Source of the DNA: an uncultured SAR116 cluster alpha proteobacterium
Lineage (GTDB): Bacteria > Pseudomonadota > Alphaproteobacteria > Puniceispirillales > Marisalimonadaceae
DNA: 64,000 nt
Assembly (NCBI GenBank): GCA_902619485.1
Contig: CACNEF010000001.1
Coordinates: 62,001-126,000 of the forward strand
Reading direction: 5' to 3'
The notes under the pieces were generated by a model. It was not told where the DNA came from and did not search any database. It saw nothing but the letters and a program-made list of their open reading frames with translations. Shown here piece after piece: positions 1-64,000 of this stretch. Position 1 is the first letter of the stretch. The number at the start of each line of letters is the position of its first letter. The translations under genes and the position numbers were made by a program.

Positions 1-337
1 TTAAGTGTCTTCCAGTCTCTCTACATGTTTGGTGTAAGTTATCAAGAGGAGACCCCGATAATTCTAATTGTCCACCAGGTTCAAGAGAAATTGACGCACC
101 AGTTTCATCTTTTAAGGCAATCGTATTGTTTTTTTCTAAAATTTTTTCCCAATTATTTTCTTTTGCAAGATTATTTAATAGTTCACTTACACCTGATTTA
201 CCAAAATAACCAACTCTTTCTAAGTTATTTAAATGAAAAACAAATTTTTCATGTTCCGTACCTATTTTCCAATCTTCTCTTTTTTTTTCACCTTCTTTAA
301 ACCAATTCATGAGGTGTTCTTTTTTTAATCTTGGCAT
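1..337 (-). CDS. gshA: Glutamate-cysteine ligase, N-terminal fragment (runs off window)
   Basis: This is not in the ORF track because its 3' end lies outside the window. Reading the minus strand from ATG at 337 gives about 112 residues starting MPRLKKEHLMNWF. The stretch GTEHEKFVF followed by ISLEPGGQLELSGSPL is the ATP/glutamate-binding signature of the plant/alphaproteobacterial type of glutamate-cysteine ligase, the cytosolic enzyme for the first step of glutathione synthesis. The frame is open to base 1, so the remaining three quarters of the usual roughly 450-residue protein should follow to the left. Family assignment is confident. Nothing suggests truncation other than the window edge. 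Confidence 0.9.
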   Translation of the reverse strand, partial: MPRLKKEHLMNWFKEGEKKREDWKIGTEHEKFVFHLNNLERVGYFGKSGVSELLNNLAKENNWEKILEKNNTIALKDETGASISLEPGGQLELSGSPLDNLHQTCRETGRHL

Positions 338-433
338 TTAGATCTCATATTTAGATTATGGTATAAATTGAAAATATTAACACTTAATATTTTATAGTAT
401 TTCTAACCTATATTGAACTTAATTATACGATTA

Positions 434-1189
434 TTAATTATTTTTTATATCTCCATTTAAAAAGTGCCAAAAAGAAAGAGCAGTAATTACTGCTGTATCA
501 GATCTCAAAATTCTAGGTCCTAGATCAATTGGTCTTATAAACTTCTTTTCTCTCAAATAATTTGTTTCATTTGCACTGAAACCACCTTCAGGACCCACTA
601 GAATAGCACCAAAAGACTTTGTTGATAGATTTTGAAAATCTATTTTGACGGCATCATTGTTTCTAATCGTTTCGTCACAAAAAAATATAATTCGATCATT
701 ATCCCAATTAGGAATTAAATCTTTAAGTTTCTTTACAGCACAGACTTCAGGGATAGTTATGCGTTCGCATTGTTCAGAAGATTCAATAGCTATATCTTGC
801 ATTCTTTTTAGATTTAAATTTTTTGTAATAGTGCGTTCTGTAATTACAGGGATAATTTTAGATACTCCCAATTCAGTTGCCTTTTGCACTATATATTCAG
901 TTGGAGATTTTTTAACTGGTGCAAATAATAACCAAATATCATTGTCAATTTGGACATCTCGTGTTTTTTTAATAATATCAATAATAATTGTATTTTTATA
1001 AATTTCAGAAATTTTAGCCAAAAACTCACCATTAACGCCATTGAAAACTAAAATTGAATCATCAATTTTTTTTCTCATTACATTTATTAAATAATGCACT
1101 TGCTTATTTTCTAATTTAACTGGACTTTTTAAAGATATTTTTCCTGGAAAATAAAGTCTGATTTTAGCTTTATAAGATAAGTCTAACAT
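434..1189 (-). CDS. rsmE: 16S rRNA (uracil-1498-N3)-methyltransferase RsmE
   Basis: This SPOUT-class methyltransferase methylates U1498 of 16S rRNA using S-adenosylmethionine. The family signatures are KATELGV, ESSEQCER, the knot segment LVGPEGGFSANE, and the C-terminal LGPRILRSDTAVITAL. The ORF track begins at ATG 1228, but the first 13 residues are not family-like. ATG 1189 begins MLDLSYKAKIRLYF, which fits the usual RsmE N-terminus, and it frees an intergenic promoter space before the divergent ubiA. Neither start has a clear Shine-Dalgarno. The gene lies next to gshA on the same strand with a 96-bp gap, as in many alphaproteobacteria. Confidence 0.92.
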   Translation of the reverse strand: MLDLSYKAKIRLYFPGKISLKSPVKLENKQVHYLINVMRKKIDDSILVFNGVNGEFLAKISEIYKNTIIIDIIKKTRDVQIDNDIWLLFAPVKKSPTEYIVQKATELGVSKIIPVITERTITKNLNLKRMQDIAIESSEQCERITIPEVCAVKKLKDLIPNWDNDRIIFFCDETIRNNDAVKIDFQNLSTKSFGAILVGPEGGFSANETNYLREKKFIRPIDLGPRILRSDTAVITALSFWHFLNGDIKNN

Positions 1190-1263
1190 TACAAAACCGT
1201 ATAACTGTAAATTAATTTCACTGCTCATTGATTACAATAAAGTATAATGATATTGCATTATTT

Positions 1264-2178
1264 ATGAATATACCCAAACAAAATAATTCTGACATGCTAG
1301 ATAGTGGTTGGTGGGACATATTACCTAAGCATTATATTAAATGGATAAGATTGGGAAGATTTGACAGACCAGTCGGTTTTTGGCTTCTTCTTCTACCTGG
1401 GTGGTGGGTGCTTCCATTAACAAATTTAGATTTAATAAACTGTATAAAACTAATGTTTGTTTTCTTAATAGGGTCAATTGTAATGAGAGCTGCCGGATGT
1501 ACTATTAATGATATGTGGGACAAAGATATTGATAAAAAAATTTCTAGAACAAAAAAAAGACCGCTTGCTAGTGGTGAAATTTCAATTTTACATGCAACCT
1601 ATTTTTTAATTACAATGTTACTAATTGGTTTAATTTGTCTATATCAATTAAATATCAAGACTTGGTTTGTAGCTGTCTCAGCCATACCTCTAGTTATTCT
1701 ATATCCCTTGGCTAAAAGATTTACAAAATGGCCACAAATTATATTAGGATTAACCTTTAGTTGGGCTGTCCCAACAGCTTGGTCTGCTGCAAATGAAGAG
1801 TGGAATTTAGGAATATTCTTTATGTATTTGGCAACTGTGTTCTGGATCATTGGATATGACACAATTTATGGATGCCAGGATAAAAATGAAGATGAAATTT
1901 TTGGTATTAAAAATTCAGCAGTTTCAGCTAAAAACTTCTTAACTCTTTTTGTAGGATGTTCTTATAGTTTTATGTTTTGCTTATTAATTATTAGTGGATA
2001 TTTATTAAACAATAATATCTTTTGGTACATTGGTGTATCGATTTGTGGATTGCATCTTGCTAATCAAGTAAGAAAAATAAAAAACATAGAACAGCACAAC
2101 CCACTGCAAATATTTAAATCAAATATCGTCCTTGGTTTATTTTTAACATTATCATCTCTAGGAAATCATGTAAGCTAA
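1264..2178 (+). CDS. ubiA: 4-hydroxybenzoate polyprenyltransferase UbiA
   Basis: This integral membrane prenyltransferase attaches the polyprenyl tail to 4-hydroxybenzoate in ubiquinone synthesis. It has both aspartate-rich Mg-diphosphate motifs: NDMWDKDID with the following RTKKRPLASG, and DTIYGCQDKNED. Several hydrophobic helices separate them. The ORF track starts at a TTG (1228) that overlaps the alternative start of rsmE. The ATG at 1264 leaves about 305 residues and the usual amphipathic N-terminus before LGRFDRPVGFWLLLLPGWW, so I prefer it. It ends 11 bp from the convergent blh gene. Identity as UbiA is well supported. Confidence 0.93.
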   Translation: MNIPKQNNSDMLDSGWWDILPKHYIKWIRLGRFDRPVGFWLLLLPGWWVLPLTNLDLINCIKLMFVFLIGSIVMRAAGCTINDMWDKDIDKKISRTKKRPLASGEISILHATYFLITMLLIGLICLYQLNIKTWFVAVSAIPLVILYPLAKRFTKWPQIILGLTFSWAVPTAWSAANEEWNLGIFFMYLATVFWIIGYDTIYGCQDKNEDEIFGIKNSAVSAKNFLTLFVGCSYSFMFCLLIISGYLLNNNIFWYIGVSICGLHLANQVRKIKNIEQHNPLQIFKSNIVLGLFLTLSSLGNHVS

Positions 2179-2189
2179 TAACAGAGGTT

Positions 2190-3011
2190 TTAAACTTTAT
2201 ACTTTAACCTAAACACACCGTCTACTAAAATCATATGTGGGAAAGTTAACGCTGCCAAACCAATAAAAGTTACTTTTATAATTGTATCTGTATATGAATA
2301 TAAATTTAGTAAAATATAATATACAGTTCCGCCACCTAACCAACTCAATACAGAAAAAATAATCATTAGGTACAATATTTTTTTCTTTTCCATAAAGTTA
2401 AGTAATGTTGGTATAATTCTTTTAAAATGGTGAATGCTGTGAATAAGACAAAAATATATTGCAAAAGCTGGCAAAGGGGGAAAAAGTGATATCACTAAAA
2501 CCATTACAGTAAATAATTTAATATAATTTTTAGAGAAAGTAATTTTTTTATAATTAAATAACATTAAAATTAATGAGAAAGTCCATACTAAAAGAGCCAT
2601 ATAAAGAAATTGCCACAATAAATACAATTGATTACCAGATAAAATTGAAAAGAGATGATTAACTTCATCTTTGTTAAAAAAAATTATGCCCAATACTACC
2701 ACCCCCCCATGAGCATAACCACAGATATAATATAAAGTATTATTTTTCCAATTTAAATCACCACAACCAAAATGAAAAATACTTAGTATTAAGAACAAAA
2801 TGAGGGAGAAAACTGGTAAAAAATACCAGAGAACAACAATTAATGAACCGACAAATAAATATGTAATTATAAATCGTACCTGCAAATAAAAACTTTTCGT
2901 AAAACCTAATGTAACAGAGATGGCACCATCAAGAGCTCCATGGGGAATACCCATAAAAATAATAAAAAATAATGAGATATAATCTAACCAATCTAAGGTA
3001 AATTGAACCAT
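2190..3011 (-). CDS. blh: Beta-carotene 15,15'-dioxygenase, Brp/Blh family
   Basis: This is a membrane enzyme that cleaves beta-carotene into two molecules of all-trans retinal, the opsin chromophore. The histidine motifs of the Brp/Blh family are present in order: GIPHGALDG near the N-terminus, HFGCGD, YAHGG, and HSIHHFKR in the second half, each within or beside hydrophobic segments. It is the last gene of the crtI-crtB-crtY-blh run, and its start overlaps the end of crtY by 19 bp, implying translational coupling. With proteorhodopsin 3.5 kb upstream its role is clear from context as well as sequence. Length (273 residues) is normal. Confidence 0.93.
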   Translation of the reverse strand: MVQFTLDWLDYISLFFIIFMGIPHGALDGAISVTLGFTKSFYLQVRFIITYLFVGSLIVVLWYFLPVFSLILFLILSIFHFGCGDLNWKNNTLYYICGYAHGGVVVLGIIFFNKDEVNHLFSILSGNQLYLLWQFLYMALLVWTFSLILMLFNYKKITFSKNYIKLFTVMVLVISLFPPLPAFAIYFCLIHSIHHFKRIIPTLLNFMEKKKILYLMIIFSVLSWLGGGTVYYILLNLYSYTDTIIKVTFIGLAALTFPHMILVDGVFRLKYKV

Positions 3012-4108
3012 TTACGATACACAACATAAAAAAATGATTTAATAAATGGTATTTTAGGCATTGAAATAATTATTTTGCAAGTTGTTAATAGTGAAGCATT
3101 TCCAGACATAAATTTAGCCATTTCATCACCATTTAAAATTCTGCCTAAACTTGAAAAAATTTTGGAAGCTAAGATAGGATACTCATTGATAACATTTATA
3201 AATATTTCATCTAAAAATAAATCAATAGCATTATGAATTTGTGTATTAATTTTTTTTCTATTTTTTATTTGGCTAATTATTTGAAATGCCTGTTTTTGAA
3301 TAAAAGTAAAAGCATATCCTGAAGAAGGTCTTACTGCCCCACCTCTTGTACCAATATTAAAAAATTCTCTAGATACACAAGAAATATAATGCATGGGAAT
3401 AATACCTTTTTCATGATCACTCTTTGTGAACTTGACTAAGTTAAAATATTTTTTGAGATATTTTGAAATTTCAGCTGAATAAAATTCTTTGTTCTCAACT
3501 GTTTTTGAAAACATTGTAGATTCAACCAATGCTTTCCGTTTACTAAATGGTAGTAGGTAAATAAAATGCATACCTCTTGACTGATCACATCTGAAATCCA
3601 TTAATGTTACTATATCTTGATCAAATACATCTTTCTCAGAAGTAACTACAAATCCTTCAAAGTGCTGCAACAAAATATTGTTCGGAATTTTAGGTGGTCT
3701 ACTATCAAATACTAAATCACCATTAATTTTCTTATTCTTAACAAATAATTGACCATCTTTTTCAAGTACATCATTTTCTAAAATGGTATATTTTTGACTT
3801 GGAAGTTGTTTTTTACATATACCCAACCATTTTTTCCTTTTTATCACACAATAAGGATGTTTAACTGACGTTAGAATATGTTTAGAGTCATTAGTATTGA
3901 TTGACCATTTAGACCACACATGATTTGCTTTTTTATAAGCATCATCATTAATTTTTACTTTCCAAAATCCCCAAAAATGATCTTTATTAGTTTTATTTTT
4001 GTTACCTATAAATAAATTAAATTTGTAGTTAGGTAAGTTGTGAATTAATCTAGCTAATGATAATGCTGCACAACCACCTCCAATAATGTTAATTTCCTTT
4101 TTTATCAT
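2993..4108 (-). CDS. crtY: Lycopene beta-cyclase CrtY
   Basis: This is an FAD/NAD-dependent lycopene cyclase that converts lycopene to beta-carotene. The N-terminal dinucleotide-binding motif NIIGGGCAALSLARL is followed by DHFWGFW, and further on come LMDFRCDQ, the FIYLLPFS segment and GTRGGAVRPSSGYAF, all typical of the bacterial CrtY family. At 371 residues it is of normal length. It overlaps crtB upstream by 20 bp and blh downstream by 19 bp, so the three form a tightly coupled translation unit. The C-terminal part is hydrophobic, consistent with membrane association. Confidence 0.93.
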   Translation of the reverse strand: MIKKEINIIGGGCAALSLARLIHNLPNYKFNLFIGNKNKTNKDHFWGFWKVKINDDAYKKANHVWSKWSINTNDSKHILTSVKHPYCVIKRKKWLGICKKQLPSQKYTILENDVLEKDGQLFVKNKKINGDLVFDSRPPKIPNNILLQHFEGFVVTSEKDVFDQDIVTLMDFRCDQSRGMHFIYLLPFSKRKALVESTMFSKTVENKEFYSAEISKYLKKYFNLVKFTKSDHEKGIIPMHYISCVSREFFNIGTRGGAVRPSSGYAFTFIQKQAFQIISQIKNRKKINTQIHNAIDLFLDEIFINVINEYPILASKIFSSLGRILNGDEMAKFMSGNASLLTTCKIIISMPKIPFIKSFFYVVYRKWFNLP

Positions 4109-5009
4109 TCACTAAATTTTCTAAATAAATATGTAGTTCAGAATTATGCATTTTCTTGTTTCTTAAATAAAAAATCTCTTTAAAAGTCTTAAATAGTGTA
4201 ATTTTTATTTTCGAGAAGATTGATGTTATTTGCCTTCCATTTTGCCAATTGTAATTTTCATTTTCTAACTGCACCCCAATCTCTCTATAAACTCCTGATG
4301 CTACAGAAATTGCAACCCTTGTATTAAAGGGCAGAAAGGTGAAACCTTTTTCTCCACTCAAATAATATTGTTCAGCTAGAATTAATAATTTTTTAATACC
4401 TTTTGAAATCATATGAATTTTTTTTAAGTCATTAGTTTTAGCTGCTAAAACTATTTCTTTAGGTGAAATATTCTGAACCCAGCTCCCAGGTAAATATCGT
4501 CTTCCCATTTTAGCGTCTTCTAAAATATCTCTTGCAATATTTGTAAGCTGCATAGCTATTCCGAGATCTATAGCAAATGATTTAGCAAGACCATTATTAC
4601 ACTTTAAAGCATCACACATCATTATTCCAACAGTTCCAGCAACATGATAAGAATATCTAATTAACTCTTCTTCCTGCTCAAATAAAACACCCTTTTGATC
4701 TAAAATAAGTCCATCAATTAAATCTATTACTACTTTTCTAGAAGATGATTTTAAAAATTTAGGATACTTAATTGAATAATTATTTTCTAGTTCTGTAATT
4801 GTATGTTTTTTAATTATGGATTTAATATTAATGAGATGATTATGGGAATTAGCTTCACCACTATCTGCTATGTCATCTAAAATTCTACAAAAACTATATA
4901 ACTCAGCCGCCCTATTAATGCATTCTTTTTTCAAGAACTTACCAGCCCAATGAAAACTTTTGCCATTTTTTTTTAGCACTATTTTGTCATCATCAATATG
5001 GCAATCCAT
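4089..5009 (-). CDS. crtB: Phytoene synthase CrtB
   Basis: This enzyme condenses two geranylgeranyl diphosphates to phytoene, the first committed step to carotenoids. It shows both aspartate-rich signatures of squalene/phytoene synthases: RILDDIADSGE (first DxxxD) and QLTNIARDILEDAKMGRRYLP (second). Length is 306 residues. It lies 11 bp downstream of crtI and overlaps crtY. The supplier of its substrate (crtE, GGPP synthase) is not in this window, so the precursor must come from a gene elsewhere. The N-terminus is slightly diverged (MDCHIDDDKIV) but the catalytic core is complete. Confidence 0.93.
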   Translation of the reverse strand: MDCHIDDDKIVLKKNGKSFHWAGKFLKKECINRAAELYSFCRILDDIADSGEANSHNHLINIKSIIKKHTITELENNYSIKYPKFLKSSSRKVVIDLIDGLILDQKGVLFEQEEELIRYSYHVAGTVGIMMCDALKCNNGLAKSFAIDLGIAMQLTNIARDILEDAKMGRRYLPGSWVQNISPKEIVLAAKTNDLKKIHMISKGIKKLLILAEQYYLSGEKGFTFLPFNTRVAISVASGVYREIGVQLENENYNWQNGRQITSIFSKIKITLFKTFKEIFYLRNKKMHNSELHIYLENLVNDKKGN

Positions 5010-5020
5010 ATAAAGCTCTT

Positions 5021-6517
5021 TTATCTTAATAAACTTTCGACTACTTTTGCAGATGATAATACACCCGGAATACCAGCACCAGGATGAGCTCCAGCTGCAG
5101 CAAAGAATAAATTATCAATATGAGGATCTTTATTATGATATCGAAACCATGCAGATTGTGAAAAATTTGGTGCTATTGAAAACCCCGCACCATGAGTAGA
5201 ACGGTAATCATTTTTAAAATCAACTGGAGTCATGTAAAATTCGTCACAAATATTATTTTTTAATTCTGGTAAAATTGTACTATCTAATGCGTTTACAATT
5301 CTGTCTTTAAGTTTATCACCTTCAATTGCCCAATTAATATTTCCTTGTAAATTAGGAACAGGACAAAGAACATAAATGCTATCACATCCTTTTGGTGCAA
5401 AACTTTCATCAGTTGCAGTTGGTCTATGTATATATAATGAAAAATCTTCACTTAAAATTTTGTTATCAAAAATATCAGTTAATAACCCTTTAAATCTTTT
5501 ACTTAACCAAATTGAATGATGAGCTATATTTAGATATTGTTTTTTAGTTCCAAAGAACAAAACAAACATTCCGAAAGAATAACTGGTAAATCTTTCTGGT
5601 AGAAATTTTTTTCTTTTTTTTCTTTTTGATTTCAAGATTTCATTATAGAAGGTAGGTGGATCACCATTAAAAACAAAATTATCAGCATGAAATGTATTGC
5701 CATTCATGCATTCAATTTTTTCAATTTTACCATTTATTTCAAAAGCATTTTTTATGTCTGTATTGTATTTAATTTCAACACCAGTCCGCTGTAATAAGTT
5801 CGTTAACTCTTCAACAAGTTTTCCAGTACCACCCATACTAAAATAAACTCCCCAATTTCTTTCTAAAAAATGTATAAGTGCATAAATGGAAGTAGTAGAA
5901 AAAGGATTTCCTCCAACTAACAATGGATGTATAGAAAAAGCTGCTCTTAAATTTGGATTTTTGATATATTTATTTACTAATTGGGAAACTGTTAAATAAC
6001 TTTTCAATTTTATTAATGCCGGTACTTGTTTCATCATATAAAAAAAAGAGTTAAAAGGTTTATCTGATAATTTTGTAAAACCAACATCAAAAATTGCTTT
6101 GGAAGCTTTTAATAATTTATAATAATTGTTTGCATCTTCAATTGAAAATCTTTTCATTTCATTTTCAGTTTTTTTTATACTTTCTGAATAATCAAAAGTT
6201 TGACCATCATGAAAATGAAACCTGTACCAAGGTTCTAAAGGTTTAAACTTAATATATTCTTCTCTTTTCTCGTTGAATAGTTCAAAAAGTTCATCAAATA
6301 AAAAAGGAGCTGTTATTACAGTTGGACCAGCATCGTGTTTGAAACCGTTTTTTTTAAAAACTTGCGCTCTTCCTCCTAAAGAACCTAATCTTTCTAACAA
6401 AGTAACTTGATGACCCAGGGCTCTTAATCTAAGAGCAGTTGCTATACCACCAAAACCACCGCCAATTACAATACTTCTAAGTTTTTTATTAATTTGTTTT
6501 TTTTCAGATAAATTCAT
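5021..6517 (-). CDS. crtI: Phytoene desaturase CrtI
   Basis: This FAD-dependent desaturase converts phytoene to lycopene. The N-terminal Rossmann motif VIGGGFGGIATALRLRALG is followed by LLERLGSLGGRA and the KHDAGPTVIT segment. The C-terminal FAD-contact motif is FFAAAGAHPGAGIPGVL. These are diagnostic of the CrtI family, and the 498-residue length is normal. It is the first gene after the terminator downstream of proteorhodopsin, so its expression probably depends on read-through from the opsin promoter or on a weak local promoter; I see no convincing promoter in the 72 bp between them. The ATG follows a poor Shine-Dalgarno. Confidence 0.94.
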   Translation of the reverse strand: MNLSEKKQINKKLRSIVIGGGFGGIATALRLRALGHQVTLLERLGSLGGRAQVFKKNGFKHDAGPTVITAPFLFDELFELFNEKREEYIKFKPLEPWYRFHFHDGQTFDYSESIKKTENEMKRFSIEDANNYYKLLKASKAIFDVGFTKLSDKPFNSFFYMMKQVPALIKLKSYLTVSQLVNKYIKNPNLRAAFSIHPLLVGGNPFSTTSIYALIHFLERNWGVYFSMGGTGKLVEELTNLLQRTGVEIKYNTDIKNAFEINGKIEKIECMNGNTFHADNFVFNGDPPTFYNEILKSKRKKRKKFLPERFTSYSFGMFVLFFGTKKQYLNIAHHSIWLSKRFKGLLTDIFDNKILSEDFSLYIHRPTATDESFAPKGCDSIYVLCPVPNLQGNINWAIEGDKLKDRIVNALDSTILPELKNNICDEFYMTPVDFKNDYRSTHGAGFSIAPNFSQSAWFRYHNKDPHIDNLFFAAAGAHPGAGIPGVLSSAKVVESLLR

Positions 6518-6535
6518 TTAAATTGTTAACCATAT

Positions 6536-6570
6536 AAAAAAAAAGCCTGTAGGTTTGCCTACAGGCTTTT
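6536..6570 (-). terminator. Rho-independent terminator between proteorhodopsin and crtI
   Basis: On the minus strand, 20 to 50 bases after the opsin stop codon, the sequence AAAAGCCTGTAGG, a four-base loop, and CCTACAGGC form a perfect nine-base-pair GC-containing stem. It is followed by nine consecutive U residues in the transcript. This is a textbook intrinsic terminator and is far stronger than anything else seen in the window. It should end most proteorhodopsin transcripts, so crtI-crtB-crtY-blh would be expressed at a lower level by read-through. Confidence 0.9.
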
Positions 6571-6589
6571 GATTTAATTTTTTTTATGC

Positions 6590-7354
6590 TTACGCATCGG
6601 ATTCTGTGGTTGCTGCTGCCCATATCGCTAAACAAAAAGCAATTTTGTTAATAACATCTGCAATGTTATAAATAAAATTTAAGCTGTTTGCATCAGCACC
6701 ACCAGCCATATAACCCATGAAATAACCAATTGGGTAAATAGCCCAACCAATTGTCACAATCCATTTCATTGTGTTAAAAGCTGATTGAACGGATTCAGGT
6801 GCACTTTCTGCACTTACTTTACTAGCTTCACCAGCAAATATTTCATATAGAATGAATATCCATCCAGCCATTCCAACTACAAAACCAATAGTTGCATTTA
6901 TAAAACCAGCCTCACCTAGATATCCACCAATTAACATTACTAAAGATCCAAGAAATAATCTCCAGAACACGCCACCAGCAACTGCTGTACATGCTGCTAA
7001 AATCAAGTAGAATTCTATCATTTGAAGTGGAACTGTAATTATCCAATCTACATATCTAAATACAGTTGGTGATTCTCCCGTGGCTGCCCAAATTTCTCTC
7101 ATGTAGAAATAGTGAACTCCAGCAACTAAAGTAACAAGAGCACCAACAACTAGAGATGTTCTCCACTTGCCTTTAACTCTCAATGATTCCATTAAGAAAA
7201 AAACAGTTGCTGCAACCATGGAAATAGATATTATCCAGAAACTTATACCAACAGCATCACCTGGGTCTAGATTATTACCGTGTGACCCTGCAAATGAAAG
7301 TGTTGGAAGTAAGGCTAAAAAACTAGCCGGTATTAAATATTTTAAAAAAGACAT
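6590..7354 (-). CDS. Proteorhodopsin, blue-tuned proton pump
   Basis: This is a seven-helix retinal protein of the inner membrane that pumps protons outward in light. A short signal peptide (about residues 1-22, ending LSFAG) precedes the helices. Aligned by eye to green proteorhodopsin with a constant offset of six, the functional residues are H81 (H75), the proton acceptor D103 (D97) in RYVDW, the donor E114 (E108), and the Schiff-base lysine K237 (K231) in NIADVINK. The spectral-tuning position is Q111 (L105 in the green form), which predicts blue absorption. D and E at the two carboxylate positions argue for a proton rather than a sodium or chloride pump. It has a strong AAGGGGAG ribosome site. 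Confidence 0.97.
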   Translation of the reverse strand: MSFLKYLIPASFLALLPTLSFAGSHGNNLDPGDAVGISFWIISISMVAATVFFLMESLRVKGKWRTSLVVGALVTLVAGVHYFYMREIWAATGESPTVFRYVDWIITVPLQMIEFYLILAACTAVAGGVFWRLFLGSLVMLIGGYLGEAGFINATIGFVVGMAGWIFILYEIFAGEASKVSAESAPESVQSAFNTMKWIVTIGWAIYPIGYFMGYMAGGADANSLNFIYNIADVINKIAFCLAIWAAATTESDA

Positions 7355-7361
7355 TTATAAA

Positions 7362-7369
7362 CTCCCCTT
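7362..7369 (-). promoter_or_regulatory. Strong Shine-Dalgarno of proteorhodopsin
   Basis: Read on the minus strand, AAGGGGAG lies about seven bases before the opsin ATG. Most genes in this window have weak or no Shine-Dalgarno sequences, so this one fits a highly translated gene and fixes the start codon at 7354. Confidence 0.8.
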
Positions 7370-7389
7370 ATACTTGTCATGTTTAATTT

Positions 7390-7403
7390 CTAGCAACTGC
7401 TAG
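7390..7403 (-). promoter_or_regulatory. Inverted repeat in the proteorhodopsin leader
   Basis: CTAGCA-AC-TGCTAG is a perfect six-base inverted repeat with a two-base centre, 36 to 49 bases upstream of the opsin start codon. It is too short-looped to be a stable RNA hairpin, so a dimeric protein operator is a more likely reading. Chance occurrence in a 356-bp region cannot be excluded. The rest of the intergenic region (7404-7710) is very AT-rich. I could not place a convincing -35/-10 pair, although the opsin promoter must lie here. Confidence 0.35.
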
Positions 7404-7710
7404 ATTCAATGCAAAATAGCACTTTAGCCAAAACAATAAAAGGGAATTTGTGGTTAGGCAACAAATAAAAGTAATTTAAATGCATTTTTTTTTGGTGTTT
7501 TTTGTTAACTTATTGTTTTATAATGGTTTATTTTTTGATAACAATTATCATTTTCAATAAAAAATTAAGTAAATTTGTCTGTCTTAGGGGATTTAATGGT
7601 CAAATTTTACTAATTTTGTGTATTTTTTGTGTTCCCAAAAATTAAGATAAACATAACTTTTAATAGCAAAAAGATTTTTTAACCAAAAAAACCATATCTA
7701 ATAATTGAGA

Positions 7711-8487
7711 TTAAATTATTAAGTTACCACGAACACTTTTTTTTACAATTTCCCATTCAGGATTTTTTGGTTGTATTGCTTTACTCTTTAGCTTTTCATG
7801 AAGACTTATTCTGTAAGTTTTGTCTTTAACTACCTTGTCAATCCACTCTGGTAACCTGTTTTCTTCAATACCTAAACTATAAATTAAATATGATAATGCT
7901 TTTTTTTCACTAGTACTTTTTAATGTCATATTCTTAGCACTAATTTCGGATAACCTTTTAGGTTTATTGTCGTTAAATGGGAAAACACCTGCAATTGAGA
8001 TATATCCATATACTTGTTTTGTATATTCAAAATCTTTTATTTTAACAGTGTCTAACTTTAATTTCACAAAACTGTATGCAACTCCTAACGCTTCACTTAA
8101 ATGCATAATTTCTAATTGTTCTTCATTAAGCCATAATACATTAAGATCTACTTCAGTTCCTTTGCTTGGCCATTGGGTGGCTGGCATTGATCCATAGGCT
8201 GACAAAGACGCTGCATAAACTATATCAGAATCTATTAAAATAGCAGGCGTGACACAAATATCCTGATTTAATGAAAATTTTCTTTTTAATTGATATGGTG
8301 ATCTATTAGAGCCAACTGATAATATTGGTATTCTATTATTAAGGTTATCACAGATGCCTTTAATAAATTCACCCTTATAAAATGAAAAAGAATAATTGGG
8401 TGCAAAATATGGATAGTTTACAGCTCTATCAAATGACGAAAAATTAGGAAATAATTCTTTAGTAATTTTTTGATCATCATGTCTCAT
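7711..8487 (-). CDS. Conserved protein of unknown function, possible gamma-glutamylcyclotransferase-like fold
   Basis: I do not recognise this 258-residue protein with certainty. It has no signal peptide or membrane segment. About residue 55 it reads ILSVGSNRSPYQLKRKF, then YAASLSAYGSMPATQWPSKGTEVDLNVLWLNEEQL. The VGSN segment and the following beta-rich pattern recall the YGSN substrate loop of the GGCT/AIG2-like fold, but the catalytic glutamate cannot be identified by eye. It lies 14 bp downstream of argC on the same strand, so the two are probably co-transcribed. It is a real gene on codon use and length; the function is open. Confidence 0.8.
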   Translation of the reverse strand: MRHDDQKITKELFPNFSSFDRAVNYPYFAPNYSFSFYKGEFIKGICDNLNNRIPILSVGSNRSPYQLKRKFSLNQDICVTPAILIDSDIVYAASLSAYGSMPATQWPSKGTEVDLNVLWLNEEQLEIMHLSEALGVAYSFVKLKLDTVKIKDFEYTKQVYGYISIAGVFPFNDNKPKRLSEISAKNMTLKSTSEKKALSYLIYSLGIEENRLPEWIDKVVKDKTYRISLHEKLKSKAIQPKNPEWEIVKKSVRGNLII

Positions 8488-8501
8488 ATCAAATAATCTT
8501 T

Positions 8502-9446
8502 TTATAAACCTAAAGTTTCATTATACCCTAGAGCAATATTCATAGACTGTATAGCAGCGCCAGAAGCGCCTTTTCCTAAGTTATCTAATCTAGAAGAAAT
8601 AATTAATTGGTCATTGTCATCATTCCCAAAAACACTTATATCTAGACAGTTTGTTCCAACTAAGTTATCTGGCCTAAAATATCCTTTGTCGCTTATACCT
8701 TCATCTTTTTTTAAAACTTTAATAAAGTTAGCTCCTGAGTAAAATTCTTCCATTAGGGATTGGATCTTTTCAGTATCTATTTTATCATTAAACCAAGAAA
8801 AATGTAATGGTATAGTAACAATCATACCTTGAATGAAATTACCAACCGATGGACTAAAAATTGGTGTTCGCTCTAACTTGTTATGATAAATTATTTCTGG
8901 TAAATGTTTGTGATTTAATTTTAGTCCATAATTAAAAAAAGGTTCATTATTTGTTTCCTTAAAATAATTAATCATCGATTTTCCGCCACCTGAATAACCA
9001 CTAACAGCATTTATGACAATTGGAATATTTTTGCTTAAAATACCATTTGATATAAGTGGTTTTAGAATTACATTAGCCCCAGTAGAATAACATCCAGGTG
9101 ATGCAATGCGTTTTGAATTTTCAAGACTTTTTCTGTAATTCTCTCCTAGCTCTGGAAGTCCATATGACCAATTTGGGTTAGTTCTATGAGCTGTAGAAGC
9201 ATCAATAATTATTGGAGATTTATCTCCAAGTTCATCAGCTATTTGAACTGTTTCAATAGATATTTCATCAGGTAAGCACAAAAATGTTACATCCGATTTT
9301 GCTAACATTTCTTTTTTATAAGAAATATCTTTTCTTTTAGATTGATCAACTGACATTATGTTAATATTTGGATGCTTACTTAACTTTTCATGAACTTGCA
9401 AACCTGTAGTGCCAGTTTCTCCATCAATAAAAATATCCTTTTTCAT
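8502..9446 (-). CDS. argC: N-acetyl-gamma-glutamyl-phosphate reductase (ArgC, short type)
   Basis: This enzyme reduces N-acetylglutamyl phosphate to its semialdehyde with NADPH, the third step of arginine synthesis. The N-terminal IDGETGTTGLQVHEKL is the nucleotide-binding loop; SPGCYSTGAN carries the catalytic cysteine; NAVSGYSGGGKSM and HKHLPEI complete the family pattern. At 314 residues it belongs to the short ArgC type (type 2) rather than the roughly 345-residue type 1. The downstream unknown gene is 14 bp away. The 105 bp upstream is a divergent promoter region shared with pmbA. Confidence 0.93.
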   Translation of the reverse strand: MKKDIFIDGETGTTGLQVHEKLSKHPNINIMSVDQSKRKDISYKKEMLAKSDVTFLCLPDEISIETVQIADELGDKSPIIIDASTAHRTNPNWSYGLPELGENYRKSLENSKRIASPGCYSTGANVILKPLISNGILSKNIPIVINAVSGYSGGGKSMINYFKETNNEPFFNYGLKLNHKHLPEIIYHNKLERTPIFSPSVGNFIQGMIVTIPLHFSWFNDKIDTEKIQSLMEEFYSGANFIKVLKKDEGISDKGYFRPDNLVGTNCLDISVFGNDDNDQLIISSRLDNLGKGASGAAIQSMNIALGYNETLGL

Positions 9447-9551
9447 ATTTACCTATTATATACTTATAAAGTTGCAACAATTGAGACAGTATATTAATAA
9501 AACATATATAATTCTTTTGTAAATTCTCTTTTTCATAGGAACAATATTTAA

Positions 9552-10910
9552 ATGTCTACAAAAAAACTTAATGATAAGGATATTATGAGCCTTCTTATTG
9601 ACACAGCTGTTGCAAATGGCGCAACTAGTGCGGACTGTGTTTTATCAAGAAGTAGAGGTGTTTCGATTACCAGAAGGTTAGGTAAAGATGAAAACATTCA
9701 AAGGTATGAAGACTTTGATACCGGTTTAAGAGTATTTGTTGGTAATAAAATTTCATCAGTTTCAACTAATGAAAATTCTGAAGAAGCTCTGAGAGAGGTT
9801 GGAAAAAGAGCTGTGGAAATGGCTAAAATTGCACCAGAGGATGAATATAGCTTTATAGCAAGCAAAGAGTTGCTTCAAAACTTCCCAATACAAGATAGTG
9901 TTTTTATTGATAGCTATGATTCTGTAGAACCAAGTGTTGATGTAATAAGAGATAGGGCATCAGAAGTTGAAGATATAGCTTTAAGTATAAAAGGTATTTC
10001 TAATAGTGACGGTGCAGATTCGTCATGGGGCGAAGGAGAAACACTCTTAATGACATCTAATGGTTTTTTCGGTTCATCAAAAAAATCTAATCACAGCGTG
10101 TCAGTAGTTGTTATTGCTGAAAAAAATGGAAAAATGGAGAGAGACTATGATTACTCTTCAAAAGTATATGGTGAGGATCTAAAAGACGGTGAAAAAATTG
10201 GTCGTGAAGCTGCAATGAAAACATTGGCCAGGATTGGTGCTAAAAAACCAGTTACTGGACAATATCCAGTTATTTTCGACCCAAGGGTATCTAGGTCAAT
10301 AGCAAGTCACTTTGCATCAGCTATAAATGGATCTTCAATAGCACGTAAAACTAGTTTTTTAAAAGATTCTTTAAATGATAAAATTGCAAATGAATCTATT
10401 ACTTTAATTGATGATCCTTTTCTAAAAAGAGGTTTAGGTTCAAGATTATTTGATGCAGAAGGTCTAGGTACTTCCAAGCATGTTTTAATTAAGGATGGAG
10501 TGCTTGAAAATTGGTTATTAGATTTGTCATCCTCAAGACAATTAAATTTATTACCAACTGCAAATGCAAAAAGAGGTATTAGCGGTCCTCCTGCACCAGG
10601 TATAACTAATCTGCTTCTATTACCCGGTGAAGCTTCACCTGAAAGTATTATTTCTAGTATAAGTAATGGCTTTTATGTAACTGATATGATTGGTAGCAGT
10701 GTATCTATGGTTACCGGTGATTATAGTCGTGGTGCTAGTGGTTTTTGGATAAAGAATGGTGAATTATCAACTCCCATTACAGAAGCAACTATTGCAGGTA
10801 ATCTTAAAGATATGTTTATGACACTCAAACCTGCTAACGACCTTGATTTTTCACATTCTATAAATTGTCCAACTCTATTAATAGAGGATATGACAATTGC
10901 AGGTAATTAA
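9552..10910 (+). CDS. pmbA: TldD/PmbA family metalloprotease subunit (PmbA/TldE)
   Basis: This is one of the two subunits of the TldD/TldE metalloprotease, a cytosolic peptidase that processes modified peptides and antitoxins. The N-terminal half has SRSRGVSITRR and the FDTGLRVFVGNKISS strand. The C-terminal half has DPRVSRSIASHFASAINGSS, the GxGSRLFDAEG segment, and GDYSRGASGFWIKNGEL, all PmbA-like. The HExxxH zinc motif of the TldD subunit is absent, which distinguishes it as PmbA/TldE. No tldD is in the window. The phosphatase gene follows immediately after the stop codon. Confidence 0.9.
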   Translation: MSTKKLNDKDIMSLLIDTAVANGATSADCVLSRSRGVSITRRLGKDENIQRYEDFDTGLRVFVGNKISSVSTNENSEEALREVGKRAVEMAKIAPEDEYSFIASKELLQNFPIQDSVFIDSYDSVEPSVDVIRDRASEVEDIALSIKGISNSDGADSSWGEGETLLMTSNGFFGSSKKSNHSVSVVVIAEKNGKMERDYDYSSKVYGEDLKDGEKIGREAAMKTLARIGAKKPVTGQYPVIFDPRVSRSIASHFASAINGSSIARKTSFLKDSLNDKIANESITLIDDPFLKRGLGSRLFDAEGLGTSKHVLIKDGVLENWLLDLSSSRQLNLLPTANAKRGISGPPAPGITNLLLLPGEASPESIISSISNGFYVTDMIGSSVSMVTGDYSRGASGFWIKNGELSTPITEATIAGNLKDMFMTLKPANDLDFSHSINCPTLLIEDMTIAGN

Positions 10911-11573
10911 TTGATAAACAAATCAGATAAAATAAAATTTAACAGAATTTTAGCTTGGTTCGAAATGATTGTGAAAGATCATGGGTTTTTAAGATTTTGT
11001 TATCATAATTTTCATCAAGTTGATGAAAAACTGTATAGGTCAAATATGCCTACACCTCTAAGAATAAAACAATATAGTAAACTTGGAATAAAAACCATTA
11101 TAAATCTAAGAGGTGTTAGAAAAGATGGTGGCTGGTTGTTAGAAAACGAGGCTTGCGAAAAATACAATATAAAATTAATAGATTTTAGGGCAAGGTCTCG
11201 GGCAGCTCCTGAAAAAGATATGATACTTAAAGCTGAAAAACTTTTTAAATCTATAAAATACCCCGCTCTAATACATTGTAAATCAGGTGCTGACAGAGCT
11301 GGTATAATGTGCGCTTTATACATGCTAATTTACAAAAAAGAACACCCTCATATTGCTAAAAAACAACTATCATGGAAGTATCTTCATGTAAAATGGGCTA
11401 AACCGGGTGTATTAGATAATTTTGTTGAAGAATATTCAAAACAATATAAACAAAATAAAATGAAGTTTATAGACTGGGTCAAAGAAAAGTATAATGCAGA
11501 AAAATTAGAGAGTAATTTTCGATCTATTTGGTGGGTTAATAGATTATTAGATGATTTTTTGAAAAGAGAATAA
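10911..11573 (+). CDS. Dual-specificity/tyrosine phosphatase family protein
   Basis: A 220-residue cytosolic protein with the cysteine-phosphatase signature HCKSGADRAG (Cx5R) near residue 122, preceded by TIINLRGVRKDG and followed by ALYMLIY, in the order seen in atypical dual-specificity phosphatases. Aspartate D100 or so in IDFRARS could be the general acid but this is not certain. The ORF begins with TTG right after the pmbA stop codon; an ATG at 10965 is the alternative start. The substrate is unknown. Such genes are often found near cell-envelope genes, as here with msbA and waaA, which is only suggestive. Confidence 0.8.
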   Translation: MINKSDKIKFNRILAWFEMIVKDHGFLRFCYHNFHQVDEKLYRSNMPTPLRIKQYSKLGIKTIINLRGVRKDGGWLLENEACEKYNIKLIDFRARSRAAPEKDMILKAEKLFKSIKYPALIHCKSGADRAGIMCALYMLIYKKEHPHIAKKQLSWKYLHVKWAKPGVLDNFVEEYSKQYKQNKMKFIDWVKEKYNAEKLESNFRSIWWVNRLLDDFLKRE

Positions 11574-11579
11574 CTTTTC

Positions 11580-13334
11580 TTAAGCTTCTGAAACATAAAG
11601 TTTTTTGTAATAATCAGAACTTTTGACTAACTCTTTATGACTTCCTACATCAACTATTTTACCCTTACTTATCAAAATTATTTGATCTGAATTAATTATT
11701 GTAGAAAGTCTATGCGCAATAGTAATTGTTGTCTTATTCTTTGTTAGTGTTTCAAGGGTTTTATTAATTTCACTTTCAGTTTCAGCATCAAGGGAACTTG
11801 TTGCCTCGTCTAAAAGTAAGATAGGAGCATCTTTTAGAATAGCTCTAGCAATTGATATACGCTGTTTTTGCCCTCCAGATAATGTATTACCTCTTTCTCC
11901 GACAATTGTATTATAACCATCTAAAGATTTAGCTATAAATTCATGGATATCTGCGTTCATTGCAGCTTTTTTAATTTTATGATCTGGAGCGTCTAAATTG
12001 CCAAATCTAATATTATCCATAAAGCTTTTATTATAAATTACAGTTTCCTGACTGACCAATGAAATATTATTTCGAAGTGAATTTAAACTAATATCCTTTA
12101 TGTTTTCTTCGTTAATTAAAATTTGCCCATCCACAGGGTCATAAAATCTTGAAATTAAATTAATAATTGTTGATTTTCCAGATCCACTTTGCCCTACTAG
12201 CGCAACTTTTGATCCTGAATTAACGACAAAGTTAATATTATCCAGAACCTTGTTCTTTTTTTTGTATGCAAAACTGACTGCTTTAAAAGTTATTTTTGGT
12301 GGTTTGTTTTTTACTATTTTTAAATTAGAAGCTGAAAATGAACTAATTATTTTTGGAGTGATTTTTAATTGTGTATAAATCCTTCCTAAAGCAGAAAGAG
12401 CTTCTTGAAAAACAGTGTTGAATGTTCCCAATGCTCTTGCAGGTTGTGCCATCATTAACAATGCCGTTACATAACCCACAACACTTCCAGGAGATAATTC
12501 ACCTATTGATACCCGGTAGCTTGCAAAAGCAATTACACTAGCTGCTGCAACTCCTCCCAAAATTTCTAATAAAGGCAAAACTTTTGCTCGACCAATTACT
12601 AAACTGAACATTTTTTTAAATAACGAGTTTAGCACTCCTTTGGATCTATTAATTTCCATATTCTCTAAATTATACGATTTAACCATTCTTATGCCCTGAA
12701 GCATCTCAGTCAGTGTAGAAGTTACTGTTTCCATTTGTTCTTGAAGAGATGTTGCTATGGTCTTTTGTTTTTTTCCAATCCTAACAATAGGTCTCAATGC
12801 TAATGGGTAAATTACTATAACTAATATTGATAAAAGCCAATCTAACCAAATTAGATAAAACAATAATGCTATAACTGTAAAGGTATCCCTAACTAAATTA
12901 TTTATAGTTCTCTCAAAACCATCTCTAATCAAAATAACATCATTCATTATTCTAGATACATGATTGCCCGAAGATAATTTATTTAATTCATCCAAGTCAG
13001 CGTTTATCAATTGCTTAGTTAGTTTTTTTTGGATATCTACCGAAATTGATAATGAGATTTTAGAAACTTGTCGTATTTGGAAAAACATTGCAATACCTCG
13101 GATGAATGCAACAAAAGCAATAATAAAAGGGAAAATAATCCAGTTTTTATTATCATCTAGTAAACCATCGAAAACCAATTGTATTAAGTAAGGATAGATT
13201 GAAGCAGTAGCAGCAACAACAACCAATAATATAAAAGCCAAAATTATATCAATTTTATAATTGGATACAAAATCAGTCCAAAATTCTATAATTAAACTTT
13301 TATTTTTGTTTGTTATCATTTGGTTTGTGTTCAT
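11580..13334 (-). CDS. msbA: MsbA-like lipid-exporting ABC transporter (fused permease-ATPase)
   Basis: This is a half-transporter of the ABC-B type. The first 320 residues carry six hydrophobic helices. The ATPase domain follows with Walker A GQSGSGKST, the Q-loop LVSQETV, signature LSGGQKQRISIARAI, Walker B ILLLDEATSSLD and the switch histidine in IAHRLSTI. At 584 residues it is the length of MsbA, the flippase for lipid A core. Position next to DUF374-waaA-lpxK-lpxL, transcribed divergently, supports lipid A export, although general multidrug ABC half-transporters look the same. Two in-frame ATGs (13334, 13319) are possible starts. Confidence 0.85.
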   Translation of the reverse strand: MNTNQMITNKNKSLIIEFWTDFVSNYKIDIILAFILLVVVAATASIYPYLIQLVFDGLLDDNKNWIIFPFIIAFVAFIRGIAMFFQIRQVSKISLSISVDIQKKLTKQLINADLDELNKLSSGNHVSRIMNDVILIRDGFERTINNLVRDTFTVIALLFYLIWLDWLLSILVIVIYPLALRPIVRIGKKQKTIATSLQEQMETVTSTLTEMLQGIRMVKSYNLENMEINRSKGVLNSLFKKMFSLVIGRAKVLPLLEILGGVAAASVIAFASYRVSIGELSPGSVVGYVTALLMMAQPARALGTFNTVFQEALSALGRIYTQLKITPKIISSFSASNLKIVKNKPPKITFKAVSFAYKKKNKVLDNINFVVNSGSKVALVGQSGSGKSTIINLISRFYDPVDGQILINEENIKDISLNSLRNNISLVSQETVIYNKSFMDNIRFGNLDAPDHKIKKAAMNADIHEFIAKSLDGYNTIVGERGNTLSGGQKQRISIARAILKDAPILLLDEATSSLDAETESEINKTLETLTKNKTTITIAHRLSTIINSDQIILISKGKIVDVGSHKELVKSSDYYKKLYVSEA

Positions 13335-13463
13335 ATCAATTCAACTATTATATCATTTATTTTTAATCTATAATAATAATTATATGTATAGATAGTTATT
13401 TTGTTTTGTGTAAATTTAATTTAATACTCAATTTTAGATATGTGCAGTAATCTGGATTTTTAA

Positions 13464-14135
13464 ATGCGTATTTTAAAACGTTTTAGCAAAACTGGTGCCG
13501 GTCAAAAACTAATAGGTTTTATCTTTTATTTTATCACAAAATTAATATCACATTCAATTAGATGGGAATATTTTGAGCAAAGCAAAAAATCAACAATTTT
13601 TGATAGTAAACATAAATATATTTTTTGTTGCTGGCATAATAAATTATTTTTAGGGCCACATCTTTTGCCAAGAAATAGAGTAATTAATGCTCTTCAGTCC
13701 AGTCATTCTGATGGAATGATTACCTCTCTAGCATTTCAATATCTTGGAATGAATGTAATATTAGGCTCCTCAAAAAAAGGAGGAATGCAAGCATTCAGGA
13801 AAATGTTAAAATGTTTACAATTGGGTGAAAGTATAGCGATTACACCTGATGGTCCAAAAGGACCTAAAGAAACTGTAAAAGAAGGTATTATAAAACTAGC
13901 ACAAATGACAAATACGCCTATTATCCCTTTGGTATGGGCTACTAAAAAATATAAAATTATTAATTCTTGGGATAATTTTGTTATACCATATCCATTTTCA
14001 AAAGGAATATATAGTTTTGGGAAACCAATTTTTATAGAAAAAAAAATAAATATGAATAAATTTGAGCTTGAAAGACAAAAGCTTGAAAATGAAATCAAAA
14101 GACTTACTAAAATATTAGAGAGTAGAATTAATTGA
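13464..14135 (+). CDS. DUF374 lysophospholipid acyltransferase-like protein
   Basis: A 223-residue membrane-associated protein of the DUF374 family, which is related to lipid A and phospholipid acyltransferases. The segments FCCWHNKLFLGPHLL, SSHSDGMITSLAFQYLG and TPDGPKGPKETVKEGIIKLA are typical. The histidine of SSHSDG followed by aspartate resembles an acyltransferase HX-type active site, shortened. It starts the DUF374-waaA-lpxK-lpxL gene run, a conserved alphaproteobacterial lipid A/Kdo neighbourhood, so a role in LPS lipid assembly is likely. The exact acyl acceptor is not known. Confidence 0.88.
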   Translation: MRILKRFSKTGAGQKLIGFIFYFITKLISHSIRWEYFEQSKKSTIFDSKHKYIFCCWHNKLFLGPHLLPRNRVINALQSSHSDGMITSLAFQYLGMNVILGSSKKGGMQAFRKMLKCLQLGESIAITPDGPKGPKETVKEGIIKLAQMTNTPIIPLVWATKKYKIINSWDNFVIPYPFSKGIYSFGKPIFIEKKINMNKFELERQKLENEIKRLTKILESRIN

Positions 14136-14162
14136 ACCTTATAATGAGTTTGGGGACTTACA

Positions 14163-15482
14163 GTGACATTATCTATATATAATCTTTTATGGGGAATATT
14201 AAAATTTCTTTTGCCAAGTTATTTATTAAGACGTCAAAAAAAAGGTAAGGAAGATAAATATAGACTTAATGAAAGATTTGGAATTTCGAAAAAAATTAGG
14301 CCAAGCGGTACTATTGTTTGGATACACGGAACAAGTGTTGGTGAATCTGTTGCAGCTTTAGCACTTGCTAATTCAATGAAAAAAAATGGTTTTGGCAAAA
14401 ATAAAAAAGAGATTTTTTTATTAACAACGAACACTACTTCTGCTGCAAAACTTATAAAAGACAAAATAAACAAAGGTTTACCTGCAATTCATCAATATCA
14501 TCCTTACGATCATCCTAAATTTGTTTCAAAGTTTTTAAATCAATGGAAACCTAACATGGCTGTTTTTATGGAGTCAGATTTCTGGCCAAATTTAATATAT
14601 TTGACTGCAAATTCTAATATACCAACTATTCTAGCATCTTCACAAATGTCAGATAAATCTGCTCGTTTTTGGACAGGATTAGGTTATTTTTTAGCAAAAA
14701 AAATTTTTAGTAAAGTTGATCATGTTTTAGCTGTTGATCCTAAACAAGAAGCTTTGTTTAAGAAATTAGGTGCTAAAAATGTTAAATGTTTAACAAGTCT
14801 TAAATCAATAGCTGAAAAACCCCCTATAAATAAAAATTATGTAGTAAAACTAAAAAAGAATATAATTAGAAAAAAAATATTAATTGCTGCCTCAACTCAT
14901 CCAGGAGAAGAAGAGTTAATGATTAAATTAGCTGTCCTCCTTAGAAAAAATTCTCATGATAATGTATTAATTATAATTGTACCTAGGCATATTAATCGAA
15001 GTTTGGGAATTCAAAATAGAGTAAAAGCTGCTGGTTTCGATATCAAATCAAGAAGCAAAGATGAATATCCATCAAAAACCGATATTTTTTATCTTTCAGA
15101 CACAATGGGGGAAATGGGCTCACTAATGGAAATATCAGATTTAGTTTTTGTAGCTGGATCCATGGTGCCAGTTGGGGGTCATAGCCCATCTGAAGCATCT
15201 CAATTTGGCAAACCAGTTATTATGGGTCCACATACTGAAAAATGTGAAGCTCAGATAAAAGATTTAGTCTGGTCTGGAGGCGCTATACAAATAGAAAAAG
15301 GACCCAAAATGAATGATAATTTTCTTAATAATATTGTTGAATTACTAAGTAACTCTGAACGCTTAGAAGATATGGGAAGAAATAGTTTAATTGCCTCTGG
15401 TTATGCTCAACAACGTGCAGATGAAGCAAGTATAAATTTGATTGAATTATTAAAAACATACAGAAACACAAATGTTGCTTAA
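14163..15482 (+). CDS. waaA: 3-deoxy-D-manno-octulosonic acid (Kdo) transferase WaaA
   Basis: This GT30 glycosyltransferase adds Kdo from CMP-Kdo to lipid A precursors at the inner membrane. A short N-terminal hydrophobic segment is followed by WIHGTSVGESVAALAL, which includes the catalytic glutamate region, then TTNTTSAAKL. The C-terminal domain contains AASTHPGEEELM, the VPRHINR segment and GGHSPSEASQFGKPVIMGPHT, all diagnostic. It begins at GTG 14163 and its end overlaps lpxK by 11 bp. Whether it adds one or two Kdo residues cannot be told by eye. Length 439 residues is normal. Confidence 0.94.
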   Translation: MTLSIYNLLWGILKFLLPSYLLRRQKKGKEDKYRLNERFGISKKIRPSGTIVWIHGTSVGESVAALALANSMKKNGFGKNKKEIFLLTTNTTSAAKLIKDKINKGLPAIHQYHPYDHPKFVSKFLNQWKPNMAVFMESDFWPNLIYLTANSNIPTILASSQMSDKSARFWTGLGYFLAKKIFSKVDHVLAVDPKQEALFKKLGAKNVKCLTSLKSIAEKPPINKNYVVKLKKNIIRKKILIAASTHPGEEELMIKLAVLLRKNSHDNVLIIIVPRHINRSLGIQNRVKAAGFDIKSRSKDEYPSKTDIFYLSDTMGEMGSLMEISDLVFVAGSMVPVGGHSPSEASQFGKPVIMGPHTEKCEAQIKDLVWSGGAIQIEKGPKMNDNFLNNIVELLSNSERLEDMGRNSLIASGYAQQRADEASINLIELLKTYRNTNVA

Positions 15483-16476
15483 AATGTTTAAAACACCTGA
15501 ATTTTGGTATAAAAAAAACATCATATCAAAATTACTAATAATACTTCTTTATCCATTTTCTATTTTATGGCTTCAAATGGATAAGTTTAAAAGATATTTT
15601 TCAAAAACTTATAAATCTAAATTAAAGGTAGTTTGCATAGGCAATCTTACTGTTGGAGGAACAGGTAAAACCCCATTTTCCATTTATACTTACAAGCTTT
15701 TAAAAAATTTAGGTTATAATCCAGTGTTTTTGACCAGAGGTTATGGAGGTTCTAAGAAAGGACCACTAGAAGTTAATAATTCACACCATTTTCAAGATGT
15801 TGGTGATGAAGCTATATTATTAAGCAAAGTTGGAACAACAATCGTTTCTAGAAACAGATCCATAGGAGCTAAATTTATAGAAAAACACAAAGATAAATTT
15901 AATGTTATTGTAATGGATGACGGTTTACAAAATTATCAATTAAAACAAGACATAAAATTTTTATTAATTGATAAACAATTAGAGCTTGGCAATGGGTATT
16001 GTTTACCTGCGGGACCATTAAGGCAATCTATAAAACATGTTCTAAACGATATTGACAAAATAATATTAACAGGAGAGAACGACAATAACGAAAAAAAATT
16101 ATTTAAATCTTTTAACATTCCAGTTATTAAATCGAACATTAAGATAGCTATTCCAATAAGAATAAAAAAAGAAAAATTACTAGCTTTTTGTGGCCTTGCT
16201 AATCCCAATAAATTTTTTGAAACACTTAAGAACAATGGATATGAAATATCAGCTACAAAAATATTTCCTGATCACTATGCTTACAAAAAAGACGACGTTA
16301 ACAATTTAATTTTTGATGCAAATAATCAAAACTTAAAACTTATTACAACTGAAAAAGATTATGTTAAAATTTCAGAAAATAAGAACCATATACATTTTTT
16401 ACCAATTGAATTGGAATTAAGTGTGAAAGATAAATTGGAACTTGAAATATTTCTTCAGGAAAAACTAAATGCCTGA
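15472..16476 (+). CDS. lpxK: Tetraacyldisaccharide 4'-kinase LpxK
   Basis: This inner-membrane kinase phosphorylates the 4' position of the lipid A disaccharide. It has one N-terminal transmembrane helix (about residues 15-33), then the P-loop GNLTVGGTGKTP, FLTRGYGG, DVGDEAILL, and VIVMDDGLQNYQL, the standard LpxK order. ATG 15472 overlaps the end of waaA; ATG 15484 is a second possibility and would abut the waaA stop. The following lpxL start overlaps by 8 bp. Length is 334 residues, as expected. Confidence 0.94.
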   Translation: MLLKMFKTPEFWYKKNIISKLLIILLYPFSILWLQMDKFKRYFSKTYKSKLKVVCIGNLTVGGTGKTPFSIYTYKLLKNLGYNPVFLTRGYGGSKKGPLEVNNSHHFQDVGDEAILLSKVGTTIVSRNRSIGAKFIEKHKDKFNVIVMDDGLQNYQLKQDIKFLLIDKQLELGNGYCLPAGPLRQSIKHVLNDIDKIILTGENDNNEKKLFKSFNIPVIKSNIKIAIPIRIKKEKLLAFCGLANPNKFFETLKNNGYEISATKIFPDHYAYKKDDVNNLIFDANNQNLKLITTEKDYVKISENKNHIHFLPIELELSVKDKLELEIFLQEKLNA

Positions 16477-17356
16477 TCCATTAAGTTTTAGAATAAAAAA
16501 GCAATTTGATAGATACATACATGATCCAATAATAGCATTCATAGCTATTCCATTTTTTTTAATACTTAAGCTTTTACCGTATAAATTTTCATCTTACTTG
16601 TGTGGAGCATTAACGTATTTAATAGCTCCACTTACTTCTTACAACAAACGAGTAAAAAAACATTTAAAAATTGTTTTTCCTGAAAAGTCTTTGAAAGAGA
16701 TAAATAAACTTACATCACAACATTGGTTTGTGCTTGGACAGACTTTTGGTGAAATGCCACATATCAATAATTTAATTAAATTAGGTAATTTAAAAACTGA
16801 AGGTTTAGAAAGAATTAAAAAAGGTCCTGCCATTCTTGTAGGAGCACATTTAGCTAATTGGGAATTCCTTTTAAGAGTTGGAGATCTGTCCGGAAGACGT
16901 GCTGGCTATGTTTTTAGACCTATAAATAATTGGATATTAAATAAAATACAAATTTACAGGAATAAAGATGCCAATGCTGACTTTTACAGAAAAGGTCGTC
17001 TTGCGGCTATAGGCATGGCTAGTAAAATTAAAAATGGTGAAATAGTTGGACTAACAGGAGATCAACTTTTAAGAGAAGGTATTATGGTTCCTTTTTTTGG
17101 AATTGAAACACCTACACCTAAGGCTGCTGCAGTTATGGCTTTAAAATGGAATGTTCCAATTTATATGGTTAGAGTAGAACGTTTTAACGGTATAAAGTTT
17201 AAATTAAGTGTTGAGGATAGACTAAAATTTCCAAAAAATTTAGATAAAGATAAAGCTATATATGAAATTACTAGATTAATTTCTAAAAGGATTGAAGAAT
17301 GGATTATAGATAGACCAGAACAATGGCTTTGGGCACACAGACGGTGGGGCAAATAG
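16469..17356 (+). CDS. lpxL: Lipid A late acyltransferase (LpxL/HtrB family)
   Basis: This inner-membrane acyltransferase adds a secondary acyl chain to Kdo-lipid A. After an N-terminal membrane segment, the catalytic HX4E motif is GAHLANWEF near residue 128, and GLTGDQLLREGIMVPFFG and the WLWAHRRW terminus are typical of HtrB-like enzymes. It is the last gene of the lipid A cluster, overlapping lpxK by 8 bp. LpxL and LpxM cannot be told apart by eye. Length 295 residues is normal. The following bases contain no clear intrinsic terminator. Confidence 0.92.
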   Translation: MPDPLSFRIKKQFDRYIHDPIIAFIAIPFFLILKLLPYKFSSYLCGALTYLIAPLTSYNKRVKKHLKIVFPEKSLKEINKLTSQHWFVLGQTFGEMPHINNLIKLGNLKTEGLERIKKGPAILVGAHLANWEFLLRVGDLSGRRAGYVFRPINNWILNKIQIYRNKDANADFYRKGRLAAIGMASKIKNGEIVGLTGDQLLREGIMVPFFGIETPTPKAAAVMALKWNVPIYMVRVERFNGIKFKLSVEDRLKFPKNLDKDKAIYEITRLISKRIEEWIIDRPEQWLWAHRRWGK

Positions 17357-17465
17357 AGTAAGTTTTTTTTCGCCGTTAGCGCAACACTTTGCACGAAGAT
17401 AAGACTAGATATTTATATTTAATGTGCTAGACAGATGGGTCATTATCAAAATGTAAAATTATGAA

Positions 17466-17579
17466 TTACACACCAAACCAGTTATCATATTCTAAGTAAA
17501 TTACTGTAACTGCTATAATTACGTAAGCACAAAGATACCATTTATAAATATAAGAATGTGGTTTACCTTCTTTTTTCAA
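17466..17579 (-). CDS. 37-residue single-pass membrane protein (not in ORF track)
   Basis: This open frame is too short for the track. Read on the minus strand from TTG at 17579 it gives MKKEGKPHSYIYKWYLCAYV... ending YDNWFGV. The TTG is preceded by AGGA with six bases between, a good ribosome site, in a window where most genes lack one. One transmembrane helix (residues about 14-29) follows a basic N-terminus, predicting N-in topology. It lies 18 bp downstream of the 66-residue small membrane protein, so the two look like an operon. I do not recognise a family. Conservation in relatives would decide whether it is real. Confidence 0.55.
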   Translation of the reverse strand: MKKEGKPHSYIYKWYLCAYVIIAVTVIYLEYDNWFGV

Positions 17580-17597
17580 TTCTTTTCCTACAATTAA

Positions 17598-17798
17598 TTA
17601 AAATATAAAGTTTAATCCCCTAAAAAAAAACCAAAAAATACCAAAAATCAAATGAAAGGCTAAAGATAGGAAGATTGCTTTAAATAATTTATTATTTCCA
17701 TCATCCCACCAATTTGTAAAAAGATAAATTAATTTTTTAAATTTATTTTCTCCATCATTCCACCATTGGTCAAAATTGTTTGTGATTTTTTTTGTCAT
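17598..17798 (-). CDS. 66-residue small membrane protein with internal 18-residue repeat
   Basis: The protein begins MTKKITNNFDQWWNDG. Residues 11-27 and 29-45 are a clear duplication: QWWNDGENKFKKLIYLF against NWWDDGNNKLFKAIFLS. The period is 18 residues, five helical turns, so both copies present the tryptophan pair on the same face of an amphipathic helix. A C-terminal hydrophobic segment (about 43-66) follows. No known family comes to mind. It lies convergent with the lipid A operon and upstream of the 37-residue gene. The repeat makes a coding function more likely than chance. Confidence 0.65.
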   Translation of the reverse strand: MTKKITNNFDQWWNDGENKFKKLIYLFTNWWDDGNNKLFKAIFLSLAFHLIFGIFWFFFRGLNFIF

Positions 17799-18149
17799 CT
17801 CATTTAACTATAAAATTGTATCCCATATTAGGGTTAGTTAATATTGAAGGTGAGATATATAAAAAAATATAACCTTTTAACAAAATAAAAAAATTGCCAC
17901 AATTAGAAATAACTTTAGTTCTTTTCTCATAATATAATTTACCACATTTAATCTTTATATTAAATATTTTATATTTTTAATTTAATTCATATAAATGCGG
18001 TTTTAATACATTAAAAATTCATAGTAGGACGTCATTTGGTTCGCCCTGCAAGCACACATTAAAGATACGTTTCTTATCAGATTTTCAGGTTGAAAATATC
18101 ACAATTAATGGTTCGCTCCAATTGCATTAAGTATAAGTATATACAAAAC
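17799..18149. other. Gene-free AT-rich stretch between small membrane protein and xseA
   Basis: No open frame of note occurs on either strand. Bases 17,990-18,120 are less AT-rich than the rest and contain two similar words, GGTTCGCCC and GGTTCGCTCC, each followed within a few bases by a TGCA, but no cloverleaf or stable stem can be built from them. It should hold the promoter for the minus-strand small-protein genes and may hold an RNA gene I cannot recognise. Confidence 0.4.
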
Positions 18150-19487
18150 TTATTTATCTAATTGCGCTGTTCTAATTTTATCTGAAAACCTAATTTTTAC
18201 ATTAGCATTTTTTGGAGCCTCACTGCTAAGTTTAATTGGTTTACCCTTATTGTTCATTATAAGAGAAAATCCTCTTTCAAGTACTCTATTAAAGCTTGAA
18301 GCCTCAAGCAACTGACCTAAAGAATTTAATTTTGTTTCTTTTGTATTCAATATATTTTCAAGATGATTTTTAAATTTTGTCTCTAGAAGTTGTTGTTTTG
18401 AAAATAAATTGCTAATCAAGATTTTGGGGGGCAATAAAGATTTTGCATATTGGGTAATTTTATTTTTTTTCTCCACAAAAATATCTTTGAATAAATTTTC
18501 AAAATCTTTGTATATAAAATCTAACTTTTGAGTTTTATTCTCAAAAATTTGGTCTGGCTTTCCTAACAACTTAATAAGGTAATTAATATGATCTTTATTA
18601 CTATTTAACTTTTTATTGAAGGATGACTTGATCCTTAAATTTAATTCGTCAATCCTTGATATTAATTCATCTCTTACAGGAACTGCCTTTTCTGCAGCTG
18701 CTGTCGGCGTTGGAGCTCTTAAGTCAGATACAAAATCAATCAATGTTGTATCAGTTTCGTGACCTACAGCAGATATTACTGGTATAGAACTTTTATATAC
18801 TGATCTAACAACAATCTCTTCATTAAATGACCATAAATCTTCTAAGCTACCACCACCTCTTGCAACTATAAGCAAGTCAGGCTTTTTAATACTTGTATCT
18901 TCAGTTAATTGATTAAATTTATCAATTGCATTTGAAATCTGATGTGCAGAATCTTCACCTTGGACTGCAACTGGCCACAAATAAACATGAGAAGGAAATC
19001 GATCAGATAACCTGTGAAGGATATCTTTTATTACAGCGCCTGATGGACTGGTAATAACACCTATGATTTGTGGAAGGTAAGGTATTGGCTTTTTGAGTTC
19101 TTGTTCAAACAATCCTTCTTTAAGAAGTTTTTTTCTTCTTTCTTCAAGCATTTTTAGAAGCGCACCTTCTCCTGCCACTTCCATACTTTCTACAATAATT
19201 TGATATTTTGATTGCCCTGCAAAAGTGGTTACTTTCCCAGAGCAAATAACTTCCATACCCTCTTCTGGCTTTATTGGTAACTTTGGTAAAGTATATTTCC
19301 AAATTATTGCAGCTATTGTACCTTCTGTATCTTTTAGGGTAAAATAAACATGTCCTGACCCTGGGAATGAAGGACGAGAAATTTCACCCCTAATACGAAC
19401 ATAACTAAAGTTTGTTTCAACTAATTTTTTAATTACATGTGAAAATTCGCCTACAGAATACACAGGATTATTTGTGTTAGTAATCAT
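18150..19487 (-). CDS. xseA: Exodeoxyribonuclease VII large subunit XseA
   Basis: This is the catalytic large subunit of exonuclease VII, which degrades single-stranded DNA. An N-terminal OB-fold (YSVGEFSHVIKKLVE, GEISRPSFPGSGHVYFTLKD) is followed by the catalytic domain with ITSPSGAVIKDI, ARGGGSLEDLWSFNEE and SAVGHETDTTLIDFVSDLRAPTP, then a long coiled-coil helix region and a short C-terminal strand. Length 445 residues is normal. The small subunit xseB is not in the window. Its start lies about 86 bp from the true purD start; the longer purD ORF-track call would overlap it. Confidence 0.94.
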   Translation of the reverse strand: MITNTNNPVYSVGEFSHVIKKLVETNFSYVRIRGEISRPSFPGSGHVYFTLKDTEGTIAAIIWKYTLPKLPIKPEEGMEVICSGKVTTFAGQSKYQIIVESMEVAGEGALLKMLEERRKKLLKEGLFEQELKKPIPYLPQIIGVITSPSGAVIKDILHRLSDRFPSHVYLWPVAVQGEDSAHQISNAIDKFNQLTEDTSIKKPDLLIVARGGGSLEDLWSFNEEIVVRSVYKSSIPVISAVGHETDTTLIDFVSDLRAPTPTAAAEKAVPVRDELISRIDELNLRIKSSFNKKLNSNKDHINYLIKLLGKPDQIFENKTQKLDFIYKDFENLFKDIFVEKKNKITQYAKSLLPPKILISNLFSKQQLLETKFKNHLENILNTKETKLNSLGQLLEASSFNRVLERGFSLIMNNKGKPIKLSSEAPKNANVKIRFSDKIRTAQLDK

Positions 19488-19572
19488 AGGATTATATGAA
19501 GATTTCTATTTATCATGCATTAATAGTATGGCATATTTCAGAAAATCTAAAGCCTTTTGGAGTAATTTATTC

Positions 19573-20835
19573 ATGAATATTTTATTAGTAGGTGGAGGTG
19601 GTAGAGAACATGCTATTGCTGCAACTTTATCAAAGTCACCTTTAACAACAAGACTTATTGTTGCTCCAGGAAATCCTGGAATTGAATCATTTGCTGAATG
19701 CTATCCAATAGCCGCTGACGATATACCTGGGCAATGTAAGTTAGCAAAAGATATTAAAGCAGATATAGTTTTTATTGGCCCTGAAATACCATTAGTTCTA
19801 GGTTTAAAAGATGAATTATCAAAATTAGGGATTAGTGCTTTTGGGCCTTCAAAAAAAGCAGCTCAATTAGAGGGTTCAAAAACTTTTTCTAGAAATTTTT
19901 GTAAAAGACATAATATTCCACAACCAGAATTTAAATATTGTACAGATATAGATACTGCAAAAAGGCAGATTGAGCTTTTAAATGGATATTGTGTTGTAAA
20001 AGCTGATGGCCTTGCAGCTGGAAAAGGCGTTGTTGTATGTGACACAGTGGATCAAGCAATAATTGCATCAAGAGAAATGTTAGAAAAAAATAAATTTGGT
20101 GATGCAGGAAAGTCAATTTTAATAGAAGAAAGAATAAATGGCATTGAAGCAAGTATTTTTGCAGTTTCAGATGGAAATAATGCGGTTTTAATTGGAACAG
20201 CTCAAGATCACAAAAGGGCCTATGATAATGATGAGGGACCAAATACTGGAGGAATGGGAGCTATTTCTCCTGCCCCTGCATTAAATCAAAATTTAAATAA
20301 AGAAATATTTAATAATATTATTTCACCTACAATTAATGGTATGAAATTAGAAGGATATCCTTATGAGGGGATTTTATATGCTGGAGTAATGATTACAGAA
20401 AAAGGACCCAAGGTAATTGAATTTAATTGCAGATTTGGAGATCCTGAAACTCAGGTTGTACTTCCACGCTTAAATACAGACTTAGTAAATATCATTCAAA
20501 AAACAATTAGGAAAAATCTTAAAAATATGACTATTGATTTAATTCCCCAAAACGCAATTACTGTTGTAATAGCAAGTAAGGGGTATCCTGGTGAATTTGA
20601 AAAAGGAGTTTTATTACCATCGCTTAAAAATTTTAATGACAGAAATCAAATATCCGTCTTCCATTCAGGAACCTCCAAAGATAAAAATGAAAACCTTATT
20701 TCAAATGGCGGAAGAGTTTTATCAATAACATCTATTGGAACCAATGTTAAAGATTGCAGGCAAAAAGCATATGATGTTGTAGAAGCTATAAACTGGGAGC
20801 AAGGTTTTTATAGAAAAGATATTGGTCAACTTTAA
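19573..20835 (+). CDS. purD: Phosphoribosylamine-glycine ligase PurD
   Basis: This ATP-grasp enzyme joins glycine to phosphoribosylamine in purine synthesis. The ORF track starts 33 codons too early, overlapping xseA. ATG 19573 begins MNILLVGGGGREHAIA, the canonical PurD N-terminus. Further motifs are GPEIPLVLGL, VVKADGLAAGKGVVVC, ERINGIEAS, DEGPNTGGMGA and NCRFGDPETQVVLPRL. The corrected length is 420 residues, as in most bacteria. It converges on tadA with only two bases between stop codons. Confidence 0.95.
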   Translation: MNILLVGGGGREHAIAATLSKSPLTTRLIVAPGNPGIESFAECYPIAADDIPGQCKLAKDIKADIVFIGPEIPLVLGLKDELSKLGISAFGPSKKAAQLEGSKTFSRNFCKRHNIPQPEFKYCTDIDTAKRQIELLNGYCVVKADGLAAGKGVVVCDTVDQAIIASREMLEKNKFGDAGKSILIEERINGIEASIFAVSDGNNAVLIGTAQDHKRAYDNDEGPNTGGMGAISPAPALNQNLNKEIFNNIISPTINGMKLEGYPYEGILYAGVMITEKGPKVIEFNCRFGDPETQVVLPRLNTDLVNIIQKTIRKNLKNMTIDLIPQNAITVVIASKGYPGEFEKGVLLPSLKNFNDRNQISVFHSGTSKDKNENLISNGGRVLSITSIGTNVKDCRQKAYDVVEAINWEQGFYRKDIGQL

Positions 20836-20837
20836 AA

Positions 20838-21299
20838 TTATCTTATTTCTTTAAAAAATTCGTTTAATATTGTTTTGGACTTTTTTGCAGAGAATCCTGA
20901 GTAAACCTCTAATTTACCTTTAAATTTGCAATTTGAAAATATTGTGACACCATTATCTATTGCTCCACCTTTTTTATCTTCTGCACCATAGTATAAACGT
21001 CTTATTCTTGTTTGCTTAATAATACTTGCACACATTATGCAAGGTTCTAAAGTTACCCAAATATCATAATCATTTAAATATCTATTTCCTGTAATTTTAA
21101 GAGCTTTTTCAATCACTAGTTTTTCTGCGTGACATGTCGCATCATTTCTAGTTTCTACTAAGTTATGTGCCTTAGCTATAATATTACCATTTTTATCTAC
21201 TATAATTGCACCAACAGGAACTTCTTGTTTTCTTCTTGCTTTAATAGCTTCATTTATTGCTAATTCCATATAATCGATATAATGATCCAATTTTTTCAC
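20838..21299 (-). CDS. tadA: tRNA adenosine(34) deaminase TadA
   Basis: This is a zinc deaminase that converts A34 to inosine in tRNA-Arg(ACG). The zinc site is complete: ATCHAEKLVIEKA (HAE with the catalytic glutamate) and EPCIMCASII (PCxxC), followed by TRIRRLYYGAEDKKGGAID, which is TadA-like rather than cytidine-deaminase-like. Length is 153 residues. It is the first of the conserved tadA/rluB/rsmD/mutL neighbourhood and is transcribed divergently from rluB with a 49-bp gap. Confidence 0.92.
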   Translation of the reverse strand: MKKLDHYIDYMELAINEAIKARRKQEVPVGAIIVDKNGNIIAKAHNLVETRNDATCHAEKLVIEKALKITGNRYLNDYDIWVTLEPCIMCASIIKQTRIRRLYYGAEDKKGGAIDNGVTIFSNCKFKGKLEVYSGFSAKKSKTILNEFFKEIR

Positions 21300-21348
21300 C
21301 TTTTTTTGTAATGTTGCTAATACTTATTAAAACCTATAATACAGAACA

Positions 21349-22164
21349 ATGAAAAATAATTACAAAAAAATTAATCCTAAACTATCTGAAAACATTAACT
21401 CTGACAAAAGTTTATATATTACAAAGTCCATAAGGTTAGCTAAATTTATTGCAAGATCAGGCTTATGTTCTAGAAGAGAAGCTGAACGTTTAATAATAAA
21501 TGGTAAAGTAAAAGTTAATAATAAAATAATTTTAGAATGCGGTATAAATGTAAATTCAAAAGATCAGATTGAAGTCAATAATCAGCCCTTACCAAAAAAA
21601 ACTGCAACTAGATTGTGGCTTTACAATAAGAAAAGAGGTTATTTGGTAACAAACAATGATCCGGAGGGTAGGCCTACAATTTTTGACCATTTAAAAGAAA
21701 AATTAGATATCAGGTTTATTTCAATTGGTCGTTTAGATATGGATTCAGAAGGTTTGCTATTACTCACTAATGACGGTGATTTAGCAAGAAAACTTGAATT
21801 ACCATCCACTGGCTGGCTTCGAAAATACAAAGTTAGAGTACATGGTTATGTGATTAAAAAAGATTTAGAATTGCTTAAAAATGGAATCACAGTAAATGGT
21901 ATTAGATATGGTAAAATAGATGCTAAACTAGACAAACAAAAAGCCAGTAATGCTTGGCTTACCTTAGGTATAAGAGAAGGAAAAAACAGAGAAGTTAGGA
22001 GAGTTATGAACCATCTTGGATACAATGTTAATCGTTTAATTAGAGTATCTTTTGGTCCATTTCAAATTCAAAATATAGCCTCAGGAGAGGTAGAAGAAGT
22101 AAAAAATAAAGTCCTTTATGATCAACTAAGATTTTTAAATTTGGCAAATAAAAATAAAAAATAG
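21349..22164 (+). CDS. rluB: RluB-type 23S rRNA pseudouridine synthase
   Basis: This enzyme isomerises a uridine in 23S rRNA (U2605 in E. coli numbering for RluB). An N-terminal S4 RNA-binding domain (RLAKFIARSGLCSRREAERLI and following) precedes the RsuA/RluB catalytic domain with the active-site segment GRLDMDSEGLLLLTNDGDLARKL and the later IREGKNREVRRVMNHLGY. The S4 domain plus these signatures point to RluB in alphaproteobacteria; RluE or RluF cannot be strictly excluded. Length 271 residues. rsmD follows 21 bp downstream, probably in one transcript. Confidence 0.88.
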   Translation: MKNNYKKINPKLSENINSDKSLYITKSIRLAKFIARSGLCSRREAERLIINGKVKVNNKIILECGINVNSKDQIEVNNQPLPKKTATRLWLYNKKRGYLVTNNDPEGRPTIFDHLKEKLDIRFISIGRLDMDSEGLLLLTNDGDLARKLELPSTGWLRKYKVRVHGYVIKKDLELLKNGITVNGIRYGKIDAKLDKQKASNAWLTLGIREGKNREVRRVMNHLGYNVNRLIRVSFGPFQIQNIASGEVEEVKNKVLYDQLRFLNLANKNKK

Positions 22165-22185
22165 TGTAAAAATTAAAATTATATT

Positions 22186-22767
22186 ATGAGAATAATAGGT
22201 GGCAAATACAGAGGTTTAAAGCTTCTACCTCCAGATGATACTAAAATCAGACCAACATCTGATAGATTAAAAGAAGCTCTTTTTTCAATCATTACCTCAA
22301 ATAAATATAAGCTAAATATTAGTAGTTGTAACGTACTTGATATTTGTAGTGGAACCGGATCATTAGGTATTGAAGCCTTTTCTAGAGGAGCTGTTTCCAT
22401 TTATTTTATAGATAAGGACCATAAATCAATAAATTTAATTCATAAAAATATTACAAATTTAAACATTGATAATAAATTTGGAAATAGAATTAAAATTATT
22501 AAAGATGAAGCAACAAAAGCATTAGAAAATATAAATAAAATTTTTCAAATAGTGTTAATAGACCCGCCATACAATACAAATATAACTGAGAAATGTTTAT
22601 TTAAATTGAAGGAACTAAATTTAATAAATGAAGATAGTTATATTTTTGCTGAAAGTAGTAAGCCAGAAGACTTCAATTATGATGGATATCAGATTTTGGA
22701 TATAAAGTTGTACGGAAATTCAAAATTAACTATCTTAAAGTTATCAAATTCAAGTTCTATTGAATAA
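22186..22767 (+). CDS. rsmD: 16S rRNA (guanine-966-N2)-methyltransferase RsmD
   Basis: This methylates G966 of 16S rRNA. It has the RsmD N-terminus MRIIGGKYRGLKL, the RPTSDRLKEALFSII segment, the SAM-binding DICSGTGSLGIEAFSRGA, and the catalytic motif IV DPPYNTN. Length 193 residues is normal. It follows rluB closely and converges on mutL, whose last codons overlap it by 18 bp on the opposite strand. Start at ATG 22186 gives the canonical N-terminus. Confidence 0.93.
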   Translation: MRIIGGKYRGLKLLPPDDTKIRPTSDRLKEALFSIITSNKYKLNISSCNVLDICSGTGSLGIEAFSRGAVSIYFIDKDHKSINLIHKNITNLNIDNKFGNRIKIIKDEATKALENINKIFQIVLIDPPYNTNITEKCLFKLKELNLINEDSYIFAESSKPEDFNYDGYQILDIKLYGNSKLTILKLSNSSSIE

Positions 22768-24546
22768 TTTTTCAATATCCTTAAGTGATAGACTAATAGA
22801 TGTAGGTCTTCCATGATTACACTGTCCAGAATTTGGTGTTTTTTCCATTTCTCTGAGTAACTGGTTCATTTCAGTTTCGTTTAGATTACGTCCTGATCTT
22901 ACTGATCTATGACATGCAATATTACCTAATATAAGATCAATTTTTGCAAGATAAGATGATGGAAGTCCAGATTCTGACAAATCATCTCCTAAATCAATAA
23001 TGATTTGTTTAATATCAGCATCTCCCAACAAAGCAGGGATTTCTCTTACAACAACCGCACCCTCCCCAAAAAGTTCTATGACAAAACCTATATCTGCTAA
23101 CAATTCAATATTTTCTTTTATAATTTCTAATGGAATTGGCTCAAGATTTATAACTTCTGGAAGTAACAAAATTTGTCTCTCTATTGATTTATTCTGTCTT
23201 GCAAATTTCATTTTTTCTAGTGTTAATCTTTCATGAGCAGCATGTTGGTCAATTATCACAATACCGTTGGAATTTTGAGATATGATATAATTTTTATTAA
23301 ATTGTCCTAATGCAGCACCTAAGGGAAAGCTCTCATTATCTTTAGTTTGCTTTAAGTTATTTTCAAAATCATTTTGTTTAAGAGCTTTTTTTAGAGGTTT
23401 AACTTCAATATTACTAAAAAAAGATTGCTTTTCGTTTTGATTGTCATTAGAGCCATAAACTTTAATGGGATTTATTCTTTCATTCATAATAAATTTTTCT
23501 ATTGCTTCTTTAGAAATTTCACTTGTTGTTTGAAAAAAGTTAGAATTCAATTCTTGGCTTATTGACCCTACTATTAAACTTCTAACTAAAGCACCGTCTT
23601 GAAATCTTACCTCGGTTTTCCCAGGGTGAACATTGACGTCAATAAAATCAGTTGGTACATCAATAAATAAACAAAAAACTGGGAATCTTCCCTTTGGAAG
23701 TGTGTCCCTATAAGCTGATCTTATTGCACTTGAAAGGTTTCTATCTTGAATTGATCTTCCATTTATGTATAAATGTTGTTGATTATAATTTGATTTATTT
23801 AATGTTGGAAGGCCTATAAAACCAAAAATTTTTGCAAATTTTCTATCTGTTATTTGCTTGAAATTTTCAATCTTTATTGCTTCATCAGAAAAACTTGTAC
23901 CTAATACATTTTTAATCCTATTTAAGTACAATCCATTTGATTTTTTTTCAGGTTTAATATTGAGTAATTCACGTCCATCAGCTTTAAAACTAAAACCAAC
24001 AAGTGGATTAACTAAAACCATTTTTAGGATAACCTGATGACAATAGCTTTTTTCAACTTGAGAAGATTTTAAAAATTTCAACCTTGCAGGAGTAGCAAAA
24101 AATAACTTTTTTATGGATACTCTTGTTCCTTTTTCTAGCGAGGATGGATAAACATCGTTAAAATTACCTGCTATAATATCAAGTGACCAAGCTTGATTTG
24201 AGTCAATATATTTTGACTGTATGTTTAATTCACTAACTGCAGCAATTGAAGGAAGTGCTTCTCCTCTAAAACCTAAGTATTCTATTTTATTTAAAGTATT
24301 TTCAGGCAATTTTGATGTTGCATGCCGTTCAATGGCTAAAGGGATATAGTCTTTATGAATCCCAATACCATTGTCTAATACCGAAATTAGAGTTTTTCCA
24401 CCATTTTCTATAATAATATCTATTTGATTAGCGTTTGCATCTAACGAATTCTCAATTAATTCTTTTAAAGCAGATGAAGGTCTTTCTACTACTTCACCAG
24501 CTGCTATCTGGTTAATAAGATTTTGTGGAAGCCTTCTTATTTCCAT
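22750..24546 (-). CDS. mutL: DNA mismatch repair protein MutL, endonuclease type
   Basis: This couples MutS mismatch recognition to strand incision. The GHKL ATPase domain shows ELIENSLDANANQIDI, DNGIGIHKD, and GFRGEALPSIAAVSEL, and later NVHPGKTEVRF. The C-terminal domain carries DQHAAHERLTLEKM, which fits the metal-binding endonuclease motif DQHA(X)2E(X)4E, plus ACHRSVRSGRNL and GQCNHGRPTS. This means MutL itself nicks DNA, as in organisms without MutH. Length 598 residues. The lipoprotein gene lies 13 bp upstream on the same strand. Confidence 0.95.
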   Translation of the reverse strand: MEIRRLPQNLINQIAAGEVVERPSSALKELIENSLDANANQIDIIIENGGKTLISVLDNGIGIHKDYIPLAIERHATSKLPENTLNKIEYLGFRGEALPSIAAVSELNIQSKYIDSNQAWSLDIIAGNFNDVYPSSLEKGTRVSIKKLFFATPARLKFLKSSQVEKSYCHQVILKMVLVNPLVGFSFKADGRELLNIKPEKKSNGLYLNRIKNVLGTSFSDEAIKIENFKQITDRKFAKIFGFIGLPTLNKSNYNQQHLYINGRSIQDRNLSSAIRSAYRDTLPKGRFPVFCLFIDVPTDFIDVNVHPGKTEVRFQDGALVRSLIVGSISQELNSNFFQTTSEISKEAIEKFIMNERINPIKVYGSNDNQNEKQSFFSNIEVKPLKKALKQNDFENNLKQTKDNESFPLGAALGQFNKNYIISQNSNGIVIIDQHAAHERLTLEKMKFARQNKSIERQILLLPEVINLEPIPLEIIKENIELLADIGFVIELFGEGAVVVREIPALLGDADIKQIIIDLGDDLSESGLPSSYLAKIDLILGNIACHRSVRSGRNLNETEMNQLLREMEKTPNSGQCNHGRPTSISLSLKDIEKLFNRT

Positions 24547-24559
24547 ATTTATTACCTAA

Positions 24560-25078
24560 TTATTTTAGTAGTAAAGGCTTTCCTGAGTTTATATCAACTG
24601 CTGGAGAAGGGTTTGAATTAATATCTTGTTTTAATAATTTGTTTTTCTTAATTCTCATAGCTTCTTTTTTGGAATCAATTACCACACCTGTTTTAGGAAT
24701 ATCTCCAAATAAAATATCCAATCCAGTTCTTTCACTTAAAGAAATACCAAGTGTTTCTTCATCAACTAATTTTCTTATATTTTTTGGAATGTTTTTTGTA
24801 TCAAATATTTCACCAAAACTATTAGCTTCTTTTTTTTCTTTAATATCAATCTCTGTATTTAGATTAAAGTTATCATTAGTCTTCTCCGTATTCTCATTTT
24901 TAAGAACCTGAGGATCGATTTCATACCCTGGAGGAATTAAAAGAGAAGGTGTAACTGCTACTGAAAATTCATCTGGAATGACTTTTTCTTGACCAACAGC
25001 TTTTCTGAAATCTGAACAACTTGATAATATTCCCATAGGTACCAAAAAAACAAATATTAGAAGAAATTTAATTTTCAT
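24560..25078 (-). CDS. DUF3035-like lipoprotein (candidate BamF)
   Basis: The ORF track starts 17 codons early. ATG 25078 gives a lipoprotein signal, MKIKFLLIFVFLVPMGILSSC, with a lipobox-like ILSSC cysteine, and overlaps the end of lspA by 11 bp. The mature part begins with SDFRKAVGQEKVIPDEFSVAVTPSLLIPPGYEIDP, the pattern of DUF3035 proteins found downstream of lspA in alphaproteobacteria. In Caulobacter a protein of this type is described as BamF of the outer-membrane assembly machine, so that role is a reasonable guess. Coiled or disordered elsewhere. The lspA-DUF3035 linkage is neat since LspA matures this protein class. Confidence 0.8.
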   Translation of the reverse strand: MKIKFLLIFVFLVPMGILSSCSDFRKAVGQEKVIPDEFSVAVTPSLLIPPGYEIDPQVLKNENTEKTNDNFNLNTEIDIKEKKEANSFGEIFDTKNIPKNIRKLVDEETLGISLSERTGLDILFGDIPKTGVVIDSKKEAMRIKKNKLLKQDINSNPSPAVDINSGKPLLLK

Positions 25079-25556
25079 AGTAAGTTCTCTCAATAGTAAA
25101 AATTTGATTATAAAGAAACAAAGTTGCACCTATAAATATTATTGTATCAGCAAGATTAAATGCTGGCCAGTGTAAATCTTCAATGTGAAAATCTATGAAA
25201 TCCACTACCTTCCCATAAATAATTCTATCAATCGCGTTACCAATTGCTCCACTAGCTATAAAAATAAATCCGAGGGATGAATATCTAGGTAATTTAAATG
25301 AAGAATAAATTAACCAAATACTAATTAGAAAAGCAAAAATAGTGAAACTATATCGACCTATTTCACCAGAATTTTGAAAAAAACCAAAAGAAATCCCACT
25401 ATTCCATACTGGTGTCATTGATAAAAAAGATGTCAGTTCAATAGACTGAAATTTAATAAAAAGATTTTCAATTGCCCATAATTTTGATACATAATCAAAA
25501 TATATGAAAACTAAAAAAATCAAAAGAAGTTTAAAAATACCAAAATTTTTTTTCAT
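25068..25556 (-). CDS. lspA: Lipoprotein signal peptidase LspA
   Basis: This is the aspartic protease of the inner membrane that cuts signal peptides from prolipoproteins. Four hydrophobic helices are visible. The two catalytic aspartates are in SGAIGNAIDRIIYGKVVDFIDFH and FNLADTIIFIGA. The 162-residue length is normal. It is 5 bp downstream of ileS, in the widespread ribF-ileS-lspA order, and overlaps the start of the lipoprotein gene. Confidence 0.94.
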   Translation of the reverse strand: MKKNFGIFKLLLIFLVFIYFDYVSKLWAIENLFIKFQSIELTSFLSMTPVWNSGISFGFFQNSGEIGRYSFTIFAFLISIWLIYSSFKLPRYSSLGFIFIASGAIGNAIDRIIYGKVVDFIDFHIEDLHWPAFNLADTIIFIGATLFLYNQIFTIERTYYEN

Positions 25557-25561
25557 TTAAT

Positions 25562-28327
25562 TTAATTAAGCACGTTTGCACACCTGTTGCAAAGTTCAAT
25601 GTTATCTTTTACTTCTGGAACTATCTTCCAGCATCTCATACATTTACCTCCAGATGCTAATTCTACTTTTACCTTAACTTTTACTTCAGATAAAGTTTTG
25701 TTTAATTTCATTTGTACGTCAGAACAAATAAAAATCTCCGGTAAATTTACGCCTTGAAGTAAATTAAAAGAATCTTCATTTGCGTCTATTAAAATCTTAG
25801 CCTGAAGACTAGAACCTAACATTCCCTCTTTTCTTTTCTCTTCAATAGATGATGTAACGACAGATCTTAATTCTCTTATTTCAGACCATTTTTCACCAAT
25901 TTGAAAATTTTCCCATTCTTTTTTTGGTTTAAAATATGTTTGTAGATGTACTGAATTTTCTTTATCTCCATATCTACTTTGCCAAGCTTCTTCCGCTGTA
26001 AAGCAAATAATTGGAGCTAGCCATGTAGTTAATGATTGAAATAAAATATCCATGACGGTTCTACAAGATTTTCTTTCAGCACTACTTGGATCTTCACAGT
26101 ATAAAGTATCTTTTCTTATATCAAAGTAAAAAGCTGACAAATCAATTGTACAAAAATTATGAACATCTAAATAAATATCGTGAAGGTTAAACTTTTCTGT
26201 GTTCTCTTGTATTTTTTTACTTAGTTCATAAACTCTATGAAGAACCCATTGATCTAGTTCAGGCATTTCAGTAAAATTTATTCTTTCATTTACATTAAAG
26301 TCGTTCAATGCACCCAGTAAATATCTAAGAGTGTTTCTCAGTCTTCTGTAATGATCAGAATGTCTAATTAAAATTTCTTTTCCAATTCTAAGATCATCAT
26401 AGTAATCGGAGCCTACCACCCATAAACGAAGAATATCAGCTCCAAACTCATTAATTACTTTTTGAGGGGCAGTAATATTGCCAAGAGATTTTGACATCTT
26501 TCTACCTTGTTGGTCTAAAACAAAACCATGAGTTAAAACCGCATCATATGGGGCACGCCCCCTTGTGCCACAACTTTCTAGTAAAGAAGAATGAAACCAT
26601 CCTCTATGTTGATCTGTTCCTTCAAGATACAATGAAGCAGGCCAGAATAAATCATCCCTCTTCTCTAATACAAATGAATGAGTAGAGCCAGAGTCAAACC
26701 AAACATCTGCAATATCTGTTACTGCTTCATAATCGTCTGGATTGTATTTTGAACCAAGAAAAAAGGAAGAAGGTTTTTCAAACCAAGCATCTGCTCCGTC
26801 AATTTTAAAAGCTTCAACAATTCTATCTATTACTTCTTGATCTCTAAGTGGCTCTTGAGTTTTTTTATTAACAAATATTGCAAGAGGCACGCCCCATGCT
26901 CTTTGCCGAGATATACACCAGTCAGGCCTATCTTCTATCATTTTAGTTAAACGATTTTGACCCTGAGGAGGATAAAAAGTTGTTTTTGACAAGGCTTTTA
27001 CAGAGGTGTCTCTTAAATTGTTAGTTGTCATAGAAATAAACCATTGAGGTGTTGTTCTAAAAACAAGAGGAGCTTTTGATCTCCAACTATGTGGATATGA
27101 ATGATTTAATTTTCCTCGTCCTATTAAAGCGTCATGTTCAGACATAATATCAGCAATAATTTCATTATCCTTTAAAACACGGAGCCCACCTAACAAAGGT
27201 AAATTGCTATTTAATATTCCATTATCTGAAACAGTTTCAGGAATTGGTAAATTATTTTGTCTACCAAGTTCAAAATCATCTGCACCATGACCAGGAGCGA
27301 TATGAACGAAACCTGTTCCCTGGTCAGTTGTTACAAAGTCAGCTTCCAGAAGTAAAACCTCGTGTTCATAACCATTATTGTTAAGTGGATGGGCTAAAAC
27401 CGTTCCTGCAAAATCACTTCCCTTAAGGGTTTTAGAAAAATTAAAACTTAAGACAGAAATCTCTTTCATAACATCTTCTACCAACTCTTTAGCTATAACA
27501 ATTTTATCACCAATTTTTGCTAATGAATTCTCACCTACATTAGTTACTTCTATAAGTGAATAATCAATATCCTTACCATATGCTACAGCTCTATTACCTG
27601 GTATTGTCCAAGGTGTTGTTGTCCAAATTATGATTTCAAAATCGGTTATTATATCTAATGATGTTTTGATAACTGGAAACCTTGCAAAAATAGTAGTGCT
27701 TATATGATCATGATATTCAATCTCAGCTTCTGCTAGTGCAGTTTTTTCAACAGGAGACCACATCACAGGCTTAATTCCTCTATAGAGGCTGCCGTTCATA
27801 AGAAATTTTCCTATTTCAGACATTATTATAGCCTCTGATTCATATTTCATTGTCGAATATGGGTCTTCCCAGTCACCATAAACACCTAACCTCTGAAATT
27901 CTTCAGATTGAATATCCATCCATTTTGCAGCAAAATCTCTACATTCTTTTCTAAATTCTACAATTGGAATATCGTCTTTATTTTTCTTCTTTTTTCTGTA
28001 ATTTTCCTCTATTTTCCACTCAATCGGCAATCCATGACAATCCCATCCAGGAACATAGTTTGCATTCTTACCAAGCATGGATTGAGATCTATTTATTACA
28101 TCTTTAATTATTTTGTTTAAAGCATGACCTATGTGCAAATTTCCATTTGCGTATGGAGGTCCATCATGAAGTATAAAAGGCTCAGAATTTTTTCTTTGCT
28201 CTCTCAATTTTTTAAAAAGATTAATTTCTTCCCATAATTTTAATATTTGTGGTTCTTTAGTTGGAAGACCAGCTCTCATTGAAAAATCAGTTTTTGGTAA
28301 ATAAACGGTATCTTTATAATCACTCAT
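25562..28327 (-). CDS. ileS: Isoleucyl-tRNA synthetase IleS
   Basis: This class I synthetase charges tRNA-Ile. The HIGH signature appears as GNLHIGHALNKII, and the KMSKS loop as GRKMSKSLGN. The editing domain includes the conserved WTTTPWTIPGN. A C-terminal zinc finger reads CMRCW...CNRC. The ORF track begins 22 codons early; ATG 28327 gives MSDYKDTVYLPKTDF, the usual N-terminus, and leaves 31 bp to the ribF stop. The corrected length of about 921 residues is normal for bacterial IleS of this type. Confidence 0.95.
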   Translation of the reverse strand: MSDYKDTVYLPKTDFSMRAGLPTKEPQILKLWEEINLFKKLREQRKNSEPFILHDGPPYANGNLHIGHALNKIIKDVINRSQSMLGKNANYVPGWDCHGLPIEWKIEENYRKKKKNKDDIPIVEFRKECRDFAAKWMDIQSEEFQRLGVYGDWEDPYSTMKYESEAIIMSEIGKFLMNGSLYRGIKPVMWSPVEKTALAEAEIEYHDHISTTIFARFPVIKTSLDIITDFEIIIWTTTPWTIPGNRAVAYGKDIDYSLIEVTNVGENSLAKIGDKIVIAKELVEDVMKEISVLSFNFSKTLKGSDFAGTVLAHPLNNNGYEHEVLLLEADFVTTDQGTGFVHIAPGHGADDFELGRQNNLPIPETVSDNGILNSNLPLLGGLRVLKDNEIIADIMSEHDALIGRGKLNHSYPHSWRSKAPLVFRTTPQWFISMTTNNLRDTSVKALSKTTFYPPQGQNRLTKMIEDRPDWCISRQRAWGVPLAIFVNKKTQEPLRDQEVIDRIVEAFKIDGADAWFEKPSSFFLGSKYNPDDYEAVTDIADVWFDSGSTHSFVLEKRDDLFWPASLYLEGTDQHRGWFHSSLLESCGTRGRAPYDAVLTHGFVLDQQGRKMSKSLGNITAPQKVINEFGADILRLWVVGSDYYDDLRIGKEILIRHSDHYRRLRNTLRYLLGALNDFNVNERINFTEMPELDQWVLHRVYELSKKIQENTEKFNLHDIYLDVHNFCTIDLSAFYFDIRKDTLYCEDPSSAERKSCRTVMDILFQSLTTWLAPIICFTAEEAWQSRYGDKENSVHLQTYFKPKKEWENFQIGEKWSEIRELRSVVTSSIEEKRKEGMLGSSLQAKILIDANEDSFNLLQGVNLPEIFICSDVQMKLNKTLSEVKVKVKVELASGGKCMRCWKIVPEVKDNIELCNRCANVLN

Positions 28328-28358
28328 TAAATTGTCTCTATATAAATGTCTTATTTTG

Positions 28359-29339
28359 TTATTTATGAAATTCAAATGCTTTTTTAGTATCAACCTCGAT
28401 TTGTTTTTGCAATTCTGATAAAGAATTGAATTTTTTTTCAGGTCTTAAAAATTCAATAAGTTCAACATTTATTCTTTTTCCATACAAATTTGTCCCAGCA
28501 TTTTTTTTAAAATCAATTATATGAGTTTCTAAATTTATAGAATCTCCAGACACAGTAGGTCTTGTACCTATATTTGATATAGATGGCAACCAAACATTTG
28601 ATATTTCAGTGTTTTGTCTGCTAATTATTTTTAATCTGGAAATATAAACTCCTAAGGGTGGTTTTAAAAAGTTTTTCAAACTTAGATTTGCAGTTGGAAA
28701 GCCAATCTCTCTTCCCTGCTGTTTTCCTTTTTCTACATTGCCAGTTATACACCAATTTCTACCAAGCAGATTATTAGCTAGTTTTAATTCTCCATTCTGA
28801 ATCAATTTTCGTATTTTTTGGGAACTGATCACTTCATATTCTTTTCCAGCTAAAGAAGAGAATTGTTTTAAATCTATCGAAACAAGTTGTAATCCTATTG
28901 TGTTAGCAAAACTCCTTGCGTTTTCGATACTTCCTTCTCTATTTTTCCCAAATTTAAAATTTGAACCTGCAAACATTTTTACAATATTGAAATTATATTT
29001 TAGAATTTGTGATAAAAATTGCTCAGCATTGCAGTTTTTCAACTGTTCATTGAATTCAATGATTATTAGAAATTCAACACCAAGCTTACTTAATAACCTT
29101 TCTTTTTCTTCATTATCTAATAACTTAAAGGAAGGATTTTTAGGATTAAAAAAGTCTCTTGGATGGGGATCAAATGTTACAACACCAAAAGCCAGATTGC
29201 TTTCTTGAGCTCGCAGTTTACATTCATTTAAAAGTTTGACATGTCCTTGATGAATACCATCAAAATTTCCAATAGCAGCAGCTAATTTTCCTTCAATAGG
29301 AGCTGGGATGTCACCAATTTTCCATTTAATAATATTCAT
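28359..29339 (-). CDS. ribF: Bifunctional riboflavin kinase/FAD synthetase RibF
   Basis: This makes FMN and FAD from riboflavin. The N-terminal adenylyltransferase domain has IGNFDGIHQGHVKLL and TFDPHPRDFF. The C-terminal flavokinase domain has GREIGFPTANLSL, LGVYISRLKI and IGTRPTV. Length 326 residues is normal. It heads the ribF-ileS-lspA gene run. The 156-bp region upstream is shared with the divergent mscS gene and must hold both promoters. Confidence 0.94.
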   Translation of the reverse strand: MNIIKWKIGDIPAPIEGKLAAAIGNFDGIHQGHVKLLNECKLRAQESNLAFGVVTFDPHPRDFFNPKNPSFKLLDNEEKERLLSKLGVEFLIIIEFNEQLKNCNAEQFLSQILKYNFNIVKMFAGSNFKFGKNREGSIENARSFANTIGLQLVSIDLKQFSSLAGKEYEVISSQKIRKLIQNGELKLANNLLGRNWCITGNVEKGKQQGREIGFPTANLSLKNFLKPPLGVYISRLKIISRQNTEISNVWLPSISNIGTRPTVSGDSINLETHIIDFKKNAGTNLYGKRINVELIEFLRPEKKFNSLSELQKQIEVDTKKAFEFHK

Positions 29340-29495
29340 AGAAATGTTATAACCATATTAAGTTTTTAAACTCAAGCTGATATATAAACAATTTCATACT
29401 CTTTGTAATTATTTTTGTTATACAAAACTTTATTACATGAATTAGTATTAAATAGGCACAAAGTTTTAAGTAAATTTTATAAGGGTCAATTTTAG

Positions 29496-30338
29496 ATGGA
29501 CAAAATGAACATAAATCTCGAAATCATCTCGAACCTTATAAATAGCTCGATACAAATTTTTGTTTCTTACGCTGGCCAAGTATTAGGCGCTACATTAATA
29601 CTTATAATAGGTTTCTATTTTGCTGGCAAATTAAGTAAAATTGCACGAAAAAATTTAAGTCGTATTAAAAAAATCGACCCCCTTATAGTCCCAATAATTG
29701 GCAACATAATTAGATACGGAATAATTATTATTACAATTATAGCTGTTTTGGGACAATTCGGTGTTCAAACAACTTCAATTATTGCCGTCTTAGGTGCTGC
29801 AGGTTTAGCAATTGGCTTAGCACTTCAAGGAACTTTATCAAATGTAGCTGCAGGAGTAATGTTATTATTATTAAGGCCTTTTAACACAGGTGATTGGGTA
29901 GAAACAGGTGATGTTTCTGGAACAATTAAAGAGGTGGGTCTTTTTACTACAATAATTGACACATTTGACAATGTGTATGTATCGATACCTAATTCAAGTA
30001 TTTGGAATAGTACAATTACTAATCATTCACACTATGAAACAAGAAGAATAGATGTTGATATTGGAATACATTATGACACAGATCTAGATTTAGCGTCCAA
30101 GACTTTATTAAAATTGGCAGAAGATGAAAGAGTATTAAATAAACCTAGAGAGCCACAATTTTTAGTTATGAAATACGACGATAGCGCTATTATTGTGAGA
30201 TTAAGATTATATTCACATACAAAAGATTGGTATCCTCTTTATACAGATTTAATGCGCAAACTAAAACCTGCATTAGACGAAGCCGGTATAGAAATACCAT
30301 ACCCACATAGGGTAATTAACTCAAAAAATTTAGTTTAA
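29496..30338 (+). CDS. mscS: Small-conductance mechanosensitive channel (MscS family)
   Basis: This forms a membrane channel that opens on osmotic downshock. Three N-terminal helices are followed by the pore helix and the beta domain. The pore segment LGAAGLAIGLALQGTLSNVAAGVMLLLLRPFNTGDWVE is the MscS signature with the alternating Gly/Ala packing pattern, so it is a minimal-length MscS (280 residues). The chaC gene begins with ATG overlapping its stop by one base, so co-transcription is likely. Confidence 0.92.
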   Translation: MDKMNINLEIISNLINSSIQIFVSYAGQVLGATLILIIGFYFAGKLSKIARKNLSRIKKIDPLIVPIIGNIIRYGIIIITIIAVLGQFGVQTTSIIAVLGAAGLAIGLALQGTLSNVAAGVMLLLLRPFNTGDWVETGDVSGTIKEVGLFTTIIDTFDNVYVSIPNSSIWNSTITNHSHYETRRIDVDIGIHYDTDLDLASKTLLKLAEDERVLNKPREPQFLVMKYDDSAIIVRLRLYSHTKDWYPLYTDLMRKLKPALDEAGIEIPYPHRVINSKNLV

Positions 30339-31027
30339 TGCCTACTTCAAAAAAAATAAATCGAGGATTAATAGAGCTTACAAAGAAAAATATTAATGAC
30401 GGTCGGTTAGGTGAGAAAATTAAGAGCATAAGCGGAAGTGACAAAGTTCTAACCAAAAAAGAATTAATAAAGGAAAGAAGAAAAATAATACCCGATGAAG
30501 GTATTGGAGAAGATATTTATATTTTTGGTTATGGATCCCTTTTGTGGAACCCTACAATAAATTATGAAACTCAACATTTGGCAAAAATCTATGGTTTTCA
30601 TAGAAGTTTCTGTATGAAAACTTATTTAGGCAGGGGATCATTTAAATATCCTGGACTCATGCTTGGGCTTGACAGAGGGGGATCCTGTAGAGGATCCGCA
30701 TATAAACTCAATAGAAATGATGCAATAAAAAACATTGATATATTATTTAAAAGAGAAATGGTAACAGGTGCTTACAAACCTAAATTACTAAAAACAAAGA
30801 TAGACAACGATCAAATAGTTTCTTCATTAGCCTTCACAGTAGATAAAAAACATAAGAATTATTTTAATGAAAAAAACACCTCAATTAAAGCTAGTATGAT
30901 TTCTAAAGCAAATGGATTTTTAGGAACTTGTAAAGAGTACTTTGAATATACATTAGAAAGTCTTGAAGAATTAGATATAATTGACAAAGAAATGAAAGCA
31001 ATCTCTTTGCACTTAAAAAATAATTAA
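30338..31027 (+). CDS. chaC: Gamma-glutamylcyclotransferase ChaC family
   Basis: ChaC-type enzymes cleave glutathione to 5-oxoproline and Cys-Gly in the cytosol. The substrate loop FGYGSLLWNPTINYE is clear near residue 63, followed by GFHRSFCM, YPGLMLGLDRGGSCRG and LFKREMVTGAY, whose glutamate matches the catalytic position of the family. The N-terminal 50 residues (KKINRGLIELTKK) are an extension also common in alphaproteobacteria. Translationally coupled to mscS. Its partner enzyme in the opposite direction, gshA, lies at the left edge of the window. Confidence 0.9.
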   Translation: MPTSKKINRGLIELTKKNINDGRLGEKIKSISGSDKVLTKKELIKERRKIIPDEGIGEDIYIFGYGSLLWNPTINYETQHLAKIYGFHRSFCMKTYLGRGSFKYPGLMLGLDRGGSCRGSAYKLNRNDAIKNIDILFKREMVTGAYKPKLLKTKIDNDQIVSSLAFTVDKKHKNYFNEKNTSIKASMISKANGFLGTCKEYFEYTLESLEELDIIDKEMKAISLHLKNN

Positions 31028-31030
31028 TAC

Positions 31031-32623
31031 TTATAAATCTTGTTTAATAAGATCTGATGCTTTTTCTGCTATCATCAACGTTGCAGCATTTGTGTTTCCT
31101 GATGGCATTGTTGGCATTATTGAAGCATCTGCAATTCTAATGTTTCTTAAACCATTAATTTTAAGAGATGGTGAAACAACTGCTTTATTATCAACACCCA
31201 TTCTACAACTACCTATTGCATGATATACAGTTGCACCTTTATTCCTAATAAAATTAAGAATTTCTTCGTCAGATTTTATATTGTCTCCAGGAAGAGTTTC
31301 ACATACAGAAATTTTTTTCATTGTGTAAGTGCTTAAAAGTGACCTACAAATTTTTACACCCTCAACTAAAGCATCTTGGTCTATTTTTTCTTTCAAATAA
31401 TTTGGCTGAATTATTGGTGGGTCTGTTATCTTATTTGTGGAGGCTCTTACATAACCTCTACTTTGAGGTCTCGATTGCCACACGCCACACGTCATTCCAG
31501 GAAAATTTTGAAGCTTGCCTATCATTCCCTCGGTATAAGAGGCTGGAGTAAAAACAAATTGTAAATCAGGAAAGTCTATTTTAGGAGAAGATTTTAAAAA
31601 TGCTCCAACATGTGCTGGACTATATGAAATTAAACCTTTTTTGGAGATAAACCATTTGATTATTTCTAATACTAAATTGAAACCACGAGCTTTCTCGTTT
31701 AATGAAATAGGTTCAGTTATTCTATTAGCAACCCGAACAGCATAATGATCTTGCAATCCTTCGCCAACATTTTCAATTTCATATAATGGTTCAATGCCTA
31801 TAGATTTTAAATATTTAGCTTCTCCTATTCCTGAAACTTGTAGCAAATGCGGAGTACCAATTGCACCAGCGCACAAAATAATTTCTTTATTTGCAAAAAT
31901 TTCAAAAGTTTTATTATTTTTCTTGCACAACAAGCCAATTGCTATTTTATTTTTAAATATAATTTTTAAAACTGTTGTATTCTTTTGAATATTCACATTT
32001 TCTCTTTTTAAAGCTGGTTTTAAAAAAGCATCATAAGCACTAAATCTAGTGCCATTTTTAATGGTACGTTGATAGTAAAAAATACCTTCTTGTTGACCTG
32101 AATTATAATCGTTTTGGACTTGTATACCTAATTCACTGGAGCCTCTAATAAATTTTTCACATAGAGGGTGTTTTTCAACAATATCAGATATATACAGAGG
32201 ACCTTGTTTTCCACGAGTAGCATCATCTCCATTTTCTTTGTATTCTGATTTTTTAAAATATGGAAGCACATCATCATAAGACCAGCCCAAATTACCTAGT
32301 TGTGCCCATTGATTATAGTCATCTGGTTGGCCTCTAACATAAAGATGACCATTAATGGAGCTTGAACCTCCATACCCTTTTCCTCTTGGAAATAATATTT
32401 CTCGATTATTTACATAATCACTTCCTTCGGTTTTAAAACACCAATTAAACCTTTTATCATTAATTGTTTTTATAAAACCTACTGGCATCTTTACATATGG
32501 ATGCTGATTACTTCCTCCAGCTTCAATAACACAAATTTTTATTTTGTTATTTTCTGATAATCTATTAGCTATGACCGAACCAGATGATCCAGCCCCAACT
32601 ACTATATAATCAAAGTTTTCCAT
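31031..32623 (-). CDS. GMC-family FAD oxidoreductase (choline/alcohol dehydrogenase-like)
   Basis: This FAD enzyme oxidises an alcohol. FAD-binding DYIVVGAGSSGSVIANRL is at the N-terminus, with PRGKGYGGSSSINGHLYVRG and the C-terminal TVYHAIGSCRMG, which carries the catalytic histidine, and NTNAATLMIAEKASDLI. It resembles BetA/choline dehydrogenase, but the GMC family covers many alcohol substrates, so choline is not proven. The 530-residue length is normal. It is 10 bp downstream of the TauD-like dioxygenase, so the two form a probable operon acting on related substrates. Confidence 0.88.
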   Translation of the reverse strand: MENFDYIVVGAGSSGSVIANRLSENNKIKICVIEAGGSNQHPYVKMPVGFIKTINDKRFNWCFKTEGSDYVNNREILFPRGKGYGGSSSINGHLYVRGQPDDYNQWAQLGNLGWSYDDVLPYFKKSEYKENGDDATRGKQGPLYISDIVEKHPLCEKFIRGSSELGIQVQNDYNSGQQEGIFYYQRTIKNGTRFSAYDAFLKPALKRENVNIQKNTTVLKIIFKNKIAIGLLCKKNNKTFEIFANKEIILCAGAIGTPHLLQVSGIGEAKYLKSIGIEPLYEIENVGEGLQDHYAVRVANRITEPISLNEKARGFNLVLEIIKWFISKKGLISYSPAHVGAFLKSSPKIDFPDLQFVFTPASYTEGMIGKLQNFPGMTCGVWQSRPQSRGYVRASTNKITDPPIIQPNYLKEKIDQDALVEGVKICRSLLSTYTMKKISVCETLPGDNIKSDEEILNFIRNKGATVYHAIGSCRMGVDNKAVVSPSLKINGLRNIRIADASIMPTMPSGNTNAATLMIAEKASDLIKQDL

Positions 32624-32633
32624 AATATTTTAT

Positions 32634-33488
32634 TTAATATTCATTAATTGTTGATGTTTGGCCAGCTAACGTTGTTCTAACCATTAACCTTTTTTCTATT
32701 TTGCCTTTTATTGGGGTAGCTCTATGTAATACAGCTCTATTATCCCACATAATTAAATCAAATGGTTGCCAAACATGAGAATAAATAAATTTTTCAGTGT
32801 CAATGTAAGAGTTAATTTCAGCTAAGAGAGCATTACTATCATTTTCTGACATCCCATCGACATTTCTACAATGCGCACCTAAATAAAGAGATTTTCCATG
32901 CTTATTATCACTTAAAACTAATTTTTGTTTAACTGGAGGAAGAGCTTTTTTTTCTTCAGGAGTAACTAAGTTTGGATCAATTTTTGATCTTCCATGAGAG
33001 TAATCATGCCAACAAATTTTATCATCAATCTTTAATTTTAATTCCTGAGGTAAAGCATTGTAGCCAGCTCTCATTGACAAAAACTCTGTATTTCCTCCAA
33101 GTGAAGGGATCATTTTAGCTGATAAAATTGACATTTTAGATGGAATTTTTTTAAATGAACTATCGCTATGCCATTCTTGGTTAGCTAAATTATTTAATCT
33201 TTGTCTATCTGTGGGTGAAACAATGTTTCCATTTTCATCAAAGTTACGAAGAATAATAAGTTTTGAACCTGATCCATCTGTCCCAACTTTTGTCAGTTCA
33301 AGGGTGCCAAAATTTTCACTAAATTTTATGTGCTCATCATCTGTGATATTTTGATTTCTAATAACAACTACAGAAAATTCTGATAAGAGATCTGATATTT
33401 TGTTAATAGTTTCTTTATCTGAAATCTTAGTAACATCTAGATCATTAATTTCTAAGCCAATAGCATCACCAAGTTTGGATGTAATCAT
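32634..33488 (-). CDS. TauD/TfdA family 2-oxoglutarate-dependent dioxygenase
   Basis: A non-heme Fe(II)/2-oxoglutarate oxygenase. The iron triad is seen as EWHSDSSF (HxD) and the distal histidine in DNRAVLHRATPIKG, with the 2OG-binding arginine in KRLMVRTTLAG. At 284 residues it has the TauD fold length. Taurine, sulfonate, or other organic substrates cannot be distinguished by eye. It precedes the GMC oxidoreductase in the same direction and is followed upstream by a winged-helix regulator, which may control both. Confidence 0.88.
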   Translation of the reverse strand: MITSKLGDAIGLEINDLDVTKISDKETINKISDLLSEFSVVVIRNQNITDDEHIKFSENFGTLELTKVGTDGSGSKLIILRNFDENGNIVSPTDRQRLNNLANQEWHSDSSFKKIPSKMSILSAKMIPSLGGNTEFLSMRAGYNALPQELKLKIDDKICWHDYSHGRSKIDPNLVTPEEKKALPPVKQKLVLSDNKHGKSLYLGAHCRNVDGMSENDSNALLAEINSYIDTEKFIYSHVWQPFDLIMWDNRAVLHRATPIKGKIEKRLMVRTTLAGQTSTINEY

Positions 33489-33574
33489 TTATAGACCTCC
33501 CTAAAATTTATAAATATAATTTTATTTTAAAAATCTAAATCAAGTGATCAATACAAAGTAACTTTACACTATTT

Positions 33575-34054
33575 TTAATATTTTTCGTTTAGATTTTTAT
33601 ACAAAGTCAACATGCTAATCCAATCATTACGTTCATCACTAGTCATTATATTAGTCCTTGCATAAACATAATCTCTCCATGATTCATAAAGCTCTTCGGA
33701 GGCTTGGAACTCAACTTTATTTGCTCTTCTATGAATATTTAACCATCCTTCATTTTCACATTCATCCACAATTAAGGATATCGCCTGTCTAGTACTTCTA
33801 AGCTCTTTGGTAACATATGAGATTGTATAAAATTGGTTTACGGTATATGCATAGTTACAAATTCTAGCAAAAACGTTTCTTAAAGGTGTAGAATTAAAAT
33901 ATCTTTGCATTCTTGTATTCGTTCTATCAACTCTAGCTTGATAGATTTTTATTTCGTGTAAGGATATTGTTTTTACCATTTCTTTATAAATTAGATTTTT
34001 ATCAAATGATTTAAAAATTTCTTTCTTTGTATTTTTCATATTTATATTCAACAT
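33575..34054 (-). CDS. MarR-like winged-helix transcriptional regulator
   Basis: A 159-residue cytosolic protein with a central winged helix-turn-helix: YVTKELRSTRQAISLIVDECENEGWLNIHR reads as helix-turn-recognition helix-wing, as in MarR-type regulators. N- and C-terminal helices would form the dimer interface. It is upstream of the TauD and GMC genes in the same direction with an 86-bp gap, so it may regulate them. No ligand can be inferred. Starts at ATG 34054 or ATG 34039 are both possible. Confidence 0.72.
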   Translation of the reverse strand: MLNINMKNTKKEIFKSFDKNLIYKEMVKTISLHEIKIYQARVDRTNTRMQRYFNSTPLRNVFARICNYAYTVNQFYTISYVTKELRSTRQAISLIVDECENEGWLNIHRRANKVEFQASEELYESWRDYVYARTNIMTSDERNDWISMLTLYKNLNEKY

Positions 34055-34084
34055 TAGTTTTAATTTTATTAAAAAAATTATTAT

Positions 34085-34114
34085 AATAAATAAATAATCA
34101 ATAAATAAATAATA
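34085..34114. repeat. AT-rich TAAA-type short repeat
   Basis: A run of AATAAATAAATAATC followed by AATAAATAAATAATA lies just before the AIG2-like gene, in the divergent promoter region between it and the winged-helix gene. It is a 15-base word nearly repeated. It could be a low-complexity tract or an AT-rich upstream element, and the evidence does not separate these. Confidence 0.4.
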
Positions 34115-34119
34115 AAAAA

Positions 34120-34941
34120 ATGGTAGAACAACTGAATATAAATGATGACGTAAAAATATTAAAATTAGAAATTTTAAGTAAAAATCTTAAACAAAACTGG
34201 AATCTTGATACTGATTTATGGAATGAAGAATTTCCACATGATTATAGGTTTGAAGATACATATTTACAGTTAAGTTTTGTTTTACGAGATTTAAATATGA
34301 ACGAATTAAAGCATTTAAATTGCATTACAAACTTGTTTGATATTAAAAATTACAGTCATGAAATTGCTACTTTAATTAATAATTATATCAAAAGCTGTGC
34401 AGATTACATTAATCATGAATTAGATGGAAACACAGAAGAATATTTTAAGAAATTTAATAAAAATAATAATTGTTTTTCTTATGAAAAAAAAATTAAAGAT
34501 GAACTTAAAAAGTACAACATTCAATATGCAGTATTTTTTTATGGCACATTAAGATCACCAGAAGTAAGAACAGCAGTCCTAGGCAAAGATCTAAGGGAAA
34601 ATGTGCTAGACACTGCTACTTTACAAAAATATAAAGTATTTAAAGTTAAAGACACCCATTATCCTTTGATAAAATATACAAACAACAAAAAAGACATCGT
34701 TGAGGGAATAATTGCAAAAAATTTAACATACAACGAATTAATAAAATTAGATAGATTTGAAGGTGAAAATTATTTTAGACAATTTATTAAAGTTAATACA
34801 AAGAACAATATTTTAGATACTCAAATCTATTTACCTAAAGCCAATCTTATTTCATCAGAGCCATGGGATTACGATGATTGGTATAAAAATGACATGAAAA
34901 AATTTTTTGAAAATGAATTTGATTTAAATGGTGTTAAATGA
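34120..34941 (+). CDS. AIG2-like/gamma-glutamylcyclotransferase-domain protein with N-terminal extension
   Basis: The C-terminal half (residues from about 140) has YAVFFYGTLRSPEVRTAVLG and later YPLIKY, VEGIIAKNLTYNELIKLDRFEGENYFRQFIKV, the AIG2-like GGCT fold with its YGTL loop and the catalytic-glutamate region DRFEGENY. The N-terminal 130 residues form an extra helical region (WNEEFPHDYRFEDTYLQLSFVLRD) that I do not recognise. Substrate is unknown; the fold is used for gamma-glutamyl compounds. It is divergent from the winged-helix gene and converges with the djlA-like gene. Confidence 0.82.
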   Translation: MVEQLNINDDVKILKLEILSKNLKQNWNLDTDLWNEEFPHDYRFEDTYLQLSFVLRDLNMNELKHLNCITNLFDIKNYSHEIATLINNYIKSCADYINHELDGNTEEYFKKFNKNNNCFSYEKKIKDELKKYNIQYAVFFYGTLRSPEVRTAVLGKDLRENVLDTATLQKYKVFKVKDTHYPLIKYTNNKKDIVEGIIAKNLTYNELIKLDRFEGENYFRQFIKVNTKNNILDTQIYLPKANLISSEPWDYDDWYKNDMKKFFENEFDLNGVK

Positions 34942-34954
34942 GTTAAGTTGAAAT

Positions 34955-35680
34955 TTAGTTACTTTTCAATTTTTGTATTTGATCCCAAGCAGCATTTATC
35001 GCTCTCATTTTATTTTTACTCTCATTTATGACCTCAATAGGCACACCTTTGCTAATCAAAAGATCCGGATGGTGTTCTTTAGAAAGCTTTATGTATTTTT
35101 TTCTAATTAATTTTAAATCATCAGTTGGTTGACTTTCTAAAACTATATAAGGATTTAGTTTGTCTGACGATTTTCTAGATTCTTTAATACTTTCATATTG
35201 ATTTTGACTAAGACCAAAAATAAAGGCAATGTTAGCTATCATAGATTCTTCTTCATTACTTACATGTCCGTCAGCCTCTGCAATGTAAAAAAGAATATTT
35301 ATGACTTCTTCTAAAACATTCTGATTTCCCTTAAAAATTTCACAAATTTGTTTTGCATAAGGTTCATACCCAGTACTTTCATCTTTAGCCTTGTTAAAAA
35401 TCTTGGCTACCTGATCAATTTCACTATCTGGTATTTGAAGTTTCTCTTTTACTGCAATTAATTCTTCTTTACTAACTCTTCCATCAGCTTTGCTTAGTTT
35501 TGCAGAGAGAATTATTAACGATAAAGCAAAAATTTGTTGTGAATTTTGTTGGCTTCCAAAAGTACTTGATGAGCTAATATTTGAAATTTTTCCTCCTAAA
35601 AATGATCCAAGTAAAGCTCCAAAGGGCCCCCCTAAAGAAAAACCAATAACACCACCTAATAAACTTCCCCAAATTGACAT
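34955..35680 (-). CDS. TerB-DnaJ domain protein (DjlA-like)
   Basis: An N-terminal glycine-rich hydrophobic segment (WGSLLGGVIGFSLGGPFGALLGSFLGGK) suggests a membrane anchor. Residues about 50-165 form a TerB-type helical domain with two DGRVSKEE / DGHVSNEEE acidic motifs. The C-terminal J domain contains the HPD motif in SKEHHPDLL. This order, membrane anchor-TerB-DnaJ, is that of DjlA, an inner-membrane co-chaperone of DnaK. The alphaproteobacterial version is shorter (241 residues) than the E. coli one. Confidence 0.86.
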   Translation of the reverse strand: MSIWGSLLGGVIGFSLGGPFGALLGSFLGGKISNISSSSTFGSQQNSQQIFALSLIILSAKLSKADGRVSKEELIAVKEKLQIPDSEIDQVAKIFNKAKDESTGYEPYAKQICEIFKGNQNVLEEVINILFYIAEADGHVSNEEESMIANIAFIFGLSQNQYESIKESRKSSDKLNPYIVLESQPTDDLKLIRKKYIKLSKEHHPDLLISKGVPIEVINESKNKMRAINAAWDQIQKLKSN

Positions 35681-35777
35681 GATTTAATTCTCAAAGTTAT
35701 GACGAATTTATATTTTACATATAATTACTAAAAATAAATAATAAAGCATTTAACCTCTTATTTGAGTTGGAATAGTT

Positions 35778-36209
35778 ATGAAATTAAGAAAAAAAGATCC
35801 TTGGAAACCTGCTAGTGAATACTCTTATGATTTATCAGGTTTAACAATAAATTTATTAGTTGAGGACATTAAACGTTCAATACATTTTTTACAAAAAATT
35901 ATTAATGCTAAAATTATATATCAAGATCCTGATTTTGCAGCAATAGAAGGGTTTGGAAGTAGGTGGTGTATCCATTCATATCATACTTATGATTCTCACC
36001 CGTATATAAATATTATAAAAAATTCTAAACAGAAAGGATTAGGAATAGAACTAAGAGTTTTAGGTTGTGATCCTGACAACGCAGAAGTAAGAGCAAGAAA
36101 AGAAAATTATATTATTTTATCTAATTCAGTGAATAAACCTCACGGTATGAGAGAATGTTACATACTTGATAATAATGGATTTTGTTGGGTACCATCCATT
36201 TTGGTTTAA
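35778..36209 (+). CDS. Glyoxalase/VOC superfamily protein
   Basis: A 143-residue protein with a beta-alpha-beta-beta-beta pattern typical of the VOC superfamily: LSGLTINLLVEDIKRSIHFLQKIINAKIIYQDPDFAAIEG, then SRWCIHSYHTYD, and at the end RECYILDNNGFCWVP. Possible metal-binding residues (H, E, and others) cannot be assigned with confidence. Family members range from dioxygenases to lyases, so the function is open. It stands alone, converging with the PLP-dependent gene. Confidence 0.68.
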   Translation: MKLRKKDPWKPASEYSYDLSGLTINLLVEDIKRSIHFLQKIINAKIIYQDPDFAAIEGFGSRWCIHSYHTYDSHPYINIIKNSKQKGLGIELRVLGCDPDNAEVRARKENYIILSNSVNKPHGMRECYILDNNGFCWVPSILV

Positions 36210-36221
36210 ATTACTATAAAA

Positions 36222-37361
36222 TCACCAACCATTGGTCCTTGACCAGTTGTCGACAATTATTCCGTTTTCTAAAATATTATAATTACTGTAAGCCGCGCAA
36301 GTTAAACACGCATGATTTGGTAATATGCGTACTAAACTTCCTATAGGTAATTTATCAAACCAGCTAGTGTTATCTATATTAATTGATCCATGTTCTTGAT
36401 GAACTTCAGAAATATTAAGTCCTTCATATGGTAGTGCTGTGTTAGGGTCACAAACTAATCCATACCCAGCTTCAGGCATAAAATTATTTGCACTAATATC
36501 TTTTGATAAGGCTAGTGCACCAGCATCAATTAATATTTTTCCTTTTTTTTGATTATGGCCAATTACACTTGATAAAACGGTTAAAGCTATTTCATCTATT
36601 TCACAAATACCCCTTGAAGTCTGAGCTAAATCCCAAAACATATAAATCCCTGCTCTTACTTCAGTGATACCTTTTAAATGTTCAGCATAAAACATTGTAG
36701 GGGTTGATCCTATACTTATGATAGGAGGATTATTTTTGGGATTTACAAAATTCTTTAAAGAAGCAATAGCTTGTTCACGTTCAATGTTACTAATTGATAT
36801 AATTTCTTTTTTATTGTTGGTTGAATAACTATGACCAGCATGGGCTAAAACTCCCAACAACTTTGTATAATGATTTATGTTAAAAACTTTAGATATTTCA
36901 TTAATTTTTTCATCTTGATAAGATAAACCACTTCTTCCTTCACCGCAGTCAATTTCAATCAGAATTTCAAAATTTGCACTATGTAATTTACTATAATCAA
37001 CAATTTGGTTAGCAACAATAACTGAGTCTATAACCATACGTATCACGCAGTTATACTTTAACTGAATATAATTTAATCTTTTAAGTTTTGCAGGAATTAT
37101 GCAAACAGCATAAGTAATATCTTTGAAACCTGAACTTGCAAAATACTCAGCTTCTTCAAGGGTTGAAACAGTAATAGGACCGACATCTTTCCCAAGAGCA
37201 ATTTTAGCAACTTCAATACTTTTAGGAGTTTTAACGTGTGGTCTTAATATTGTGTTAAATTCATCACATTTTTTTCTAGCTTTACTACAATTTTTTTCTA
37301 AAAGGTTTTTATCTAAAATCAAACAAGGAGTATTAAGTTCATTTAAATTGTTTATTTTCAT
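36222..37361 (-). CDS. DSD1/D-threonine aldolase family PLP enzyme
   Basis: This belongs to the fold-III PLP enzymes that act on D-serine or D-threonine-type substrates. The PLP lysine is in ILRPHVKTPKS near residue 47; the barrel includes IDCGEGRSGL and SIGSTPTM; the C-terminal zinc ligands His and Cys lie in PNHACLTCAA, as in D-serine dehydratase-type enzymes. ATG 37361 (MKINNLNELNTPCLILD) is preferred over ATG 37373, because the family begins near the TPCLILD strand. D-Ser, D-Thr or beta-hydroxyaspartate chemistry cannot be chosen from sequence alone. Confidence 0.85.
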   Translation of the reverse strand: MKINNLNELNTPCLILDKNLLEKNCSKARKKCDEFNTILRPHVKTPKSIEVAKIALGKDVGPITVSTLEEAEYFASSGFKDITYAVCIIPAKLKRLNYIQLKYNCVIRMVIDSVIVANQIVDYSKLHSANFEILIEIDCGEGRSGLSYQDEKINEISKVFNINHYTKLLGVLAHAGHSYSTNNKKEIISISNIEREQAIASLKNFVNPKNNPPIISIGSTPTMFYAEHLKGITEVRAGIYMFWDLAQTSRGICEIDEIALTVLSSVIGHNQKKGKILIDAGALALSKDISANNFMPEAGYGLVCDPNTALPYEGLNISEVHQEHGSINIDNTSWFDKLPIGSLVRILPNHACLTCAAYSNYNILENGIIVDNWSRTNGW

Positions 37362-37396
37362 ATTTAATCTCATTTTATTTAAAATATTTGATTTTT

Positions 37397-38557
37397 CTAT
37401 TTAATTACATTTATAAATTTTTCCCACCAGCTCTCAGTATCAATTAAATTTTTCATATCTATTACCTGACCAATTATAGGAGTAATTAGAGATATACTTT
37501 TCTCTTCTGCTCTTTTTTTAATTTCAACTGGAGGATCAAACCAGTTATGCATTGCTAAAGTAAACATGCCCCAATGAATTGGTATAAGATTTTCACCTTT
37601 TAAATCAATGAAGCCTTTGATAACTTCTTCAGGCATGTTATGCACTTCTCTCCAGCGAGTATTATATTGCCCACTATCCATGAATACGACCTCCATAGGA
37701 CCATATTTATCTCCAATTTGCTTATAGTGTTTTGCATAACCTGAATCACCACTAAAATAAAAACTTCTCTTTCCTGATTTAACAACCCACGATGCCCACA
37801 ATGATTTTTGTGTTTCTATAAAAGCTTTTCTTCCAGAAAAATGTTGCGCAGGAGTACAAATAAATTTAATACCTTTAATTATTTTAGTATCCCACCAATC
37901 CATCTCTGTTATTCTTGAATTTTCAACTCCCCATTTTTTTAAATGAGATCCTACTCCTAATGGTACAACGAATGAAATATCTTTGTTGTTGTTAAAAAAT
38001 TTTATTGTTTTCATGTCTAAATGATCATAATGATCATGCGAAATAAGTATAAAATCAATTTTTGGTAATTCCTTCAATTTAAATACAGGTGGTTGATACC
38101 TTTTAATAAGCCAACTAAATGGTGACGCAGATGATGAAAATATAGGGTCAATTAAAATAATCTTATTATTTATAGACATCAAAATACTGGAATGACCTAA
38201 CCAAGCAAATTTAATACTATTACTACTTTTTACAAAATTTTCATTTAATGAAGTTTTATCTTCTGGTAAGAGTGTTTCTGGTTCTGTCTTGTTGGAATTA
38301 AAGAAATAATTGTTAGCCAAATTTTTTCTAGGATTTGCCCAAAATCCGCTATTTTTTTTTACATTTTCCATAACGTCTGAGTTTTGATTTACAAACTTAT
38401 CTTCTGGAATATTATAATTAGACGATTTTTTCATTCTTAAGTAATCATCATCTTTAGGTATTGATCCAAATTGATCACAACCAGAAAATTGTAAAATCAT
38501 TATTATTACACATAAACTAAATTTAAGTTTATTTTTTAAAGTACTTGATTTTATCAA
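37397..38557 (-). CDS. Lipoprotein MBL-fold hydrolase, NAPE-PLD/RomA-like
   Basis: A lipoprotein signal with FSGC near residue 27 precedes about 60 low-complexity residues and then a metallo-beta-lactamase fold: FAWLGHSSILM, IILIDPIFSSSASPFSWLI, the metal motif ISHDHYDHLD, and IPIHWGMFTLAMHNWFDPP near the end. The last segment is typical of NAPE-hydrolysing phospholipase D-like bacterial proteins. It is probably periplasmic or outer-membrane attached and may act on N-acyl phospholipids, but the substrate is not proven. It lies 15 bp from the cyclase upstream on the same strand. Confidence 0.82.
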   Translation of the reverse strand: MIKSSTLKNKLKFSLCVIIMILQFSGCDQFGSIPKDDDYLRMKKSSNYNIPEDKFVNQNSDVMENVKKNSGFWANPRKNLANNYFFNSNKTEPETLLPEDKTSLNENFVKSSNSIKFAWLGHSSILMSINNKIILIDPIFSSSASPFSWLIKRYQPPVFKLKELPKIDFILISHDHYDHLDMKTIKFFNNNKDISFVVPLGVGSHLKKWGVENSRITEMDWWDTKIIKGIKFICTPAQHFSGRKAFIETQKSLWASWVVKSGKRSFYFSGDSGYAKHYKQIGDKYGPMEVVFMDSGQYNTRWREVHNMPEEVIKGFIDLKGENLIPIHWGMFTLAMHNWFDPPVEIKKRAEEKSISLITPIIGQVIDMKNLIDTESWWEKFINVIK

Positions 38558-38572
38558 TGTTTTACCAGTTCA

Positions 38573-40747
38573 TTATTTATTTCTTAAACGATTAACACCA
38601 TCCCATAAATCAGGATCCCAACCTTCTTTTATGATTTTTTTACATCTATTAATAAATATTTCTGTTACCTTATCATCAGGATTAATCTTATTTATTTTTG
38701 AAAATAATTTTAGTGAATTTTCAAAATTATGTTCAAAATAGCCTTTGATGGCTTTTTTGAAATCATTTAAAGTTTCAATTTTTAGTTGTTTTAATTTTTC
38801 AAGATCTGCATCAAAAACTTCAAAAATTTTTATAGCTTTATTTTTTCCTTTTACAGCTACAAGATCTATAAATCTAATGGCGAATAAATCTTTATTAATA
38901 TTTTTATAAGTTTCTTCTGAAATAATAATACCAGCTTTATAATTTTTTGTTAACCCTTCTAGTCGTGAGGCTAAATTGACAGCATCACTGATTACTGATC
39001 CTTCCATTCTATTTATTTCACCTAGTGTGCCTAACATCATTTCTCCGGTATTAATCCCTATTCCAATATTAATTTTATGAGTTTTATTTTTAAAAGAACT
39101 AGCATTATATTGAATTAAATATTTTTGCATTTCTATTGCTGCTTTTACAGCGTCGTTTGCAGAATTCTTAAACAGAGCCATAACACCATCGCCCATAAAT
39201 TTATCAATGTATCCTTTATTTTCTCTTATAATTGGGCTCATTTGATTTAAATAGGAATTTAAAAAAGAAAAATTCTCCTTAGGCGTCATTTTCTCAGATA
39301 TGGATGTAAAGGATCTTATATCTGAAAATAATATACTCATTTTTACGTTTACTTGATCACCTAATGAGACGTCTAAAATACTATTTTTCCCAAGATTTTT
39401 GAGTAATTCAGATGGAACAAATCTTTGGTAAGCTTCAGTTAATTTAACTTGTTGTTGAAGTGCTAATAATTTCATATCATTTAATTGCTGAGCGACAGCA
39501 AAACCAAAAGTGATAAACATCCCTAGAAATAAAATTCCAACAGCAGAATTTATTATTAACCAAGTGATCCAATTAAAATCATAAAACAAATAAGCTATGC
39601 CCGAAATTGGTGCCGACAAGAAAGGAAGTGCAAAGGATATACATAAATATTTTGCATACTTACTCCCTTTTTTCCACAGATGAAATGATACAACAGCTGA
39701 AGTTAGTAATAATATGATAAAAGGTATAAATAAATATTTTGGCTTAACTAGACCCGGCCCATTCATGTCAGGCGGATAAAGATTTAAATCAAGATAAGGA
39801 ACGCTTGGCCAAAATAAAGACGAATAAAGATTTAAAACAAACATTAAAATATAGAAAACTATAACTGATAGAAATATTTTGTTAAGCAATGGGTAATTCA
39901 ATTTTAAGTTTAGAGACTGTCTAAAAAATTGAAGTAACAACAAAAATAAAAAGGAAATTAAACTTAAAGAAAATTCACTTGCATATAACCACGAAGTTAT
40001 ACCAATAATCCTTCCAACTACTAAATTTGTAATGGAAAGAAAAGAAATTTGAAAGAGACTAAGTGAAAGCCATAAATAATTTCCTTTAGAAACAATAAAA
40101 ATGAATAAATAATAAATAGCAAAAGTTATTGCTATTGCAAATGTTGCAATATTTGCTGCAATTTTTACAAATTGATGGGTTCGAATATTTTCCCAAGTAC
40201 TTACGGTCATTCGATGTAAGCTGTCTCTACCCATATATCTATCAAATGGTTTTTTTCTAAAAAAACTGTAAACTTGAGCAATTTCATTCGATTTAATAGA
40301 AAGTTTATAACTTGTTCTTATCCTTTTATCATCAATCCAATTGTCAAATTTCTCTCTCCAGTGAGGGTATTCAATGATTCCATTAATATTGTGAATAAAA
40401 ACTTTTTTTTCATTATTGTAACTATAGTTAATTCCAATACTATCTTTTTTAGTATTGTTTAAGATACTAAAACGAACCCAATAACCGTTAACAAATGATT
40501 GATCATCATCTAAAGTCTTTTTCCACTCTAAGTCAGATAGAGTTTTAAAAGAAACATTTTCATCAATTCCCTCAGCAAATTCTAAATATTTTTTTGGAAT
40601 TGTATCAAAAGTATTTAAATCTAAGATGTAGTAGGGAGTAAATTTAATATTTGAATCGGCAAAAACTTTTTCAAAATTTATTAAAAAAATGCTTAAAAAA
40701 AATAGTAAATAATAAATTTTTACTTTTTGTTTCAAACAATTAACCAA
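38573..40747 (-). CDS. 7TM sensor-linked class III adenylate/guanylate cyclase
   Basis: The domains in order are a signal peptide (about 1-30), a periplasmic 7TMR-DISMED2-like domain (about 35-185), seven membrane helices (about 195-420), and a class III cyclase domain (about 465-650). Metal aspartates D476 (LFSDIRSF) and D520 (KFMGDGVMA) are present, as are transition-state residues N591 and R595 (NLASRLE). Base-selecting residues read K516 and S584; lysine with a small hydroxyl residue is seen in many bacterial adenylate cyclases, so cAMP is the likely product. The signal sensed is unknown. No cAMP effector is in the window. Confidence 0.9.
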   Translation of the reverse strand: MVNCLKQKVKIYYLLFFLSIFLINFEKVFADSNIKFTPYYILDLNTFDTIPKKYLEFAEGIDENVSFKTLSDLEWKKTLDDDQSFVNGYWVRFSILNNTKKDSIGINYSYNNEKKVFIHNINGIIEYPHWREKFDNWIDDKRIRTSYKLSIKSNEIAQVYSFFRKKPFDRYMGRDSLHRMTVSTWENIRTHQFVKIAANIATFAIAITFAIYYLFIFIVSKGNYLWLSLSLFQISFLSITNLVVGRIIGITSWLYASEFSLSLISFLFLLLLQFFRQSLNLKLNYPLLNKIFLSVIVFYILMFVLNLYSSLFWPSVPYLDLNLYPPDMNGPGLVKPKYLFIPFIILLLTSAVVSFHLWKKGSKYAKYLCISFALPFLSAPISGIAYLFYDFNWITWLIINSAVGILFLGMFITFGFAVAQQLNDMKLLALQQQVKLTEAYQRFVPSELLKNLGKNSILDVSLGDQVNVKMSILFSDIRSFTSISEKMTPKENFSFLNSYLNQMSPIIRENKGYIDKFMGDGVMALFKNSANDAVKAAIEMQKYLIQYNASSFKNKTHKINIGIGINTGEMMLGTLGEINRMEGSVISDAVNLASRLEGLTKNYKAGIIISEETYKNINKDLFAIRFIDLVAVKGKNKAIKIFEVFDADLEKLKQLKIETLNDFKKAIKGYFEHNFENSLKLFSKINKINPDDKVTEIFINRCKKIIKEGWDPDLWDGVNRLRNK

Positions 40748-40800
40748 TCAATTAAGTTAAACAAGAATTTTTCTGTTAATCTTAATAATTTGAACCTTAA

Positions 40801-43593
40801 TTAAAAATGTGCTGATAAACTATTTTGATTTTTTTCTAATGGTGGCGCAAATTTAGTAAGATCAATACCTTCAACAGCTATTTTATACTCATCTATAGTT
40901 GGCGTTCTTCCCAAAATCGCTGAAAGTACAACAACTGGTGTTGATGCAAGCAGTGACTCTCCTTTTTTTTCTTGGGAGTCTTCAACCACTCTTCCTTGAA
41001 ATAGTCTAGTTGAAGTGGCTAACACTGTGTCACCCTTTGCTGCTTTTTCTTGATTGCCCATGCAAAGATTACATCCTGGCCTTTCAAGGTAAAGAATATT
41101 TTCATATTCTAGACGAGCTGATTTCTTAGGATTTTTATCATCAAATTCAAAACCTGAATATTTTTGTAATATACTCCAGTCACCTTCGTCCTTGAGTTCA
41201 TCAATTATATTATAAGTTGGAGCTGCTACAACTAAAGGTGCCTTAAACTTTACCTGGCCCGAAGCTTTTTCAAGATTACGAAGCATTTGTGCTACAATTT
41301 TTACATCGCCTTTATGTACCATGCAAGAGCCGACAAAACCTAGATCTACTTTTTTTTCAGCATTGTAATAAGAAATTGGTCTAATTGTATCATGTGTATA
41401 TCTCTTTGAAACGTCTGAATTATTAACATCTGGATCAGCAATCATTGGTTCATCTATTAAGTCTAAATCAACTTCAACTTCTGCTGAATACTTTGCATTT
41501 ACATCAGGTCTTAAGGCAGGCTTTTCACCAGATTTGATTTCTGAAATTCTTTTTTCAGCAATGCCTATTAACTTATTAAGCATTTTATTTTCGTTTTCCA
41601 TTCCCTTGTCTATCATGACCTGTATTCTGTCTTTAGCAATTTCTAGTGACTTAATTAATGTTGCATCCTCTGAAATACATATTGATGCCTTTGCTTTCAT
41701 CTCAGCAGTCCAATCGGTAAAAGTAAAAGCTTGGTCGGCAAGAAGAGTTCCCAAATGAACTTCGATTATTTTCCCTTGAAATACATTATCGCCGAACTGC
41801 TTTAGCATCTGAGCTTGTGTAGCGTGAACTACATCTCTGAAGTCCATATGATCGCCCATTTTACCCTTAAAAGTTACTTTGACTGACTCTGGTATTGGCA
41901 TTGTTGCCTCACCAGTTGCCAAGGCCAAAGCAACAGTTCCAGAGTCTGCTCCAAATGCTACACCTTTTGACATTCTAGTATGAGAGTCACCACCAATAAT
42001 AATTGACCAATCATCAACAGTTATATCATTCAATACTTTATGGATAACGTCAGTCATTGAATGATAAGAATCTTTTGGGTCACGCGCAGTAATAAGACCA
42101 AATTTATGCATAAACTTCATCAGTCTTGGGGTATTTTCCTGAGCTTTAAAATCCCAAACTGAGGCTGTATGACATCCTGATTGATAAGCCCCGTCTACAG
42201 TCGGCGAAATTACAGTTGCTGCCATTGCCTCTAATTCCTGGGATGTCATTAAACCTGTAGTATCTTGTGATCCAACAATATTTACTTTTACCCTCACATC
42301 AGAGCCTGCATGTAAAAGCACATCCCCTTCTACACCTACCGCATTTGCGTTAAATATCTTTTCAACAGCAGTAAATCCTTGACCTTCATTATAAATTTGT
42401 TTTGAAGGTGCAAAAGCAGATTTTAATTCAACATTTAGAACCTTACAGGCAAAACTTTGCAATTTTTTTCCGAAGACAATTGCATAGGATCCGCCTGCTT
42501 TCATGAATTCTTGCTTTTGAGGTGAAAAAGAAGATGATAAATCAACTAATTCTTTCTCTCCTGTTTCATCAAAAAGCTTTTTCTTTTTTGTGTTTATTTT
42601 TAATACCGTACCAGTATCTACACTATATTTCTGTTCGAGGACTGGATTATCATCATTGTTAATTATTGGATTACCATCTGAGTCAAGTTTTTTTACCCAA
42701 TTTTTTAGGTCTACACCTATTCCTCCTGTAACTCCTACAGTTGTTAAAAATATTGGAGAAATTCCATTTGTGCCAGCAACAATTGGTGCAATATTTACAA
42801 AAGGCACATAAGGACTTGCTTGCTTTCCAGTCCATAAGGCAACATTATTGACACCAGACATTCTTGATGATCCAACACCCATAGTACCCTTTTCTGCGAT
42901 TAACATTACACGCTTATCAGGATGTTGCTTTTTTAATTCAGTAATTTCTAATTGGGCTTTTTCTGAAATCATACATTTACCATGTAGTTCTCGATCAGAT
43001 CTAGAATGTGCCTGATTTCCAGGTGACAACAAATCCGTAGAAATATCACCCTCTGCGGCAACGTAAGTAACAACTTTTACCTCTTCTTCAATTTCTGGAA
43101 GTTTAGTAAAAAATTCAGCATTAGAATAACTTTTTAGAATATCTTCTGCAATTTTGTTTCCATCTTTGTAAGCATTTTCTAATCTAGAAGTGTCAACCTC
43201 ATATAGAAATACTTGGGTTTTTAAAACTTCTGCGGCGTCTAACGCCACAGATTTGTCATCGCTAAGAGCTAAATCAAGAAGAACCTCGATAGAAGGACCC
43301 CCTTTCATATGTGATAATAGTTCAAAAGCAAGTGATGGTTTTATTTCATCAACTTTAATATTTTCTAAAATTATCTCTTTTAGAAATTTAGATTTTTCAT
43401 GAGCGGCTGAGGTTGTTCCAGGTATAGTATTATAAATTAAGAAATTGATAGATTCTTTTCTGTAATTATTATTAGTATCTTTAATTTGTGAAATTATTTC
43501 TTTTAATAACTTACCATCTTCAATTGGCTTGGGCTTCAAACCATCTTTTTTTCTAGTTTCTATTTCTGACAAATAATCTGTATATAAACTCAT
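40801..43593 (-). CDS. acnB: Aconitate hydratase B (AcnB)
   Basis: This [4Fe-4S] enzyme interconverts citrate and isocitrate and can also act on 2-methylcitrate intermediates. The N-terminal HEAT-like helical domain (residues 1-160; MSLYTDYLSEIETRKKDGLKP) is characteristic of AcnB, not AcnA. Cysteines for the cluster occur in SGCHTASVWDF (about residue 460) and RPGCNLCMGNQ (two cysteines). VTGGIGVDLKNWVKK and IIGGDSHTRMSKGVAFGADSG are AcnB segments. Length 930 is that of AcnB. AcnA is more common in alphaproteobacteria, so the paralog choice is worth noting. Confidence 0.95.
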   Translation of the reverse strand: MSLYTDYLSEIETRKKDGLKPKPIEDGKLLKEIISQIKDTNNNYRKESINFLIYNTIPGTTSAAHEKSKFLKEIILENIKVDEIKPSLAFELLSHMKGGPSIEVLLDLALSDDKSVALDAAEVLKTQVFLYEVDTSRLENAYKDGNKIAEDILKSYSNAEFFTKLPEIEEEVKVVTYVAAEGDISTDLLSPGNQAHSRSDRELHGKCMISEKAQLEITELKKQHPDKRVMLIAEKGTMGVGSSRMSGVNNVALWTGKQASPYVPFVNIAPIVAGTNGISPIFLTTVGVTGGIGVDLKNWVKKLDSDGNPIINNDDNPVLEQKYSVDTGTVLKINTKKKKLFDETGEKELVDLSSSFSPQKQEFMKAGGSYAIVFGKKLQSFACKVLNVELKSAFAPSKQIYNEGQGFTAVEKIFNANAVGVEGDVLLHAGSDVRVKVNIVGSQDTTGLMTSQELEAMAATVISPTVDGAYQSGCHTASVWDFKAQENTPRLMKFMHKFGLITARDPKDSYHSMTDVIHKVLNDITVDDWSIIIGGDSHTRMSKGVAFGADSGTVALALATGEATMPIPESVKVTFKGKMGDHMDFRDVVHATQAQMLKQFGDNVFQGKIIEVHLGTLLADQAFTFTDWTAEMKAKASICISEDATLIKSLEIAKDRIQVMIDKGMENENKMLNKLIGIAEKRISEIKSGEKPALRPDVNAKYSAEVEVDLDLIDEPMIADPDVNNSDVSKRYTHDTIRPISYYNAEKKVDLGFVGSCMVHKGDVKIVAQMLRNLEKASGQVKFKAPLVVAAPTYNIIDELKDEGDWSILQKYSGFEFDDKNPKKSARLEYENILYLERPGCNLCMGNQEKAAKGDTVLATSTRLFQGRVVEDSQEKKGESLLASTPVVVLSAILGRTPTIDEYKIAVEGIDLTKFAPPLEKNQNSLSAHF

Positions 43594-43765
43594 AACTTTC
43601 CTTAAAACTTCTAAAAATTGAAATCAATAATTGGTATCGGACAATGAATTAATTTAAAAAAATATATATGTATATGCATTATTTTACTAATAAACAGAAG
43701 TCATAACAACATAATTTTATGATTTATTTATTAATGAAAATTACTAGTGAATAAAATAAATTATA

Positions 43766-44293
43766 TTAAGTTTCTAAATTAATCCATTTTGGCTCAACAG
43801 ATAATTTTATAAAAAATTTTTCAAGTTGGTCAAATGTAATTTTTAAAGTTTGATTGTTTTCCAGTGGATGTGCAAAAATGTTTTTATAAGATTTTAGCTG
43901 ACTGTCTAAATAAATACTTACATTGTTTTTAACTCCATTAATCATAGCAAAAGGAGAAACAGCCCCTGGCAAAACACCTAAATTTTCCATTAACCTTTCA
44001 TGAGAACCAAAACTAAGACGACCCACATTTATATTTTCTGCAAGTAACTTTAAGTCGATAATTGCGTCTTGATGAGCTACAAATAAGATATTATTTTTCT
44101 TTTTATCTCGTAGATAAAGATTCTTTATATGACCATTTTCTTTTTTATTACCAAAAAGTTTTCCTTGTAGTAATTTAGATTCTTTCACTGAAATCAGTGG
44201 TTTATGGGTAAAATGTTTATAGATAATTTTCCATTCATCTAATTGTTTTAATAGTTGCTTAGATGATATTGGAAGTTTTAAGTGATGATCCAT
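43766..44293 (-). CDS. Prolyl-tRNA editing protein, ProX/YbaK family
   Basis: This trans-editing domain hydrolyses mischarged Ala-tRNA-Pro. It has the YbaK fold segments TKHPLISVKE-like HKPLISVKES, IKNLYLRDKKKNNILFVA, RLSFGSHERLMENLGVLPGAVSPFAMING, and HPLENNQTLKITFDQLEKFF. The GxxPGxVSPF loop is typical of ProXp-ala/PrdX rather than of YbaK of E. coli. Length 175 residues. It is 27 bp from the CoxG-like gene and probably co-transcribed. Confidence 0.85.
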   Translation of the reverse strand: MDHHLKLPISSKQLLKQLDEWKIIYKHFTHKPLISVKESKLLQGKLFGNKKENGHIKNLYLRDKKKNNILFVAHQDAIIDLKLLAENINVGRLSFGSHERLMENLGVLPGAVSPFAMINGVKNNVSIYLDSQLKSYKNIFAHPLENNQTLKITFDQLEKFFIKLSVEPKWINLET

Positions 44294-44320
44294 TTTAAGA
44301 TTTTATTAACATTGTAATTC

Positions 44321-44782
44321 TTATATTTTACTAATTTTTTGCTCTTCTAAAACATAATTTTTAAAGTTTTCAAAAAATGTTTTAGAAAGCTTTTTTGCGG
44401 TACTCAAAATCAAACGACTCCCAAGTTGAGCTATTTTACCTTTAACTTCGCTTTTAGCGATATATTTTAATATAGTGTCGTTATCATCTTCAACTAACTC
44501 AACATCTGCGCCGCCTTTAGCAAAACCTGCAACACCTCCGTCACCTTCTCCACTGAGAGAATATTTGGTAGGGCCAGAAGATAGATCTAATGTAACCTTT
44601 CCTCTAAATTTTGCTTTTATGGGACCAATTTTCAAGACTACTTTTGCTGCCAACGTTCCGTCTTCAGCCTCTAATAATTCTTCACATCCTGGAATACATT
44701 TTTGTAATACCTCTAGATTGTTTAAACAACTGTAAACATATTCTAACTTTCCTGGTATCCTGACCTCATCATTAAGTTCCAT
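44321..44782 (-). CDS. CoxG-like SRPBCC-domain protein
   Basis: A 153-residue protein of the START/SRPBCC superfamily, similar to CO dehydrogenase subunit G: MELNDEVRIPGKLEYVYSCLNNLEVLQKCIPGCEEL and IGPIKAKFRGKVTLDL are typical CoxG strands, and KYIAKSEVKGKIAQLGSRLI completes the fold. CoxG is thought to help anchor or mature molybdo-hydroxylases; no coxLMS is in the window. Its start is only 36 bp from the left tRNA-derived boundary of the genomic island, so its upstream region was altered by that insertion. Confidence 0.85.
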   Translation of the reverse strand: MELNDEVRIPGKLEYVYSCLNNLEVLQKCIPGCEELLEAEDGTLAAKVVLKIGPIKAKFRGKVTLDLSSGPTKYSLSGEGDGGVAGFAKGGADVELVEDDNDTILKYIAKSEVKGKIAQLGSRLILSTAKKLSKTFFENFKNYVLEEQKISKI

Positions 44783-44817
44783 TTTAAAACTTCTATCTAC
44801 ATTTGATTAAGAATTGT

Positions 44818-44868
44818 GGCAGGGATAACCTTAATTGAACCGGGAGCCTTGCGGCACTAGTTTTTGAG
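44818..44868 (-). repeat. Degraded tRNA-Leu 3' fragment (putative att site)
   Basis: On the plus strand the words GAACCGGGA, GCCTTGCGGCACT and GTTTTTGAG occur in the same order as in the tRNA-Leu at 49202. There are six mismatches and one gap. Four of the mismatches hit the T-arm, so this copy could not fold. The 5' half of a tRNA is absent. The similarity stops right after the anticodon loop. This is a leftover of the tRNA end displaced when the island inserted. Confidence 0.82.
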
Positions 44869-45447
44869 TTACTTGATGACAATTATGCATAATCAACATA
44901 GTAAAGTAATTATAGGTATTCTCCTAATTCTAGATTAATTGTTATTCTGTATTGTATACACAGTCAAGCCAGTTTAGTTGATTTTTGTACCATTTTTCGG
45001 ACCATATATTTATCAGTCATGGAGAATAAGTTGACGGTACTCGTCATTATAGCTTTAGCGATATTGATATTTACTTTGTATTTTCTATTTAATTGGTCTA
45101 TGAGCATTGGACTGTCACGTTATTTTGTTGATAAATAAGTGTCAACATACGAATGACACACCTAGATTTAACATTAAGAGAATTTCAAATATCCAATAAG
45201 TCTCTTGATTCAAGCTGTAAAGAAATTGGAGTATAATTCTATAATTTAGTTTGTATTTTCGATATATAAGTAAATTCGATTTATGCTGTTTTATTAGACA
45301 TTAATTAAAATGATTAACTGATTTAGCTTATTTTTTTAGCATCCTGAGCTTTCAGTAAAAAAAAAGCCGATTAGAAATTGTATTATATAACGCAAATAAT
45401 AATTTCCTGTAAATATTCAACTTAACGCAAACATAGGAGTATGTAAT
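44869..45447. other. Left part of island without large genes
   Basis: This 579-bp stretch contains the 39-residue ORF at 45019 and otherwise only short open frames (20 to 27 codons). No integrase remnant is recognised. The 100 bases before the solute-binding protein gene should carry its promoter. An AGGAG ribosome site lies at 45435-45439, eight bases before that gene. The stretch is AT-rich, unlike the cargo genes. Confidence 0.5.
45019..45138 (+). CDS. 39-residue hydrophobic small protein (not in ORF track)
   Basis: The frame reads MENKLTVLVIIALAILIFTLYFLF, then NWSMSIGLSRYFVDK. It is one transmembrane helix with a short basic tail. The pattern of helix followed by a FVDK-like tail reminds me of the tiny alphaproteobacterial membrane proteins often mislabelled glyceraldehyde-3-phosphate dehydrogenase, whose C-terminus reads like LARKFVDLIEWLAF; this copy would then be shortened. 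No Shine-Dalgarno is evident. It is inside the island. The gene may be real, a remnant, or chance. Confidence 0.35.
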   Translation: MENKLTVLVIIALAILIFTLYFLFNWSMSIGLSRYFVDK

Positions 45448-46302
45448 ATGCAAACAACTAAATTTTCACGCCGTCAAGTTTTAGTCACTGCTGCCTCGGG
45501 TTTGGCAGTATCAATGTTAGCACCTGGTTTAGCTCGCGCAGCAAGTAAAACTTTATCTGATGTGAAAGCGTCGGGAGTATTGCAAATCGGATGTGAAGCA
45601 ACGTATCCGCCTTTTACTTTTCGGGACGCGGGTAAGATAGTGGGCTATGATGTCGATTTAGCAGCTTTGATGTGTTCTTCATTAGGGGTTAAGCCAGAAT
45701 TTATTGACACGCAGTGGTCAGGTGTAATTCCAGCGCTTTATGCTGGAAGGTTCGATGTGATTATGTCGTCTATGAGTTACCGTAAAGAGCGTTTAAAAAA
45801 GGTTGCTTTTTCTATTCCGTATGCTGAAGCAAGCCAAGCTATGCTTATTCGAGCAGATGATGCCTCAAAAATCATGTCGGTGAAAGATCTTTCAGGCAAA
45901 GTACTTGGAGTTAAACTTGGATCACCTGGTGAAATGATGAAGCCGGCTCTTGAAAAAGAAATCGTAGCCGCCAAAGGAAAGGGTTTTTCTGATGTAAAAA
46001 TTTATGATGATCATCCCTCTGCATACCTTGCGCTCAGTCAAGGAACAGTTGATGGTGTGCTTAACACTCTGCCAACATTAGGAAAAGTGATGAAGGACCG
46101 TCCAGGTGCATATGCATTAGTACGCCCAGTAGGAAAGTTGAATTGGGCAGGAATAGCAGCGCGTAAAGAAGATACAGAAATTGTCAAATGGATGGATGCT
46201 GAACTCACGAGGCTGAAAGATAGCGGAGAGATTTACGCATTGCAAGAAAAGTGGTTTGGGTTCAAAATGCAACTGTCAGACACAATTCCTTCGTTTGCGT
46301 GA
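45448..46302 (+). CDS. Family 3 (polar amino acid-type) solute-binding protein, Tat-exported
   Basis: This periplasmic receptor feeds the adjacent ABC permease. The signal has a twin-arginine motif, FSRRQVL, followed by a hydrophobic stretch and GLARA, so it is exported folded by Tat, which is less common than Sec for this family. The mature part shows GCEATYPPFTFRDAGKIVGYDVDLAALM, the family 3 ligand-binding N-lobe, and later FDVIMSSMSYRKERL. The conserved ligand arginine (SMSYRKER region) and aspartate are consistent with an amino-acid-like or zwitterionic ligand. Strong AGGAG ribosome site. First gene of the island operon. Confidence 0.9.
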   Translation: MQTTKFSRRQVLVTAASGLAVSMLAPGLARAASKTLSDVKASGVLQIGCEATYPPFTFRDAGKIVGYDVDLAALMCSSLGVKPEFIDTQWSGVIPALYAGRFDVIMSSMSYRKERLKKVAFSIPYAEASQAMLIRADDASKIMSVKDLSGKVLGVKLGSPGEMMKPALEKEIVAAKGKGFSDVKIYDDHPSAYLALSQGTVDGVLNTLPTLGKVMKDRPGAYALVRPVGKLNWAGIAARKEDTEIVKWMDAELTRLKDSGEIYALQEKWFGFKMQLSDTIPSFA

Positions 46303-46317
46303 TAGCTAGTTTAACTT

Positions 46318-46351
46318 ACCTTGTCCCTTTAATAGCTTAGGGGGACAAGGT
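46318..46351 (+). promoter_or_regulatory. Intercistronic hairpin between binding protein and permease
   Basis: ACCTTGTCCC and GGGACAAGGT are perfectly complementary over ten bases with a 14-base loop, between the solute-binding protein stop and the permease start. No U-tract follows, so it is not a standard terminator. Such hairpins often protect the upstream mRNA and give more binding protein than permease, which fits transporter stoichiometry. It is also possible that it acts as a weak terminator. Confidence 0.7.
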
Positions 46352-46366
46352 TAAAAAGGTGATTAT

Positions 46367-47020
46367 ATGACTATTGATTGGGGCATTATATTTAAAAGCA
46401 TTCCACTCCTTGGTCATGGTGTAGTAGTAACGTTGCAAGTCTCAGCACTAGCATCTGTCTTAGGTTTGATGCTTGGTGTAGTTTTGGGTTTGTGTTCACT
46501 GTCGCATAGCAGAGCCCTTCGTTGGATTGTTGCTGGTTATGTTGATTTTATACGCGGTACACCGTTGCTGATCCAAATTTTTCTAGTTTTTTTTGCACTC
46601 CCTGCGCTTGGTGTTCGATTTGATGAATTTTGGGCCGGTGTAGTCGCACTTTCTTTGAATTCCGCAGCATTCGTAGCTGAAGTTGTGCGAGGTGGCGTTG
46701 GGTCTATTGAGCGAGGCCAGTCCGAAGCAGCAACTGCCATAGGCATGCGACATAGGCAAATTCTAATATATATTTTACTTCCACAAGCTTATAGACAAAT
46801 GGTTCCGCCACTGACAAACGAGCTAATAAGCTTAGTAAAAAATTCATCTTTACTCTCGGTAATATCAGTATATGAACTAACAAGAGCAGGTCAGGCAATA
46901 ATCTCAGTGCACTTTGTGCCATTTGAGATTTATACTCTGCTAGCGGTGTATTATTATGTTCTTATTAAAGTATTAAGCTGGTTGTCAGGTCGACTTGAGC
47001 GGAGGCTTCCAACATGGTAA
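46367..47020 (+). CDS. Polar amino acid-type ABC transporter permease
   Basis: A 217-residue inner-membrane permease of the HisM/GlnP type, with five or so hydrophobic segments. The coupling EAA-like loop is [29 protein letters not shown], as in this family, and [19 protein letters not shown] is the usual N-terminal signature. A single permease gene suggests a homodimer. It overlaps the ATPase gene by 7 bp. Arginines are coded mainly by CGN, unlike in neighbouring chromosome genes. Confidence 0.92.
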
Positions 47021-47760
47021 CTCCGGTAATCCAGGTGCAAGATCTTAGCAAAAGCTTTGGAGATAATTCTGTGTTACGTCGTGTATCGATGGATGTAGCT
47101 ACTGGTGAAACTGTTGTAATTATTGGAGCATCTGGTTCAGGTAAGACCACCTTTCTACGCTGCCTAAATAGATTGGAGGAGCCTGGCGCTGGTACTATAC
47201 GGTTAGATGGAAACCCAATGGTGAATAGTGGTTCTGAAAAACTTATCGCAGACCAACGCAGTCAATTTGGCTTTGTTTTCCAAAGGTTCAATCTATTTCC
47301 TCATTTTTCTGCCCTAGATAATGTAGCTATCGGGCCTGAAAAGGTTCGTGGGATGTCTAAGTCGGATGCAAGAGCTCTCGCCGCAGCTGAACTTAAACGG
47401 GTTCATATGTCTGATCACGTAATGAAGCGTCCAGTTCAGCTATCCGGTGGGCAACAGCAAAGAGTAGCAATAGCACGAGCACTAGCAATGAAGCCTAGAG
47501 TTATGCTGTTTGATGAACCAACTTCGGCCCTGGATCCTGAATTGGTTCAAGAGGTGCTAGATGTGATGAAGGAATTAGCAAACGGAGGTATGACTATGGT
47601 AGTAGTTACCCATGAAATGAATTTTGCGCGTGAAGTTGCAGACCGCGTAATTTATATGGAAAATGGTAGGATTGCTGAGGAGGGTCCACCAGAAATTTTG
47701 TTCAGAGAACCAAAATCGCCTGGTGCACAGCGGTTTCTTAGGCATTTGAACCATGAGTGA
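47014..47760 (+). CDS. Polar amino acid-type ABC transporter ATP-binding protein
   Basis: A cytosolic ATPase of the GlnQ/HisP type (248 residues). It has Walker [11 protein letters not shown]-loop [15 protein letters not shown], signature [15 protein letters not shown], Walker [13 protein letters not shown] and the switch histidine in [16 protein letters not shown]. It energises the permease just upstream, whose last bases it overlaps. Its own end overlaps the amidohydrolase start by 8 bp, so transport and hydrolysis are coupled at translation. Confidence 0.94.
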
Positions 47761-49126
47761 GGCTCTTGCAACACCAGATATGATCGTAGCAGGAGGCACT
47801 CTGCTTACCTCAGATCCCAGTAGACCTTACATCCAAGAAGGTTGGGTAGTTATAGATAACGGCCGAATACAGTCAATTCAAGACAAAAAGCCGGACAGGT
47901 TTCACCCGGCAACAAAAGTAATAGATGCGAAGGGGTTTGTCATTACACCTGGGTTTGTTAATGTCCATACCCATGCTATCCTTAGTATGGTTCGCGGAGT
48001 GGCAGAAGATATGGGGTTTGCGCCGGCTTATACCATTGGTGTGCCTCATGGACATGATCCAAGCCCAGAAGAGGCATATGCTATGGCTCAGCTGGGCGGT
48101 TTAGAAGCACTCCTCTTCGGATCAACTATAATCAACGATACCTTCACACACCAGAATATTTCACTTCCAGCGATGGCTGAAACAGGGATCAGAGCATGGG
48201 GCTGTGGAAGAATCCACGATGTTGATTTTACACGCGTACATCTCGGTGAGTGGACCTATAACACAGAAATAGGAGAACATACTCTCAGGGAAGCCTCGGA
48301 ACTGATTGAAGAATACCACGATCCAATTAGTCTACGCACTGGGGTGGTTTTAGCACCTCACGCGCCAGATACTTGTTCGCCAGATCTATTGCGCCAAGTT
48401 CGAAATATGCGTGACCACAAAGGATTGCGGATCAACACTCATGTTTCACAAAGTCAAGTTGAAGTTGATTTCATTCGAGAACGTGACAAGATGAGTCCAC
48501 CTGAATTATTGGAAGATGTCGGACTGCTAGATAATCGTTTAATTGGTGCGCATTGTATACACGTATCGAAAACAGATATTGAGAGACTTGGACGCGCAGG
48601 CGCACATCTGGCTCATATAGCTAAGGGCAATCAAACACACGGTCAGGTGGCGCCGACCAGTGCTCTGCGTCGCGCGGGTATGAATTTGGCACTTTCAACC
48701 GACAACATGCATGCTGATATGGTGGAATTGATGAGATGGGCTTTAGCTTCAGGTCGTTTACAAGATGGTAAGATTACCAATGATTGGCAGCCTGCCAATG
48801 TATTTGAGGCTGCTACAATTGGAGGTGCGCGGGCGCTTGGTCTGGAAGACGAGGTTGGTTCTTTAACAGTTGGTAAACGCGCTGATTTAGTAATGTTTGA
48901 CTTTAGGCGCCCACATTTGAGACCGCTTACAAACGTGTTGGGAACACTTGTACACACAGGACAGGGTCGAGACGTAGATACAGTCATTGTGGAGGGCGAG
49001 GTTGTTGTTTCTGGTGGAGAGCCACTACGAGTGGACAAATTAGCTGTTCTTGAAGCTGCAGAAACTGCAGCCGCTGCGCTATGGCGCCGAGCGCGATCAG
49101 AAGAGTTAGCGTTTTCAAAAAGTTAA
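47753..49126 (+). CDS. Amidohydrolase/deaminase of the TRZ/ATZ-MtaD type
   Basis: A cytosolic metal-dependent hydrolase of 457 residues. Metal ligands are H72 and H74 ([11 protein letters not shown]), H230 (RINTHVSQ), H267 ([10 protein letters not shown]) and D317 ([10 protein letters not shown]), the TIM-barrel pattern of the TRZ/ATZ and S-adenosylhomocysteine/guanine deaminase group. The position after an amino acid-type importer suggests it opens or deaminates an imported nitrogen compound, possibly a cyclic amidine or N-heterocycle. The substrate cannot be named. It has high GC and CGN arginine codons. The tRNA-Leu follows 75 bp later. Confidence 0.9.
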
Positions 49127-49201
49127 ATTTTAAGAATGTTGGTTGAATTCAAAACTACGAATAATCCTCTAAACACCCTACCTACATTTATTTATGAAGT
49201 T

Positions 49202-49286
49202 TGGTAGGGATACCCGGAATCGAACCGGGAAGCCTTGCGGCACTGGTTTTTGAGACCAGCGTGTTTACCTATTTCACCATATCCCC
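49202..49286 (-). tRNA. tRNA-Leu (anticodon CAA)
   Basis: The minus strand folds as a full cloverleaf with a long variable arm. Acceptor GGGGATA pairs with TATCCCT (one G-U at the first pair), the anticodon stem CTGGT/ACCAG frames a CTCAAAA loop with anticodon CAA, the variable arm is TGCCGCAAGGCTT, and the T-arm CCCGG-TTCGATT-CCGGG is perfect. ACCA is encoded at the 3' end. It reads UUG leucine codons. It marks the right end of the genomic island. Confidence 0.95.
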
Positions 49287-49377
49287 AAATAATTATTTCA
49301 ATTACCTATTTAATACTTATAACAATGTTAATAAATTTAAAATATTAATTTAATTTTTTTAATATATAACAAGCAAC

Positions 49378-49977
49378 ATGATATTCTTAAGTATAAAAAC
49401 TAAAATTGATCTTTTAATTGAAAAAGCAAAATATAATGCGAAAAAACCCTTAGCCGAAAAAATTCTTGGCTTTATTTCTTCAATAGAATCAATAATTTTT
49501 CCTATTCCAGTTGATCCATTTCTTGCAGGATTGACTTTAGCAGCCCCAAAAAAAGCATTCAAATTTGGATTATTTTGTACAATTGGCTCAGTTATTGGAG
49601 GTGTTATAGGATGGTTACTTGGTTATTTTATCGGACCTTCAATTGAAAATATATTATTGAACATTCCTTGGTTTACCGAAGAAAAATTTATGTCAGTAAA
49701 GTCAGCCTATAATGAAAATGGTATGCTTATAATTTTTTTAGGAGCATTTACACCTCTTCCATACAAAATTATTACCATTACAAGTGGTATAGCTGGAATA
49801 AACATCATTGGGTTTATATTAATGTCTCTTGTAGGTAGGGGTATGAGATTTTTTATGGTTGCATATTTAACAAAATTTTTTGGGATGCCTGCTTTATTAT
49901 TTTTACAGAGACATTTTCTTTTATCTTCTAGTATATTAGGAATAGCAATTATTGTATTTTCGATTTATGTTTTTTAG
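49378..49977 (+). CDS. YqaA-like SNARE-associated (DedA-related) membrane protein
   Basis: A 199-residue protein with four or five hydrophobic segments. The pattern ESIIFPIPVDPFLAGLTLAAPKKAFKFGLFCTIGSVIGGVIGWLLGYFIG followed by FLGAFTPLPYKIITITSGI is typical of YqaA-type relatives of the DedA/SNARE-associated family. These affect membrane homeostasis or lipid transport; the precise role is open. It is followed at once by dsbB and coq7, with stops and starts touching, so the three form one transcript. Confidence 0.82.
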   Translation: MIFLSIKTKIDLLIEKAKYNAKKPLAEKILGFISSIESIIFPIPVDPFLAGLTLAAPKKAFKFGLFCTIGSVIGGVIGWLLGYFIGPSIENILLNIPWFTEEKFMSVKSAYNENGMLIIFLGAFTPLPYKIITITSGIAGINIIGFILMSLVGRGMRFFMVAYLTKFFGMPALLFLQRHFLLSSSILGIAIIVFSIYVF

Positions 49978-50460
49978 ATGTCCACAAGTAATATTTTCAA
50001 AATTTCGTTTATTATTTCATCTTTAATGCTACTTTCAGCTTTTTATTTAGAGTATTTTCATGGTGCTTTACCCTGCGATCTTTGTATCACTCAAAGATGG
50101 TTTCATAGTTCAATCATTGCTTATAGTTTCATAATTATTTTAATTATTAACAAAACTTTGATTTCTAACAAACTTCTTTTACTAGTTGGAGCTATTCTTT
50201 GGCTTTCAAGCTCTTTAGCAGGGTTATATCATTTTGGAATAGAGATGAATTTTTGGACTGGTCCTGATGAGTGTTCATCAAATATTGATTTTTCAAAAGA
50301 TACACTTACATATTTATTACAAAAATCTACTATCAAGTGTGACGAAGTAATGTTTGAAATATTAGGATTATCTCTTGCTGGTTGGAACGCGCTAGCTTCA
50401 TTCTTTATCTTCTTAGTAGCTATTATTTTATTATTTAACAAAAGGCTAATGAAAATATGA
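49978..50460 (+). CDS. dsbB: Disulfide bond formation protein DsbB
   Basis: An inner-membrane quinone reductase that reoxidises DsbA. There are four hydrophobic helices. The first periplasmic cysteine pair is C33 and C36 in LPCDLCITQR. The second pair is in the periplasmic loop at PDECSSN and TIKCDEV. This is the DsbB pattern; 160 residues is normal. It begins right after the yqaA stop codon and overlaps coq7 by 4 bp. Its quinone partner fits the coq7 neighbour only loosely. Confidence 0.88.
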   Translation: MSTSNIFKISFIISSLMLLSAFYLEYFHGALPCDLCITQRWFHSSIIAYSFIIILIINKTLISNKLLLLVGAILWLSSSLAGLYHFGIEMNFWTGPDECSSNIDFSKDTLTYLLQKSTIKCDEVMFEILGLSLAGWNALASFFIFLVAIILLFNKRLMKI

Positions 50461-50981
50461 ATAAGAAATCAGTCAAAAATCATATCGATTCAATATTAAG
50501 AGTAGATCACGCTGGAGAAACCGCAGCTGCCAAAATATATGATGGTCAATTAGCAGTACTAAAAAACACACCGGTTGGCCCAACAATTCAGCATATGAAA
50601 GACCAAGAACAAGAACACCTAGATACATTCAATAAACTTTTATATGAAAATGATACTAGACCCACAGCATTGCTTCCACTTTGGAATGTAATGGGCTTTG
50701 GCCTTGGCGTTGCTAGTGCTGTAATGGGTGAAAAGGCGGCTATGGCTTGTACTATTGCAGTGGAAGAAGTGATCGGAGAGCATTATGCAAAGCAAGCGGA
50801 GTCCCTGAATGATGATCATAAAGAACTTAAATCAACTTTAATGAAGTTCAGAGATGATGAGTTAGATCATCTTGAAACAGGTGTTGAACATGACGGAGAA
50901 AACGCGCCTGGTTATGAAATAATGAAAGCTATTGTACAACTTGGGTGCAGAACAGCTATTAAAATTTCAGAAAAAATTTAA
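50457..50981 (+). CDS. coq7: Demethoxyubiquinone hydroxylase Coq7
   Basis: A di-iron membrane-associated hydroxylase late in ubiquinone synthesis. The carboxylate/histidine motifs are RVDHAGETAAAKIYDGQL, DQEQEHLDTFNKLL, VEEVIGEHYAKQ and DDELDHLETGVEH, matching the Coq7 EX~EXXH pattern. Length 174 residues is normal. It ends the yqaA-dsbB-coq7 run, 6 bp from the convergent HNH gene. The UbiA gene at the left of the window belongs to the same pathway. Confidence 0.94.
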   Translation: MNKKSVKNHIDSILRVDHAGETAAAKIYDGQLAVLKNTPVGPTIQHMKDQEQEHLDTFNKLLYENDTRPTALLPLWNVMGFGLGVASAVMGEKAAMACTIAVEEVIGEHYAKQAESLNDDHKELKSTLMKFRDDELDHLETGVEHDGENAPGYEIMKAIVQLGCRTAIKISEKI

Positions 50982-50987
50982 TTAAAC

Positions 50988-51545
50988 TTAACTTTCTAGT
51001 TCTGTATCCCAATACAAAAAATCCCGCCAAGATTCATGCAAATAATTTGGAGGGAAATGCCTTCCATTTCTTTTAAGCAAATTAGTTGTTGGAGCTTCAG
51101 GTTTAATTATTGGAAACATATTTATTTCCTTGGCATTTTTACTTCCCTTTTTGAAGTTACAAGGTCTACATGCAGCTACCACATTTGTCCAATTAGTCTT
51201 TCCGCCCTTAGATCTAGGTATTACATGATCAAAAGTTAGATCGTACGACTTTTTAATTACACCACAATACTGACAGGAGAATTTATCTCTTAAAAAAACA
51301 TTAAATCTTGTAAACACTGGTGACTTTTGATTTTTTACATATTCTTTTAAAGAAATAACACTTGGCACTTTCATAGAAAACCCAGGCGACCTTACAACTT
51401 CTTCATATTCAGATACAATATTTACCCTATCAAGAAAAACAGCTTTTATCGTATCCTGCCATGACCATAATGATAATGGAAAATAACTTAGAGGTTGATA
51501 GTCAGCATTTAGAACTAAAGTAGGAGAGAATGAAGAAGCAGTCAT
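50988..51545 (-). CDS. HNH endonuclease domain protein
   Basis: A 185-residue protein. The HNH domain is FSCQYCGVIKKSYDLTFDHVIPRSKGGKTNWTNVVAACRPCNFKKGSK, with two CxxC zinc pairs and the DHVIP/N/N residues in place. The N-terminal half (VLNADYQPLSYFPLSLWSWQDTIKAVFLDRVNIV) is the segment found in the widespread housekeeping-type HNH proteins of proteobacteria. It may act on DNA, but the role in these bacteria is not known to me. Nothing links it to a mobile element. Confidence 0.9.
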   Translation of the reverse strand: MTASSFSPTLVLNADYQPLSYFPLSLWSWQDTIKAVFLDRVNIVSEYEEVVRSPGFSMKVPSVISLKEYVKNQKSPVFTRFNVFLRDKFSCQYCGVIKKSYDLTFDHVIPRSKGGKTNWTNVVAACRPCNFKKGSKNAKEINMFPIIKPEAPTTNLLKRNGRHFPPNYLHESWRDFLYWDTELES

Positions 51546-51630
51546 AAAATTTAATATTTAACTATGGTTATATTTATTATAATTCTAACAATATTACAAT
51601 TTAATGAAACTAAAAATTTATTTAAATGAT

Positions 51631-52287
51631 TTAATTTAATATTTTTAAAAATTCCATTCCTTTACTGATGCCTTCAGGATCAATTCCGTGAGCAAGATTT
51701 TGTCTAGATAAAGTTTGAGTGTTGAAACCAATTTTATTTAAGAGATTTTTCGATCTTTCTAATGACTCAAACGGTACAACTTCATCTTGTTCTCCATGAA
51801 CAAGTAATATTGGCGTGTTTGAGAATTTATGTTTGCCATTTGAAATTTTATCATTTGCGGCATCTATATTTTCTTGTCTTAATGCACCAGAATATCCAAT
51901 TATTGCACCTAGTTGTTTATCATTCATTAACAAACACTGCATACTCATCATAGCACCTTGTGAAAAACCAATTAGTATTACATCTTTAAAAGTTAAATTT
52001 AATTTTTTTGCTTCATTTTCAATTAATTCAAGCAAAACTAATGAAGCTTTAATAGCACCCTTTGGAATTTCCTCTATTGGGAACCATTGCCTTCCTTGTG
52101 GAGACATTTCACATGGATGAGGTGCATCAGGGGATATAAAGCTAGCATTTGGTAAGGCCATTCCAAAAGGATTAGCTAAATCAATTAAATCTTTTCCATC
52201 TGCACCATATCCATGAAGAAAAACAACTAACTTATTTGCATTTCCACCAGCAGGTGGATTCTGTCTATAAATTTTATTAATATTCAT
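51631..52287 (-). CDS. Phospholipase/carboxylesterase, YpfH type
   Basis: A 218-residue alpha/beta hydrolase. The oxyanion region [17 protein letters not shown], nucleophile [10 protein letters not shown] (GxSxG), acid region [12 protein letters not shown] and histidine HGIDPEG form the catalytic triad in the order of the lysophospholipase/carboxylesterase family. It is cytosolic by the absence of a signal. It stands alone on the minus strand. Substrate is a carboxylic or thioester of unknown identity. Confidence 0.88.
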
Positions 52288-52404
52288 TTTATACCTAATA
52301 TTATTGTACTAAATATATTATATAACCTACATAAAAAATTGTTACTTAAATTTTTAAAATTAGAGTATAATATATTTTCTTGGGAGATATATAAGATACA
52401 TTCT

Positions 52405-53421
52405 ATGAATGAAATAATAAATAATACAAATAAGTTAATCGATCCTTTTGGAAGAACCGTAGATTATTTAAGAGTATCTGTAACTGACAGGTGTGATTTC
52501 AGGTGCACCTATTGTATGGCAGAGGACATGCAATTTCTTCCTAAAAAAGATATTCTAAGTCTTGAAGAATTAGAGGATATCTGCAGAGTTTTTATGAGAC
52601 TTGGAACAAGAAAAATAAGATTAACAGGTGGAGAACCTTTAGTTAGAAAAGGTATCATGCAAGTTATAAATAACTTAGGAAAAGAAGTTGGAAATTCTCT
52701 TGATGAATTAACAATTACTACAAATGGCAGCCAATTAGAAACAAAAGCAGAAGAGCTATTTAATGCTGGCGTTAGACGAATTAACGTATCATTAGATCAT
52801 CTTGATCCTGATAAGTTTAGAGAAATAACAAGATGGGGAGACCTAGAAAAAGTAAAGAGAGGTCTTAAAAAAGCTCAGGAAGTTGGGCTTAAAATTAAAA
52901 TCAATACAGTAGCGATAAGTAATTTTAATCAATATCATTTACCTGAAATATTGGCATGGTGTGGAGAAGAAAATTTTGATATGACAATAATTGAAATAAT
53001 GCCAATGGGTGATATAGGTGGAGATACTCGATATGGACAATATCTTCCATTATCTGAGGTTAGAAAAGACCTTCAAAAAAAATTTACTCTTACTGATCTT
53101 CCAGAAAGAACTAGCGGTCCTGCTAGATACGTTTCTGTAAAGGAGACTAAAAATAAACTTGGATTTATTACCCCTTTAACTCATAACTTTTGTGAAAGTT
53201 GTAACAGAGTAAGACTTACCTGCACTGGAGTTCTTTACATGTGTCTAGGTCAAGATGATAATGCTGATTTAAAAACTGTATTGCGAAATAATGGTTTAAA
53301 TGCACTTGAAGATGCCATAAAAAAAGCAATAGAAAGAAAACCAAAAGGACATGATTTTGAAATCTCACGTCAGTCACCAAATATATCAGTAAACAGACAT
53401 ATGTCCCTGACAGGGGGATAA
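52405..53421 (+). CDS. moaA: GTP 3',8-cyclase MoaA
   Basis: This radical SAM enzyme performs the first step of molybdenum cofactor synthesis. The SAM cluster is [10 protein letters not shown] and the second [4Fe-4S] ligands are [21 protein letters not shown]; the C-terminal diglycine GG, required for activity, is present in SLTGG. The ORF track starts 22 codons early; ATG 52405 gives [25 protein letters not shown], the usual N-terminus, 338 residues. No riboswitch is evident upstream. Confidence 0.95.
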
Positions 53422-53423
53422 CT

Positions 53424-54596
53424 CTAAATAGCTTTTATTTCTCTCGGATTAATTAACACTATACTTAAAAATAAAATAGTTATGGGTATTGATGTATAAA
53501 ACATCATTATTTCCCATCCAAGATTATTGTGTAAACTACCTGCTAAAAAAGATCCCGAGGCAACAAAAATAAAGATAATAAAATCTGAAACACCTTGTAC
53601 TTTAGCTCTTTCTTCTGGTAAAGCTGATTTAGCTATTATGTCACTTCCTCCTATATAAAGAAAATTCCATCCTAAGCCGCATAAAAATAATGATATCCAA
53701 AAGTATTCAAGGGTTTGACCCATAATACTAATACAAATCGATAATATGTATAACAAAACACCCATCAACATAACTTTACGATTACCAAGAAAATTTATAA
53801 TTGATCCTGTGAAAAATGAAGGTGCAAACATAGCAATTACATGCCACTGAATTACTGTTGCACTTGCACTATCTCCCAATTTACAAACATTTACAATCTG
53901 TAAAGGAGTCGCCGTCATTATAAAACTCATTAAAGAATATCCAACTGACGCAGCTAAAATTGCAATAATGACTGTTTTACGAATTAAAATTTTACTTAAT
54001 GGCCTAATTAAATTTTTTACTGGCTTTGGTTTTTTTATTTTAACAAATATCAAGATCCCAAAATTAAATATTTGTATTAAAGCAGCACATAAATAAGTTG
54101 CTAAATAGATATAATCTGAGAAAAAATCAAAAGAGTATCTAGAAACTTCAGGCCCTACTATTGCAGCGATTAACCCTCCAGCTAAAACTAGGGATATAGC
54201 CTTACTTTTAAGTTTTATTGAAACATCATCTGCTGCGGCATAACGATAAAACTGTTGATTAGCTTGAGAAAAACCTAACAATATTGATCCAACTATAAAT
54301 AAAAAAAAGACCTTGTTAAAAATTGAGTAGGCCATTATCAAGCATCCGAAAAAGGCTGCCATTGCTCCAATTAAAAACATTGGCCTTCTTCCTATTTTTC
54401 CCATCAATAATGAAACAGGTATAAGAGTTATGGCAATTGTCAAAAATTGCAGTGACAATGGAAGGGTCGCGTAAGATGGATCTGTTGCTAATATAGACCC
54501 AACTAAACCAGTATTAATCATATTAATATTTGTGGTAGTTATAGATAACCCTTGTGCAACTGAAAGAACTAAAATATTTTTCTTTTCTTGTTCCAA
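53424..54596 (-). CDS. Major facilitator superfamily transporter
   Basis: A 390-residue protein with about twelve hydrophobic segments. The loop between helices 2 and 3, MGKIGRRPMFLIGA, is the MFS GxxxDRxGRR-like signature without the usual D. NFLGNRKVMLMGV marks the second half. Substrate and direction cannot be told. It stands alone, 3 bp from the moaA stop, convergent with it. Promoter region upstream is shared with the P1 peptidase gene. Confidence 0.85.
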   Translation of the reverse strand: MEQEKKNILVLSVAQGLSITTTNINMINTGLVGSILATDPSYATLPLSLQFLTIAITLIPVSLLMGKIGRRPMFLIGAMAAFFGCLIMAYSIFNKVFFLFIVGSILLGFSQANQQFYRYAAADDVSIKLKSKAISLVLAGGLIAAIVGPEVSRYSFDFFSDYIYLATYLCAALIQIFNFGILIFVKIKKPKPVKNLIRPLSKILIRKTVIIAILAASVGYSLMSFIMTATPLQIVNVCKLGDSASATVIQWHVIAMFAPSFFTGSIINFLGNRKVMLMGVLLYILSICISIMGQTLEYFWISLFLCGLGWNFLYIGGSDIIAKSALPEERAKVQGVSDFIIFIFVASGSFLAGSLHNNLGWEIMMFYTSIPITILFLSIVLINPREIKAI

Positions 54597-54678
54597 CTAC
54601 TTGTTGTCTTTATGAGATGATAATATTAACGTCATTTAATAATCATTCTAAATAAACTGTCATGGAGAGAGATTAATA

Positions 54679-55740
54679 ATGGATCCTGCCCCCGGAAATA
54701 AGAACCTTATTACAGATATACCTGGAATTCAAGTTGGTCATGCCGAAGATAATACAATTGGCACAGGCGTAACGGTCATAACCGGAGACAATCCTTTTTC
54801 AACTGCTGTAGATGTCAGAGGAGGTGGACCAGGCACAAGAGAAACAGATATGCTAAGTTTAGAAAATTCTATAGGACGTGCTGATGCGATTGTACTATCT
54901 GGTGGTTCTGCATTTGGCCTAGACGCTTGCTCAGAGGTTCAAGATTTATTAAGACAAGATAACAAAGGGTATAAAGTAGGTAAGGCTATTGTTCCACTTG
55001 TACCTGGAGCAGTAATTTTTGATCTTAATATAAATGATAAACCTTATGTGAACACAATTGGAGAATATTCTCCTTGGAGAATACTTGCAAACAAAGCGTA
55101 TAAATCCGCCAACACAGATTTTATTTTAGGTTCTTTTGGGGCAGGATGTGGTGCTACCACAGCCACTCTTAAAGGAGGACAAGGTTCTTCATCATGGTCA
55201 CAAACTTTTTCAAATGGTGAAAAATATACAGTTGGAGCAATTGTTATCAACAATGCCGTAGGAAACCCATTACTTAATGAAGGACCACATTTCTTATCTG
55301 CTCACTTGGAATTTGATAACGAATTCGGTGGATATGGAGCTAGTAATGATCTGTATGATAATATTTTAAGAGCAAAACGGTTACCACAATCAATTGGTAA
55401 AACTGAAATTTCCAATGACATTTCCAGTAACACAGTTATTGGGGTGGTAGCTACAGATGCACCTTTAACTCGTACAAACCTCAAAAGATTAGCTATTATG
55501 GCACATGATGGTATAGCAAGATCTCTAAGTCCTGCACATACTCCAATGGACGGAGACACAATATTTTCAATAACAACAAGTCACGATATAAAAAAACAAG
55601 TATTAGATAATGTAGATATATTAGCTCTTGGTTCAAGGGCAAGCGATTGCATTGCTAGAGCTTGTAACAGAGCTATATACGAAGCTGAGGCAGTTGGAAA
55701 TTCCAAACCTGGATGGAAAAACTTTTTTCAATCTAAGTGA
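54679..55740 (+). CDS. P1 family N-terminal-nucleophile peptidase (DmpA/ThnT type)
   Basis: A 353-residue hydrolase of family S58/P1. The segments DIPGIQVGHAED, GTGVTVI, DVRGGGPGTRETD and LSGGSAFGLDA are family hallmarks. The self-cleavage site is probably N251-T252 in SSNTVIGVVATDAPL, so threonine would be the nucleophile, as in ThnT, rather than serine as in DmpA. It is likely an aminopeptidase or amidase in the cytosol. The start at ATG 54679 follows a GGAGAGAG ribosome site. Confidence 0.88.
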   Translation: MDPAPGNKNLITDIPGIQVGHAEDNTIGTGVTVITGDNPFSTAVDVRGGGPGTRETDMLSLENSIGRADAIVLSGGSAFGLDACSEVQDLLRQDNKGYKVGKAIVPLVPGAVIFDLNINDKPYVNTIGEYSPWRILANKAYKSANTDFILGSFGAGCGATTATLKGGQGSSSWSQTFSNGEKYTVGAIVINNAVGNPLLNEGPHFLSAHLEFDNEFGGYGASNDLYDNILRAKRLPQSIGKTEISNDISSNTVIGVVATDAPLTRTNLKRLAIMAHDGIARSLSPAHTPMDGDTIFSITTSHDIKKQVLDNVDILALGSRASDCIARACNRAIYEAEAVGNSKPGWKNFFQSK

Positions 55741-55747
55741 TTGTCTA

Positions 55748-56539
55748 TTAAATTTTAATGTTTAGAGCCTCAGCTTTCTTTTTCAAACGTAAATAAAAAA
55801 TTGAAGCAAACGGAATACTTATTAAGTATGCACATACTAAAATTATAAACCCCTTTATTGGATTACTTATGATTGCATTACTAAGTACAGCTAGAATTAT
55901 TAATAAAGGAATCACAAAAGATTTTGGTATTTGAAAAACTTTCCCAGAAAAAGTGGGTAAATTACTTACCATTGCAATTGAGATAAAGCCAATCCATAGT
56001 GCAATTATATCAAAAGACTTTAAATTGTATGACATTAAAAACTCGTCAATAGCAATAGGAAACAACATTAAAAAAGCTGCAGCAGGTGTAGGAACACCAG
56101 TAAAATAATTCTTTGCATAATTAGGTCTTTCAGATAACTCTGAATTAAACCTAGCTAATCTTAGAGCAGAACAAATGACATACAAAACTATTACAATCCA
56201 AAAAAAATTACCTTGAGGTTTATCCATCCATAAATAAATAGAAAATGCTGGCACAGCTCCAAAAACAACAAAATCAGAAAGTGAGTCAAGGTGCATACCA
56301 AATTCACTTGTTGATTTTAAAAGTCTAGCTACTCTTCCATCTAACATATCAAAAACAGAAGCAATTATTATCATTATAATAACATTATCCCAATTATTGA
56401 ATATTGCCTGATACATCGCCTGTAAACCAAAGATCAAAGCGCATATCGTTAGAAAATTAGGTAGCATCCAAATTACAGAAAAACGTCTTGGTCTATTTTG
56501 TAATGCTTTTTTGGCAAGTTTAATGCCTCTATTTTTCAT
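55748..56539 (-). CDS. pssA: CDP-diacylglycerol-serine O-phosphatidyltransferase PssA
   Basis: An inner-membrane enzyme that makes phosphatidylserine. The CDP-alcohol phosphotransferase motif DGx2ARx8Gx3Dx3D is DGRVARLLKSTSEFGMHLDSLSD, complete. Eight or so hydrophobic helices follow. Length 263 residues. It overlaps the end of psd by 11 bp on the same strand, forming the classical psd-pssA operon for phosphatidylethanolamine synthesis. Confidence 0.93.
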   Translation of the reverse strand: MKNRGIKLAKKALQNRPRRFSVIWMLPNFLTICALIFGLQAMYQAIFNNWDNVIIMIIIASVFDMLDGRVARLLKSTSEFGMHLDSLSDFVVFGAVPAFSIYLWMDKPQGNFFWIVIVLYVICSALRLARFNSELSERPNYAKNYFTGVPTPAAAFLMLFPIAIDEFLMSYNLKSFDIIALWIGFISIAMVSNLPTFSGKVFQIPKSFVIPLLIILAVLSNAIISNPIKGFIILVCAYLISIPFASIFYLRLKKKAEALNIKI

Positions 56540-57254
56540 CTGTAATTTCCTTTACAGGTTTAGCATTTTTACTAAAGTCACCAATAATAGTTTCACCCGC
56601 AATCATTTTTTGGTCTTTTAAGACCATGACAGAAACTTCTGATGGAAAATAGATATCAACCCTACTTCCAAATCTTATTAGGCCAAATATTTGTCCAGCT
56701 TTAAGTGAATTACCAATATCAACGTCACAAATAATTCTTCTGGCAACCAAGCCTGCAATTTGAACAAATGCTATCTTTTTTCCGTTTTCTGTATCCATAT
56801 TAAGAATAAGTCTTTCATTTTCGTTAGATGCTTTATCCAAACTTGCGTTGAAAAATGAACCTGGAACATATTTTTTATATGTAATTCGGCCTAACATTGG
56901 TGATCTATTCACGTGAACATCAAATACATTCATAAAAATACAAATTCTTTTCCATTTTCCTTCAGGTAATCCTATTTCTTCAGAAGGGTTTATTTCTGAA
57001 ATTTCTATAACTCTCCCATCAGCCGGGGATATTATTAGATTATTGACATTTGAACCTGATAATATTGGTGTAATTCTTGGAGGATTTCTAAAAAAATATA
57101 TACACCAAAGTGTTAGTACAATTCCAATAAAATATAATGGACTCCATAACCACCCAATAATAATAGTCAATATAAAAAACAAGGCAATAAATGGAGTGCC
57201 TGCAGGATGAATTGGAGTTAAAATAGACGTTTTGATAGAATCAATAATGTTCAT
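56529..57254 (-). CDS. psd: Phosphatidylserine decarboxylase proenzyme Psd
   Basis: A pyruvoyl-dependent decarboxylase that makes phosphatidylethanolamine. It has an N-terminal membrane segment, SPADGRVIEI, IFMNVFDVHVNRSPM, and the self-cleavage site GLIRFGSRVDIYFP (Gly-Ser bond in FGS). It is the short bacterial form of 241 residues. The pyruvoyl group arises at that serine. It is the upstream gene of the psd-pssA pair. Confidence 0.93.
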   Translation of the reverse strand: MNIIDSIKTSILTPIHPAGTPFIALFFILTIIIGWLWSPLYFIGIVLTLWCIYFFRNPPRITPILSGSNVNNLIISPADGRVIEISEINPSEEIGLPEGKWKRICIFMNVFDVHVNRSPMLGRITYKKYVPGSFFNASLDKASNENERLILNMDTENGKKIAFVQIAGLVARRIICDVDIGNSLKAGQIFGLIRFGSRVDIYFPSEVSVMVLKDQKMIAGETIIGDFSKNAKPVKEITDEK

Positions 57255-57383
57255 TTTTTTTTCCTATAAAATTTTTATTATGAAATTACACTTAAAATAT
57301 AGCTTCAATTCAAAAAAATGTTATCATATATGAATGTATATATTAATACAATAAAGATAGTTAATTGAGAATCGGATAAAAAG

Positions 57384-57668
57384 TTGAGTAAAATTAAAGA
57401 AAGAAAACTTAATTCCATCAAATCAGAGATGGAGGAAATTAAGAAATTTATAGTTTCAAGTAATGACTTAGGTAAATCTGAACAAAATGAAATACATTAT
57501 TCTAATAATAATGAGGATACTCTGACATTAACTAAAATCATTAATAAAGAAAATGAGTTAGATAATGAAAATAACTTAGTTGAAATTAAAAAAGAATTAA
57601 AAGATTTAAAAAAGGCAATTGATATAAATAAAAACCTTCTAAATCAGATTTTATTAAAAATTAAATAG
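57384..57668 (+). CDS. Small charged coiled-coil protein, unknown function
   Basis: A 94-residue protein beginning with TTG 57384, rich in lysine, glutamate and asparagine. It has heptad-like stretches at both ends (LNSIKSEMEEIKKFIVSS and LVEIKKELKDLKKAIDINKNLLNQILLKIK), suggesting a coiled coil. No signal, membrane segment or known motif. It lies upstream of the Ig-repeat gene with a 140-bp gap that holds that gene's promoter. Start choice and existence rest on codon use and the coiled-coil pattern only. Confidence 0.6.
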   Translation: MSKIKERKLNSIKSEMEEIKKFIVSSNDLGKSEQNEIHYSNNNEDTLTLTKIINKENELDNENNLVEIKKELKDLKKAIDINKNLLNQILLKIK

Positions 57669-57808
57669 ATTTATTATATGAATATCTTATTTTTGATTAA
57701 TTTAGTTAACTTAACTTACTATAATGATTTAGTGAATTAAAAAAACTGTTTCTTTTTTAGTTCTGTGATATATATTGTGTGCTAGTTATTAAGTTAGTGG
57801 AGGTTTAA

Positions 57809-58984
57809 ATGCGTTTTATTAGAGACAATCTCTTACTATTGACACTTTGTGCAATGGTTGGAATTGCAACGCTTGATTCCAAAAATGTTTTAGCAGGTGG
57901 TGATCCTTCAATTAAGGATAGTAAAGTAAAAAAACAAAAGAGTAATATTAAACAACATGATCATGATAAAATCTATGTTGATAAACAAAAAAAATTATCA
58001 TCTACCGATAAAAAAAATATATCAGATAATAATTCTGCAACTACCGATAATAATTTAAATAAGGATGAAAATTTAGAAAATGCTGGCTTTGCAGCTATAG
58101 AAGATGTTCCTTTGATTATTGATCTTTCCTCAGTAACTGATTCAGATGGAATGGGTTCAGTGAGTGTTCAATGGCAAATTTCTTCAGATAATAAAAAATG
58201 GACAAATATAAGTGGTGCAACCAACCAATCATTTACACCAAGGGAGATTCATGTTGGTAATAGACTAAGAGTTGCTATTTCTTATGTTGATGGTCAAGGA
58301 AATTTAGAACCACTCTTAAGTCCCCCATCTACACCAGTAAGAAATGTAAATGATAAACCTACAGGATCAGCTCGTTTAATTGGATCAGCTGTTGAAGATA
58401 GCGCCCTAGTTGTAGATACTTCAAGTATTGCTGATGAAGATGGTATTGGTGGATTTGATATCACATGGCAAAGATCTTCTTCGAAGTCTTCATGGGAAGC
58501 ATACCCTACTGCTCAAAATGAAGTTCTAAGATTGACTCAAAGTCAAGTTGGATACTCATATAGAGCTGTTGTATCTTATGTTGATTCTCATGGCACAAGA
58601 GAAGTTCTTTATACAAGCCCTTCTGAAACGATTGACAATTTAGATGACCCTGTACAAGGAGAAGTTACGATTACAGGTGAACCAAAAGAGGGCGTTACTC
58701 TAAGAGCTTTATCTGATTCTCTATCAGATGAAGACGGAATTGCTTCAATATCAATAAGCTGGGAAACGTCAAAAGATGGAAGAAATTGGCTTGGTCTAAA
58801 TAGCCTCAGTGGTCCTATTCTTCAATTAAATCAATCTTTAGTTGGTTCACAAGTAAGAGCAAGAGTGGCAGTAGTTGATAATTTTGGTATTGAGACTAAC
58901 TTATATAGTCAAGCTACTAGAACAGTTGAAAATGTTAATAATAAACCTTCTGGTAGAATTGTAATCAGAAGAGTTGGTCAATAA
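57809..58984 (+). CDS. Secreted protein with three Ig-like repeats
   Basis: A signal peptide (about 1-29, ending VLAGG) and a lysine-rich linker lead into three repeats of about 90-95 residues: 92-182, 185-279 and 284-378. Each shows S/L-x-D-x-DG-(I/M)-(G/A) near its start, a central W-x-(S/T)-S, (V)G-x-x-x-R(V/A) and (Y/V)VD-x-x-G. These are the Ig/cadherin-like repeats usually found in tens of copies in giant RTX-type adhesins. Here three copies form a whole 391-residue protein. The strong GGAGG ribosome site at 57799-57803 supports the start. The role may be in a surface or periplasmic binding layer. Function unknown. Confidence 0.78.
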   Translation: MRFIRDNLLLLTLCAMVGIATLDSKNVLAGGDPSIKDSKVKKQKSNIKQHDHDKIYVDKQKKLSSTDKKNISDNNSATTDNNLNKDENLENAGFAAIEDVPLIIDLSSVTDSDGMGSVSVQWQISSDNKKWTNISGATNQSFTPREIHVGNRLRVAISYVDGQGNLEPLLSPPSTPVRNVNDKPTGSARLIGSAVEDSALVVDTSSIADEDGIGGFDITWQRSSSKSSWEAYPTAQNEVLRLTQSQVGYSYRAVVSYVDSHGTREVLYTSPSETIDNLDDPVQGEVTITGEPKEGVTLRALSDSLSDEDGIASISISWETSKDGRNWLGLNSLSGPILQLNQSLVGSQVRARVAVVDNFGIETNLYSQATRTVENVNNKPSGRIVIRRVGQ

Positions 58985-59008
58985 TTTTTATTTAATGGAG
59001 CTGAATTT

Positions 59009-59284
59009 ATGAAGCATAAACCTAGTGCTAATAAGTCATCGTGCAAGGTAATTTCTTTTAAAAATTATAAAGATAAAAAAGTAAAGAACGTTTCATCAAC
59101 AATAGCTGCAATTATCGCAATTAATATTGATCACCCATCAGATACAACTCCAGAGGATTTTTTCATAAATGAAATTGAATCTATTGAAAATATTGAAGTT
59201 CTAGCTTTCGAAGATGCCTTAGAGAATAAAAATAAAGGTATGTCTTCAACTGATGCACAAAACAATGCATCAAATGATGCATAA
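59009..59284 (+). CDS. Small hypothetical protein downstream of Ig-repeat gene
   Basis: A 91-residue protein with a basic N-terminal part (SCKVISFKNYKDKKVKNV), a short hydrophobic patch (TIAAIIAINI) and an acidic C-terminus (EIESIENIEVLAFEDALENKNKG). A GGAG ribosome site precedes the ATG. It lies 24 bp after the Ig-repeat gene, so the two are probably co-transcribed. I do not recognise it. It has no cleavable signal, so it would remain in the cytosol or at the inner membrane. Confidence 0.6.
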   Translation: MKHKPSANKSSCKVISFKNYKDKKVKNVSSTIAAIIAINIDHPSDTTPEDFFINEIESIENIEVLAFEDALENKNKGMSSTDAQNNASNDA

Positions 59285-59291
59285 CTATTTT

Positions 59292-59894
59292 TTAATTTAG
59301 TTTATTAACCTTATTAACTAACTTCCAAATCTGTGGCAAAACCAGTGCGGCTAGAATTAGCTTATATAAATCACCAACAATAAAAGGTTTTAGACCATTA
59401 ATTATTGCAAAATCAAAACCTTTTAAAATGCTAAGTTGAAAAACGCCACAAGTATAAATGACAATCAATCCTATTAACATTGCAAAAACAGATTTAAAAT
59501 GCTGTTTTCCCCATCCTCTATCTGCAAGCTCTCCTATTATTATTGAAGCAAATAAAAATCCAAAAAGGAACCCTCCCGTTGGACCAAGTAAATATGGCAA
59601 ACCTCCTCCAAAAGCAAATACTGGAATTCCTAACATTCCTTGAAATAAATATAAACTTACAGCGGCAACAGAAATATTTCTTCCACATAACATTGCAATC
59701 ATTAGAACAGCTAAAGGTTGCAAAGTCATTGGCACTGGATACAAATCCACTTTAATTTTTGCAGATAATATTAATAAAAAACTACAAATAACAATAGTAA
59801 TAAAACTAGTTAATTGAGAGAAATGTTCTTTAGCACTATTTTTTAACATAAGAGTTTCTATCCAACTAATCCTTGATATTTTAATGCTATTCAT
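59292..59894 (-). CDS. bioY: Biotin transporter BioY
   Basis: The substrate-binding S component of an ECF biotin importer. The hydrophobic helices hold the family segments KIKVDLYPVPMTLQPLAVLMIAMLCG, LYLFQGMLGIPVFAFGGGLPYLLGPTGGFLFGFL, and KPFIVGDLYKLILAALVLPQIW. Length 200 residues. No biotin synthesis or ECF energising genes are next to it; BioY can work alone or with an ECF module elsewhere. It suggests the organism takes up biotin rather than relying only on synthesis. Confidence 0.9.
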   Translation of the reverse strand: MNSIKISRISWIETLMLKNSAKEHFSQLTSFITIVICSFLLILSAKIKVDLYPVPMTLQPLAVLMIAMLCGRNISVAAVSLYLFQGMLGIPVFAFGGGLPYLLGPTGGFLFGFLFASIIIGELADRGWGKQHFKSVFAMLIGLIVIYTCGVFQLSILKGFDFAIINGLKPFIVGDLYKLILAALVLPQIWKLVNKVNKLN

Positions 59895-59995
59895 AATGAA
59901 ATACCTTTTAAAATTAAGTCTAAATAATTAATATAATATAAAGTGTATATATCATAAATTATTTTTTTTAAAATTATATTTTATAAGGTTATGAA

Positions 59996-60949
59996 ATGAA
60001 CGACGTAGATGACATTCTTACACCAACAAGTCTTTGGTTAAAACAAAAAAGACGGATTGCTCTTGCTACTGTGATTTCAACATGGGGCAGTTCACCAAGA
60101 CCTGTAGGCGGTCAAATGGCAATTGACGAAAATGGTGAAATAATAGGCTCAGTCTCTGGTGGATGTATTGAAGGCTCAGTAATTTCTGAGGGTATTAACT
60201 CAATAAATGACGGTAAATCAAGAATAAAAGATTATGGTATCTCAAATGATATGGCTTGGGAAGTTGGGTTAGCATGTGGTGGTGAGCTAAAGGTCCTTAT
60301 CCAACCTCTGAATTTGGAGGATGAAATTGTTTATTCAATTGTAGATAGCATAAAAAGAAGAGAAGTTGTAAAATTAAAAATTGATTGTACAACTGGCTAC
60401 AGAAAAATAGACAATACAATAGGCAACCAGATAAGTCACTTTGATAGATCAAAGAATGAATTTATTCATATAATTGATCCTAAACCTAGACTATTTATTG
60501 TTGGAGCCGTTCATATTGCGCAAGCACTTGTTTCATTAGCTGAAGTAGCTGATTATGAAATTATATTAATCGATCCTAGGGATCATTTTGCAACAGAAGA
60601 CAGATTCCCAAACTGTAAAATAATAAATGAATGGCCAGATGAAGCTCTTTCAAGGTTTCATTTAGACAAATCTTCACATTTAGTAACACTTACACATGAT
60701 CCTAAAATTGATGACTTAGCTTTAAGTTATTGTATGAAAAAGAATTTTGGATATATAGGATCACTAGGAAGCAAAAAAACTCATAGTAAAAGATGTGAAA
60801 GATTACTTGAGAAAGGCTTTAATAATGAAGAATTATCTAAAATTCATGCACCAATAGGTTTGGATATCATGGCCAAAACACCTGCAGAGATAGCTACGTC
60901 AATATTAGCAGAAGTAATAAATTATAGACGAATCAAACATGACAAATGA
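59996..60949 (+). CDS. xdhC: XdhC/CoxI family molybdenum-enzyme maturation protein
   Basis: A cytosolic factor that helps insert sulfurated molybdenum cofactor into xanthine-dehydrogenase-type enzymes. N-terminal TWGSSPRPVGGQMAI and SGGCIEGSV are family signatures, and the C-terminal Rossmann domain has FIVGAVHIAQALVSLAEVADYEIILIDPRDHF and IGSLGSKKTHSKR. Length 317 residues. It overlaps mocA by 11 bp. No molybdo-hydroxylase is in the window, although a CoxG-like gene and moaA are. Confidence 0.9.
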   Translation: MNDVDDILTPTSLWLKQKRRIALATVISTWGSSPRPVGGQMAIDENGEIIGSVSGGCIEGSVISEGINSINDGKSRIKDYGISNDMAWEVGLACGGELKVLIQPLNLEDEIVYSIVDSIKRREVVKLKIDCTTGYRKIDNTIGNQISHFDRSKNEFIHIIDPKPRLFIVGAVHIAQALVSLAEVADYEIILIDPRDHFATEDRFPNCKIINEWPDEALSRFHLDKSSHLVTLTHDPKIDDLALSYCMKKNFGYIGSLGSKKTHSKRCERLLEKGFNNEELSKIHAPIGLDIMAKTPAEIATSILAEVINYRRIKHDK

Positions 60950-61547
60950 CAAAAACGCCAATAAAATCAAGAAAATTGTTCTAGCTGCAGGTGAAAGTAA
61001 ACGTTTTGGAGATAAAAACAAACTTTCAGAAATGATCAATAACAAACCTATAATTAATCATGTTTTGGATACATTATTTGAAATATTTGATTACTCAGAA
61101 TTGATTGTAATAATAGGACATGAACATAAATTAATTAAAAATTTAATATTTAATAAAGACATCAAAATATTAGAAAATATAGATTATAAAAAAGGTATTG
61201 GAACTTCAATTGCATTAGGAGTGAATTATTTAGAAAGATATATTGATGGAGTAATGATTATCCCAGCAGATATGCCATATTTAAATTCTAAAGACCTTTT
61301 TAATTTGGAAAAAAAATTTATTGAACTTCATTGTGAAAAAGTAGTTATGCCTGAATATAATTCTAAAATTGGCAATCCTGTCATTTTGCCAAGAAGTTAT
61401 TTTAATATTTTAAAAAGTCTCAAAAATGATTTTGGAGCCAAATCACTAATTAAAAAGAAAGATATAATTACTTTAAAGACTGGATTTGGAACAATTTTTG
61501 ATATTGACACAAGAGATCAGTTAACTAAAACAAAACTAAATTTTTAA
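60939..61547 (+). CDS. mocA: Molybdenum cofactor nucleotidyltransferase (MocA-like)
   Basis: An NTP-transferase of the MobA/MocA group. The nucleotide-binding loop is VLAAGESKRFGDKNKLSEMINNKPI and the metal-binding segment MIIPADMPYLNSKDL. Length 202 residues. The overlap with xdhC suggests it makes the CTP- or GTP-linked cofactor used by the same target enzyme; CTP (MocA) is favoured because XdhC-linked enzymes use the cytosine dinucleotide form. It converges on typA with 2 bp between. Confidence 0.85.
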   Translation: MTNDKNANKIKKIVLAAGESKRFGDKNKLSEMINNKPIINHVLDTLFEIFDYSELIVIIGHEHKLIKNLIFNKDIKILENIDYKKGIGTSIALGVNYLERYIDGVMIIPADMPYLNSKDLFNLEKKFIELHCEKVVMPEYNSKIGNPVILPRSYFNILKSLKNDFGAKSLIKKKDIITLKTGFGTIFDIDTRDQLTKTKLNF

Positions 61548-61548
61548 T

Positions 61549-63366
61549 TTAAGATGCAGTTCTTGCTGCTTTTTTTCTTTCATGTTCTTTTAAAAACTTT
61601 TTTCTAATTCTTAGACTAGTTGGAGTTACTTCAATGAGTTCATCATTATTTATAAATTCTAATGCGAATTCTAAAGTAACATTTATTGGTGTTGTTAATA
61701 AAACAGCATCATCATTGCCAGAAGCTCTAACATTGGTAAGTTGTTTACCTTTAAGAGGATTTACAACAAGATCATTATTTCTACTATTTATACCAATTAT
61801 CATTCCCTCATAAACTTCAACACCATTTTTAATCATCATTTTCCCTCTATCTTGAAGGTTAAATAATGCATAAGGAAGAGCTTTTCCTTGACCAATCGAA
61901 ATTAAGGCTCCATTCCTTCTTCCTGTCTGCAATCCCTCTATAACTGGTCTGTACTTGTCAAAAGTATGATACATAAGACCTGAACCTGACGTTAATGTCA
62001 AAAACTCTGTTCTAAAACCTATTAAACCTCTACTAGCAATACAATAATCTATACGCACCCTTCCTTTACTATCTGGCACCATATCTATCAATTGAGCTTT
62101 TCTTTCACCTAATTTTTCCATTATTTTACCTTGATGAATTTCTTCAATATCAATGGTTAAGTTTTCAAATGGCTCATTTTTAACATTGTCTATGATTTTT
62201 GTAATGACTTCTGGAGATGATACTCCCATTTCAAAACCTTCTCTTCTCATATTCTCGATAAGAATAGATAAGTGAAGTTCACCACGACCCGAAATTCTAA
62301 ACTTATCTGGATTGTCTGTGTCTTCAACTCTTAATGCAACATTAGTTTTTAATTCTTGATGTAGTCGTTCACGGATAGATCTGCTAGTAACTAATTTTCC
62401 TTCTTGACCTGCAAATGGGCTGTCGTTTACTTGGATCATGATACTAATAGTAGGTTCGTCCACAGACAGTTTTTCTAATGCCTCAAACTTTCCAACCTCA
62501 CAAATTGTATCAGAAATTTTTAACTCTCCTAAACCACTAATTGCTACAATATCACCTGCGTTAGCCTCATCAATTTCCTTTTTTTCTAAACCATGAAAAT
62601 TCATTATTTGTAGAACTTTACCTTGACGAATATTACCATTTTCATTTCCTATGGATACGTTTTGACCTTTTTTTAAATGGCCTCTTCTAATTCTTCCAGT
62701 TCCTATTAAACCAACATAACTAGAATAATTTAAAGCTGATATTTGCATTTGAAGATTATTATTGGGGTCAACATTGGGATAAGGAACTTTGTTTATAATT
62801 GTATCAAAAATCGCATCCATATTATCTTTTTTATCTGTCATATCATTGGTAGCCCAACCTTGAATTGCAGAAGAATAAACCACAGGAAAATCAAGTTGAG
62901 TTTCATTAGCACCTAATTTATCAAAAAGATCGAAAGTTTGATCTAATACCCAATCTGGTCTGGCTCCGTCTCTATCAACTTTGTTTATTACGACAATAGG
63001 ACAAAGGCCTGCCTCAAGAGCTTTTTTAGTGACAAAACTAGTTTGTGGCATAGGACCATCAACAGCATCAACTAATAACAATACGGAATCTACCATAGAT
63101 AAAACTCTTTCAACCTCACCACCAAAATCTGCATGTCCTGGGGTATCTACAATATTAATTCTCCATTGTTTCCATCTTAGTCCTGTATTTTTTGACAAAA
63201 TTGTTATGCCACGTTCTTTTTCTAAATCATTTGAATCCATAACTCTTTCAACTAATTCTGAATGGGCAGCAAACGTACCAGATTGTTGTAACAACGCATC
63301 AACTAAAGTTGTTTTACCATGATCAACATGAGCTACTATGGCTATATTTCTAATTAATTTTATCAT
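61549..63366 (-). CDS. typA: Ribosome-associated GTPase TypA/BipA
   Basis: A translational GTPase that binds the ribosome under stress and helps assembly of the large subunit. G motifs: AHVDHGKTTLVDALL, DTPGHADFGGEVERVL, NKVDRDGARPD. The C-terminal half (GRGELHLSILIENMRREGFE, SRGLIGFRTEFLTLT, GKALPYALFNLQDRG) is specific to TypA. ATG 63366 (MIKLIRNIAIVAHVD) fits the family start better than ATG 63393. It leaves about 605 residues. Confidence 0.93.
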   Translation of the reverse strand: MIKLIRNIAIVAHVDHGKTTLVDALLQQSGTFAAHSELVERVMDSNDLEKERGITILSKNTGLRWKQWRINIVDTPGHADFGGEVERVLSMVDSVLLLVDAVDGPMPQTSFVTKKALEAGLCPIVVINKVDRDGARPDWVLDQTFDLFDKLGANETQLDFPVVYSSAIQGWATNDMTDKKDNMDAIFDTIINKVPYPNVDPNNNLQMQISALNYSSYVGLIGTGRIRRGHLKKGQNVSIGNENGNIRQGKVLQIMNFHGLEKKEIDEANAGDIVAISGLGELKISDTICEVGKFEALEKLSVDEPTISIMIQVNDSPFAGQEGKLVTSRSIRERLHQELKTNVALRVEDTDNPDKFRISGRGELHLSILIENMRREGFEMGVSSPEVITKIIDNVKNEPFENLTIDIEEIHQGKIMEKLGERKAQLIDMVPDSKGRVRIDYCIASRGLIGFRTEFLTLTSGSGLMYHTFDKYRPVIEGLQTGRRNGALISIGQGKALPYALFNLQDRGKMMIKNGVEVYEGMIIGINSRNNDLVVNPLKGKQLTNVRASGNDDAVLLTTPINVTLEFALEFINNDELIEVTPTSLRIRKKFLKEHERKKAARTAS

Positions 63367-63497
63367 TTCTTCTGTTGAGTAATTATTTTTCATTTTAGAT
63401 ATTTAATTATTAAAAATATTTTGCGACGTTGCTTATATAGCTTTTTATTAAGCCTTTTGTCACTAAATAAAAACAAAGATTAATAATTTAATTAGAA

Positions 63498-64000
63498 TTA
63501 AACAAATTCTTCTTGTTTAGTTTGAGAAATTGGTTTTACTTTTTCGAATTTTAGAGCTAAAGCAAGTAAAGGTGGAACCATAAGTAAAGTTAAAATAGCA
63601 GAGGTAGATAATCCTCCAAAAACAACAGTTCCAATACCACGGTATAATTCTGACCCAGAACCTGGGAAAATTACAAGTGGAATTAATCCGAACAAGCTTG
63701 TCAAGGTTGACATGAAAATCGGTCTTATCCTATTTCTAGTCGCTTCTGTTATAGCTTCTGAAATTTTCAAACTTTCATATCTAATATGCCAAAGAGTTTG
63801 CTCTACCATCAAAATGGAATTATTCACAACAATTCCAGTTAAAATTATAAAACCTAACATAGTGAGCATATCCATTGATTGCTCAGTAAATTGATTTAAA
63901 ATCACTAGTCCCATAACACCTCCTGCACCTGCTATAGGAACAGTTATGACAATAACAAATGGTAGAATAAATGACCTCATTAAAACTGTAAGCAATAAGA
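63498..64000 (-). CDS. RND efflux permease, C-terminal fragment (runs off window)
   Basis: The frame is open to the right edge, so the protein starts outside the window; the ORF track's start at 63995 is only an internal methionine. The visible part contains the last five or so helices of an AcrB/HAE1-type permease: VIVITVPIAGAGGVMGL, MLTMLGFIILTGIVVNNSILMVE, RNRIRPIFMSTLTSLFGLIPLV and GTVVFGGLSTSAILTLLMVPPLL. These are the classical RND segments around helices 9 to 12. It pumps drugs or metals out across the envelope with partner proteins not seen here. Confidence 0.92.
   Translation of the reverse strand, partial: LLLTVLMRSFILPFVIVITVPIAGAGGVMGLVILNQFTEQSMDMLTMLGFIILTGIVVNNSILMVEQTLWHIRYESLKISEAITEATRNRIRPIFMSTLTSLFGLIPLVIFPGSGSELYRGIGTVVFGGLSTSAILTLLMVPPLLALALKFEKVKPISQTKQEEFV

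Follow-up and report, generated by a model that had tools for sequence, protein, structure and literature searches.

The closest described counterparts of the proteins considered here are CydX and AcrZ, and the passages on them in two publications (PMC6005532, PMC7267776) indicate that such small proteins can act as docked accessory subunits. In the 64,000-nucleotide stretch of DNA from an uncultured SAR116 cluster alphaproteobacterium that we analyzed (hereafter, the window), ORF2 is the middle gene of a cassette of three genes for tiny single-helix proteins, all of which agree with the CydX/AcrZ class in size and in the possession of a single helix. An earlier note, made from the letters of this DNA alone, had singled out a tandem repeat that belongs to ORF2 but had missed the cassette. 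Because the transmembrane helix of ORF2 has a conserved face, and CydX and AcrZ work through such a face, we take a role of this kind as the most likely one: ORF2 would be an accessory membrane subunit or regulator that, like CydX or AcrZ, docks on some larger enzyme or transporter of the membrane, a reading to which we assign a probability of roughly 0.45. SAR116 bacteria are abundant in the surface ocean, and their smallest genes are poorly annotated.

ORF2 and its duplicated WW-turn unit

ORF2 (17598..17798, minus strand; 66 aa, MTKKITNNFDQWWNDGENKFKKLIYLFTNWWDDGNNKLFKAIFLSLAFHLIFGIFWFFFRGLNFIF) consists of two WW-turn units and one transmembrane helix. The two strings reported at 17664-17768, residues 11-27 (QWWNDGENKFKKLIYLF) and 29-45 (NWWDDGNNKLFKAIFLS), are present at exactly that place, although they run from 17768 down to 17664 on the minus strand. 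Unit 1 comprises residues 11-28 (17715..17768, minus strand; QWWNDGENKFKKLIYLFT) and contains WWNDGENKFKK, with W12, W13, G16, K19 and K22 invariant; unit 2 comprises residues 29-46 (17661..17714, minus strand; NWWDDGNNKLFKAIFLSL), contains WWDDGNNKLFK, with W30, W31, G34, K37 and K40 invariant, and continues into the transmembrane helix. The internal repeat with a period of 18 scores 69 (BLOSUM62, ungapped), compared to a maximum of 55 among 3000 residue shuffles, and in three homologues with the same period, the observed score was reached or exceeded by 1, 0 and 0 of 3000 shuffles. Moreover, in an alignment of 23 sequences, the pattern W-W-x-x-G-x-x-K-x-x-K is invariant in both units, at a spacing of exactly 18 residues, so that both the period and the paired tryptophans described in the earlier note hold. 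ORF2 is a real gene because its pN/pS, at 0.25 in one clade and 0.19 in another, contrasts with values of 1.0-1.6 in the other reading frames.

Searches of Pfam, NCBIfam, PHROGs, PADLOC and Rfam with the cassette yielded nothing above noise, and the search of the PDB by sequence produced no match below E 0.4. None of the libraries searched has an entry for the families of ORF1, ORF2 and ORF3, and the original impression that no named domain resembles the repeat was thus correct for Pfam, NCBIfam, PHROGs, PADLOC and the PDB.

Homologues of ORF2 were sought in 101 near genomes and then in 136 genomes of the order. The carriers, about 35 species, all belong to one family of the SAR116 cluster (Puniceispirillales), with the two-unit form present in three genera and a single-unit form in one. 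In a class-level sample of 385 genomes, ORF2 and ORF3 matched the query genome alone. A further scan, with a pattern against 84,980 species genomes, gave 33 records, exclusively from SAR116-cluster loci; four of these are titled more broadly (alpha proteobacterium, Pseudomonadota bacterium) yet match genomes of the same genus. When the 136 order-level genomes were scanned at the DNA level for WW[DN][DN]GxxxK, the ORF2 gene alone was hit, usually with two matches per genome, and with a single match where one of the units reads WWQDG or WWEDG and in the genus whose proteins are 45 aa long; the reversed control pattern matched one genome only, once per strand. Weak ORF2 matches in five further genomes and some others contained internal stops or lacked the WW motif and were rejected. 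ORF2 is missing from some members of the window's genus whose genomes are nearly complete, including one at 99% and one at 100%, and accordingly does not perform a core function.

The single-unit homologues, 45 aa long (MDKESQEKLRTWWDDGDSKLKKSLYIFLCLQILLGIIWFIEYIFI) and found in two species of another genus, keep one unit and the transmembrane helix. Homologues with more copies had been proposed as a target for a search, and the homologues found have two units at most. Given that two species possess one unit only, the functional core seems to be the WW-turn unit rather than its duplication.

The predicted transmembrane segment of ORF2 spans residues 41-59 (17622..17678, minus strand; AIFLSLAFHLIFGIFWFFF), with a 19-residue Kyte-Doolittle mean of 2.25. 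An AlphaFold2 model, built from the 23-sequence alignment for a single chain and without a membrane, has a mean pLDDT of 89.3 and predicts helices at residues 2-13, 19-31 and 37-65, with breaks at NDGEN (residues 14-18) and DDGNN (residues 32-36), such that each WW pair closes one helix and the Gly turn opens the next. Eighteen residues would equal five helical turns, and the earlier note had read each unit accordingly; the model contradicts such continuity but agrees with the proposed NDG turn, and because the predicted breaks fall at both NDG motifs, the unit is better described as a putative helix-Gly-turn module. The predictions also favor the membrane-surface placement suggested for the repeat, and add a point missing from that interpretation, namely, that the repeat continues into a transmembrane helix. 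Invariant Lys and Trp residues ahead of a transmembrane helix fit an N-terminal half at the cytoplasmic membrane surface, under the aromatic-belt and positive-inside rules. ORF2 is probably a small inner-membrane protein with the N terminus in the cytoplasm. Comparison of the model to the PDB with Foldseek gave no match, as expected for a helical protein this small.

Within the transmembrane helix, S45, H49 and W56 are invariant in 23 of 23 homologues and lie on one face, a pattern that favors a partner helix or a ligand. One candidate ligand would be heme or a pigment, ligated by H49 together with W56 and S45 in a dimer or in a heteromer with ORF3, in the way of the small His-bearing subunits of cytochrome b559 or light-harvesting complexes. 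The position of the invariant histidine within the bilayer, on the same face as S45 and W56, is compatible with such cofactor binding, but Q takes the place of the histidine in the single-unit homologues, neither the sequence nor the fold matches any solved His-bearing small subunit, and no cofactor genes were recognised beside the cassette, so that we consider this explanation very unlikely.

The three-gene cassette and its stand-alone relatives

ORF1, upstream of ORF2, encodes a 43-aa transmembrane protein that is intact in relatives (MRKELKLFLFVAIFFILLKGYIFFYISPSILTNPNMGYNFIVK); in the window, it is a remnant (17800..17930, minus strand) with a one-base frameshift within a run of T. ORF3 (17466..17579, minus strand) encodes a 37-aa transmembrane protein (MKKEGKPHSYIYKWYLCAYVIIAVTVIYLEYDNWFGV), predicted to form one helix at residues 8-36, and has AGGA ahead of its start codon, which is TTG in nearly all relatives and ATG in two. 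The peaks of 19-residue hydropathy are 2.38 in ORF1 and 1.77 in ORF3, next to the 2.25 in ORF2. The layout is operon-like: in most copies, the ORF1 stop precedes the ORF2 ATG by 1 nt, and about 18-30 nt separate ORF2 from ORF3; in one clade, about 155 bp lie between ORF1 and ORF2. The conserved cassette core (17449..18015, minus strand; about -217 to +350 from the ORF2 start) retains 80-85% DNA identity across loci with different neighbours within the genus. Scans for promoters and terminators gave no more matches than in shuffled sequence.

All three genes are under purifying selection, with in-frame pN/pS of 0.19 for ORF1 (intact copies) and 0.20 for ORF3 in addition to the values given above for ORF2, compared to 0.66-1.7 in other frames. 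The ORF1 frameshift in the window may be a sequencing error; among other members, ORF1 is frameshifted, has an internal deletion or is lost, the deletion and the loss being clear. Several genomes have a disrupted or decayed ORF1, which makes an obligate complex of the three proteins unlikely. Among the 40 genomes of the genus, ORF2 and a cassette-type ORF3 are both present in 28 and both absent from 12, a count that leaves out one weak, spurious ORF2 match and that reflects the linkage of the two genes.

True relatives of ORF1 and ORF3, about 37-40 aa long and of the MSKDFKVFLGVASFFVLLKGYIFFNINPSIYLNP and MKNGGKPHSYIFKWYFFGYLFIFIVVAYLENWF types, occur outside the cassette. Across the family, many genomes have solitary ORF1-type genes (about 40 aa), with up to several copies each, in shuffled regions; solitary ORF3-type genes extend to further genera and, within the order, to one genome from a different family. 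These paralogues differ from the cassette in that they are found alone or by other small genes, and not with ORF2. Their existence suggests that the cassette was assembled from single-gene modules.

The regions around the ORF1 paralogues present features of their own. At nine loci, they are mosaics in which small-gene modules recur with changed order and orientation. Several of the paralogues come after a Cys-rich gene of 72 aa (MSYFCNKCEYPFKTLWRCKYGHHKEW...) that matches nothing in Pfam, and at three of the nine loci, a tiny membrane protein (MIQNYINWEKKQIDWWKEKLGVSDHGVAWISFIKGILVGLLVYHFFIV), also without a Pfam match, is encoded upstream of the paralogue and has WW before its transmembrane helix. 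A 77-bp repeat upstream of ORF1 paralogues, a candidate for the end of a mobile element, is the 3' part of a small Cys-rich gene, and an integron-like array was likewise rejected, given the mixed strands and the lack of a recognisable recombinase ORF.

The dispersal of ORF1 and ORF3 paralogues through variable genome regions bears on the possibility that the cassette encodes peptides similar to type I toxins, or other membrane-acting peptides, that depolarise the membrane when expressed and are kept as relocating copies. The cassette proteins resemble toxins of the Fst/Ldr type in being small, hydrophobic, single-helix products of intergenic genes with dispersed copies, and the patchy presence of the cassette at different sites points the same way. 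However, three closely spaced coding genes replace the single peptide with its antisense RNA; no antisense RNA family or antitoxin was found by Rfam in or around the locus (17000-18600, no match up to E 1); and PADLOC, PHROGs and Pfam gave no toxin match. Moreover, ORF2 has a large cytoplasmic part, and the strong conservation of its side chains is unusual for membrane-disrupting peptides. On balance, a toxin-like function appears rather unlikely, and an accessory subunit or regulator remains our preferred interpretation of ORF2.

Chromosomal sites of the cassette

In the clade of the window, the cassette sits between two convergent genes, an lpxL-like acyltransferase gene (16469-17356, plus strand) and xseA (18150-19487, minus strand), the occupied insertion site being 17357..18149. 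In four genomes (G004, G006, G014 and G024), the gap between xseA and lpxL is about 20-35 bp and the site is empty; two of these, G004 and G014, carry the cassette at another place. In other carriers, the cassette has TauE or an ABC transporter gene nearby, adjoins a formyl transferase gene, or lies in runs of small unknown genes. The neighbouring genes vary by locus, and the cassette is accordingly independent of them.

In the xseA tree, G004, with its empty site, is nested within the clade of filled sites, and a tree in which the filled sites were forced together was rejected at p-AU 0.042, a borderline value from a test made after the tree had been seen. This position of G004 points to relocation or loss of the cassette, or to recombination at xseA. 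At another locus, an lpxL fragment, an oddly ordered xseA end and the cassette are linked on one short contig to the right flank of a different locus; the contig is possibly a chimera of single-cell amplification.

Different sites and patchiness, together with the decay of ORF1, are compatible with a small-gene cassette that is purely selfish or neutral, devoid of a cellular role and kept by relocation. Yet ORF2 and ORF3 are intact under strong purifying selection, and the cassette includes neither a transposase nor a recombinase ORF, nor convincing terminal repeats, the only terminal inverted repeats being weak AT-rich pairs, which sets it apart from transposons and insertion sequences; we therefore regard a purely selfish or neutral cassette as unlikely. 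One such weak pair, 32 nt at 72% (17395-17426 and 18055-18086), surrounds the cassette in the window and is missing from the other cassette loci; it is probably an AT-rich coincidence.

Relocation by phages or islands would be the corresponding premise if the cassette were a phage-related or anti-phage membrane module, active in superinfection exclusion or akin to holins. The patchy distribution and the location of some copies within runs of small variable genes are compatible with this scenario, but no relative of ORF2 was found in 50,697 phage records and none of ORF1, ORF2 or ORF3 in IMG/VR viral contigs, PADLOC gave no match to a defence model, and no phage genes adjoin the cassette among the neighbours scanned. 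We accordingly attach little weight to a phage connection.

Elsewhere in the window, positions 46001-50000 have a GC content of 40-44%, compared to about 30% around them, and include genes for an amidohydrolase and for two ABC proteins, a permease and an ATPase; a family 3 solute-binding protein directly precedes them, and a tRNA-Leu (49202-49286, minus strand) adjoins. This segment looks horizontally acquired.

Comparison with small membrane subunits

Under the preferred reading, the N-terminal half of ORF2 would comprise two helix-Gly-turn modules, in which the paired Trp and the Lys residues would hold short amphipathic helices at the cytoplasmic surface of the membrane, and the C-terminal half would be one transmembrane helix, with the conserved face formed by S45, H49 and W56 contacting a partner helix or a ligand. 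The sequence data establish the gene, its repeat and its conservation, the purifying selection, the operon-like layout and the different chromosomal sites; fold and topology are predictions, and partner binding and regulation by ORF2 are inferred.

A more far-reaching version of these ideas is conceivable, in which the cassette would encode a three-component membrane complex of one SAR116 lineage, an operon drawn together from dispersed micro-protein genes that moves without an enzyme of its own; ORF2 would have grown by duplication of the 18-residue WW-Gly-turn unit, and its transmembrane His face would bind a cofactor or a partner. We hold this combination to be unlikely.

Taken together, these results describe a lineage-specific operon of micro-proteins that is under strong selection and changes its chromosomal place, and a defined 18-residue helix-turn module, the copies of which (one or two) differ between genera. 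The locus offers a small, testable case of new membrane protein genes arising, duplicating internally and combining into operons.

The comparison with CydX and AcrZ involves both differences and similarities. ORF2 has no sequence relation to these proteins, and searches of Pfam and NCBIfam and of the PDB by sequence and by fold produced no match to their families. No defined large membrane complex is encoded together with the cassette, the neighbours of which differ between loci; instead of residing beside a constant host complex, ORF2 travels with two tiny membrane proteins. Furthermore, it has two extra cytoplasmic WW-Gly-turn modules. Like CydX and AcrZ, however, ORF2 is a short protein (<70 aa) that has one predicted transmembrane helix and no enzymatic domain, and presents a conserved helix face.

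Follow-up and report, generated by a model that had tools for sequence, protein, structure and literature searches.

An integrase-less cassette at tRNA-Leu(CAA) of a SAR116 bacterium, probably one unit of a multi-cassette integration hotspot

Background

The ssrA islands of Dehalococcoides lie in tandem at one RNA gene, with direct repeats of its 3' end and metabolic cargo (PMC3146451). Fifteen of these islands have no integration module and have been suggested to be cis-mobilizable, via accretion (PMC3146451). In Alteromonas, island GI5 occupies a tRNA-Leu and has a 3' repeat of 52 nt (PMC4119200), the Actinomarinales have tRNA cassette islands, two of these tRNAs having ABC transporter genes next to them (PMC7771536), and fGI-2 of the Methylophilaceae is an additive flexible genomic island at a tRNA (PMC10872708). 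The islands of HIMB59 have been attributed to homologous recombination (PMC10734472). For the SAR116 cluster, a phylogenomics paper does not mention genomic islands (PMC8547437), and no earlier account of them was found in the literature searched, most subscription journals being outside its scope.

Here we describe a 4.3-kb cassette without an integrase in a SAR116 window, that is, the whole stretch of 64,000 nucleotides that was analysed. By analogy, the cassette would work like a cis- or trans-mobilizable cassette in an additive tRNA island, and its closest described counterpart is the Dehalococcoides ssrA islands. As in these, the SAR116 units stand in tandem, carry repeats of the 3' part of an RNA gene and in some cases have no integration module; the Dehalococcoides islands use the serine recombinase DsiB, the T-loop of tmRNA and 20-bp repeats (PMC3146451), whereas the SAR116 site has a tyrosine integrase, the anticodon loop of tRNA-Leu and a 53-bp core. 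The tRNA target, the variable cassettes and the direct repeats are shared with the Alteromonas, Actinomarinales and Methylophilaceae islands (PMC4119200, PMC7771536, PMC10872708). The SAR116 case differs from those additive islands in its hosts and cargo, and in that cassettes with and without an integrase are shown here to share ends outside the tRNA repeat. Going by the description consulted (PMC10872708), tycheposons also combine a tyrosine recombinase, a tRNA target, nutrient cargo and streamlined marine hosts, and the integrase-bearing SAR116 elements resemble them further in carrying a RepA-like ATPase; unlike tycheposons as there described, the window cassette has neither a recombinase nor a replication gene. 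The element-borne tyrosine recombinase at a tRNA that marks a tycheposon is present in the SAR116 elements of G023 and G016 and absent from the window cassette. As in CIMEs and CALINs, att-flanked units without their own recombinase are found beside units with one. Unlike CIMEs, no conjugative partner was found for the SAR116 cassettes, and in comparison with integrons and CALINs the repeats are 3' halves of tRNA-Leu with conserved ends.

Results

The tRNA-Leu(CAA) is the only tRNA that ARAGORN finds in the window, and a copy of its 3' half lies in direct orientation relative to it (Table 1), with about 85% identity over 52 nt. Their similarity sets in within the anticodon loop, at tRNA position 33. 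The full match reaches 77 bp (83%) because it continues for 24 bp outside the tRNA, beyond its 3' end. A chance origin of the displaced copy is excluded by an E value of 1.4e-15 in a search of the cassette's own genome and by an alignment score of 87, where the highest of 300 shuffles scored 34. Chance was also considered for the 24 bp past the tRNA end and was dropped, as the same bases are found again at empty sites next to coxG and in the right ends of elements; the stretch may have been left in this clade by an earlier element.

The cassette (44817-49254) has four cargo genes between the two tRNA sequences. These have a GC content of 42-48%, compared with 27-38% in the flanking genes, and a GC3 of 0.30-0.36 compared with 0.16-0.26. 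Their arginine codons are 53 CGN and 24 AGR in total, with CGN dominant in all four, and CGN is dominant in only one flanking gene, a small one. Apart from the ABC transporter genes the cassette has only the amidohydrolase gene, and it contains no phage structural or packaging genes. The best PDB relatives of the amidohydrolase are an atrazine chlorohydrolase (4v1x) and deaminases. An integrase HMM run over all loci detected neither an integrase nor a trace of one in the window cassette, where 76 bp without any integrase remnant separate the last cargo gene from the tRNA; in its own genome, assembled to 78%, the only PF00589 match is distant from the cassette. These results bear out much of the original prediction, which had described a partial direct copy of the tRNA-Leu 3' part ending in the anticodon loop (44/52 positions are identical by our rescoring, 45/52 had been claimed), with higher GC, CGN-type arginine codons and no remaining integrase between the copies, although integrases are present in relatives. 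With an intact tRNA at one end and a direct copy of its 3' part at the other, the cassette is built like a tRNA-integrated genomic island from which the integrase is absent; with both att ends kept and no recombinase gene, it has the structure of a non-autonomous (cis- or trans-mobilizable) element.

Inside these boundaries lie two conserved element ends that the original prediction had missed. The left end contains an imperfect inverted repeat, TTACTTGA...TCAAGTAA, which is degenerate in the window (TTACTTGA...TAAAGTAA), and this left-end family is common to cassettes with and without an integrase. The right end is conserved at the locus, in two subtypes.

Table 1. Coordinates, in window positions, of the cassette features, the target tRNA and the host flanks
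Feature	Position	Strand	Basis
coxG, host flank, orphaned last gene of the CO dehydrogenase operon	44321..44782	-	PF06240; operon present in relatives
Host-side 24 bp following the tRNA 3' end	44793..44816		equals empty-site flank of G036; also resembles element right end
Displaced distal att copy, tRNA-Leu 3' half	44817..44868	-	44/52 identical to tRNA/att core
Left element end, conserved, ~65 bp, joined to displaced copy	44869..44930		alignment; genome search 91%, E 1e-19
Cargo: solute-binding protein (family 3), amino-acid-type ABC transporter	45448..46302	+	PF00497 6e-40; NCBIfam below equivalog cut-offs
Cargo: amino-acid-type ABC permease	46367..47020	+	PF00528; TIGR01726 above cut-off
Cargo: ABC transporter ATPase (GlnQ/HisP type)	47014..47760	+	PF00005 1e-35
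Cargo: predicted TRZ/ATZ-type amidohydrolase	47753..49126	+	PF01979 1.6e-48
Right element end, conserved, inside cassette, adjoins tRNA 3' end	49145..49201		aligns with right ends of cassettes with different cargo
Cassette-proximal att core, tRNA positions 33-85, probably regenerated by the inserted element	49202..49254	-	block common to att copies of relatives
Intact tRNA-Leu(CAA), integration target, 3' end toward cassette	49202..49286	-	ARAGORN; Rfam RF00005
yqaA-like VTT-domain membrane protein, host flank	49378..49977	+	PF09335

An uninterrupted coxG-tRNA-Leu-yqaA junction, another feature of a tRNA-integrated island, is present in four relatives. In these empty sites the tRNA alone lies between coxG and yqaA, which are 209-216 bp apart (G036 and G013, 210 bp; G018, 209 bp; G030, 216 bp), compared with 4596 bp in the window. 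The stretch from coxG to the displaced copy in the window can be aligned with the empty site of G036. Judged from the sequence, the coxG-side junction is what insertion of an element into the 3' half of a tRNA, with displacement of the host's 3' half, would produce. The four genes are thus not carried by all relatives, nor are they host-like in GC and codon use, and the tyrosine-recombinase integration into a tRNA 3' end that had been proposed for this locus is supported by the empty sites, the matching host flank and the foreign composition. We conclude, with a probability of roughly 85%, that the stretch is a complete integrase-less cassette, inserted by a tyrosine recombinase into the 3' half of tRNA-Leu(CAA) and probably moved by a helper. 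The crossover site would be the anticodon loop. The cassette would have supplied its own tRNA 3' half, with the host's copy displaced to 44.8 kb, and the tRNA would have stayed intact because the cassette brought this copy. The breakpoint is visible in distant pairs only, since in the closest pair (G022) the inner 400 bp at the left of the cassette are no more conserved than the host flank (86% and 87%).

The view of the locus as a single island remnant was not borne out. At the same junction, congeneric SAR116 genomes are empty, have the same 4.3-kb cassette, or have other cassettes arrayed in tandem, with the same direct repeat of the tRNA-Leu 3' part between them. Displaced copies, all in the same orientation, are found in 19 genomes with at least one copy each, and 8 of the 19 have two or more. 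Nearly all att copies end at the same base of the anticodon loop, followed by one conserved end of about 65 bp, whatever the cargo. In every one of the eight multi-copy arrays the tRNA sequence is better preserved in the copy nearest to the tRNA than in the most distal one (sign test, p 0.008). This is the prediction of stacking, in which each new arrival inserts at the tRNA and moves the older cassettes outward. Within the genus att-like matches are found almost only at the tRNA-Leu locus, with weak ones elsewhere. The presence, number and content of the cassettes at this one tRNA are variable, as in an additive flexible genomic island. The window cassette belongs to a multi-cassette integration hotspot, and would be one unit of a family with one att core and conserved ends that stacks at tRNA-Leu in SAR116. 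Among individual copies, the first att copy of G006 is damaged and the left att of G021 is missing.

A tyrosine integrase is found beside the tRNA in some of the relatives: G023 and G016 have an intact gene (370 aa), G006 a truncated one and G025 a 75-aa remnant. The 3' end of the integrase is about 134 bp from the tRNA. The HMM search of all loci additionally found one remnant in a mini-cassette of G025 and one weak match. No further relative of the 370-aa integrase was found in the genus beyond those at the tRNA-Leu locus; G078 has a homologue with 51% identity, next to the 3' half of another tRNA. Besides the integrase, the intact elements have genes for an AAA_25 ATPase and/or HTH_36-type proteins, and defence-like genes occur in the elements of G023 and G006; the scan of these elements for phage genes covered selected proteins. 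Phage relatives of the integrase are distant only (below 60% identity, best 29%, satellite phages among them), so that no source phage emerges, and a search of viral contigs with exact left-end and att-junction patterns, the integrase and the amidohydrolase gave no relatives and hence no packaged or free form. G006 and G016 each have the window-type cassette together with an integrase-bearing element, within or next to one array; in G016 a contig break lies between them. We infer from these sequence comparisons that the cassette is mobilised by the integrase of its relatives. The integrase of co-resident or transient elements would act on the cassette ends in trans; alternatively, an integrase element would be excised together with a neighbouring cassette (accretion).

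Discussion

Ten genomes carry the window cassette in the same integrase-less structure, with a DNA identity of 92-99%, and its close relatives are found in single-cell genomes of the SAR116 cluster. Seven of the eight att-bounded copies are 4282-4308 bp long and one is 4405 bp. The cassette is tRNA-proximal in G000, G022, G002, G024, G038 and G021, and has been displaced by later cassettes in G003, G006, G016 and G020. Cross-contamination between single-cell genomes was considered and is unlikely, as the copies differ by 1-8% per gene and their contexts differ. This distribution bears on the possibility that an integrase-bearing element delivered the cassette and that the integrase was then deleted in place, leaving a fixed, immobile and vertically inherited remnant. 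Decay of the integrase is indeed seen at the site, in G006, in G025 and in the G025 mini-cassette, and in G000, G022 and G003 the divergence of the cassette agrees with that of the hosts. This agreement suggests that the insertion in these three is ancestral, probably already in place before the window species diverged from G022 and G003. Deletion in place would nevertheless have to account for the same integrase-less structure in ten genomes and for a window without any remnant. That all carriers form a single clade of hosts is rejected (p-AU 4e-51), and G021 is nested among non-carriers. In distant pairs, moreover, the cassettes are far more alike than the host genes: between G000 and G021 the synonymous p-distance is 0.67 for yqaA and 0.11-0.17 for the cassette genes, and between G000 and G020 it is 0.71 for coxG and 0.13-0.22 for the cassette. 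The shared structure, the carriers outside one clade and the discordance between cassette and host suggest that the cassette moved after the integrase was gone, and we therefore consider deletion in place unlikely. The high identity of cassettes whose host neighbours are far more divergent points to spread between species after the loss of, or without, an integrase of their own. The original prediction of an old event kept by selection holds locally, for G000, G022 and G003, and a nonsynonymous distance of about one tenth of the synonymous one in the amidohydrolase is consistent with purifying selection; it does not hold for the cassette family, which has recently passed between lineages that are far more distant. 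Marine Rhodobacteraceae contigs (L147, L148 and L156) have these four genes in identical order, with 74-87% protein identity, which makes the Rhodobacteraceae a plausible donor group.

Spread by homologous recombination in the flanking core genes, as proposed for the HIMB59 islands (PMC10734472), would explain why the chromosomal position is the same in all carriers and has in HIMB59 a precedent among streamlined marine Alphaproteobacteria. However, yqaA of G021, 250 bp away, has 72-74% identity compared with 94-96% for the cassette, and the position of the cassette in the arrays varies, each cassette being bounded by a tRNA-derived repeat with conserved ends. We regard this route as improbable, more so than deletion in place; homologous recombination between the att repeats could still be contributing. 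That the sequence at 44.8 kb is an unrelated conserved feature, such as a regulatory RNA or a decayed tRNA duplicate, beside four native genes is a reading for which we found no supporting point and which can be set aside almost entirely, given the four empty sites, the foreign GC, the multiple copies that track cassette boundaries in relatives and an Rfam search that found nothing besides the tRNA and no match at the displaced copy.

The locus is a concrete case with defined ends, a candidate integrase, empty and occupied sites and demonstrable spread without an own integrase, in which helper-driven exchange of cassettes in SAR116 becomes testable. This bears on how streamlined ocean bacteria swap useful genes despite having few mobile elements. 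The kind of element is already known; the cassette family, the integrase and the SAR116 setting appear to be new in the literature searched. The annotated cargo would take up and hydrolyse an organic nitrogen compound. Several cassettes pair uptake with C-N bond hydrolysis, a pattern noticed post hoc, which may point to scavenging of organic nitrogen. We speculate, at somewhat less than even odds, that SAR116 has an integron-like exchange site, in which tRNA-Leu serves for docking and the tyrosine integrase of a few cells circulates many non-autonomous cassettes as an organic-nitrogen toolkit. If true, the shared toolkit would follow from the metabolic cassettes consisting largely of an uptake system and a C-N bond hydrolase. 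Among the other integrase-less cassettes, those of G016 and G033 have a branched-chain-type ABC transporter with an amidase, and those of G020, G039 and G004 have hydantoinase A/B genes. A division of the hydantoinase genes and the genes for 288 and 356 aa into two cassettes was dropped, as no att lies between them in G020. The G020 hydantoinase cassette also encodes a PnrA-like binding protein and a 2OG-Fe(II) oxygenase, and further integrase-less cassettes carry single oxygenases or TPR-methyltransferases.

The hotspot and its integrase

A similar att core, joined to the left end of the element, was found close to an aconitase gene in a genome from another genus of the family (G044, locus L235; 84% over 110 bp). 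This suggests that the hotspot extends past the genus. A 51% homologue of the 370-aa tyrosine integrase adjoins another tRNA's 3' half in the related genome G078, and it therefore appears that the integrase family has switched target. The site has other contents in relatives. In G025 it holds an att-bounded mini-cassette of 1.3 kb that has a single gene and whose right end carries the remnant of an integrase. In G007 (L081) and G023 (L087) the cox operon is separated from the part of the site nearest the tRNA by an approximately 11-kb block, which includes a large subunit of glutamate synthase.

Coordinates of features at the site and of related loci
Feature	Sequence	Position
Mini-cassette	G025 (L090)	8401-9672 (oriented)
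Integrase homologue	G078:C23	209-1384
Amidohydrolase	window	47753-49126
Host-side 24 bp	window	44793-44816
Element-side 24 bp	window	49178-49201
coxG	window	44321-44782
coxG with stop codons	G024:C3	71384-71800

The CO dehydrogenase operon and the amidohydrolase

Many congeners (G007, G010, G012, G020, G021, G023) have a CO dehydrogenase operon between coxG and the tRNA. The window lineage no longer has this operon, and its coxG is left on its own. coxL was found in eight of the 25 genomes of the same genus and not in the window's own genome, which is 78% complete. Because coxG of the related genome G024 contains several stop codons, the orphan gene may be decaying. In the cox-less clade the host-side and element-side 24 bp past the tRNA 3' end resemble each other; in cox-bearing genomes they are not alike. 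The likeness may be the scar of an earlier element, the loss of which also removed the cox operon.

In the window amidohydrolase, HVSQ aligns to the HMAE of atrazine chlorohydrolase, a replacement that, judged from the alignment, may reflect an unusual chemistry. HVSQ is also found in the two nearest homologues, both from Rhodobacteraceae.
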